Both the position numbers and the translations under genes were made by a program. From Treponema sp. (lineage in GTDB: Bacteria > Spirochaetota > Spirochaetia > Treponematales > Breznakiellaceae): a stretch of DNA of 40,916 nucleotides. The notes below the pieces were generated by a model. It saw only the letters and a list, made by a program, of their open reading frames with translations. It was not told the DNA's origin and ran no database searches. Of this stretch, positions 1-40,916 are shown in pieces (position 1 is the stretch's first letter; each line of letters starts with the position of its first letter). The stretch covers positions 1 through 40,916 of the forward strand of contig JAISOX010000137.1 of assembly GCA_031275325.1 (NCBI GenBank). The letters run 5' to 3'.

Positions 1-165
1 AAAGGGCGGCAAGCCTGTACCTCCCGCTCCCCGGGCCTGCTGTATCCACCGCTACAGCAGCTTTTCGCTGATGCCCAGGTCCTTCGCTACTTGGCATACC
101 GGCTTCTCATGCTTCCCCATCTGCTTCTTCTCCGCTTCTGTTGTATTCTTCGCTTGTTTTTGTGT
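1..165 (-). pseudogene. Relic of an IS3/IS911-type transposase OrfA (helix-turn-helix part), interrupted by a stop
   Basis: Minus-strand translation reads ...KQAKNTTEAEKKQMGKHEKPVCQVAKDLGISEKLL*RWIQQARGAGG..., matching the OrfA HTH pattern (VAxxLGIsexxLxRWxxQ) with an in-frame stop. Confidence 0.6.
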
Positions 166-199
166 CTACCTGATGGGGTTAGGTCCAATTATGGAACCC

Positions 200-290
200 T
201 AACAGCCCTGGAGAGGGATTCATAACAGTCTTGGCGCGGGATACCTAACCGCCTTGGTTAGGGCTCCCTCACAGCCTTGGGCTTTAAGCC
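200..290. repeat. Imperfect 23-bp tandem repeat, about 4 units (taacagccctggagagggattca / taacagtcttggcgcgggatacc / taaccgccttggttagggctccc / tcacagccttggg...)
   Basis: Units aligned by eye with a constant 23-bp period starting at 200, 223, 246 and 269. Confidence 0.6.
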
Positions 291-480
291 TGCTGGCGGG
301 CTTCAAAGCGGTAAAGACCCTGAAGCAAGGGGCGACCCGCGCTCTTACCATCACAGCCCTTCATGGGCATTAAGCCCGATGGCGGGATCCAAAGCGGCAA
401 AGACCCGAAGCAAGGGGCGACCCGCGCTCTTACCATCACGGCCCTTCATGGGCATTAAGCCCGATGGCGGGCTTTAAGCC
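279..480. repeat. Direct repeat with 85-86 bp period, about 2.3 copies (gggcattaagcccgatggcggg...caaggggcgacccgcgctcttaccatcac)
   Basis: Copies begin at 279, 365 and 450; near-identical text; just beyond the leuB stop codon. Confidence 0.8.
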
Positions 481-1601
481 GTGGCCAGGGCCGTACATAC
501 CGCTTCTCCCATAGCCTTGGTACCCACCAGTTTTTCCGTACCAGGAAGCGCGCTCCGGTTAAGGATGTCCTTGGTTCGTAAGCCTCCATCAAGCACGGCC
601 TGGACTGCCGCTTCTACTGCCGCGGCCTCTTTTTCCAGATTAAAGGAATACCGGAGCATCATGGCTACGGAAAGAATCGTACCCAAAGGGTTGGCCAGGT
701 CTTTACCTGCAATATCCGGCGCAGAACCGTGAATAGGTTCATACATACCCATAGGCCCTTTATGTCCGGGAACAAAACTGCTCAGGCTCGCGGAGGGGAG
801 CATCCCGATGGAACCGGTGAGTACCGACGCCTCATCGGATAAGATGTCCCCAAACAGGTTCGATGTAAGGATCACGTCAAACTGACCAGGGGCTCGGATA
901 AGCTGCATGGCGCAGTTGTCCACGTACAAATAGCTCGTTTCAATCTCCGGGTACTCCTGGGCTACCGCGGTCGCAACCTCCCGCCAGAGCCGGGAGGACT
1001 CAAGCACATTGGCCTTGTCTACCACGCAAAGCCGCTTCCTCCGCAAACCCGCAGCACGGTACCCAACCCGCAGCACTCGCTCGATCTCCTCCCAGGAATA
1101 GGTCTCCGTATCAAAGGCGCTTTTGCCTTCATTTTCCCGGCCCCGGTCCCCAAAGTAGATCCCTCCGGTGAGTTCCCGGACGATGAGGAGGTCAAAATAG
1201 GGCTCCCCCTGGGGATTACTTGCCCGCAACACCGCATCTTTAATCGGACAGGCATCCTTGAGTTGGGGAAGGAGCGCGGCAGGCCGGAGATTGGCGAAGA
1301 CCCCCAGCCCTGCCCGCAGGCCCAGGAGCGCCCGTTCAGGCCGCAGATGGCCTGGCAAGGTTTCCCATTGAGGCCCCCCTACTGCGCCCAAAAGCAGGGC
1401 GTCGCACTGCTTGGCCGCTTCCAGGGTCGCCCTAGGCAAGGGTTCCCCCCATGCGTCGATGGCCTTACCCCCGGCCTCAAGTTCCACATAATGAAATACA
1501 TGGCCGTAGCGATCTCCCACCGTATCTAACACCTCCGTGGCAGGTGTAACAACTTCCGGCCCTATCCCGTCCCCAGGAACGAGGGCTATTGAATAATTCA
1601 T
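474..1601 (-). CDS. leuB: 3-isopropylmalate dehydrogenase
   Basis: 375 aa; [83 protein letters not shown] are IPMDH signatures; RBS ggaga upstream. Confidence 0.95.
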
Positions 1602-1627
1602 CCGTATCTCCTAAAGCAAAAAAGACT

Positions 1628-1709
1628 TGTTCGGAAACTGACGTTTCCGCGGAACCTGCCGGCCTTGTGCCGGACGTTAGTCCGCAGCAACCAGCCGGGT
1701 TCCCGAACA
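1628..1709. repeat. Intergenic multi-hairpin repeat element (REP-like) with ends TGTTCGG...CCCGAACA
   Basis: Serial hairpins GGAAAC-tgac-GTTTCC, CCGGC-cttgt-GCCGG, CGGAC-gtta-GTCCG; the tail cggacgttagtccgcagcaaccagccgggttcccgaaca resembles 39953-39991. Confidence 0.55.
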
Positions 1710-1737
1710 CGTCCCATAGAGGTTTCATCCTGCATGG

Positions 1738-4700
1738 TTATCCTTTATCGTGCAGTATATCCATCAGTCTATCCATCTGATACCCCGAGGCTTCCTCGGC
1801 TTTTCGGAATTGCGCTGAAATGAGGGCTATGGTTTGCAGCCGTTTCCGCCATGAGGCGCCGCGGTTCCCGTTCCCGTTTTTTTTCAGCGCTTCCCGGTGG
1901 TCCGCCTCCAGAAACCCTCTGAAATCTTCGGCGCGGAAGATCTTCGGAGGCTCTGCTGCGGCAGGCAGGCTGTCCCGCTCCTGTTCCAGGGCATTCCGGA
2001 CAGCCTGGGCTGCTTTTTCCAGGTCTGTCCCAGGGCTAAACTCCAGCTTTATCAGGCTGGAACCGGTGTATGATGAAGAAACTACCCCTTCTAGAGGGGA
2101 AACCCTGGAAAGAAGCCCCTCCACAACCGGGGCCGCCGAAGATTCCACTGCTCTCACGTCCGCTCCAGGATAGTCGGTTACTACCACCAGGGAGCACGGG
2201 GTAAGGTCCGGGAAAGGATCCGCTGGTTTTGCCCTGGTAAACGCGGCTTCGCTTTCCAGCGCCAAGAACAGGGAAGCATAGTCCAAGGTCTCTTCAAAGG
2301 CTTCTTTATTAAACCAGGTAATGCCCTCGAACTGGTTTACCCCTAAAAGCCGCCTAAAATCTGGGACATGGTAGTTTTCCGTAACCAGGGCAGCAGGTGT
2401 GCCGTAGACCCCGGGGTCTTCAGGACGGGTCCGGGCAAGCAGCGCCTTGGCAATCTCCGCAAGCCGATACGCGGTTTCACCAGGAATACCCAAGGTCCGC
2501 CAGGCTTCTTGCAGTTTGCGGTCCAGATTCCAGTGCTGTATCAGGGCCGCAGCATCTGCACCGGAAGCCCCAGGGCCGATAATCCCCGGCAGGAGGGCTA
2601 AGACCCCGTACCCTGCGGCAAAAGCCGCGGTAAAAGGCTTGGCCCTGAGTTCCGCTGCCCATGCTTGCAGCAGCTTCTGAGCCTTGGTTTGCCGGGTCGT
2701 GGGAACCGCAAGGCCATATTCGGCAAGCAGAAACAAGCGCTTGAGATACGCGGTAAAGTCCGCTCCTACCTGCTCCGGCGCTATAACCGCTGACCCGGTT
2801 TGGGCCGTAGGCTTGAAGGGATCATACCTGCCTTCAGCGCCCTCCCTGTAACGAAGGGCCGTACGGATAAAGGCCGCTACGGGTTCCTGCACCGCATCAA
2901 TGAAAGGCTGGAACTCAGCCTGCTTCCCTTCGGTAAAGATCCGGTCCAGCGCGGCAATAGATTCCGGCTTCAATATCTCCATGAAGGTACTGTAGAGTTC
3001 TCCCAGGACCAGGTCCTGTAAAGCCTCCTGGGGATCCGCTACTCCCCGGCCCTTGAGCGCTGCCCAGAGCCGGGCCCAGCGGCCCTGGGGGTCTTCTTGC
3101 TCATGGATGTCCAGGAAAACCTGGGTCTCATACCCCTGGAGGGCCACAAAGAAGCCTTGATCCGCAATTTCCCGGGAAGATCGGAGGTACCACACCCGGG
3201 AACGCTGCTCCCAAAAAAAGACAAAGCACTGGTCATGGCAGTGCAGGCCCAGGGCCTGGGCCAGGCTGTCTTGACGGAAGGTCCCGTCTTTCTGGGGGAT
3301 GGCTACTGCGCTCTGCCGGATCCACCCGGAACTTTGATAACAGGAATTGTTGTAGAACACCAGGGTGCGGTCTTGCCCCATCCGGTTGGAATAGGCAAAG
3401 ACGTTTTCATCTACCCGGCCCTCTGGGGTGAAGAGGTCGTACAAACAGAAATCCGCGCTCCCGGAAAAAAGGAGCCGCCGCCGCATCAAGGGGAAGATCT
3501 CCCGTTCATGCCGCTCCACCAGGAAGGGATCCGGCTTTTCATCCCGGTAGGAACGGCGGTACTCCATGCCGTACTTCTCCTCAAACCCCTCGATCTGTCC
3601 GTGGCCGAACATGGGAAGCCCTGGCATGGTTACCAAGAGGGTACAGATTCCAAAGTACTTGTTCCCCTTGCCGAACTGGGCCGCTGCGGTTTCCTCATCC
3701 GGATTGTTGAGGAAGTTGACGAATCGTTTGAGGATCTCCGGGTCAAACTCCAGGGTGTTTTTGATGGTGGCCCGGTATTTGTCGTTCTCTTCGTTCTTGA
3801 GCATGTTCATAAAGGCCGAGTTGTATACCCGGTGCATCCCCAGGGTGCGGACAAAGTACCCTTCCATCATCCAGAAGGCTTCGGCCAAGAGCAGGGTATA
3901 GGGGGCTTCCAGGGCGCAGCGATCCACCACTTCCCGCCAGAACTCCTGGGGTATACGCCGGTTAAACTCCTCCCCGGAAAGGGCATGTTCTGCCCGGCTT
4001 GCAATGTCCCCGCCCTTGCCTGGTTCAGGATACCAGAGCCGCTGGATATGCCGTTTGGCCAAGGTCATGGCCGCATCAAAGCGGACAATCGCAAACTGCT
4101 TGCAGACCCCAATGATGGTCCGGATCACCGCTTCCCGGGCTTCGGGGTTGAGGAAGTCTATCTGGGCGGTGTCGTTCCAGGGCATGGAGGTGCCGTCATT
4201 ACCGTGATAGATGTACCGAACCGCTCCAGTACGATGGTCTATACGCTTGAATACCACTGCTGCATCGGTCCGGGTAAAATAGTGGTCTTCGATCTGGACG
4301 GTGATGTCATCCCGGCCTGAAAGGTTGCCGCAGGTGTACCGGTAGCCGGGGAAGGGAGGATCGGGCAGTTGCAGGAAGCGATCCGGGTGTTCTATAACCC
4401 AGCGGCTGTCTATCCCCGTATGGTTGGGAACCATGTCCGAACCGAGCCGGATGCCCCGGCGCATACACCGGTCCCGGAGGTTTATGAGGCTGTCCCAGCC
4501 CCCTAGTTCTCTGGCGATGTCGTAATCATAGAGGCTGTAGGCGCTGGCCGCGGCTTCGGGGTTCCCGGTCCACTGTTTGATAGTCTTGGACGCATTGCTC
4601 CGCTCCCAAAGCCCAATGAGCCACAACCCGGTAAAGCCCCGGCAGGAGAGTTCATCCAATGCTTCATCCGGGATCTGGTCCAATCGTGTTATGGACCGGC

Positions 4701-5685
4701 CGTATTTCTGAGAAAGCTGGTAGAGCCACACCAAGGTACTCTTGGCCATGAGCACGGTCCGAGGCATCCAGTCCTGATCTTGGCTGAACCGCTCGTATTC
4801 CTCATCTTGGCTGCCGTAGGTATAGACCTCGCTGGGTCCTGGACCGAAGAACCGGGGCTTTTCCTCCTCCTGAATGACATCCAGTCCCAAGAGGATCCGG
4901 GAACTGAACTTCCCGATGAGCAGGCCCCAGTGCTTCCGCATGTACGCAAGCTGGCCGATCAAGGAATCCGGGGATGCCAGGGCAGGAGCACGCAGAAGGT
5001 CCCAAAGGTTCATCCCTTCCGGACCAAAGCGCGGCAGCGCGGCAAGATGCTCCCGCAGTTCTTTCACCGCCTGGGTATACACGGTCCTTTCCGCGAGAGA
5101 CCCCTCGTCAAAAAGAAACTGAAAAGGCGTAAACCCAGGGTTGAGGTTCGCCAGGGCCAGGAGCAAAAGTTCTTCCAGAGCCAGGGAACGGCAGCTTTCC
5201 CGGCCTTCAAAACCCTGGAGATAGGCTGCTACCGTCATTTTTCCCCTGTAGACCTGCTGGGGAGGGAATATCTCCCCAAAGGTATGCAAGAGGGTTTCGG
5301 TGTTTTGCTGCCCCAGACGGCTTGCAAGGCGCAGGATGGCAGTATCAAACACATCAGGCTGTACTTCTTGCCGGTACAAGGCGATTACATAATGAAGGAT
5401 TTCATCAATGAGGCCCATAGCATTGAGCTGCCCTGTCTTAACCAGCCGTTCCGGGTGGCGGGGGTCAATCTGCGCGTTGAGTTTTGCCGCAAGGTCCCGG
5501 ACTTGCCGGAAATCCGCCAACACCACATTACCCCGGAGGGAGAACAGGGTATGATCCAAACCGCATGCTTCCCTAAGTTCCCGGTGAATATGGAATTCTT
5601 TTACCGGTTCAGATCCGGCGCGGCAGGGATGGGAGGGTGCATGGGGTGGTTCGAGCCTGGTAAGCTGGATGGGGATCCGGGTCAT
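1738..5685 (-). CDS. GH13-type alpha-amylase family glycosidase, large (1315 aa)
   Basis: GH13-like motifs RLGSDMVPNHTG, FAIVRFDAAM and LLLAEAFW; ATGA overlap with upstream malQ. Confidence 0.8.
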   Translation of the reverse strand: MTRIPIQLTRLEPPHAPSHPCRAGSEPVKEFHIHRELREACGLDHTLFSLRGNVVLADFRQVRDLAAKLNAQIDPRHPERLVKTGQLNAMGLIDEILHYVIALYRQEVQPDVFDTAILRLASRLGQQNTETLLHTFGEIFPPQQVYRGKMTVAAYLQGFEGRESCRSLALEELLLLALANLNPGFTPFQFLFDEGSLAERTVYTQAVKELREHLAALPRFGPEGMNLWDLLRAPALASPDSLIGQLAYMRKHWGLLIGKFSSRILLGLDVIQEEEKPRFFGPGPSEVYTYGSQDEEYERFSQDQDWMPRTVLMAKSTLVWLYQLSQKYGRSITRLDQIPDEALDELSCRGFTGLWLIGLWERSNASKTIKQWTGNPEAAASAYSLYDYDIARELGGWDSLINLRDRCMRRGIRLGSDMVPNHTGIDSRWVIEHPDRFLQLPDPPFPGYRYTCGNLSGRDDITVQIEDHYFTRTDAAVVFKRIDHRTGAVRYIYHGNDGTSMPWNDTAQIDFLNPEAREAVIRTIIGVCKQFAIVRFDAAMTLAKRHIQRLWYPEPGKGGDIASRAEHALSGEEFNRRIPQEFWREVVDRCALEAPYTLLLAEAFWMMEGYFVRTLGMHRVYNSAFMNMLKNEENDKYRATIKNTLEFDPEILKRFVNFLNNPDEETAAAQFGKGNKYFGICTLLVTMPGLPMFGHGQIEGFEEKYGMEYRRSYRDEKPDPFLVERHEREIFPLMRRRLLFSGSADFCLYDLFTPEGRVDENVFAYSNRMGQDRTLVFYNNSCYQSSGWIRQSAVAIPQKDGTFRQDSLAQALGLHCHDQCFVFFWEQRSRVWYLRSSREIADQGFFVALQGYETQVFLDIHEQEDPQGRWARLWAALKGRGVADPQEALQDLVLGELYSTFMEILKPESIAALDRIFTEGKQAEFQPFIDAVQEPVAAFIRTALRYREGAEGRYDPFKPTAQTGSAVIAPEQVGADFTAYLKRLFLLAEYGLAVPTTRQTKAQKLLQAWAAELRAKPFTAAFAAGYGVLALLPGIIGPGASGADAAALIQHWNLDRKLQEAWRTLGIPGETAYRLAEIAKALLARTRPEDPGVYGTPAALVTENYHVPDFRRLLGVNQFEGITWFNKEAFEETLDYASLFLALESEAAFTRAKPADPFPDLTPCSLVVVTDYPGADVRAVESSAAPVVEGLLSRVSPLEGVVSSSYTGSSLIKLEFSPGTDLEKAAQAVRNALEQERDSLPAAAEPPKIFRAEDFRGFLEADHREALKKNGNGNRGASWRKRLQTIALISAQFRKAEEASGYQMDRLMDILHDKG

Positions 5686-7736
5686 TGGTTCTTCCCCTTA
5701 TGAGGCTTTGGCGGTTTTGCCGCGGGGGCAACTTCACTCAGTTCCCGCACAGCCCGTACCAGATTCTGATCTTCCCCGATTTCCGTAATAGATGCGGGAA
5801 GCCGATAGGTCCAGTTGAAATCATCCACCGTACCAGGCACGTTGATCCGCTCCCGGGCCGGATCCGGGGCGTACCACCGGGGGGAAAGGTGGAGGAGATC
5901 CTGAATCTGAAACACCCGGAACTGAGACGCGGCCCCGGCAATCTTAGTAAGGATGATCTTGGCGGTACTTGGGTTGTACCTGGAGGAAAGGGATGGCTCC
6001 CCAATAAAGGCAGCGAACTGCTTCTGATCCGCCTCAGTTTCCCACCATTCCCGGAGGGTAGAACTATCATGGACCGCCGGGGTACAGACGCTTAAAGGGG
6101 GATACTCGGTCAAGGGGAGGTACGGTTCTCCTAGCTCATCCCAGCGCCGGGACCAGCGGATCACCCTAAGCCCTAGGATTTTAAGTTTGGTAAGCACCCG
6201 AGGCACACAGTCAGGTACTGCGCCCAGGTCTTCCGCACAGGGAAGCATGGCGGAAGATTCCTTAAGCACGGTTAAGAGCTTCTTTCCCTGCCTTTCCCAC
6301 ATCTGCTCTGAGGCTTGCCGGTTTTGCTCAAGCAGAGCCTCCAGGTTCTGCTGTTCCTCCTTTGAAAGGGAGGCGTAGGCCCGGGAGTTCCGGTAATACC
6401 ACACCGGGGAATACCGGCCCTTGGCATATTCCAGGAATATCCGGTTATCCCAGGCAGCCAAGAGATAGGCCTTTGCCGCAGGATGCAGGTTCAAGGCTTC
6501 GATGTCTTTTTCCCCCTTGATGCGTTCCTTAAAGAGCCATAGATCCTCCTGGCCTATCTGGTCCAAAGCCAGGGTAAAGACCTGCTTCGCCTCTGCTGCC
6601 AGGGCCGCAGCGGCCAGACCCCCGGTTCTGAGGCTGTTCCATACCTCCTCAGTGGGAATATGAGGCTGGGAAACCCAGCGGATCCGGCCCGCATCAAACC
6701 CCAGGCTGCTCAAGTCCTTACCCGTGAGGGGAACCGCAGGCACAAAGCGGCCTAGGATTGCAGAAGTATCCTCCCGCCGGGAAGCCCAGATCCGGAAAAA
6801 GCCCAGTACGTGATCGATCCGGTAGGCCCGGTAGTATTTTTCCGCCACTTTGAGCCGGTTTTTCCACCACATATACCCGTCTTTGGCCTGGGCCTGCCAG
6901 TTATAGATGGGAAATCCCCAATTCTGTCCCAGGGGACTGTACATATCCGGAGGCGCCCCAGCGGCGAGGTCCCGGTGGAAGTATTCAGGATGGGCCCAAA
7001 CATCGCAGGAATCTTCATTCATCAAGATGGGAATATCTCCCTCCAGGATGATTCCCAAGGCTTTAAGGGCTGTCGCGGCCTTACGGAACTGGGTATCCAG
7101 GGCTTCCTGCACCCAAACCCAGAAGAGATGTTGCCCCCAGAGGGCAGGATCCTGCCAGAGGGCTTGGATGTCCGCAGCAGTAACCTTCTGATAGCTTTCC
7201 CATTCCTTCCAGCTTTTTTCTCCATTGGCTTCTTTGAGCCTGCGGTAGACCGCATACTCCTTAACCCAGGGGTTTTCGTGGATCCACGCAGCCAGGGACC
7301 CGCCGGGTTTGGCCTTATCCGCGATGTTCCCTTCATGGGCCTGGTAAAGTTTCCACAACAGCTCCATTTTGGCCCGGAGGAGCTTGTAATAGGGGAATCG
7401 GGGTTCATCTCTGAAAAAAGTACCCAGTTGGGCTTCGACTTTTTCGGCAAAGGAAGGCTCTGCAGCAGCCTCTGGGAGATCTTGGAGCCGGAGATAGAGG
7501 GGGTGTAACGCGCAAGAAGAAAGGGCGCTGTAGGGGGAACTATCGTAACCGGTGTCGTTTACCGGTAATAGCTGGATGAGCCCAAGGCCCATGTTCTTGC
7601 AAAGTTCGCCAAAAGCGGGTAAGTCGGCGAATTCGCCGGCCCCTACGGATTGTTCGCCCCGCAAGGCTCCGACTGGAATAACCGTACCCACAAGACGCGG
7701 TTCGGCAGGGATTTGTTGTTTCTGAGCAAAGCCCAT
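5682..7736 (-). CDS. malQ: 4-alpha-glucanotransferase (GH77)
   Basis: 684 aa; LIQLLPVNDTGYDSSPYSALSSCALHPLYL, GDIPILMNEDSCDVW, YRIDHVLGFFRIW, PCAEDLGAVPDCVPRVL are MalQ signatures. Confidence 0.92.
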   Translation of the reverse strand: MGFAQKQQIPAEPRLVGTVIPVGALRGEQSVGAGEFADLPAFGELCKNMGLGLIQLLPVNDTGYDSSPYSALSSCALHPLYLRLQDLPEAAAEPSFAEKVEAQLGTFFRDEPRFPYYKLLRAKMELLWKLYQAHEGNIADKAKPGGSLAAWIHENPWVKEYAVYRRLKEANGEKSWKEWESYQKVTAADIQALWQDPALWGQHLFWVWVQEALDTQFRKAATALKALGIILEGDIPILMNEDSCDVWAHPEYFHRDLAAGAPPDMYSPLGQNWGFPIYNWQAQAKDGYMWWKNRLKVAEKYYRAYRIDHVLGFFRIWASRREDTSAILGRFVPAVPLTGKDLSSLGFDAGRIRWVSQPHIPTEEVWNSLRTGGLAAAALAAEAKQVFTLALDQIGQEDLWLFKERIKGEKDIEALNLHPAAKAYLLAAWDNRIFLEYAKGRYSPVWYYRNSRAYASLSKEEQQNLEALLEQNRQASEQMWERQGKKLLTVLKESSAMLPCAEDLGAVPDCVPRVLTKLKILGLRVIRWSRRWDELGEPYLPLTEYPPLSVCTPAVHDSSTLREWWETEADQKQFAAFIGEPSLSSRYNPSTAKIILTKIAGAASQFRVFQIQDLLHLSPRWYAPDPARERINVPGTVDDFNWTYRLPASITEIGEDQNLVRAVRELSEVAPAAKPPKPHKGKNQ

Positions 7737-8084
7737 TATATCCTCCTTAAATTATATACGTTAATGTACTTTGAGTATATCCCTAAGGGAGAAGACATAA
7801 TAGGCCGTAAGACCAGAATTTTCACGCAGCTTAATGCTCCTTGGGGGCAGGGCCCTTAGCCAAAAGCCGCCAGTAGTAAGGGCGCCTTACTCCACCGGTT
7901 CGCTACTTTACGAGGTTTCAAGAAGACTTTATATTCAACGGTATGGGGAATCCTGTAAACGCCGTACCCGCCCTCAGTAGCTTCTCTTCCCGGTTACTCC
8001 CTGTTGCCATACCCTGTGGGGTCAGCTTTTGCAGAACAGGTCCTTCCCAGGGATACTGCTATGACCCGGCCCAAAGGAGAATCT

Positions 8085-8945
8085 ATGCCTGCATCATCCA
8101 TTGATTGGCATCAAGGCTTTTACAGCGCCCTCAAACTGCTCTTTCAAGACTACCAGGGGGCCTTACAATTCCGCAGTGAAGTACCCTTGAACACCAAGCA
8201 ACTGCGCATTGACGCGCTTATCATCAAAGAAGACCCTGAGCTGGTCATTCCCACGGGGATAGCCCGGGTATTTAGGCGGATAAACATCTTAGAGTACAAA
8301 AGTCCGGCGGATTACCTGTCTGTAGCGGCCTTGTACAAGGCCCTGGCTTATTGTTATCTGTACGCTTCCATTGAGCGTCAGTCCATTGGGGATATAAGCC
8401 TGAGTCTGGTGGTGAGCAGCCATCCCCGGGAGACTTTCAAGCATATGCGGGAGGTATTACACTGGGAGGTTCGGGAACAGGGCCCGGGGATATATGCGGT
8501 GCAGGGAGAGGCGCTGAGGATACAGGTGATAGAGAGCGGGAAGCTGGCAGCAGAGGAAGGCCTGTGGCTTAAGGAGTTGCGGCCTGAGCTTGAGGCAGCC
8601 GGGATAGAGCGGTTGTTTATGGAACTGGGGAAATACGCAGAAGCCGCGTATATCCGGGCATATATAGAGATAATCATGAAAGCGAATGCAGAAAGTATTG
8701 AGGAGGTACTGATGAAGAACAAGACAGTGGAAGAAATATTGGTTAAGACGGGCTTAGCAGCAAAATGGGAGGCCGTCGGGGAAGTCCGGGGAGAGACCCG
8801 GGGGGAAGCTCTGGGAGCAGTGAATCAGATGAAACAGACCCTAGAGCTGTTACGGAGCGGGAAGTCTGCGGAAGAAGTGGTACAGCTCTACGAAGAAAAA
8901 CTCAAGGCTTTGGCTGAAACAGGGCTGGAACCGGCGCGGCGCTAG
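8085..8945 (+). CDS. Rpn/PD-(D/E)XK nuclease-family transposase-like protein
   Basis: D...ExK pattern (LRIDALIIKE...NILEYKSPADYLS) and C-terminal GExRGETRGEALG...MKQTLELLRSGKSAEEV typical of this family. Start placed at the ATG at 8085 preceded by ggaga; the ORF track extends to 8004. Confidence 0.65.
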   Translation: MPASSIDWHQGFYSALKLLFQDYQGALQFRSEVPLNTKQLRIDALIIKEDPELVIPTGIARVFRRINILEYKSPADYLSVAALYKALAYCYLYASIERQSIGDISLSLVVSSHPRETFKHMREVLHWEVREQGPGIYAVQGEALRIQVIESGKLAAEEGLWLKELRPELEAAGIERLFMELGKYAEAAYIRAYIEIIMKANAESIEEVLMKNKTVEEILVKTGLAAKWEAVGEVRGETRGEALGAVNQMKQTLELLRSGKSAEEVVQLYEEKLKALAETGLEPARR

Positions 8946-9354
8946 AGAGCGAAACTCCAGGGAAAAGGCTCACTGCATGGGAAAGCCGCGTATCTCCCAA
9001 GCGCTTAGGGGGCTTCACCGGGACCTGGGGGCGGATCTCCGATTCCCGATATGGGCAGGCTCAATGGTTCAACCACAACCTTGTTGTCGATCCCGCAACC
9101 GCCTGGTGGTGAGGTGCATCCAAGGCCCCTGGCAGAATAGGCCCAGGTAATGACCGTGTCCAAGGAGCTTCTTTGACCGAAACAAAGCCCCATGCTGTGA
9201 ACCGCAGCCCCCATACCGCAAGAGGATGCTATGCTGACTATCCCGCGGCCCGGCGAAGGCCAGGGGAAAGGGGTATGAGGAGGCAGAGGACTCCAGAATT
9301 CAGGACCTCTTGAAAACCCTTGCTATAAGGAAGCATACTTACGATGAGGAAACC

Positions 9355-11676
9355 ATGAGCGCTCCCCTTTCCCCTTATCATCTTGGTAAGGCCCGTGAAC
9401 TGTACAATCTATTCAATGTGTTTAATGCCCTTTCCTGGTCATTTCTTACGGGTAACATTATCACCCTCTTCGCCATGCGGCTTAAGGCCTCTTCCACCTA
9501 TCTGGGCAGTATTGGCGCGCTGCTCTATATGGCTTTCTTTTTTCTTCCCTTGGGAAAAGTCCTGGCCAAACGGTTTTCGATCATCAAAATCTTCAGCGTT
9601 ACCTGGATAAGCCGGTCCATCAGCATGATACCCTTGCTGTGCGTACCTATCGTGATTTCTGCGGGCCATCATGCTATCGCTTTGAACCTGACCCTCCTGG
9701 GAGTAGCCTGCTTCCACGGGATCCGGGGAGTGGGGATGATCGGCAATAACCCGGTGTTGAGTAATCTGGCCATGGGCCCGGATCGGAGCAGTTATATGAC
9801 CCAGATCCAGATCATCAACAGCGCGGTAGGGATGTTTGCAGGCTTTATCATCGCCCTCTTCTTAGGACGGGAACCCCCCTTGTACCTGTATAGCCTCATC
9901 ATGGCGGTGGGTATTGGCTGCGGCATTATCAGCGGGGTCCTGATACGGAAAATTCCGGAGCCCCCGGTTGCGGAACCTGCAGGAAAAACCAGCGCCTTGG
10001 GGAATGTCATCAAATATGCCTTTTCCACCCCTTCCCTGCGGCAATTTATCCTTATCCTTTTCCTCGTGGCCTTAGTCTCCGGGGTGTCCCGATCCTTCAT
10101 CATCGTCTACAGCAGGGAGGTGTTTGCCCAAAGTGACGGCATGGTCTCTTTGTATACGGTCTTCGGCGGACTGGGCAACCTGCTTATCGGACTGGTCATC
10201 AAATTTCTCGTCAGCCGGATCGGCGTGAAACCCATCTTTATTATATGCGTGGTCATCGGCTTGGCAGGGATGATCCCCATTGTATTCATTCCTCAGAGCA
10301 TAACGGGTAATTTCAATACCCTGGTGCTGCTGTTGAGCTGCATTTTTTTCATCCTGAATTTCGGCTTTCTCGGTTCTGAGGGGATCGCCCAGACCTATTT
10401 TCTCGGGCTGGTCCCTATGGAATTAATGCTGGATATGGGGATCCTCTATTTCCTGGTGTTCGGCATAGCCGGCGCGGGGGGATCCTTCGCTACCGGCTTG
10501 TTCCTTGATTTTCTAGGGGGGTTCGGAGTTTCCATAGCCGCCGCGTTTAAGGTACTGTACCTGATCCTGGTGGTGATAACCCTGGCGGCCCTGTTCCTCC
10601 AAAAGAAGCTGGTTCCCCTGGGATCCCTTCCCCTTTGGGGGGCCCTGGAAGTGATGTTTTCTTTCCGGGATCTCCGGGCCATTACCCTGCTTGACAAGCT
10701 GGAGAAAACCAAGGATTCAGAGGAAGAAGCAGCCCTTCTGGAGGCCCTCCACGATACGCCCTCCCGGCTTGCGGTCCAGGGCCTCTTGGACCGAGCCAAA
10801 TCTCCCCGGCTGGCGATACGTATGGAAGCTATCCGGGCCCTGGAAGCCCTGGATGTGCTCACCGAAGCGGCGGAACAAGCCCTCATGGAAGATATTATCC
10901 ACAATCCCTTTACCACCGCGTATATTTCCGCGCGGATTTTGGGGAATCACCGGGTTTTTGCCGCGGTTCCCCTGTTACGGGAACTGGTACATTCCCAAGA
11001 CTATATGCTGGCCGGGGAAGCCATCATTGCCCTGGCAAAATTGGGGGATGAAGCCTTTCGAGCGCATATTGAGGAGATCATCCTGCAAACCGCCAACCCC
11101 CGGCTGAAGATCATGGGGGTCGAAGCCTTTGGCATATACCGGTCGCCCCATTCCCTTTCCGCTCTGCTGGATATACTGAGGGCGGCCAATCCCCCGCCGT
11201 ATCTGCGGGACGAAGTGCTGCTGGCCATGGCGGGTATTCTGGATATACAAAATGAGTTTTACCCCTTGCTGGTCCGGTTGCTGGAAGATACGGCCCAGGC
11301 GCCGGCTCTGGCCCTGGACGAGGCTGAATCCGCGTATGCCTATTACCAGACCATCCATGGAGGCTGGTTCCGGCGGAGGCGGGCAGGATTAACCTTCAGT
11401 AATAAGCAGGCCAAGGCTTTACAGCCTGCGGTGGGCGCCTTAATCACCGGCGCTCAGGGGACCCTCCTTTCCCGGTGGATCCTGGAACTGCCGGAGCAGG
11501 TACCCGAGCCTATAGCCCAGACGGTCCTGGCCGAAGCGGTTTTGGATGATGAGCTTATGGCCTTTGAAGGGCTGCGGCTTTTAATCGTCCAGTGGGCTTC
11601 CCATACGTTACGGGCCTGGACCAATGCCCTGAAAGGCCGCCCCGTACCGGCCCATGAAGCGTCTCCCCAGGCTTAG
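9355..11676 (+). CDS. MFS-type transporter fused to C-terminal HEAT-like repeat domain
   Basis: About 12 hydrophobic segments to about residue 430 followed by alpha-helical repeats (IRMEAIRALEAL..., AAVPLLRELVHSQDYMLAGEAIIALAKLGDE...). ATG at 9355 preceded by gagga. Confidence 0.75.
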   Translation: MSAPLSPYHLGKARELYNLFNVFNALSWSFLTGNIITLFAMRLKASSTYLGSIGALLYMAFFFLPLGKVLAKRFSIIKIFSVTWISRSISMIPLLCVPIVISAGHHAIALNLTLLGVACFHGIRGVGMIGNNPVLSNLAMGPDRSSYMTQIQIINSAVGMFAGFIIALFLGREPPLYLYSLIMAVGIGCGIISGVLIRKIPEPPVAEPAGKTSALGNVIKYAFSTPSLRQFILILFLVALVSGVSRSFIIVYSREVFAQSDGMVSLYTVFGGLGNLLIGLVIKFLVSRIGVKPIFIICVVIGLAGMIPIVFIPQSITGNFNTLVLLLSCIFFILNFGFLGSEGIAQTYFLGLVPMELMLDMGILYFLVFGIAGAGGSFATGLFLDFLGGFGVSIAAAFKVLYLILVVITLAALFLQKKLVPLGSLPLWGALEVMFSFRDLRAITLLDKLEKTKDSEEEAALLEALHDTPSRLAVQGLLDRAKSPRLAIRMEAIRALEALDVLTEAAEQALMEDIIHNPFTTAYISARILGNHRVFAAVPLLRELVHSQDYMLAGEAIIALAKLGDEAFRAHIEEIILQTANPRLKIMGVEAFGIYRSPHSLSALLDILRAANPPPYLRDEVLLAMAGILDIQNEFYPLLVRLLEDTAQAPALALDEAESAYAYYQTIHGGWFRRRRAGLTFSNKQAKALQPAVGALITGAQGTLLSRWILELPEQVPEPIAQTVLAEAVLDDELMAFEGLRLLIVQWASHTLRAWTNALKGRPVPAHEASPQA

Positions 11677-13181
11677 GACCCGGCCCCCAGGCGCTCCTTT
11701 CCGTAATCCTGGAGCGCGGCCAAAGCCCGGTCAATCCGGGTAAGGGATCGGGCTGTTCCGAGAATCCGAATCGTACCAAAGAGCGGGGGACTGACCCGGG
11801 CCCCGGTCAAAGCCACCCTGAGGGGCATCATGAGGTCTCCCAGCTTTACCCCTTCCTTTTCAGCCCGGTCCTTAATGAAGGCTTCCGCCTGGGTATCGGG
11901 CAGAACCGTTAAGGGTTCGACCAGGTCCCGGCCTATACGGAGCAATCCGATGGTCTGAGGGAGGTCCAGCTTTTTCGGGACAAACTCCGGCGCGGCGGGG
12001 ATCAGGGGCTCGGTAAAAAGATAGCGGATTTTATCCGGGATTTCATGGAGCAACGAGACCCGTTCTTTGATGAGGGCCATGGCTGCAGTAAAGGCGGAGC
12101 GCTGCGCTGCATCCGGGGCGGCCCCCGGCTCCCCAAAAAGCCCTGCCTCCACCCCGTAAGGAAAGGCCAGGGCTGCCAGGGCTGCATCGGGTTTCATACG
12201 GATATACTGACCGTTGTACCAAGCCAGTTTCTTATAATCAAACACAGCCGGGGCCTTGCTGAGTTTATCCAGGCTGAACCGGGAACCGAGCTCCTCCAGG
12301 GTATAGAGGTCCCTTCCCTCCTCATACGAAGCCCCTAAGAGGGCCACATAGTTGATCAGCGCTTCTGGAAGATACCCTTGACGACGGAATTCGTTGATGC
12401 TGGCGGCTCCATGGCGTTTGCTTAGTTTTTTCCCGTCCAGCCCCATCACCATGGGCAGATGGCAGAACTCAGGGGGATCCCATCCGAAAAGCTGGTACAT
12501 GATCACATGCAGGGGGGTTGAGGGAAGCCATTCCTGGGCCCGGAGCACATGGCTTATACCCATGAGGTGATCATCCACCACATTGGCCAGATGATAGGTG
12601 GGGAAACCGTCGGATTTGAGGAGCACCGGATCCGGGGTAATAGCCTCGTTTTTCCATTCCATATCCCCCAAGAGCCGGTCGGTGAAGCGGGTGGTTTCCC
12701 CCAGGGGGATTTTGAGGCGTATCACCGCGGCTGCTCCCCCAGCGATTCGAGCCGCCCCTTCCCCGGGGGAGCGGTTTCTGCAATGCCGGTCATAGCCGGT
12801 TTCCTTGGCATGGGTCTTGGCCTGTTCTTCCCGCAGCGCGTCCAGCCGCGCGGGGGAACAGAAACAGTAGTAGGCCGCGCCTTTTTCCACCAGGGCCTGG
12901 GCGTGTTTTTGGTAGAGGGCAAACCGTTCTGATTGGATGTAGGGCCCCGCTGGCCCGCCTACATCCGGGCCTTCATCCCAGCGGAATCCAAGCCACGTAA
13001 ACGTATCGTAGAGGTTTTGTACAAAGGCGTCATCAAAACGGGTGCGATCCGTATCTTCCAGACGGAGAATAAACGCGCCCCCCTGGGATTGGGCGAACAG
13101 GTAATTGAACAGGGCGGTTCTCACGCCCCCTATGTGCTGCAAGCCGGTGGGCGAAGGGGCATAACGGTCTCTGATTTTCAT
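11673..13181 (-). CDS. gltX: Glutamyl-tRNA synthetase
   Basis: 502 aa; YAPSPTGLQHIGGVRTALFNYLFA (HIGH-like) and DGKKLSKRHGA (KMSKS-like). Confidence 0.95.
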   Translation of the reverse strand: MKIRDRYAPSPTGLQHIGGVRTALFNYLFAQSQGGAFILRLEDTDRTRFDDAFVQNLYDTFTWLGFRWDEGPDVGGPAGPYIQSERFALYQKHAQALVEKGAAYYCFCSPARLDALREEQAKTHAKETGYDRHCRNRSPGEGAARIAGGAAAVIRLKIPLGETTRFTDRLLGDMEWKNEAITPDPVLLKSDGFPTYHLANVVDDHLMGISHVLRAQEWLPSTPLHVIMYQLFGWDPPEFCHLPMVMGLDGKKLSKRHGAASINEFRRQGYLPEALINYVALLGASYEEGRDLYTLEELGSRFSLDKLSKAPAVFDYKKLAWYNGQYIRMKPDAALAALAFPYGVEAGLFGEPGAAPDAAQRSAFTAAMALIKERVSLLHEIPDKIRYLFTEPLIPAAPEFVPKKLDLPQTIGLLRIGRDLVEPLTVLPDTQAEAFIKDRAEKEGVKLGDLMMPLRVALTGARVSPPLFGTIRILGTARSLTRIDRALAALQDYGKERLGAGS

Positions 13182-13192
13182 GGTTCCCAGTA

Positions 13193-13215
13193 TACCCTAT
13201 CCCAGGGATAGGGTA
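13193..13215. promoter_or_regulatory. Near-perfect 23-nt palindrome taccctatcccagggatagggta in the gltX leader
   Basis: 11-bp arms around a single central base, 12 nt upstream of the gltX ATG. Confidence 0.6.
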
Positions 13216-13407
13216 CATACATACCCGTCCGTGAGCAGGGCGAGGGGAACCGTCCGTATCTTTTTTCTTTTTTTCTTTTTTTTCTTTCAAAGCAGCCTTG
13301 TCCGGCAAGCCGTTCCCTGCCAGGGACTAACGCCCCGGCTTCTGCCGTATCGTGCATCATACAAAGAACCGCAGCGGCTTAGGGGAAAACCGGCTATTGG
13401 GGATCCC

Positions 13408-13617
13408 GAATGAAGCATTCGGGATCCCGAATAAAGCATTCGGGGTCCCGAATAAAGCATTCGGGGTCCCGAATAGAGCATTCGGGGTCCCGAATAGAGC
13501 ATTCGGGATCCCGAATAGAGCATTCGGGGTCCCGAATAAAGCATTCGGGGTCCCGAATAGAGCATTCGGGGTCCCGAATAGAGCATTCGGGGTCCCGAAT
13601 GAAGTATGGGGGATCTC
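13408..13617. repeat. 21-bp tandem repeat, 10 units, consensus GAATARAGCATTCGGGRTCCC
   Basis: Unit starts 13408, 13429, 13450 ... 13597 with no indels; the junction of adjacent units forms ATTCGGG(A/G)TCCCGAAT inverted repeats. Confidence 0.95.
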
Positions 13618-13947
13618 CTCCAGGGCAGATGAAACCCAGAACAAGCCCTTCAAGGCCCCTGAGAGCGCAGCCGAAATCAATCCAACCTGGATTTGATGCA
13701 CTGAAAGTTCCGGGGACGTTTTTCCCGCGGTCGAACTGCAGGCCGCTTAAAGACCCTTGAAGCCCTGCAAAAAGCAGGGGGTTTTCCCCGGAACCAAGCG
13801 GCCCCTGGGCCTTATCATCCTGAAGCGCCCCTGGTCAAAGGGCGGTTCCCCCGGAACAGGCCGGACCTTTGCAGAGCACCCCTATGAAGGGCCGCGCGTC
13901 CCCAGGCCCCTGGTTTCCATGCCGGTATCCTGCCCGCGGTTTCTCTA

Positions 13948-13975
13948 TTGACTTATTTTAAAATACGTTTATGCT
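13948..13975 (+). promoter_or_regulatory. Putative sigma70-like promoter for the BMP operon (TTGACT-N16-TATGCT)
   Basis: TTGACT at 13948, TATGCT at 13970, in an AT-rich stretch upstream of the 14028 CDS. Confidence 0.5.
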
Positions 13976-14027
13976 GATAAACGATATTTAAAAATATAAA
14001 GCAAAACCAGGAGGAAAAGAGAGAACT

Positions 14028-15155
14028 ATGGTGAAAAGAATGGCGGTTGCGGCTCTCATCGCAACTATGGCGGGAGCTTCGGTATGGGCCGGGGCTAAAC
14101 AGCAGCAGAGCGGAACCCCCGCGCCGGGGGGTTCCGGGGCTTCAGGTATTACGGTGCGCTTATTAACCGACGCCACCGGCATAGATGATAAGTCCTTCAA
14201 TGCAGCGGCATGGCGGGGAATCCTGCAATTCTACGGGGATTCCTGGAACAATACCCCCCAGCGGGGTAAGGCCTATGATGTGGTAACTGCCCAAACCCAG
14301 GATATGTATATCCCCAATCTCAAGCAGGCCACAGACGAACAGTACGACCTGATCGTGGCTACGGGCTTTACCTTTGCCGATGGGGTTACGGAAGTCGCCA
14401 AAGATAACCCGAACCAGAAATACATGATCGTCGATGTAGACTGGGTAAACCTTCCCAATGTATTAGAGGCGGTCTTTGCTGAACATGAAGGCTCCTACTT
14501 GGTGGGGGTTGCCGCAGCCCTCAAAGCCCAGGCTGAGGGTATAGAAACCCCCAAATTCGGTTTTATCGGCGGCGTTCCCGGCGCGACGATTACCAAATTT
14601 GAAGTCGGTTTCGTGCAGGGGGTCCTTTCCGTGCTTCCCCAGGCGCAGATCCTGGATTACTACGTCAATAGCTGGGGTGAACCGGGGCTTGCCAAGACCC
14701 AGGCCAAGAACTGGTACGATTCCGGGGTCTATGCCATCTATTCCGCTGCAGGAGGCAGCGGAAACGGAACCATCGCCCAGGCTAAGGAATACCGGATCCA
14801 AGGCAAAAATGTCTGGGCCATCGGGGTTGACTCAGATCAGCATGAGGAAGGGCTGTACACGGCTGCTGAATCAGCGGTCCTCACCTCCATGATTAAGCGG
14901 GTTGAAACCAGCTTGCTCTACGGCCTGAACGCGGTAAAAAACAACGCCTTTAAAGGGGAAGTCCTTAACTTTGACGTGAAAGCCGACGGGGTGGGGTATT
15001 CCACGACCAATCCGGCTATAACCAAGGATATTCAAAGCCAGGTGGAAGCGGTAAAACAGCGGATTATTTCCGGCAACATCAAAGTGGCTAGCACCTATGC
15101 TGAAGCCAAAGCCCTGCCCGGCTTCCCGCAAGACCTGAAAGCCTTAGATAATTGA
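14028..15155 (+). CDS. BMP/PnrA-family ABC transporter substrate-binding protein (purine nucleoside type)
   Basis: DATGIDDKSFNAAAWRGI, DLIVATGFTFADGVTEVAKDNP, EGSYLVGVAAAL, GFIGGVPGATITKFEVGFVQGV are BMP-family motifs; RBS aggagg upstream. Confidence 0.92.
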   Translation: MVKRMAVAALIATMAGASVWAGAKQQQSGTPAPGGSGASGITVRLLTDATGIDDKSFNAAAWRGILQFYGDSWNNTPQRGKAYDVVTAQTQDMYIPNLKQATDEQYDLIVATGFTFADGVTEVAKDNPNQKYMIVDVDWVNLPNVLEAVFAEHEGSYLVGVAAALKAQAEGIETPKFGFIGGVPGATITKFEVGFVQGVLSVLPQAQILDYYVNSWGEPGLAKTQAKNWYDSGVYAIYSAAGGSGNGTIAQAKEYRIQGKNVWAIGVDSDQHEEGLYTAAESAVLTSMIKRVETSLLYGLNAVKNNAFKGEVLNFDVKADGVGYSTTNPAITKDIQSQVEAVKQRIISGNIKVASTYAEAKALPGFPQDLKALDN

Positions 15156-15156
15156 G

Positions 15157-15272
15157 GTTGTTCCAAAACCCGGTTAGTTTTGGACAAGCCCTTGGGAAAA
15201 CCGGTCTACAGCCCGGTTTTCCCGTTACATCTAAGGAAGCTGTTCCAAAAACTGACGTTTTGGAACAGCTTC
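15157..15272. repeat. Three consecutive stem-loops between the SBP gene and the ATPase gene
   Basis: (i) gttgttccaaaac/gttttggacaag; (ii) gggaaaaccgg/ccggttttccc at 15194-15223; (iii) gaagctgttccaaaa-actgacg-ttttggaacagcttc at 15236-15272 (15-bp perfect arms). Confidence 0.75.
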
Positions 15273-15361
15273 AATTACCAGAGCCTTTCGGGGGTTTTGG
15301 CGGCGGCGGCTCCGGTTAAAAATCCCCGGAAGCGGCGTCATACTGAAAAGTGGGGGGGGTG

Positions 15362-16909
15362 ATGAAAGAAATGTCTGAACCTGCCATTGAGATGGTGAAT
15401 ATCACCAAGATTTTCCCCGGGATCATTGCCAATGATAAAGTCAATTTTACGGTACACCAGGGTGAAATTCATGCCTTGCTGGGAGAAAACGGCGCGGGGA
15501 AATCAACCCTCATGTCCATTCTCTTTGGGCTTTATGAACCTGATGGGGGTATAAATAAAATATGGGGCCGGGAAGTGCGGATCCGCAATCCCAACGACGC
15601 AACCGCGCTCCATATCGGTATGGTCCATCAGCATTTTAAGCTGATCCATAATTTCACCGTTACGGAAAACATTGTGCTCGGCCTCGAACCCCGTACTCCC
15701 TGGGGGAATCTGGACCTAAAAACCGCGGAAAAGCGGGTGAAGGAACTCTCGGAAACCTATACCCTGGCCGTGGACCCCCATGCGTTGATTGAGCATATCA
15801 CCGTGGGTATGCAGCAGCGGGTGGAAATCCTCAAAATACTGTACCGGGATGCGGATATTCTTATCTTTGATGAACCCACCGCGGTGTTAACCCCCCAAGA
15901 AATTGACGAGCTTTTGACCATCTTCCGCCGGCTCAAGGCAGAGGGAAAAACCATTGTGTTTATCACCCATAAACTCAAGGAAATTAAAGCGGTGGCAGAC
16001 CGGTGTACGGTCTTACGCCGGGGTAAATCCGTCGGAACCGTCAACGTACAGGACGCGGATGAACATGCGTTAGCGGAAAAAATGGTAGGCCGCAGGGTGA
16101 GCTTCCGGCTTGCTAAACAAGAGCCCCATCCTGGGGAACTGATTCTCCGCATTGAAGATCTAACCGTGATTGGCTCCAAGGGGATTCCCGCGGTGAAGAA
16201 CTTTTCTTTAGATGTGCGGGCCGGAGAAGTGGTGGGAGTCGCGGGCGTAGACGGCAATGGCCAGGCCGAGCTGGTGGCGGCTATCTCCGGGTTGCTTCCG
16301 GTTAAATCCGGGCGGATCCTGCTCAAAGGGAAGGACATTTCCAAAGAAAGTATTAAAAACCGCAATGAAACGGGGATTGGTTTTGTCCCGGAAGATCGGC
16401 ATAAATACGGGTTGGTCTTGGATTTCCGGCTGGACGAGAACCTCATCCTGAAAAGTTACCGTAAAAAGCCCTATTCCAATCAATGGGGGTTTTTACGGTT
16501 CCCCACGATTGCCAGGCATGCAGAAGATCTGATACGCCAATTCGATATACGGGCGGGAAACGGCGCGGCTACCTTCGCTAAATCCATGTCTGGGGGTAAT
16601 CAGCAGAAGGTAGTCATCGCCCGGGAGCTGGATATCTCTCCGCAACTGCTGATCGTGTCCCAGCCCACCAGAGGACTAGATGTAGGAGCCATCGAATACA
16701 TACACCAGCGTATTCTGGATGAGCGGGACAAGGGCCGGGCCGTGCTGCTGGTATCCTTTGAACTGGATGAGATCCTGGGGCTCTGTGACCGTATTGCCGC
16801 AGTTTCTAAAGGGTCGGTGGTAGGGATCGTCTCGGGGGCGGAAGCGGATGAGAAGCGTATTGGGGCGATGATGGGGGGCATTACTGGAGATGCCTCTATA
16901 GGAGCATAG
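15362..16909 (+). CDS. ABC transporter ATP-binding protein with two NBDs (simple-sugar/nucleoside importer type)
   Basis: Two Walker A-like and two signature regions (LLGENGAGKSTLMSILFGL; MSGGNQQKVVIARE). ATG at 15362; the ORF track calls GTG at 15350. Confidence 0.92.
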   Translation: MKEMSEPAIEMVNITKIFPGIIANDKVNFTVHQGEIHALLGENGAGKSTLMSILFGLYEPDGGINKIWGREVRIRNPNDATALHIGMVHQHFKLIHNFTVTENIVLGLEPRTPWGNLDLKTAEKRVKELSETYTLAVDPHALIEHITVGMQQRVEILKILYRDADILIFDEPTAVLTPQEIDELLTIFRRLKAEGKTIVFITHKLKEIKAVADRCTVLRRGKSVGTVNVQDADEHALAEKMVGRRVSFRLAKQEPHPGELILRIEDLTVIGSKGIPAVKNFSLDVRAGEVVGVAGVDGNGQAELVAAISGLLPVKSGRILLKGKDISKESIKNRNETGIGFVPEDRHKYGLVLDFRLDENLILKSYRKKPYSNQWGFLRFPTIARHAEDLIRQFDIRAGNGAATFAKSMSGGNQQKVVIARELDISPQLLIVSQPTRGLDVGAIEYIHQRILDERDKGRAVLLVSFELDEILGLCDRIAAVSKGSVVGIVSGAEADEKRIGAMMGGITGDASIGA

Positions 16910-16912
16910 GGT

Positions 16913-18124
16913 ATGGTTGAATCATATCGGTATTCTGCAAAACAACGGGCCGCCATTCGGGAACATATCCTCGAAGTATTCACCAGTTCCAACGGCCTTT
17001 TATCCGTAACCGTGGTGATTTTGGGCTTCCTGGTGGGAACGGTGTTGATTCTTGTGGTAGGCAGGAGTCCTGGGGGCATGTATTCCGCGGTGGTCCAGGT
17101 GGTTTCCGGTTTTGACTTGCGGCGCTGGACCCTGGCGGAAGGCCCGGTCGCTCAATGGCTCGCCAAGACCTTGGGTTGGGAAATCCGCGTGCCTCTGTGG
17201 AATGTGCGCTACATAGGGGAATGGCTGGTCATGTCCATGCCCCTCATGCTCTGCGGTTTCTCCATGGCCTTTGCCTCCCGGACCGGACTGTTTAATATCG
17301 GCGCGGAAGGACAGTACATTGCGGGTCTTACCGCGGCTCAGTTTATGGCCCTCTATGGCCCTCCGATTCCAGGCCTCCACTGGATCTTGGCAGTAGGAGC
17401 GGCGCTTCTTGCAGGAGCTTGCTGGGGGGGTATCGTGGGGTTCTTAAAAGCCCGGTTCAATGTATCTGAAGTGGTTGCTACTATTATGATGAACTACATC
17501 GCCTTCTATGTTTCCCGGTATAGCACCATGCAAATTCCCGGAGCCAATACCTTCCAGACCCCTCCTCTGCCCCCTACCGCCCGGCTGGTAAGCCCCTTTC
17601 TGGCATCCATCACCAATGGATCCCGGTTGAATTATGGACTGTATCTCACCATAGGGGGGATAGTTCTGTTCTGGCTCATTATGGGAAAAACCAGATTCGG
17701 CTATTCCCTGCGAGCTACGGGATTGAATAAAGACGCGGCCCGGTATGGGGGAATCAGCGTAAACGCCAGCATCACCGCGGCCATGGCCATTGCAGGAGCT
17801 TTTGCAGGACTTGCAGGGGCCGTAGTTTCCCTGGGGGTGTTCCCCGCGGGGCGGGTTCTCTCGGTCCAAGATGGCTATGGTTTTGATGGCATTGCGGTAG
17901 CCTTGGTGGGGAACAGTACTGCCGGGGGAACCGCCCTGGCAGGGCTTCTTTTCGGCATGTTAAAGTCCGCCCAGCCCTTGATGCAGTCCCGGCATATCCC
18001 CAAGGAAATTACCTCGATTATTATGGGCCTCGTGGTGGTCTTCATCTCCCTTCGGGCAGGGGTGCGGCTCATCATCGACTGGCAGCTCAAAGAAAAAGCC
18101 CGCAAAGGGAGGATAAGCGAATGA
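16913..18124 (+). CDS. ABC transporter permease (nucleoside importer, NupB/YufP type)
   Basis: FNIGAEGQYIAGLTAAQF, FNVSEVVATIMMNYIA, GYSLRATGLNKDAARYGGI; operon context. Confidence 0.88.
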   Translation: MVESYRYSAKQRAAIREHILEVFTSSNGLLSVTVVILGFLVGTVLILVVGRSPGGMYSAVVQVVSGFDLRRWTLAEGPVAQWLAKTLGWEIRVPLWNVRYIGEWLVMSMPLMLCGFSMAFASRTGLFNIGAEGQYIAGLTAAQFMALYGPPIPGLHWILAVGAALLAGACWGGIVGFLKARFNVSEVVATIMMNYIAFYVSRYSTMQIPGANTFQTPPLPPTARLVSPFLASITNGSRLNYGLYLTIGGIVLFWLIMGKTRFGYSLRATGLNKDAARYGGISVNASITAAMAIAGAFAGLAGAVVSLGVFPAGRVLSVQDGYGFDGIAVALVGNSTAGGTALAGLLFGMLKSAQPLMQSRHIPKEITSIIMGLVVVFISLRAGVRLIIDWQLKEKARKGRISE

Positions 18125-19035
18125 CCTTGTTTTTGAGTACCCTGGTACACATGCTTCCTTCAACGCTCATGATCGTGGCCCCTATTTTAATTGCCGCCAC
18201 CGGAGGACTCATCAGCGAACGATCCGGGGTGGTCAACATCGCCTTAGAGGGGCTCATGGCTATCGGGGCCATGATCGCGGCTACCACCCATGTGCTCTTA
18301 GAAACCGCCATCGGGTTTTCCATCCCCTTGGCTCTAATCCTGGCTGCCCTGGGAGGCTGTCTTTTTTCCCTCATTCATGCTTTCGCTTCCATAAGCCTCC
18401 AGGCGGATCAGGTGATCTCTGGAACCGGGATCAACCTCTTATCCACCGGGATAACCCTGTTTTTTTGTCAGCTCATCTTTCAGATGGACAGGACCATGAA
18501 CCCCAAACTGGGGATGATGCCTGGTCCCGGGGGTATCTATCCCACCGTGTGGATAGCCCTGGTCTTGTTAGGGATTACCTGGTTTGTCCTCTACCGGCGG
18601 CCCTGGGGACTGCGGCTCCGTTCCTGCGGCGAACATCCCCAGGCCCTTGCTTCCGCAGGGGTGAACGTACTGAAGATCCGGTACATTGCGGTCCTCATCT
18701 CTGGGGCCTTGGCAGGGCTGGCAGGAGGCTGCATCGTGTTAACCCAGGATATTCAATACACCGTAACCACCATCAATGGCAAAGGCTTCATTGCCCTCGC
18801 GGCCGTGTCTTTTGGACGCTGGCTTCCCCTGGGGATCCTGGGTTCTTCCTTCCTTTTTGGCGCGGCTTCGGCCCTGGCGGTGAATATTATCAATATCAAG
18901 GTACTGCAATTTCTCCCTTCGGAATTCTTTAACGCCCTGCCTTATGGCATCACCCTGGTAATCCTGGTATTTTTCAGCGGTAAGGATTACGCCCCCCGAG
19001 CTGCCGGGCAGCCCTATGACAAGGGGAAACGGTAA
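18121..19035 (+). CDS. ABC transporter permease (nucleoside importer, NupC/YufQ type)
   Basis: ERSGVVNIALEGLMAIGAM, LQADQVISGTGINLL, GLRLRSCGEHPQALASAGVNV; ATGA overlap with preceding permease. Confidence 0.88.
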   Translation: MTLFLSTLVHMLPSTLMIVAPILIAATGGLISERSGVVNIALEGLMAIGAMIAATTHVLLETAIGFSIPLALILAALGGCLFSLIHAFASISLQADQVISGTGINLLSTGITLFFCQLIFQMDRTMNPKLGMMPGPGGIYPTVWIALVLLGITWFVLYRRPWGLRLRSCGEHPQALASAGVNVLKIRYIAVLISGALAGLAGGCIVLTQDIQYTVTTINGKGFIALAAVSFGRWLPLGILGSSFLFGAASALAVNIINIKVLQFLPSEFFNALPYGITLVILVFFSGKDYAPRAAGQPYDKGKR

Positions 19036-19098
19036 CCATGAAAAGATGTAGATTGGTACTAGACGCAATCCCGGTCAATTTGGTATATTAGTTGTATT

Positions 19099-19170
19099 GG
19101 CGCCGTACCCAAGCGGTAAGGGAGAGGTCTGCAAAACCTTTATACGACGGTTCGATTCCGCCCGGCGCCT
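19099..19170 (+). tRNA. tRNA-Cys (anticodon GCA), CCA not encoded
   Basis: Acceptor GGCGCCG/CGGCGCC; anticodon arm GAGGT-CTGCAAA-ACCTT; T-arm ACGACGGTTCGATTCCG; discriminator T. Confidence 0.93.
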
Positions 19171-19636
19171 ATAGGTTAGCTGTAAAGGATTAGGCGACTA
19201 CTTTCCGGCTGTATGCGAACCTGGGGTTCGACGATGTAATGTCAGGCCGAATAAGGGTTTTACGCAGCAAAAACCAGGGTTGCAAAAATGCGGATGGAGG
19301 AAGGCGTGGGAGCGGAATGACCTAGCCGACCGGAACCATAGAGGGCCGTAGATTTGGAACGCATACAGACCTGTTTACGAAGTCCATTTTGTTTTTATTT
19401 ATATATATTATTTTATGGATCATTGCAATAAATAGTTTAACTCAATCTCTGGAAATATTGTATGTATCTTATTTATACTAATATAGGATTAGACTTCTTT
19501 TCTAGTCACTGAGAGCTATAAATATTCTTCATCCCCCAACATTTCTGCAACTTATTTTTGTATCATATTAGGCATTGATAGAAAAGGTTGAACTATCGGA
19601 TGTGCTATGATAGGGTAAAGGCGGGAAGAAGATAGT

Positions 19637-20371
19637 ATGGAGGAAAACAAGCACTTGTATCCGATAAGTGAGGAACTGTTTAATCAGAAGATTGTCCGTA
19701 ATAGAAGACCTTTACATCTGGAAAGGTCGGCCGCCCAAAGTATCACCTTACAAAGCGTGTTGCGGGATACTGTATAGCCTTTAGACCGGATGTCCCTTGC
19801 AAATACGTCTATGGTAGTGATATACGACTGGTTTTCATGGGGGAGCAAACGGGGATTATGGACAAAAATCCTGTTAAGCCTTCAGGAGGAGGAAGGGATG
19901 GTATGTAACGAAGTGATAATAGACCGCAGGACGATGAAAGTCCACCGGTACGGGGGAGGATAAAAAGGGGCAGCAGACGAAAAGGAATAGTCGGGCAGGG
20001 ATACGCACGAAATTCCACGGGGGGTGATGATGGGTGATGGGCGGCTTGTTGAGGGATTTTTGACCAGAGAGGAAGTACATGAGGTGAAGGTTGCCCGGAA
20101 TTGATCGATGATAGAGTAGGGTGTACGGTGAAGGGGACCGAGGGTATGACCGCTGCAGGAATTGGAGTGGAATAATAACAGGGCGGTACTACCCGGACGA
20201 AGGAACCGAAAATAAGAAATAACCTATGACCAAGGACGTATAAGAAACGGGGGTGATAGAAAGGATATTTGGGAAAGTCAAAGAAAACCGCCGGCTGATG
20301 GTACGCTATGAAAAACCCGATATAAACTTCCTGGGATTTATTTTGGTTGCCTTCATTAAAATACGCCTTTT
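19637..20371 (+). pseudogene. Multiply frameshifted IS5-family transposase relic
   Basis: Fragments in different frames: MEENKHLYPISEELFNQKIV; GRPPKVSPYKACCGILYSL*TGCPLQ; WGSKRGLWTKILLSLQEEEGMVCNEVIIDRRTMKVHRYGGG; GDGRLVEGFLTREEVHEVKVA; PGRRNRK; GKVKENRRLMVRYEKPDINFLGFILVAFIKIRL. Confidence 0.8.
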
Positions 20372-20400
20372 TTAACAGTATTTAGTATAAATTAATAGCG

Positions 20401-20535
20401 TTGTTGGAAAACTTCATGTGCTGTCGAACCAAAAGTTTGCCAACAACTACTTAAAAATAGTAAAAAACGTGGATTTTGTCAAGAAATCCGCGTTTTTTAG
20501 GAAACTTGTATCGGACTAAAATCCGCCGGAGGAAA
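20401..20535. repeat. Dispersed intergenic repeat element, copy 1, including hairpin aaaaaacgtggattt...aaatccgcgtttttt
   Basis: Aligns by eye with 39836-39975: shared ...gtcgaac...ttgccaacaa...ctta(a/c)aaata...aaaaaac...gattt...atccscrttttttgga...tatcgg/ctaaaatccgc. Confidence 0.6.
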
Positions 20536-20537
20536 GT

Positions 20538-21207
20538 ATGGGGTTGTCCATGAAAGAACAAAAACCGATTATTCGGGAGTTCGCCGTCCGTTACGGGGTC
20601 GTACAAACCAAACCGGAAAAATCAAGGATGCTTACCGACTTTACCAACCGTACCGGTTTCAACCAAAAGTACGCTATTGGTATTCTCACCAGCGAGGGGA
20701 AGACCGAACTCCTCCACCTGAACAGGAAACTCCTGAAGGCGCAGAGCATCCACAAAACCAGAAAAAAGCGAGTCTCTAAAAAACGCTCCGTCCTGGATAC
20801 TGCCGCCTGAATCATACACCATTGGGTGTTTTTTAATGGTATGTACGGGAGATGCCTGGTTCCCCTGGAGTTCATCAATACCGCGGTGAAGGCATAGGGT
20901 GAACAACGGGAAATAGCCTTCACCCGAACCCGCTCATACCGCCAAAACGATAACTGGTACCTTGAACATAAGAACGGGGATGTGGTTCGTAAGACCCTTG
21001 GCTATACCCGCTATACCAACGAGGATGCCCTAGCAGCGGCGTACCGCTTCCTCACTCCCCTGCTCAACTAACTTCTATTCCGGTATCAAGCTGATTGATA
21101 CAACACGGATGCCCAGAGGAAGAGGAGGAAGGTCTATGAACGGCTTTTGGCACAGGATGATGTCCCTGAAGAAGTGAAGAAGCGGCTTAAAGCCGGGAGG
21201 GAGTGAA
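20538..21207 (+). pseudogene. Integrase-core (DDE) transposase relic, internally deleted/frameshifted
   Basis: N-terminus intact as ORF 20538-20810 (IIREFAVRYGVVQTKPEKSRMLTDFTNRTGFNQKYAIGIL); downstream FINTAVKA*GEQREIAFTRTRSYRQNDNWYLEHKNGDVVRKTLGYTRYTNEDALAAAYRFLTPLLN*. Confidence 0.75.
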
Positions 21208-21461
21208 TCTATCTACTTTGCTTGATTTGGGCAAGTTCAATCTGACCGGGTTTTGAAAAAGCGGCCTCACCTATGGCTCCTATTGCTGTAGCACTGGCAG
21301 TACCTTATCGACATACCTGCACGTACCTTAGGGCTTTACAGAGGCATGGGCCTTTTGAGGGGGAACCACTGGACTTATACCCCCCACTCGAGCGCAAGCC
21401 ACACCGGTCTCCCCTGCCGGATTGGTTCACCGGAGTCTTGACAGGACAGCCGAACCGCCCG

Positions 21462-21671
21462 GCAAGACCGCTGGATGATACAGCAAGACCGCCGGATGAT
21501 ACAGCAAGACCGCTGTATCATCCAGCAAGACCGCTGTATCATCCAGCAAAACCGCTGGATGGCCCAGCAAAACCGCTGGATGATCCAGCAAGACCGCTGG
21601 ATGATCCAGCAAGACCGCCGGATGGCCCAGCAAGACCGCCGGATGATACAGCAAGACCGCTGGATGGTCTA
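21462..21671. repeat. 21-bp tandem repeat, 10 units (gcaagaccgctggatgatcca), same family as 36128-37618 in reverse orientation
   Basis: Constant 21-bp register; reverse complement tcttgctgg...atcc(a/g)gc matches the gctgtcttgctggaccatccg unit. Confidence 0.93.
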
Positions 21672-21692
21672 GTAAGATCCTACAGGCAAAGG

Positions 21693-22445
21693 TTATATCT
21701 TATAAATCCAGTCATCGGTAACGGTCTTTAGAAAATGGATAGTCCGTTCTTTCCGGGGATGCACAAAAATATCCTCCGGGGAACCTTCCTCCACCACCAC
21801 GCCTTCATCTATAAAAACCACATGGCCGGCAATCTTCCGCACAAAATTCATCTCATGGGAAACAATCAGCATGGTCTGCCCCTGGTCGGCAAGCTGTTTG
21901 ATAACCCCCAGTACTTCTCCTACCCATTCCGGGTCCAGGGCGCTGGTGGGTTCATCAAAAAGCATAACCCGCGGATTCAGCGCCATTGCCCGGGCGATAC
22001 CGACCCGCTGCTGCTGTCCTCCAGAGAGTTCCGAAGGGTACCGTTCAAAATATGCTTCCAGCCCTACCCGTATAAGGGCCGACTTTGCCTCCTGCTCTGC
22101 CTGGCTTTGTTTTTTCTTCTGCCCAACCCTGAGTCCCAGTTCCACATTTCTCAGCGCGGTCATATTCCTGAATAGGTTGTACTGCTGAAAAACCATGGCT
22201 GTTTTCCGCCGCACCGTCAGGGTATCCCTGCCGGAATGTTTTTTCAGGGAAACGCGGAAGTCGTCAATGGCCAGTTCCCCCTCGTCCGCATGTTCAAGGC
22301 AGTTAAGGCATCGCAGCAGGGTTGTTTTTCCCGATCCAGAAGGACCGATTACCGCAACGGTTTCCCCGTCTTGTACGGACAGGTCAATGCCCCGGAGCAC
22401 TTCCTTGGTTCCAAAGGTCTTATGCAGATTGGTAATATGTATCAA
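21693..22445 (-). CDS. Polar amino-acid ABC transporter ATP-binding protein (GlnQ/TcyN type)
   Basis: [61 protein letters not shown]. Confidence 0.93.
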
Positions 22446-23140
22446 CTGACCCCTCCTTTCATGTGAAGCCGTACATTCTTTTCTGCCACTCCGGTCAGTT
22501 GTTCTATCAGGATGGTTATTGCCCAGTACATAAGGGCTACCGCGCAGTAGGCTTCCAGATACCGGTAATTTCCCGCGGTTTTCATGGCGGTTCCCTGGAT
22601 CATCTCGATAATGCCCAGGAGATAGGCTGCGGAAGAACCCTTAACAATGGCGATAAAGGAAGAACCCACGATGGGAACCGCCACGGGCAGGCTTTGGGGA
22701 AGCACGATATGGCGGATTACCTGAAGCCCGGTCAGTCCCACAGAATACCCCGCTTCGTATTGGCCTTTCTCCACCGACAGCAGGGCGGATCTGATCCCTT
22801 CGGATAAAAAACCCGCGGCATCCAGGGTCAACATGACCACCACAACCCCCAGCTTATTCAGGGTGAGCTGATCAAATCCAAAAACCGCGTATATCGCCTT
22901 GGTAATGAAATACGCGAGGAACATTTGCAGCAGCAGCGGAATGGATCGCAGCGCCGTTACATAGGCCTGGGCGAAACGCCGCCATCCGGGAATATGGTAA
23001 ATCCTGCACAGGGCAAGGACCGTTCCTAAAGCCACTCCTCCTATCAGGGGGACCGCACTGAGCAGGGTAACCATGGGAATATACGACAAGGCAACGGTAA
23101 TCTCGTAAAAGAAAAAGGAAGGATCAAAAGAAAGCCCCAT
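22442..23140 (-). CDS. Amino-acid ABC transporter permease (HisM/TcyM type)
   Basis: [20 protein letters not shown]...[50 protein letters not shown]; 4-bp overlap with the ATPase gene. Confidence 0.9.
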
Positions 23141-23143
23141 GAT

Positions 23144-23950
23144 TCAACCTCCTTTTCCCCTGTTGAGGTATACCTCCCCCTGGTCGAGGCGCTTTGACAG
23201 GAGGTTCATTCCTCGTTCCAAAAGTATACAGAGCACAAAAAAGACACAGGCCGCCCCGATATAACCTTCCATCTCCCGGAATGTAGCGGACAAGACAGAC
23301 CCCTGCTGCCCCCGGAAGGATGCAGTCGCGTTGGTAGCGGCCATGCCCATAATATCCAGAATACCCGCGGCGCTGTACGCCAGGGATGTGTCCTTGAGCA
23401 GGCTGGAAAGGCTGTTTGCCATACCCGGAATGCTGATCCTGATTGCCTGGGGCAGGATGACGTAAACCAGGGATTGGAATTTGGTTAACCCCACGGAATA
23501 CGCCGCTTCCTGCTGCCCTGCGCCCACGCCGGATACAGAGGCCCGCAAGGTTTCCGACAAAAAAGCGGCGCTGTTCAGCCCATAGGCCATGATAACAAAC
23601 ATGATAGGCGGCCAATAACGGCCCACGTTATAACCGGTAATCCGCCAGATCAGGCTGGGGAGGAAGATGTTACAGATAAGCAGTTGTATGAGGATGGGGG
23701 TTCCCCGGATGAAAGATATATAAAACCGGGCGGCCTGCCACGCCACAGGAACCTTATATACCTGAACCGCGGCAAGGATAAACGCCAGCGCCATTCCCGT
23801 AGAGAAAGCCCCCGCAGTAATACCCAGGGTTACAGGAACACGGCCCACAATGCGGAACAGGGTGGTAACGAAAAATGACCAACTGAAAAAATGCATGCCC
23901 TCTATCCTTTTCGGAACAGGAGAACCCGGGGCTTTCCATGGTTTAAGCAT
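23144..23950 (-). CDS. Amino-acid ABC transporter permease (HisQ/TcyL type); start uncertain
   Basis: FYISFIRGTPILIQLLICN...GLNSAAFLSETLRASVSGVGAGQQEAAYSVGLTKFQSLVYVILPQAIRISIPGMAN. ATG at about 23896 (MHFFSW) is an alternative start. Confidence 0.88.
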   Translation of the reverse strand: MLKPWKAPGSPVPKRIEGMHFFSWSFFVTTLFRIVGRVPVTLGITAGAFSTGMALAFILAAVQVYKVPVAWQAARFYISFIRGTPILIQLLICNIFLPSLIWRITGYNVGRYWPPIMFVIMAYGLNSAAFLSETLRASVSGVGAGQQEAAYSVGLTKFQSLVYVILPQAIRISIPGMANSLSSLLKDTSLAYSAAGILDIMGMAATNATASFRGQQGSVLSATFREMEGYIGAACVFFVLCILLERGMNLLSKRLDQGEVYLNRGKGG

Positions 23951-23972
23951 ATTGCCCCCGGCCTTCCTTCCG

Positions 23973-24785
23973 CTAATCCTTAACGATGAAATCCCCTCCC
24001 AGCCATTGGTGGGAAAGTTTTACCAGGGTTCCGTCCTGTTTCAGTTCCTGGAGGGCCGCGTCAAAAATACGCCGCAGTTCCTCGCCGGTTTGCTTGTTAA
24101 AAAGGTAATAGGTATTGGAATTGTCTACCGGATTACCGACCGCCTTGATTTTGGCTTGATATTCCTTTTTATAGCTCTCGATGTTTCGGATCATGCTCAC
24201 CATCGCGTCCGCTCTACCAGTAGCAATATCCTCCAATGCCAGCGCAGTGGTTGCCTCGAAGATGATCGTAAAGGGCCTCCCATGATCCTCGTTCCATTTG
24301 TTGGTTATATAATAACTGTTGTTGGTAGTGCTGGTTGAGACTACGGTCTTCCCCTTCAAGTCCTCAAAACTTGTAATGCTGTTATCCTCTTCCCGGACCG
24401 CGAGGTATTGGGGAAACGTGGTATACCCCACTTTGCCGTAGAGGTACTTCTGATCCCGCTCAATGTTGTACTCGTACTGATGAACCGCCACATCAATTTT
24501 CCCTGATTCCAAAGACAAAAGAATGTTCGCGAAATCGTAAATCTGATAGGTCAGGGTGAACTCCGGGTGCCGGGCGTCGATTTCGTCCAGCACTGCCTTT
24601 TCAAACCCGGTAAGCTGGTTGTTTTCGTCCAGAAACCAGTAAGGATTGTACGCGGAACCCGCGCCGATGATGATCTCCCGGGGTTTCCCGCCGGAAGATC
24701 CCTTATTATCGGATGAACCGGCAGCGCCGGCGATCACGATAACCGTTGTAAGCAACAGGACAGATAAAACTCCTGTCTTTTTCAT
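23973..24785 (-). CDS. Amino-acid ABC transporter substrate-binding protein (probably cystine)
   Basis: SBP family 3: GSAYNPYWFLDENNQLTGFEKAVLDEI, YDFANILLSLESGKIDVAVHQYEYN, FEDLKGKTVVSTSTTNNSYY. RBS aggag; adjacent C-S lyase suggests cystine. Confidence 0.88.
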   Translation of the reverse strand: MKKTGVLSVLLLTTVIVIAGAAGSSDNKGSSGGKPREIIIGAGSAYNPYWFLDENNQLTGFEKAVLDEIDARHPEFTLTYQIYDFANILLSLESGKIDVAVHQYEYNIERDQKYLYGKVGYTTFPQYLAVREEDNSITSFEDLKGKTVVSTSTTNNSYYITNKWNEDHGRPFTIIFEATTALALEDIATGRADAMVSMIRNIESYKKEYQAKIKAVGNPVDNSNTYYLFNKQTGEELRRIFDAALQELKQDGTLVKLSHQWLGGDFIVKD

Positions 24786-24796
24786 AATAAACTCCT

Positions 24797-24823
24797 GTAA
24801 CAGCGGCGGTATCGCCGCTTACG
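24797..24823 (-). promoter_or_regulatory. Stem-loop GUAAGCGGCG-AUAC-CGCCGCU(G)UUAC abutting the SBP Shine-Dalgarno
   Basis: Perfect AGCGGCG/CGCCGCT arms (24802-24819) extended by GTAA/TTAC with one bulge, next to AGGAG at 24792-24796. Confidence 0.65.
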
Positions 24824-24879
24824 TCCAATCGAACATTAACGCCTCGTAGTAATGACAGCCCCGTAATGTGCAAGTGTTT

Positions 24880-24906
24880 TTATCGGTACCTGAATGTACA
24901 ACACAT
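24880..24906 (-). CDS. Candidate cysteine leader peptide MCCTFRYR
   Basis: ATG TGT TGT ACA TTC AGG TAC CGA TAA, with AGGAGG (24915-24920) 8 nt upstream; lies between the putative promoter and the SBP gene. Confidence 0.55.
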   Translation of the reverse strand: MCCTFRYR

Positions 24907-24938
24907 CGGATGCGCCTCCTCATTTTTCTGTTATGCAT

Positions 24939-24964
24939 ATCGTTTTAACATATATTAAAACGAT
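24939..24964. promoter_or_regulatory. Perfect inverted repeat ATCGTTTTAA-catata-TTAAAACGAT (candidate operator)
   Basis: 10-bp arms, 6-bp spacer, immediately downstream of the putative -10. Confidence 0.7.
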
Positions 24965-24976
24965 AATTTTACTAGG

Positions 24977-25005
24977 AATATATACAAAAAAATGTACTTG
25001 GTCAA
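24977..25005 (-). promoter_or_regulatory. Putative promoter TTGACC-N17-TATATT for the amino-acid ABC operon
   Basis: Minus-strand TTGACC (25000-25005), 17-nt spacer, TATATT (24977-24982). Confidence 0.6.
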
Positions 25006-26147
25006 GGAGACACCTCAATTTTTTTTATTTTCCTCAAATTTTCTTCAATTCTATCCAGGGCTTCCGCAAGCCGCGCCCGGGTGGTCCCGAAGTTTATCCG
25101 TACATATCCTTCAGCGCCAAAAGGCTTGCCGTCGTTGGGAAGAATCTTGGGATATTCCTGGAGCCACCGGTAGGGGTCGCTGATGCCCAGAGGACGGAAA
25201 TCGATCCATTGGAGGTACGTCCCTTCCACATGGGTATATTTCGCGGCAGGAACGATTTCTCCAAGCCGTTTTTCAAGATAATCCCGGTTGCCCCGCAGAT
25301 ACTCCACCAACTGGAGCCGCCATTCCCGGGATTGGCCGTAGGCGGCCTTTGCCGCGGCAACATTGAGAATTCCCGGATTCGGCAGGGCATAGCAGGTTTT
25401 GACGAATTCCTCCCGCAGCGTTTCATTGGGGATGACCGCGAACCCAAAAGGAAGCCCGGCGATGTTATAGGTTTTTCCAGGCCCCATAATGGTGATGCTG
25501 TGTTCCGCAGCCCATTCATCCACGGTAAACCAGGGAATATGAGGCCGGTCGTAAACCAGGCCGCAGTGGGCCTCGTCAGAGATGACGATGAGGTTCTTTG
25601 CTCTGGCAAAGGCGTTTAATTCCGCCAGTTCTTCACGTTTGTATACCCGCCCTACCGGGTTATGGGGGTTGCAGAGGTAAAAAAGCCGGACATCTTCCCT
25701 GGCGCGTGATTTGAGATCCTCAAAATCAAACTCATAATACTCGCCGGTATTTTTGAGAGGAGAAAGGATCGTCTCTTTACCCGCTTTAAGGGGGGCTGCC
25801 AGCAATACATGGTAGTTGGGAGTATTGATCAGTACCGGCCCTTCCCGTAAATGGCTTACCGCGGCGAGAACCGGTACGATGGCGGGGAGCACTACAACCC
25901 AGTTCTCCTGAATTGCCGCGTTGTATTCATCTTGAAACCATTTTTTTATCACTCCGGGAAATTCCGGGTCCAGGCCATAACCGAAAACGCCGTGGTCTAT
26001 TTTTTTCTGGATCGCCTCGATAATCGCCGGCGCTGACCTGAAATCCATATCCGCCACAAACATGGGCAGTACCCCCGCGGCAGGGGCGTCCCACTTAACG
26101 CTGCCGAAACCCCGCCGGTCTAGGGGTTCATCAAAATTGTAGATCAT
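25002..26147 (-). CDS. MalY/PatB-family PLP-dependent C-S lyase/aminotransferase
   Basis: FDEPLDRRGFGSVKWD, FVADMDFRSAPAI, LCNPHNPVGRVYKREEL, VISDEAHCGLVY, MGPGKTYNIAGLPFGFAVIPN. Confidence 0.92.
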   Translation of the reverse strand: MIYNFDEPLDRRGFGSVKWDAPAAGVLPMFVADMDFRSAPAIIEAIQKKIDHGVFGYGLDPEFPGVIKKWFQDEYNAAIQENWVVVLPAIVPVLAAVSHLREGPVLINTPNYHVLLAAPLKAGKETILSPLKNTGEYYEFDFEDLKSRAREDVRLFYLCNPHNPVGRVYKREELAELNAFARAKNLIVISDEAHCGLVYDRPHIPWFTVDEWAAEHSITIMGPGKTYNIAGLPFGFAVIPNETLREEFVKTCYALPNPGILNVAAAKAAYGQSREWRLQLVEYLRGNRDYLEKRLGEIVPAAKYTHVEGTYLQWIDFRPLGISDPYRWLQEYPKILPNDGKPFGAEGYVRINFGTTRARLAEALDRIEENLRKIKKIEVSP

Positions 26148-26170
26148 TTTTTAGTCCTTATGGTTATTAA

Positions 26171-26188
26171 CATTGTAGTATTACAATG
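26171..26188. promoter_or_regulatory. Inverted repeat CATTGTA-gtat-TACAATG upstream of the C-S lyase
   Basis: Perfect 7-bp arms 24 bp upstream of the start; overlaps a possible -10. Confidence 0.5.
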
Positions 26189-26236
26189 ATATAGTCAATG
26201 GACTTGTTCGAGAACCCTATCGGTTCTTGCGGATTA

Positions 26237-26435
26237 AAGGATAAGGCCCTTGATCGATAGAGCAAAGATGATGTTCTGCCAGAGGATGGTCCGGGTCCTC
26301 CGGGCAATGCGGATTGCGGCGGCGATTTTTGAAGGCTCGTCGGTCATCAGTACCAGGTCAGCCGCTTCAATGGCCACATCGGAACCAATGCCTCCCATAG
26401 CGATGCCCACATCGCTGCGGGCTAGTACCGGCGCA
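26237..26435 (-). pseudogene. Orphan 199-bp fragment of a P1B-type ATPase gene (homologous to 33141-33339)
   Basis: Gapless alignment with about 11 mismatches counted by eye; encodes part of the VGIAMG...AADLVLMTDEPSKIAAAIRIARR region. Confidence 0.9.
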
Positions 26436-26579
26436 ATAGCGGCTATATATCCCTTATCGCCATTAAACTTTCAGCCGCCGAGAAGGGACTCCACGCTCTT
26501 AACGACTCCTTTAGAATCATATCCGCCATAAAAACCGTTTTCCTTGGCCTAGACCCATGCGCTTTTTCCGGCGGGTAAT

Positions 26580-27152
26580 TCAGTTCGAAAAAACCATATG
26601 CTCGATCACAATTTTTATCCCGATGATGATAAGAACCGCCCCTCCGGTGAATTCCGCCTTTGATTTAAACCGTGTTCCAAAGATATTGCCGATGATTACC
26701 CCTCCCATTGCTATAAAAAATGTAACCGGGCCGGTTATTGCTATTGCCATATAGATATTGACCTTAAAGAAGGCAAAAGTCGTACCCACAGCCAGCGCGT
26801 CAATGCTGGTGGCAACGGCTAAAATTAGCATTTTTATACATCCAAAAGAGCTTTTATCATGTTTTTCCTTCCCGTCTTTCTTTGAGAAACTGTCCCTTAT
26901 CATGTTCCCGCCGATACATCCAAGCAGAGCAAAAGCAATCCAGTGATCCAGATCCTCAAATTTACTCACAAAAAATACACCAGCGAAATATCCAACCGCG
27001 GGCATGAGGGACTGAAAAAAACCAAAATATAAGCCGGGAATCATTATCTCCGTCAGCTTTGGTTTTTTTACGGATAAACCCAAGGTGATTGACACGGCGA
27101 ATGCGTCCATTGCCAAGCAGACGGCAATAATGACAATTTCGAGTAAACTCAT
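26580..27152 (-). CDS. mntP: Putative manganese efflux pump MntP
   Basis: 190 aa; AVCLAMDAFAVSITLGL and AVATSIDALAVGTTFAF repeats, GGAVLIIIGIKIVIEH. Confidence 0.93.
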   Translation of the reverse strand: MSLLEIVIIAVCLAMDAFAVSITLGLSVKKPKLTEIMIPGLYFGFFQSLMPAVGYFAGVFFVSKFEDLDHWIAFALLGCIGGNMIRDSFSKKDGKEKHDKSSFGCIKMLILAVATSIDALAVGTTFAFFKVNIYMAIAITGPVTFFIAMGGVIIGNIFGTRFKSKAEFTGGAVLIIIGIKIVIEHMVFSN

Positions 27153-27194
27153 AATAACGCACCTCTCTCTGTATTATTTGATGCAGTTCCAACT

Positions 27195-27307
27195 GGAATT
27201 ACCTTCAATTCCTTCCTGGAATTACCTTCAATTCCTTCCTAGAATTATCTTCAATTCCTTCCTAGAATTACCTTCAATTCCTTCCTAGAATTGCCCTCAA
27301 TTCTTTA
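27195..27307. repeat. 23-bp tandem repeat, about 4.9 units (agaattaccttcaattccttcct), in the mntP leader
   Basis: Unit starts 27195, 27218, 27241, 27264, 27287; each unit contains ggaatt-acctt-c-aattcc dyad. Confidence 0.93.
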
Positions 27308-27340
27308 ACTGCCGGATTTTGGAACCATCTCATTTGACTA

Positions 27341-27487
27341 AAAAAAAGACTTTCAACACAATTCTCCCTAAAAAGGAAAAACCATGTTAAAAGTCTCGTT
27401 ATCCCCAAGGGATTCAAAACCAGGCGGATGTATCCGCCAGTATGTTGATTTTGAAGTTTACAACTACTCCCTTCTAACTTTTTTATA
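27341..27487 (-). promoter_or_regulatory. yybP-ykoY-like (Mn2+) riboswitch with terminator
   Basis: Minus strand: AAAAGUUAGAAGGGAGUAG...UCAACAUACUGGCGGAUACAUCCGCCUGG...GGGGAUAACGAGACUUUUAACAUGG...GUGUUGAAAGUCUUUUUUUU; upstream of mntP. Confidence 0.8.
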
Positions 27488-27528
27488 GTATCATAATCTT
27501 CGCTCTTGTGCCAATGGCTTTTCCCCCC

Positions 27529-28329
27529 TTACGCGCTCTGCGGCTCGGCTGGTAAAACCGCAGCGGCTAGATCCATGAATACCGGGTCTGAAGGGGTTTC
27601 AGTTTTTTCCGGGCAGGACAGATCTTCTATGCGGGATGTTATACATCCGCCCTGCATTACTGCAAGGGAATCGCATATTTTGAGGAGTACCCGCAGATCA
27701 TGGGAGATAAAAAGAAAAGCCGCTCCGCTCTCTTTTTTGAGTTCCCGAATAAGATCCAGTACCAGACTTTGATTAAGCATATCCAGCGCGCTTACCGCTT
27801 CATCCAACACGATAAATTCAGGCTTAAGCGCCATGGCGCGGGCTATGCAGATACGCTGGAGTTCACCGCCGGAAAACTGCGAGGGCAGTTTATCCATTGC
27901 GCCGCTGTCGATGCCGACCCGGACCAGAAGTTCCCGCGCCCGGGAACGGAGGTCTTCCCTGGACGGATTTTCCAGGTACGAAAGGGGCTCCGTAACGATT
28001 TCCCATGCGCGAAAACGCGGGTTTACCGCCCCCTGGGAGTTTTGAAAAACAACCTGCGCGTTCCGTCTAAAAACACGGTACGCCTCCTTATCCATCTTCC
28101 AAATATCATTGCCCTTGTAAAAAACGCCGCCTTCGCTTTTTTCAAGCCCCAGAACAATGCGGGCGGTGGTACTTTTTCCGCAGCCCGATTCGCCCAAAAG
28201 GCCCAGACACTGTCCGCGGTATATCGAGAGATCTATCCCGTGCAGGATTTCAACATTCCGGCTTTTTCTAAAAAGTTTCCCCTGCCGATAGGATTTCCGT
28301 ATATCCCTCAGTTCGATAAGTGTCGTCAT
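27529..28329 (-). CDS. nikE: Nickel/oligopeptide ABC transporter ATP-binding protein
   Basis: GLLGESGCGKSTTARIVLGLE, FQNSQGAVNPR, FSGGELQRICIARAMALKPEFIVLDEAVSALD; last gene of the nik cluster. Confidence 0.85.
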   Translation of the reverse strand: MTTLIELRDIRKSYRQGKLFRKSRNVEILHGIDLSIYRGQCLGLLGESGCGKSTTARIVLGLEKSEGGVFYKGNDIWKMDKEAYRVFRRNAQVVFQNSQGAVNPRFRAWEIVTEPLSYLENPSREDLRSRARELLVRVGIDSGAMDKLPSQFSGGELQRICIARAMALKPEFIVLDEAVSALDMLNQSLVLDLIRELKKESGAAFLFISHDLRVLLKICDSLAVMQGGCITSRIEDLSCPEKTETPSDPVFMDLAAAVLPAEPQSA

Positions 28330-29174
28330 ACCCCTAGTAACTCCTTTATGCTTCTAAAGCGTTCCGTATACAACCCGCGATGAGATGAAAGCAGGATCCG
28401 CGCATAGTCGCTTTTTGGATTATCAAAAAAATCTTTCACGTCTCCGGATTCCACAATTTTCCCGTGTTTCATCAACGCTATCCTTTGGGCAAGACTTGCG
28501 GCTACCCCGAAATCATGGGTGATCAACAGGATGGCGCAGTCATTTTTTTTCGAATAGTCCTTAAGCAGGGTGAGTATTTTTTTCTGGGAAACAAGATCCA
28601 GATCGGTGGTTGCTTCGTCGGCGATAATAAGCGGCGGATGTGATAGAAGGGCGATTGCCAGCATCACCCGCTGCAACATACCGCCGCTCATCTGAAAGGG
28701 GTACAAATCGAGGATCGCCGAAGGATCGCCAAAACCCAGTTCCCTCAGCGCATCCGCCGCGGTACGCCGGGAATTTTTTCCATCGTATCCGTGAGAGACC
28801 AGGGTCTCCGAAAAATGGGAAAAAATAGTAAACACCGGGTCAAAGGCGCTCATGGGATTCTGCATCACGATACTGACCCGTTCGTTCCGTATTCTGCGAT
28901 ACGCTTCGGAACTCCACCCCGCGGTATCTTCCCCCATGATATTGATGCGTCCTGCGGTTTTATGTACCCCCGCGGGAAGCAGCCCCATCACCGAGGAAAC
29001 CGTCATTGTTTTGCCGCAGCCTGATTCACCGACAAGGGCAAGGATTTCTCCCCGGCCTAGGGTAACGGATACGCCGTCAACCAGGGGTTTTCCAGATGGA
29101 TGGGCATGTATCTTGAGATGCTCAATTTCCAGTGCAAATGCCTCTCCACCCGCCCTGGTATCATTCGTCATCAA
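28326..29174 (-). CDS. nikD: Nickel/oligopeptide ABC transporter ATP-binding protein
   Basis: ALVGESGCGKTMTVSSVMGLLP, MQNPMSAFDPVFTI, MSGGMLQRVMLAIALLSHPPLIIADEATTDLD. Confidence 0.85.
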   Translation of the reverse strand: MMTNDTRAGGEAFALEIEHLKIHAHPSGKPLVDGVSVTLGRGEILALVGESGCGKTMTVSSVMGLLPAGVHKTAGRINIMGEDTAGWSSEAYRRIRNERVSIVMQNPMSAFDPVFTIFSHFSETLVSHGYDGKNSRRTAADALRELGFGDPSAILDLYPFQMSGGMLQRVMLAIALLSHPPLIIADEATTDLDLVSQKKILTLLKDYSKKNDCAILLITHDFGVAASLAQRIALMKHGKIVESGDVKDFFDNPKSDYARILLSSHRGLYTERFRSIKELLGV

Positions 29175-30061
29175 CAGCCTCCTTCGTCATGCACCAGCGC
29201 AGGGTCAAGTTTATCCCGGAGGTAATCCCCCGGAATGTTAAAGGCCAGGACCGTGAGGAAAATCATCATCCCCGGAATCACCGCCAACTGCGGGTTTGTC
29301 CAAATTTGCTGGCGGGCGTCATTTATCATACAGCCCCATTCCGGGGACGGCGGTTGTATCCCAAGCCCCAGGAAGGAGAGACCGGAAACGTGGAGCATCA
29401 TGTGCCCCAGATCCAGGGTCGCCAGGATGAAGAGCTGCGTAAAAACCGGCTGGGCGATGTGGCGGACAAAGATACGAAACCTGCCGCCCCCCGCTGCCCG
29501 GGCCGCCAGGATGTAGTCCCGGTTTTTCAGGTTGAGTACCATGCCCCGGACAATACGGGCGTACCATGCCCAGTGGGTGAGCACGATAGCGAGAATCACA
29601 TTGGTCATTCCGGTACCGAAGATGCCGATTAGGAAAAGCGCCAGAATAAACGTGGGAAAGGTCATAAAAGCCTCGCAGACCCGCATGATAAGGGTATCCA
29701 CGGCGCCTCCCGCGAAACCGGACAGCGCCCCCAGGGTGAAACCCGCAGCCATGATCAGCACGGCGATAAAGGCCACCGAGCCCAGGGAGGTGCGGGTCCC
29801 CCAGATGAGCCGGGAGAGCAGATCCCGCCCCAGATGGTCTGTCCCCAAGAGGTGATCAAAATCCGGGGAGGCAAGGCGATGCTCCACATCTATCGCGTAG
29901 GGGTCCCGGGGTGATATGAGCGGTGCGGCCGCTGCCGTAAAAACAAGCAGGACAAGGACAACCCGGGAAACAAAAAGGGGCGCCGGTACATGTACAGCCG
30001 TTTTTATATAATCACCGATGACGCCTGCATATCTGCCGAAACGTGGGCCGCTGTCATGCAT
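29171..30061 (-). CDS. nikC: Nickel ABC transporter permease
   Basis: HLLGTDHLGRDLLSRLIWGTRTSLG, DYILAARAAGGGRFRIFVRHI. Start taken at 30061 (MHDSGPRF), overlapping the nikB stop; ORF track extends to 30142. Confidence 0.85.
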   Translation of the reverse strand: MHDSGPRFGRYAGVIGDYIKTAVHVPAPLFVSRVVLVLLVFTAAAAPLISPRDPYAIDVEHRLASPDFDHLLGTDHLGRDLLSRLIWGTRTSLGSVAFIAVLIMAAGFTLGALSGFAGGAVDTLIMRVCEAFMTFPTFILALFLIGIFGTGMTNVILAIVLTHWAWYARIVRGMVLNLKNRDYILAARAAGGGRFRIFVRHIAQPVFTQLFILATLDLGHMMLHVSGLSFLGLGIQPPSPEWGCMINDARQQIWTNPQLAVIPGMMIFLTVLAFNIPGDYLRDKLDPALVHDEGGC

Positions 30062-31007
30062 GGGAAATTCCTCCTTCTCCAAAACGGATCCTCGGGTCCA
30101 GCGCAGCGTATAGGATGTCGATAACAAGATTACACAGCACAAATATCACCGTCATCATCAGAATGAAGCACTGCATCACCGGAAAATCCCGGTTGTAGAT
30201 GGCGGAGACTGCATATCGTCCAACGCCGGGCCACGCGAATATTACTTCGGCCACCACCGCGCCGCCGAGGATTTCCCCCAGATGCATACCCATAGCGGTA
30301 AGGACCGGGATGAAAGAATTCTTCAAGACATGGCGCCGGGTGATAAGGGACTCGCGGACGCCGCGGAACCGCGCGTAAGACACATAGCGGGTGTGCATCT
30401 GTTCCAGCATATTGCCCCGCAGCAAGCGGGCATTGATGCAGGTTGACATCAGCGCGACAGAAAAGGCCGGCATCAGCACATGACGCAGCCCTCCCATGCC
30501 GAGCGCAGGCAGCCACTTCAGCTTCATCGCAAACAAAAATATCATCAGGAAGGCAAACCAGAAACTCGGCAGCGAAACCCCGATATAGGACAGGGCGCGC
30601 AGGAGGTTATCCGGCCATTTTCCGTGATACTTCGCGGCAGCCATGCCCGCCGGCAGGCTCAGGACCATCATAAGAAGGATCGAGACCGCGGCCAGGTACA
30701 GGGTATTGGGGAGATAATGCAGCAGGTGTTTGGTTACCGGCGCCTTGGTTACATAAGAGATGCCGAAATCCAGCCGGACGGCCCGGGAAATCCAGTTGAT
30801 ATACTGGATGACAAGTGATTTGTCGAGACCCAATTCGCGTCGCGCGTTTTCCAATGCAGCGTCCGTGGGCGGTATGTTTGAGAGGCGCAGATAACTCATG
30901 GCCGGGTCGTTAGGCCCGGAATGAAGCAGTGCAAATACCACCAGGGACACGATGAAAAGCATGGGAATCAACATCAAAACACGCTTGATAATGAACTTTT
31001 TCATCAA
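30054..31007 (-). CDS. nikB: Nickel ABC transporter permease
   Basis: LIPMLFIVSLVVFALLHSGPNDPAMSYL, VSLPSFWFAFLMIFLFA, GAVVAEVIFAWPGVGRYAVSAIYNRDFPV. Confidence 0.87.
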   Translation of the reverse strand: MMKKFIIKRVLMLIPMLFIVSLVVFALLHSGPNDPAMSYLRLSNIPPTDAALENARRELGLDKSLVIQYINWISRAVRLDFGISYVTKAPVTKHLLHYLPNTLYLAAVSILLMMVLSLPAGMAAAKYHGKWPDNLLRALSYIGVSLPSFWFAFLMIFLFAMKLKWLPALGMGGLRHVLMPAFSVALMSTCINARLLRGNMLEQMHTRYVSYARFRGVRESLITRRHVLKNSFIPVLTAMGMHLGEILGGAVVAEVIFAWPGVGRYAVSAIYNRDFPVMQCFILMMTVIFVLCNLVIDILYAALDPRIRFGEGGISHA

Positions 31008-32639
31008 TTACTCCAGGCTTATCGCGGAAAACGGAATATAGTATCGGTCGGGGCCGAACCCCACGTTTGAAAGTTCCGCTGTCCTGTGAACCTCGAACAT
31101 CGTGTTGTAAAAGAGGGGCAGGTATACCGCCTGTTCGTGCAGGGTGGTTAGAATATCCTTGTAAAGCGCGGCCCGCTCGGTAACATCGGTGGTAACGAAC
31201 ACCCGACGGATATGGTCATCAAGCTGCTTTTTCATCGGCAACCCTAGCTGCGCCATGTAATCGGCATGGGAAGGCACCAGCATCGACGAGACCATCGCGT
31301 GGGGCTCGTAAGGCGGCCCCCAGGTATCGCTGAATATCATGCCGAAATCGCCTGATTTCTGCCTTGCGTAAAACGAATCCTGCTCTTCGCCAAGCAAATT
31401 TAAAGAGACCCCGAGTTTTAGGGCCTGCCCCTGCAGCACCTCGGCGATGGATTTTTCCGCCGCGTTGTTTCCGACAAAACAAAAGTCTATTTCCAGGGGG
31501 ACGCCGTTTTTTTCGCGTATATTTTTGCCTGCCGGAAGCGTCCAGCCCGCCTTGTCCAAAAGTTCCGCTGCCTTTCCCGCATCGTAGGGGTATGGGGACA
31601 GCCCTACATCGCAGTAGGGAATACCGGGATCAAAGTAAAAATCCGCCGGTATCTGCGTACCGAGGGTTATACCCCGTATTATTTCCGCCTTATGGGTAAG
31701 GTGCTGGAGCGCCTGCCGTACCGCCAGTTCCGCGGTAGGGCCTTTAGCCGAATTCAGCGCGATAGTCGTGGTTCCCTGCGGGCCTGAAATCGCGGCAGTA
31801 ACTCCTTGGCTGTTCTGCAGGCGGTTAAACGTATCGTAGTTTATCTGCCCCATGCCGTAGATAAAATTGATGTCGCCGGATTCGAAGGCAAGCGCCCGGG
31901 TAACCGGATCGGGAATCACTTTGACCAGCACTTTTGCCGGCTTTGGCTTTCCGCCCCAGTATGCATCGTTGCGCTCGAACAGGTCGTATTCGCCGAGTTT
32001 TGTTTCTACCAGCTTCCATGGGCCGGTTCCTATGGGGCTTTTTATGCCCTTTGACGTGTCGCCCTCATCAGGAAACGCTTTGGGGCTTAAAAACCTGAAT
32101 GGACGCGGCAGAGCAAGATCGTCAAGGCACGGATAGTAGGGCGAATTCAGCGTCAGCCGGAAGTCGTAGGGTCCAGCCGCCTCGAACTTTTCTATTTTAC
32201 CGATAATGCCGAGCCAGTCATGGCGGGCCGCATTGTCCATAACCGTCTTAAAATTGAGGATGACAGCATCGGCGTTGAACGGCTCGCCATCGGTAAATTT
32301 CACATCCTCGCGAAGGTGGAAGGTGTACACCGTCCCGTCCGGCGAAATATCCCAGCTTTCGGCAAGGGCCGGGCCTATAGTACCATCGTCATTTAACTGA
32401 ACGAGGGCCTCGTACAACATAACCTGAGCAAACATCTGGCTCGGGGAATACATGTGCGGATTCAGCGGCCCTACATTGCTTGGGTGAGAATAGATAATCG
32501 CGCCGGTCCCCGGTTCTCCCCCGGTTTGGCCCGCCGGGGCTTTGTTACAGGAAAGAAGAACGAATGCAAGAATTACGGCAAAGAACGCCGCTCCGAATAT
32601 TCCGGAAATCTTTTGTTTCCGGCAATTATCGTATTTCAT
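31008..32639 (-). CDS. nikA: Nickel ABC transporter substrate-binding lipoprotein
   Basis: Lipobox VLLSC; NVGPLNPHMYSPSQMFAQVMLYEALV, SPYYPCLDDLALPRPFRFLSP, PIGTGPWKLVETKLGEYDLF strongly NikA-like. ATG at 32639 (MKYDNCRKQK); ORF track extends to 32744. Confidence 0.88.
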   Translation of the reverse strand: MKYDNCRKQKISGIFGAAFFAVILAFVLLSCNKAPAGQTGGEPGTGAIIYSHPSNVGPLNPHMYSPSQMFAQVMLYEALVQLNDDGTIGPALAESWDISPDGTVYTFHLREDVKFTDGEPFNADAVILNFKTVMDNAARHDWLGIIGKIEKFEAAGPYDFRLTLNSPYYPCLDDLALPRPFRFLSPKAFPDEGDTSKGIKSPIGTGPWKLVETKLGEYDLFERNDAYWGGKPKPAKVLVKVIPDPVTRALAFESGDINFIYGMGQINYDTFNRLQNSQGVTAAISGPQGTTTIALNSAKGPTAELAVRQALQHLTHKAEIIRGITLGTQIPADFYFDPGIPYCDVGLSPYPYDAGKAAELLDKAGWTLPAGKNIREKNGVPLEIDFCFVGNNAAEKSIAEVLQGQALKLGVSLNLLGEEQDSFYARQKSGDFGMIFSDTWGPPYEPHAMVSSMLVPSHADYMAQLGLPMKKQLDDHIRRVFVTTDVTERAALYKDILTTLHEQAVYLPLFYNTMFEVHRTAELSNVGFGPDRYYIPFSAISLE

Positions 32640-32847
32640 AGAAAACCTCCCAAAAATTACCCTCACAGGGGATAGGAACAGAAATCCCGGACAAAGACTT
32701 TTATAGATTTCAAAAAATAAGTCAACTCCGGGGCATCCCTTCATGGGAAGTTTCAGCAGATAAGAAAAGACAGTTCAGCACCCCGTACCCCTTCTTGGGA
32801 TACATGAGGGCCACAATCGGCTTCAGCCACTGCCGTTTACGTTTAAA

Positions 32848-32874
32848 AAACGGCCTCTTCTATTAAGGAGGCCG
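32848..32874 (-). terminator. Rho-independent terminator-like hairpin CGGCCTC...GAGGCCG followed by TTTTTT (minus strand)
   Basis: Minus strand reads GCGGCCTCCTTAATAGAAGAGGCCGTTTTTTAAACG. Confidence 0.65.
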
Positions 32875-32888
32875 CAGGGGGAAGGGTA

Positions 32889-32966
32889 AAAATTTCTCAT
32901 AATTCATAAAAAATCCTAAATTTCTTACAATAATTTGTCAAGTCGAATTGAGTAATTTCTTACAAT
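32889..32966 (-). promoter_or_regulatory. Promoter TTGACA-N17-TAGGAT with repeated TTGTAAGAAATT elements
   Basis: -35 TTGACA (32936-32941), -10 TAGGAT (32913-32918); TTGTAAGAAATT in spacer (32919-32930) and upstream (32954-32966); weaker TTATGAGAAATT at 32889-32900. Confidence 0.55.
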
Positions 32967-33020
32967 TTTTTTGAAAAAAACAGGACAGTTCCCCTTTCAT
33001 GCTTCAGCGAGGCTCCCCAA

Positions 33021-35180
33021 TCAGCCGCCTGTCTTTGCCGTTTTCATGACCCGCATGGCGTTGAGAACAGCGATAAGGGCCACCCCCACATCCCCAAACA
33101 CCGCTTCCCACATGGTGGCTATGCCTAATGCTCCCATGACAAGGATAAGGCCCTTGACCGATAGAGCAAAGATGATGTTCTGCCAGACGATGGTCCGGGT
33201 CTTCCGGGCAATGCGGATTGCGGCGGCAATTTTTGAAGGTTCATCGGTCATCAGGACCACGTCAGCGGCTTCAATGGCCGCATCGGAACCAATGCCTCCC
33301 ATAGCGATGCCCACATCGCTGCGGGCCAGTACCGGCGCATCGTTGATGCCGTCTCCCACAAAAACCAGTTTACCCGAACTTGATTTATGCTGTTCCAGCT
33401 CTTCAAGGCACTCAACCTTTTGGTGGGGCAAAAGTTCCGTATAAACCGTATCGAGGCCGATCTGGTTGGCTATACTTTCGCCTACAGCCTTACTGTCTCC
33501 GGTGAACATGGCGATCCGTTTTACCCCGATGTTTCGCAACTCTTCAACCGCCCGTTTGCTGTCGGCCTTTAGCTCGTCGGAAATAACGATATACCCGGCA
33601 TACCCGCCGTTTACCGCCAGGTACACGAGGGTTCCCGGCTCATCCACCGCAGGAACAGGGATTTTTGCGGTTTCCAGGAGCCTGGCGTTTCCCGCCAGCA
33701 CCGTGTTTTCCCCGATATGGACGGAAACCCCTTTCCCGGCGATTTCTTCATAGCCCCCTATCACCCCGGGGTCAAGATCTTTTTTGTAAGCCTTCCTGAT
33801 TGAAAGGGCTATGGGGTGGTTAGAGTTTGATTCCGCATGAGCCCCGTAGTACAGCAGCTTTTCTTCGGTGAATTTCCCTGCCGGTACAATCTTGGTTACG
33901 CTGAACACCCCCCTGGTCAAGGTTCCGGTCTTGTCAAATACCACGGTGTCCACATTGGTAAGGGCTTCAAGGTAGTTGCTCCCTTTTATGAGGATACCCT
34001 TTCGTGAAGCGCCGCCAATACCGCCGAAGAAACTCAGCGGTATGGAGATAACCAGCGCGCAGGGGCAGGAAACCACCAGAAACACCAGCGCCCGGTTGAT
34101 CCATTCCGCGAAGGTCGCGCCGGGAATCAACAGGGGCGGAAGGACGGCCAGCGCGGCAGCGGAGAACACCACCGCAGGAGTATAGTACCGGGCGAATTGG
34201 GTAATGAAGTTTTCGGTAACGGATTTTTTGCTCCCCGCGTTTTGTACGAGGTTGAGGATCTTTGAAACCGTGGATTCCCCAAACTCCTTGCTTACTTCAA
34301 TGGTGAGGAGTCCGCTCTTGTTGATGGACCCTGAGAGAACCGCGCTGCCTTGCTCCACATCCCGGGGCAGGGATTCGCCGGTGAGGGCAGAGGTGTCCAG
34401 CGCGGAAAACCCCGCTACCACCACGCCGTCCAGGGGGATTTTTTCACCGGGCTTTACCACGATACGGTCCCCGATGCGTACCATTTCCGGGGACACCCGT
34501 TCAAGGCCGGCAGGGGTTTTCAGGTTGGCGTAATCGGGCCTGATGTCCATGAGGGCGGATATGGATTTGCGGGACCGTCCTACCGCGTAATCCTGAAAGG
34601 CCTCGCCTACCCGGTAAAAGATCATCACCGCCGCGCCTTCGGGGTATTCGCCGATGGCAAAGGCTCCGATGGTGGCGATACCCATTAAAAAATTTTCGTC
34701 GAATATTTCGCCTCTGGTACTATTCCTGATTGCCTTGATAAGCACTTCTCCGCCCACCAGGAGATAGCTTGCCAGAAAGAGGGCAAGCCGCATAAGGGAG
34801 GGCAGCGTGATGGACGGGGCATAATCAAAGACCATGCCCAGGACAAAGAGGGCCATACCAAGGATAAGGCTTATCCGCCGAAACCGGTCTTTTACCAACC
34901 CGGGGCGCTCCTTGTCTTTCGCGGCTTCCCGGTTCGGAAAAAGAACCATGTCCCGCAGTTTAACAGAAGGCTCAAGCCCTTTGATGATTCCGCTGGTCCG
35001 GGCCATGATGTCGTCCCATCGGGCTGAGTCCCGGGTTTCGATGGTAAGTTTTTGCACGGAAAAATCGACCAGCGCCCGGCTTACCCCTTCCAGCGCGCTG
35101 ATATGCTTTTCAATTTTTGCCGCGCATTTGGGACAACAGAGGTTGTCCAGAATATACTCCCGTTTTAATGCCGCTTCCAT
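33021..35180 (-). CDS. Heavy-metal P1B-type ATPase (Zn/Cd/Pb type) with N-terminal HMA domain
   Basis: CCPKCAAKIEKH, TGESLP, SCPCALVIS, DKTGTLTRG, HPIA, GDGINDAPVLARSDVGIAMG. Start placed at MEAALKREY; ORF track begins at 35195. Confidence 0.93.
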   Translation of the reverse strand: MEAALKREYILDNLCCPKCAAKIEKHISALEGVSRALVDFSVQKLTIETRDSARWDDIMARTSGIIKGLEPSVKLRDMVLFPNREAAKDKERPGLVKDRFRRISLILGMALFVLGMVFDYAPSITLPSLMRLALFLASYLLVGGEVLIKAIRNSTRGEIFDENFLMGIATIGAFAIGEYPEGAAVMIFYRVGEAFQDYAVGRSRKSISALMDIRPDYANLKTPAGLERVSPEMVRIGDRIVVKPGEKIPLDGVVVAGFSALDTSALTGESLPRDVEQGSAVLSGSINKSGLLTIEVSKEFGESTVSKILNLVQNAGSKKSVTENFITQFARYYTPAVVFSAAALAVLPPLLIPGATFAEWINRALVFLVVSCPCALVISIPLSFFGGIGGASRKGILIKGSNYLEALTNVDTVVFDKTGTLTRGVFSVTKIVPAGKFTEEKLLYYGAHAESNSNHPIALSIRKAYKKDLDPGVIGGYEEIAGKGVSVHIGENTVLAGNARLLETAKIPVPAVDEPGTLVYLAVNGGYAGYIVISDELKADSKRAVEELRNIGVKRIAMFTGDSKAVGESIANQIGLDTVYTELLPHQKVECLEELEQHKSSSGKLVFVGDGINDAPVLARSDVGIAMGGIGSDAAIEAADVVLMTDEPSKIAAAIRIARKTRTIVWQNIIFALSVKGLILVMGALGIATMWEAVFGDVGVALIAVLNAMRVMKTAKTGG

Positions 35181-35188
35181 GATTCCCC

Positions 35189-35419
35189 CTAACATGCCTT
35201 AACGATGATATCCTCATCAATGCTCCGGGCAATACCCGCGATGGTTTCAAAGAGGGCGCTTTCGTCTCCCGCGTATGCAAGGGTGAGCCGGGTGTTCTGA
35301 AAATCCACCGACGCCTGTTCTACCCCTGGCAGTTGCTTGACCTTTTCGTCAATTTGGGCTGCACAATTAGGGCAGCAGAGCCCTTCCAATAGGTAGGTCT
35401 TTCTGGTCATATCTAACAC
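35189..35419 (-). CDS. Small heavy-metal-associated (HMA) domain protein
   Basis: 76 aa; YLLEGLCCPNCAAQIDEKVKQLPGVEQASVDF. Confidence 0.9.
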   Translation of the reverse strand: MLDMTRKTYLLEGLCCPNCAAQIDEKVKQLPGVEQASVDFQNTRLTLAYAGDESALFETIAGIARSIDEDIIVKAC

Positions 35420-35437
35420 TCCTTAAAAAATAATTAC

Positions 35438-35466
35438 TGAACAACTGATGATTCGTTCAACTGTTT
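35438..35466. promoter_or_regulatory. Putative ArsR/SmtB operator 1 (tgaacaactgatgattcgttcaactgttt)
   Basis: TGAAC...GTTCA dyad; shares CGTTCAACTGTT with operator 2; between regulator and HMA gene. Confidence 0.5.
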
Positions 35467-35490
35467 GCGTAAAAAAAAACAACTCCCTCA

Positions 35491-35856
35491 TTACTCAAGG
35501 ACATGGATCAAGCCCTGATCAAAGATGGTTCCCACATGTTCATCCTCCAGGGAATAGTAGACCACCTTTCCCTCCCTGCGGTACTTCACCAGCCGGGTCT
35601 GCCTGAGGGTTCTCAACTGATGGGAAATAGCGGACTTGCTCATGCCCAAAAGGGCCGCAATATCGCAGACGCACATTTCCGCCCGCAGAAGGGCGCAGAG
35701 GATCTTAACCCTGGTGGAATCGCTGAACACCTTAAACAGATCCGCCAGATCCAGCAATACCTCGTCATTGGGCATCTTTTCCCGGACCGCGGCTACCACA
35801 TCCTCGTGAATTACATTGCAATCAAGGCTTTCAATGTCTGCAGCGTCTTTTTTCAT
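35491..35856 (-). CDS. ArsR/SmtB-family metalloregulatory repressor
   Basis: 121 aa; MCVCDIAALLGMSKSAISHQLRTLRQTRLVKYRREGKVVYYSLEDEHV; CVC and DEH...H metal-site-like residues. Confidence 0.93.
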   Translation of the reverse strand: MKKDAADIESLDCNVIHEDVVAAVREKMPNDEVLLDLADLFKVFSDSTRVKILCALLRAEMCVCDIAALLGMSKSAISHQLRTLRQTRLVKYRREGKVVYYSLEDEHVGTIFDQGLIHVLE

Positions 35857-35865
35857 AAGTCTCCT

Positions 35866-35921
35866 TAACAGTTGAACGCATGAACATATATAAAGATACA
35901 GGGGTTTATGATACGGGTCAA
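35866..35921 (-). promoter_or_regulatory. Promoter TTGACC-N17-TATCTT with operator 2 TATATATGTTCATGCGTTCAACTGTTA
   Basis: -35 at 35916-35921, -10 at 35893-35898; operator-like sequence between the -10 and the regulator start. Confidence 0.6.
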
Positions 35922-36127
35922 GAGGGTTTTTGAATTTTTTCTATATCTTCCTTTTATTTTGCAGGTTTGTCCCAGACCACAAGGACAGTTTAGCCTTTCC
36001 GCAGGGGCGGGGATCTGCCAAGTATGATAGAAGGGTAAAGACAATAAGGGCGCAAAAAATACTATGAAATGATGCTAACCAGAGCAATCACCCGCCTCCA
36101 TTGCCAAGATCGCCAATGCAAACCCTA

Positions 36128-37618
36128 GCTGTCTTGCTGGGCCGTCCGGCTGTCTTGCTGGGCGGTCTAGCTGTCTTGCTAGACCATCCGGCTGTCTTGC
36201 TGGACTACCTAGCTGTCTTGCTGGGCAGTCCGGCTGTCTTGCTTGGCGGTCTAGCTGTCTTGCTGGACCATCCGGCTGTCTTGCTGGGCGGTCTAGCTGT
36301 CTTGCTGGACCGTCCGGCTGTCTTGCTGGGCCATCCGGCTGTTTTGCTGGGCGGTCTAGCTGTCTTGCTGGACCATCCGGCTGTCTTGCTGGGCGGTCTA
36401 GCTGTCTTGCTGGACCATCCGGCTGTCTTGCTGGGCGGTCTAGCGGTCTTGCTGGGCTATCGGGCTGTCTTGCTTGGCCGTCCGGCTGTCTTGCTTGGCC
36501 ATCAGGCTGTCTTGCTTGGCCGTCCGGCTGTCTTGCTGGGCGGTTCGGCTGTCTTGCTGGACCATCCGGCTGTCTTGCTGGGCTATCCGGCGGTCTTGCT
36601 GGGCGGTCTAGCTGTCTTGCTGGACCATCCGGCTGTCTTGCTGGGCGGTTCGGCTGTCCTGCTGGGCGGTTCGGCTGTCCTGCTGGGCGGTTCGGCTGTC
36701 TTGCTGGGCGGTCTAGCTGTCTTGCTGGACCATCCGGCTGTCTTGCTGGGCGGTCTAGCTGTCTTGCTGTACCATCCGGCGGTCTTGCTGGACCATCCGG
36801 CTGTCTTGCTGAGCTATCCGGCTGTCTTGCTGGGCGGTCTAGCTGTTTTGCTGGGCCGTCCGGCTGTCTTGCTGGACCATCCGGCTGTCTTGCTGGACTG
36901 TCTGGCTGTCTTGCTGGACTATCCGGCGGTCTTGCTGGACCATCCGGCTGTCTTGCTGGGCGGTCTAGCTGTCTTGCTGGACCATCCGGCGGTCTTGCTG
37001 GACCATCCGGCGGTCTTGCTGGACCATCCGGCTGTCTTGCTGGGCGGTCTAGCTGTCTTGCTTGACCATCCGGCTGTCTTGCTGGACCATCCGGCTGTCT
37101 TGCTGGGCGGTCTAGCTGTTTTGCTGGGCCATCTAGCTGTCTTGCTGTACCATCCGGCTGTCTTGCTGGGCCATCTAGCTGTCTTGCTGGGCCGTCCGGC
37201 TGTCTTGCTGGACCATCCGGCTGTCTTGCTGGGCGGTCTAGCTGTCTTGCTGGGCCGTCCGGCTGTCTTGCTGGGCCATCTAGCTGTCTTGCTGGGCCGT
37301 CCGGCTGTCTTGCTGTACCATCCGGCTGTCTTGCTGGACCATCCGGCTGTCTTGCTGGACCATCCGGCTGTCTTGTTGGGCGGTCTAGCTGTCTTGCTGG
37401 GCCGTCCGGCTGTCTTGCTGGGCGGTCTAGCTGTCTTGCTGGACTATCCGGCTGTCTTGCTGGGCCGTCCGGCTGTCTTGCTGGGCCGTCCGGCTGTCTT
37501 GCTGGACCATCCGGCTGTCTTGCTGGGCCATCCGGCTGTCTTGCTGGGCCGTCCGGCTGTCTTGCTGAACTATCCGGCTGTCTTGCTGGGCCGTCCGGCG
37601 GTCCTGCTGGACCATCCG
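36128..37618. repeat. 21-bp minisatellite, 71 contiguous units (GCTGTCTTGCTG + variable 9-mer)
   Basis: Counted from the ORF translation as 71 (AVLLxxx) heptads with no indel; commonest variable parts GGCGGTCTA, GACCATCCG, GGCCGTCCG. Confidence 0.95.
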
Positions 37619-38095
37619 AATGGCAGGATATTAAACGGGAATAACCAGGGATAATTCCGGTTGAACTTGCTATCTATCACCCGTTATGCCAAGATTAGTA
37701 CCTTGTTCTATACCAAGACATACAAATAGAAGCGGAATTTTTGGGGTTGTACGATGAACAGCGGCATTCCTGAAAGCCTTATCACCATACTGAAGGGAAT
37801 TCTCAAAGGACCGCCCATATCTGAGGCGCCGATCCCTATGAAGCATGGGTATATTTAGAAAAATATGCATAAAATCATAATATAATCTAATGTATTTTGG
37901 GATTTATATTTCTATACTTTAAATAATCGCTGAGTCTGTTCTGAAATCTTTATCGCAGGATATGTTCCGACACCTGTACCTCAAGACTCAACAAAGAAAG
38001 AATGGTAATTACCTGAGGTTTTTTCAAAATGTCCGATGCGGAAAAAGCCTCGCCTATCTTTCATACCCGATGGGTATTAAGAAGGAGTTGTTTGT

Positions 38096-39667
38096 ATGAG
38101 AAAACCATGGCTGCTCTTGCCTGTTTTTGTATGCTTAGGCTTTTTGAGCTGTTCTGATACTCCTGCGGCTAGGGATGATCCGGCTCCCCTGGCAGAGACA
38201 GCGCGGTCAAGCGAGCAGAATACTGAAGAGGCTCAAGCAGGGGTCTATATTGGCTTACTTTCCTTTGCCGGGGCGGTACAGGATCTGACCGGCGGCGCTT
38301 TGATTTATCTGAACGATGAAGGGAGAAACCAGCTCTTACAGTCCCTGTCCAAGTACAACCGGGCCTCTGGTTCAGGAACCGCCTTATACTATGCGGTTCA
38401 TCAAGCGTTACATAATCTCAACGCCCAGGAATCTTCATTTCCCCATAACCTCAGTTCGATTAATCTCATTACCTTTACCGACGGCCTGGATAATAATTCC
38501 ACCAGCCTGGCCCTTCCCGTAATAGAAGATCAAGATTTCAGGGGTACATCCACTGAGTCTTATGCATCGTATATTACCCAACAAATTGCAGAACGGCGTA
38601 TCGCGGATACGCCGATTACCGCCTTTGCCGCGGGGGTCCAAGGCGGCGATGTGGAGGATCAAGCGGCCTTTAGTTCGACTTTGCAGTCTCTGGCCAGTAC
38701 CACCGGTACGAGCGCTACTAATTTCTATGAACTCACTGATTTTTCAGAATTGAACCAAAAATTTCAAGATATAGCGAATAACCTCACGATTATTAACCGG
38801 GATCTTACGTTTACCATTAATACCCCTTCTTATCAGCCGGGGACCAAGATCCGGATGACCTTTGATGTAGCAGAGCCTACCCTGGAGGCATTCTCCAAAT
38901 CTACCCGGTATGTAGAGGGTGAAGTCAGTATCAGGGATGCAGCCTATGCATTGATCCATATTACCTTTTCTGAGGGGGTTTCCTCTTCTTCTGAAGAACC
39001 GGTACAAGGGGTCTTGAATGGTACTGAGGTAAGCTATATCTTTAACGATTTTGTAGTATCCGATGCTAAATGGCAGCTTCAGCAATGGATTCTCAGTCCT
39101 GGATCTACTACCTGGCAGCGTAACAGCGAGTATACCATGGGAGATTCCTTAAAAATTGCAGTGGAAAAACGTTCATCCGTCATATATCTGGCGCTTGACA
39201 ATAGCCGGTCCCTGGCAGACGCGGATGTGGCTTCCATACGGAATGCGGTGGAAGGTTTTGTTAACCTGTTATACCTGAAATTATACCCCGGTTCCACAGT
39301 TTCTCAAAGCGCGCAACCCAATCAAAGCATCGTCAATCTGCAAAACAATATTTGGCAGGAAGAGGACATCGCCTCTGGAGCGTACCGCTATTACCGTTTC
39401 CATGCACAAGCAGGACAATCCTACCTCGTCCGCTGGAACGATTCCCTTGAAGGGGATGGTACGAAAACCGGAGACATCCTCGTTACCCTGTACCGGGAAG
39501 ACAGCAACACCTCCCTGTACTTCGGCGTAGACTCAGGATTTAAGGATCCTCCCCGGATTTCCGTAACTGAGGACACGGATATTTTAATAGAGGTGAAAGG
39601 ATATACTGCGGACCACAACAGGGGGACCTACGCCCTTATGTATCAACAAGCGCCCAGTGGTTTTTAG
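38096..39667 (+). CDS. Secreted lipoprotein with VWA-like region and C-terminal PPC-like domain
   Basis: Lipobox FLSCSD; VWA-like IGLLSF...SGTALYYAVHQAL...INLITFTDGLDNNS...TPITAFAAGV; later VIYLALDNSRSL; C-terminal SGAYRYYRFHAQAGQSYLVRW. Confidence 0.7.
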   Translation: MRKPWLLLPVFVCLGFLSCSDTPAARDDPAPLAETARSSEQNTEEAQAGVYIGLLSFAGAVQDLTGGALIYLNDEGRNQLLQSLSKYNRASGSGTALYYAVHQALHNLNAQESSFPHNLSSINLITFTDGLDNNSTSLALPVIEDQDFRGTSTESYASYITQQIAERRIADTPITAFAAGVQGGDVEDQAAFSSTLQSLASTTGTSATNFYELTDFSELNQKFQDIANNLTIINRDLTFTINTPSYQPGTKIRMTFDVAEPTLEAFSKSTRYVEGEVSIRDAAYALIHITFSEGVSSSSEEPVQGVLNGTEVSYIFNDFVVSDAKWQLQQWILSPGSTTWQRNSEYTMGDSLKIAVEKRSSVIYLALDNSRSLADADVASIRNAVEGFVNLLYLKLYPGSTVSQSAQPNQSIVNLQNNIWQEEDIASGAYRYYRFHAQAGQSYLVRWNDSLEGDGTKTGDILVTLYREDSNTSLYFGVDSGFKDPPRISVTEDTDILIEVKGYTADHNRGTYALMYQQAPSGF

Positions 39668-39724
39668 TCCTGTTGCTGCGGTTCCCCTATTCCGGTCAGC
39701 GAAACCCATAACCAGTTGAAACAG

Positions 39725-39756
39725 TGCAGGGGTCTAGCCCCTGCATTTTCTTTTAT
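39725..39756 (+). terminator. Rho-independent terminator TGCAGGGG-TCTAG-CCCCTGCA-TTTTCTTTT
   Basis: 8-bp perfect stem and T-rich tail, 58 bp after the lipoprotein stop. Confidence 0.8.
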
Positions 39757-39835
39757 ACCATGGCCGCAGGATGGCAGGGTACAAAAAATCAAAAAAATAA
39801 AAACCGGTCTTCTGCGGAGGCTGTTGCAAAAGAGG

Positions 39836-39991
39836 GTTGCCCGGAAACTTCTGGTTCCGTCGAACTTCCGGGTTCGCCAACAAGCGCTTACAAATAACAA
39901 AAAACAAAGGGGATTTCATTAAAAGATCCCCATTTTTTGGAGACCTATACCGGCTTAAAGTCCGCGAGAACCAACCGGGTTGACGAACAGA
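39836..39991. repeat. Dispersed intergenic repeat element, copy 2
   Basis: Aligns by eye with 20401-20535, including ggggattt-cattaaa-agatcccc hairpin and T/A runs; its tail resembles 1671-1709. Confidence 0.6.
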
Positions 39992-40110
39992 TTTATTTAC
40001 CCTTACCGCTCAAGATCGAGGACTGACATCCCCATAATCCGTGAAATTACGGATGTGGATTAAAAAAGCCTGCATTCCGCCCGCTGCCCCTTCTGATCCG
40101 CGTCTAGGCC

Positions 40111-40916
40111 GATGGACCTTGAGCAGGGCCGATTAAATCTGTGGCGGGGCAGATTGAATCTGCAGCGGAACCGATTGAATCTGCAGCGGAACCGATTGAA
40201 TCTACGGCGGGGCGGATTGGAGCTACGGCGGGGTCGATTGAATTTCCGGCGAGGCAGGTTGAATCTACAACGGGGCCGATTGAAGCTACGGCGAAGCAGG
40301 TTGAATCCGCAGCGGGGCAGGTTGAATCTACGGCGGGGTGATTGAATCTGCAACGAGGCAGGTTGAACCTATGGTGGGGCTGATTGAATCTACAGCGGGG
40401 CGGATTCAATCAGCAGCGAGGCCGGTTGAATCCGCAGTGGGGTGGATTGAATTTCCGGCGAGGCAGGTTGAATCTACAACGGGGCGGATTGAATTTGCAG
40501 CGAAGCAGGTTGAACCTATGGTGAGACCGATTGAATTTCCGGCGAGACAGGTTGAAGCTACAACGGGATCGATTGAATCTGTGGCGAGGCAGGTTGAATC
40601 TGCAGCAGGACTGATTGAATCTACGGCGAGGCTGGTTGAAGCTACAACAGGGCAGATTGAATCTACAACGAGGCTGATTGAATCTGTAGCAGGGCAGATT
40701 TAACCGGTAGCGGAGCCGATGAAATCTACAACGGGGCGGATTGAATTTGCAACGGGGCAGATTGAATCTGCAGTGGGGCGGATTGAATTTCCGGCGAGGC
40801 CGATTGAATTTCTAGCGAGACAGGTTGAAGCTACGGCGGGGCCGGTTAAATCTACAACAGGGCCGATTGAAGCTACAGCAGGGCCGGTTGAATCTATGGT
40901 GGGGTTGATTGAACCT
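40111..40916. repeat. 21-bp minisatellite, about 38 units, running off the window (consensus RTTGAATCTACAGCGGGGCMG)
   Basis: Constant 21-bp register from about 40132; a single 20-bp unit near 40321-40340 shifts the phase. Confidence 0.93.

Follow-up and report, generated by a model that had tools for sequence, protein, structure and literature searches.

Attenuators of the trp, his and leu type have a short leader ORF that contains codons for the amino acid in question, and in a classical transcription attenuator an intrinsic terminator lies between the leader ORF and the first gene. In mycobacteria, a ribosome stall on Cys codons under cysteine shortage is said to raise downstream expression, and leaderless ORFs reportedly control several operons together. 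As cited in PMC9094748, polycysteine leaderless short ORFs of M. smegmatis have been reported as cysteine-responsive attenuators (Canestrari et al. 2020). Leader peptides with Cys codons were also predicted in Actinobacteria in 2005, before cys operons and with no recognisable terminator (PMC1262725); there the Cys codons cluster in runs close to the stop, and the genes that follow are biosynthetic. As to the spirochaetes, no account of cysteine leader peptides was found in the literature searched.

In this paper, we have analysed a 40,916-nt stretch of Treponema DNA (the window, contig C77 of a 2.15 Mb genome that is 66% complete), in which a putative cystine ABC transporter operon is preceded by a leader containing a very short upstream ORF (uORF) that opens with two Cys codons. 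We regard it as probable that this is a minimal, start-proximal cysteine-sensing uORF, which would raise the expression of the cystine transporter when Cys-tRNA is short. The uORF resembles those of trp, his and leu in that a short leader ORF contains codons for the amino acid concerned, those of Actinobacteria (PMC1262725) in that a short Cys-codon ORF precedes a sulfur-amino-acid operon without a recognisable intrinsic terminator, and those of M. smegmatis in the proposed logic, i.e. a Cys-codon stall under shortage leading to more downstream expression. Unlike the trp, his and leu leaders, however, its regulatory codons are start-proximal and no terminator/antiterminator pair was found; unlike the actinobacterial ORFs, it has two Cys codons right after the AUG, is reduced in one ortholog to MCC-stop, and stands before a cystine importer in a spirochaete; and unlike the M. 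smegmatis ORFs, it has a strong Shine-Dalgarno (SD) sequence, only two conserved Cys codons and no known sequestering structure. If the proposed reading is correct, cysteine-sensing leader ORFs, described in Actinobacteria, would gain spirochaetes as hosts and a cystine importer as a target, the extreme minimal form (Met-Cys-Cys-stop) would isolate what a regulatory uORF needs, and the series of orthologous uORFs would amount to a natural mutagenesis experiment. The features of the locus are as follows.

25002..26147, minus strand: PatB/MalY/cystalysin-type C-S lyase gene, upstream of the leader and not downstream of the uORF (context)
24977..25005, minus strand: sigma-70-like promoter TTGACC-N17-TATATT (-35 at 25005-25000, 17-nt spacer, -10 at 24982-24977); 10/12 consensus matches; chance alone would give one such site in the region
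24938..24978, minus strand: candidate operator just 3' of the -10, consisting of the conserved TTCCTAGTAA and then the dyad ATCGTTTTAA-N6-TTAAAACGAT (24964-24939)
24915..24920, minus strand: uORF SD AGGAGG; all six uORF loci have this sequence or a near variant of it
24880..24906, minus strand: uORF ATG TGT TGT ACA TTC AGG TAC CGA TAA (MCCTFRYR), with conserved tandem Cys codons
24786..24864, minus strand: diverged copy of a family-wide repeat that supplies the ribosome-binding site of the substrate-binding protein (SBP) gene (covariance model and exact patterns)
24854-24834, minus strand: hairpin CATTA/TAATG within the repeat copy
24820-24802, minus strand: hairpin AAGCGGC/GCCGCT within the repeat copy
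24796-24792, minus strand: SBP SD AGGAG (SBP ATG at 24785)
23973..24785, minus strand: gene of the TcyK (YtmK)-like SBP of a cystine-type ABC transporter (PDB comparison)
21693..23950, minus strand: remaining genes of the transporter operon, for two permeases and an ATPase

When the sequence was re-read, the promoter, the uORF SD, the uORF and the SBP gene were found at the minus-strand positions that a preliminary description of this DNA had assigned to them, in the order promoter, TTCCTAGTAA, dyad, uORF SD, uORF and SBP start. The stop of the PatB-type gene upstream (25002) shares bases with the -35, the predicted 5' end lies about 65 nt upstream of the uORF, and the strong SD would be reached 50-60 nt into the predicted transcript, so that initiation would not be leaderless in the mycobacterial sense. 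The uORF (AGGAGG-N8-ATG, 8 codons) has its own ribosome-binding site within the mRNA leader, which is 185 nt long as used for the shuffles below, and its stop is 94 nt upstream of the SBP start. The assignment of the transporter to the cystine type, also proposed in the preliminary description, is borne out by comparison with solved structures, among which the SBP is closest to B. subtilis YtmK (TcyK; PDB 2o1m, E 3e-53), followed by Lmo2349 (PDB 4gvo, E 2e-48). TcyK belongs to the TcyJKLMN cystine system. The permeases scored best against a cystine permease model, below the cutoff of that model. Cystine uptake is the best assignment, because the SBP is TcyK-like, the permeases are nearest to the cystine model and a C-S lyase gene adjoins; as judged from sequence, therefore, the downstream genes have a role in cysteine supply, as would be expected of a cysteine-responsive uORF attenuator. 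Several copies of CysK-family genes are present in the window's genome, which makes it improbable that the organism is simply auxotrophic for cysteine.

The preliminary description had made its reading depend on conservation of the tandem Cys codons, and these are indeed kept: ATG TGT TGT with an SD occurs in all six uORF-bearing orthologous leaders, found in Treponema metagenome-assembled genomes that we take, from their context, to be those of termite-gut treponemes. The encoded peptides are MCCTFRYR in the window, MCCYSASR in G043, MCCKYLYR in G036, MCCQSACPAKKLLC in G053 (with two extra Cys codons), MCCQ in G044 and MCC-stop in G050, so that Cys codons are both over-represented and conserved (TGT TGT in 6/6), while after the tandem Cys the sequence, the length (3 to 14 residues) and the stop positions all diverge. 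In an alignment of five leaders the longest invariant run is the 9-nt ATGTGTTGT (24906-24898), the next being AAGCGG (6 nt), and only 8 of the 40 columns 3' of ATGTGTTGT are invariant, with pairwise identities mostly between 39 and 68%. By our arithmetic, the chance that the six bases of the Cys codons stay invariant by drift is about 0.2^6, a figure that ignores shared ancestry, and the six leaders are related by descent rather than six independent events. The invariance of the start and Cys codons amid diverging flanks is in favour of selection having acted on the tandem Cys at the codon level in one lineage, and the different lengths and stops argue that the peptide is not itself the product.

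Such an arrangement is rarely expected by chance. Dinucleotide shuffles of the window leader produced a Cys-Cys uORF that follows an SD and does not exceed 40 codons in 0.14% of cases, and one with a strong SD and ATG in none of 20,000. Cys is rare in the seven neighbouring genes (19 of 1864 codons, 1%), and the uORF is one of two such ORFs across the 41-kb window, the other lying in no leader examined. Across 200 genomes of the family the SD-ATG-TGT-TGT pattern occurs elsewhere at the background rate, with 11 matches against 9 in the reversed control; six of the 11, at five loci, are the same leader in related genomes, and the remaining strict-pattern MCC uORF matches at other genes are chance ORFs or ordinary small genes. 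The exact coding pattern for MCCTFRYR was found in the window alone among these 200 genomes, since the C-terminal part of the peptide varies.

The uORF is confined to part of the orthologs. The G105, G126 and G137 orthologs have short leaders without any Cys-Cys uORF, and the orthologs in another family (f3) have neither type of uORF. In G188, whose SBP is 54% identical, there is an unrelated uORF, MNNKIKREIKYSEHCCK, which ends in HCCK-stop and has the SD AGAGGAAGG; an SD-preceded Cys-Cys uORF appeared in 0.045% of shuffles of this leader, and judging from these sequences the G188 uORF probably represents a second, independent origin. The G188 leader may be closer to a classical attenuator than that of the window. 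Hairpin candidates AAAAACAGGCUGUUUUU and UCCUAAAAAACUGAUGUUUUAAGAGGA are seen 3' of the HCCK-stop uORF at this locus (L060, contig C9). None of the 20 upstream regions of cysK examined has a Cys-Cys uORF, and the locus hence lacks the sister uORFs that would parallel multi-operon control in M. smegmatis; together with the four orthologs that have no uORF or a different one, this indicates that the uORF does not define a regulon.

The 3' end of the leader proved to be of a different nature. The preliminary description had noted a strong stem-loop touching the SBP SD and followed by no U-tract. A terminal hairpin without a U-tract is indeed present next to the SD, namely AAGCGGC/GCCGCT, yet it ends 5 nt before the SD, which it neither includes nor pairs with, so that the adjacency stands and the contact does not. 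A covariance model of the leader gave matches in 129 of the 200 family genomes, mostly via the 3' half, of which the weakest may be chance, and we therefore relied on exact patterns instead. The stronger matches proved to represent an element of some 67 nt, whose copies follow a consensus of roughly TAGGAGTTATCATTAACACTTCGTGTTAATGTTCGATTTAACATAAGCGGCGATACCGCCGCTTTTTATAGGAGTTA-N-ATG. Exact patterns of this repeat were found in 22 of the 200 family genomes, in 14 genera, with no match in the reversed control, and an order-wide scan gave 20 of 388 genomes, all in the window's family and none in families f2-f5. Both hairpins show compensatory changes, with 97.8% of cells paired and covariation above every shuffle and slid control, in an alignment that was fitted to the model and is hence biased towards structure. 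In nearly every copy read, a gene ATG lies at a fixed distance 3' of the repeat, and these genes are of unrelated kinds, with rpoC, adk and fba among them (names recognised by eye from the sequence). Tandem copies are spaced 66-68 nt, and since AGGAGT-like sequences bracket each unit, the last of them supplies the ribosome-binding site. Examples among the repeat loci (L090-L134) are L094, L122, L125 and L130, and the consensus second hairpin followed by TTTTTA resembles a weak terminator. The repeat-bearing loci gave nothing convincing against Rfam at either gathering or relaxed thresholds, and no account of this repeat was found in the literature searched; it is apparently an undescribed element, which in a single bacterial family lies where translation of many genes begins. 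An identity with attC sites of integrons was rejected, the tandem copies standing before rpoC, fba and other core genes and having none of the attC core motifs, as was a short ORF, MFDWT, inside the repeat, which is absent from other copies. As the stem-loop is a generic repeat before unrelated genes, it is unlikely to be a cysteine-specific switch.

The leader was also searched and folded as an RNA. Rfam covariance models gave no match to the leader at the gathering threshold and a single one at a relaxed threshold (E 3.5, on the opposite strand), and by sequence the leader does not appear to belong to a known Rfam cis-regulatory RNA (riboswitch, T-box). The terminator scan found no intrinsic terminator inside the leader, i.e. 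between the uORF and the first gene, the sole terminator-like site being within the SBP gene. Leaders were folded free and with a ribosome mask at codons 1-3, and the accessibility of the SBP SD was compared; G050 was excluded from the masked folding, and in G188 the mask stood at the uORF start, not at the Cys codons. In the window, most of the SBP SD is unpaired even in the free RNA, its mean accessibility being 0.75, against 0.56-0.66 with the modelled stall, and no consistent gain under the stall was seen in the orthologs. RNAalifold on five leaders proposed the two hairpins H1 and H2 and a weak 4-nt pairing between the segment after the uORF and the SBP SD, which was not convincing as an RNA switch, the consensus structure being weak. 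The earlier proposal that a stall refolds the leader and frees the SBP start via the terminal stem-loop thus found no support, as no consistent unmasking occurred on folding, the stem-loop is part of the dispersed repeat and no consistent RNA switch emerged.

These results bear most directly on classical attenuation, in which a stalled ribosome refolds the leader and thereby exposes the SBP SD or prevents a terminator. The weak anti-SD pairing would suit it, and mycobacterial cysteine uORFs are said to free the start site in this way; the fall in modelled SD accessibility, the occurrence of the stem-loop before many unrelated genes and the empty terminator scan nevertheless make it quite unlikely here. 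We rate somewhat higher, while still regarding it as unlikely, the view that the uORF is a relic or a chance ORF and that the operon is controlled only at transcription via the operator-like block, perhaps by a CymR-like Rrf2 repressor. The CCTAGTA-type block beside the -10 is kept in orthologs with and without the uORF, dyads of the type ACCTAsTA-N-TAGGT occur at the corresponding place upstream of the SBP gene in the f3 orthologs, and the window's genome has Rrf2-type regulator genes, including a tandem pair next to a cystathionine gamma-synthase-like gene (L163, G000 contig C92); the block is a plausible candidate site for such a repressor. A similar sequence, TTTAGTAGG, was seen close to cysK promoters. 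However, operator control and a uORF can coexist, and a relic would hardly keep its SD, start and both Cys codons in 6/6 uORFs amid near-random flanks, nor would an independent Cys-Cys uORF be expected in G188.

The conservation itself can be read in other ways. The run ATGTGTTGT might be conserved as RNA or DNA, serving to let ribosomes land on an unstructured stretch, to bind a protein or another RNA, or to form one arm of a pairing, with the Cys codons incidental. A nucleotide-level constraint may act too, since every conserved Cys codon is TGT and none TGC, whereas the seven neighbouring genes use TGC more (12 to 7), and the ATG-TGTTGT block is conserved with its SD as one unit. As the whole explanation this appears rather unlikely, given that the unrelated G188 uORF has TGT TGT at its end in another sequence context, that G053 adds two further Cys codons, and that neither RNAalifold nor masked folding yielded a conserved pairing partner. 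It is highly improbable, on the other hand, that the active agent is the Cys-Cys peptide, which might for instance sense metal or redox state while nascent or once released: a Cys-Cys dipeptide could by general chemistry bind metal or be oxidised, but the peptides are anywhere between 3 and 14 residues long and share nothing beyond the start and the Cys pair, and the Cys pair of MCC-stop would still be within the ribosome.

Under the favoured reading of a Cys-tRNA-sensing uORF, ribosomes would be recruited by the strong SD to AUG-UGU-UGU, close to the mRNA 5' end. As long as Cys-tRNA(Cys) is charged, they would read all three to fourteen codons and be released; if it ran short, they would stall with the initiator or the first Cys in the P site, and the stall would lead to higher expression of the cystine transporter. 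We infer the translation of the uORF, the stalling and the direction of the effect. Since the SBP start is part of a generic repeat and the analysis revealed neither refolding nor a terminator, we tentatively prefer, over unmasking of the SD, that the stalled ribosome shields the transcript from Rho or from 5'-end-dependent decay, a mechanism we hold to be possible rather than likely. In G050 the ribosome cannot pass codon 3, which makes any mechanism based on the distance travelled by the ribosome hard to reconcile; one that depends on its presence, such as shielding from Rho or nucleases, would be compatible with this uORF. It is more doubtful whether the three-codon AUG-UGU-UGU-stop suffices as a Cys-tRNA sensor, with a near-initiation complex near the 5' end as the stall and transcript protection as the output; if it does, starvation would be read at the very first elongation step.

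In G043, two contigs (L038 and L039, on C219 and C214) both end within the leader with an overlap of about 110 nt, which suggests an assembly break or a rearrangement. In G036 (L036/L166, contig C64), the SBP gene and both permease genes are deleted, while the uORF encoding MCCKYLYR and the promoter region survive and run into a remnant of the ATPase gene.
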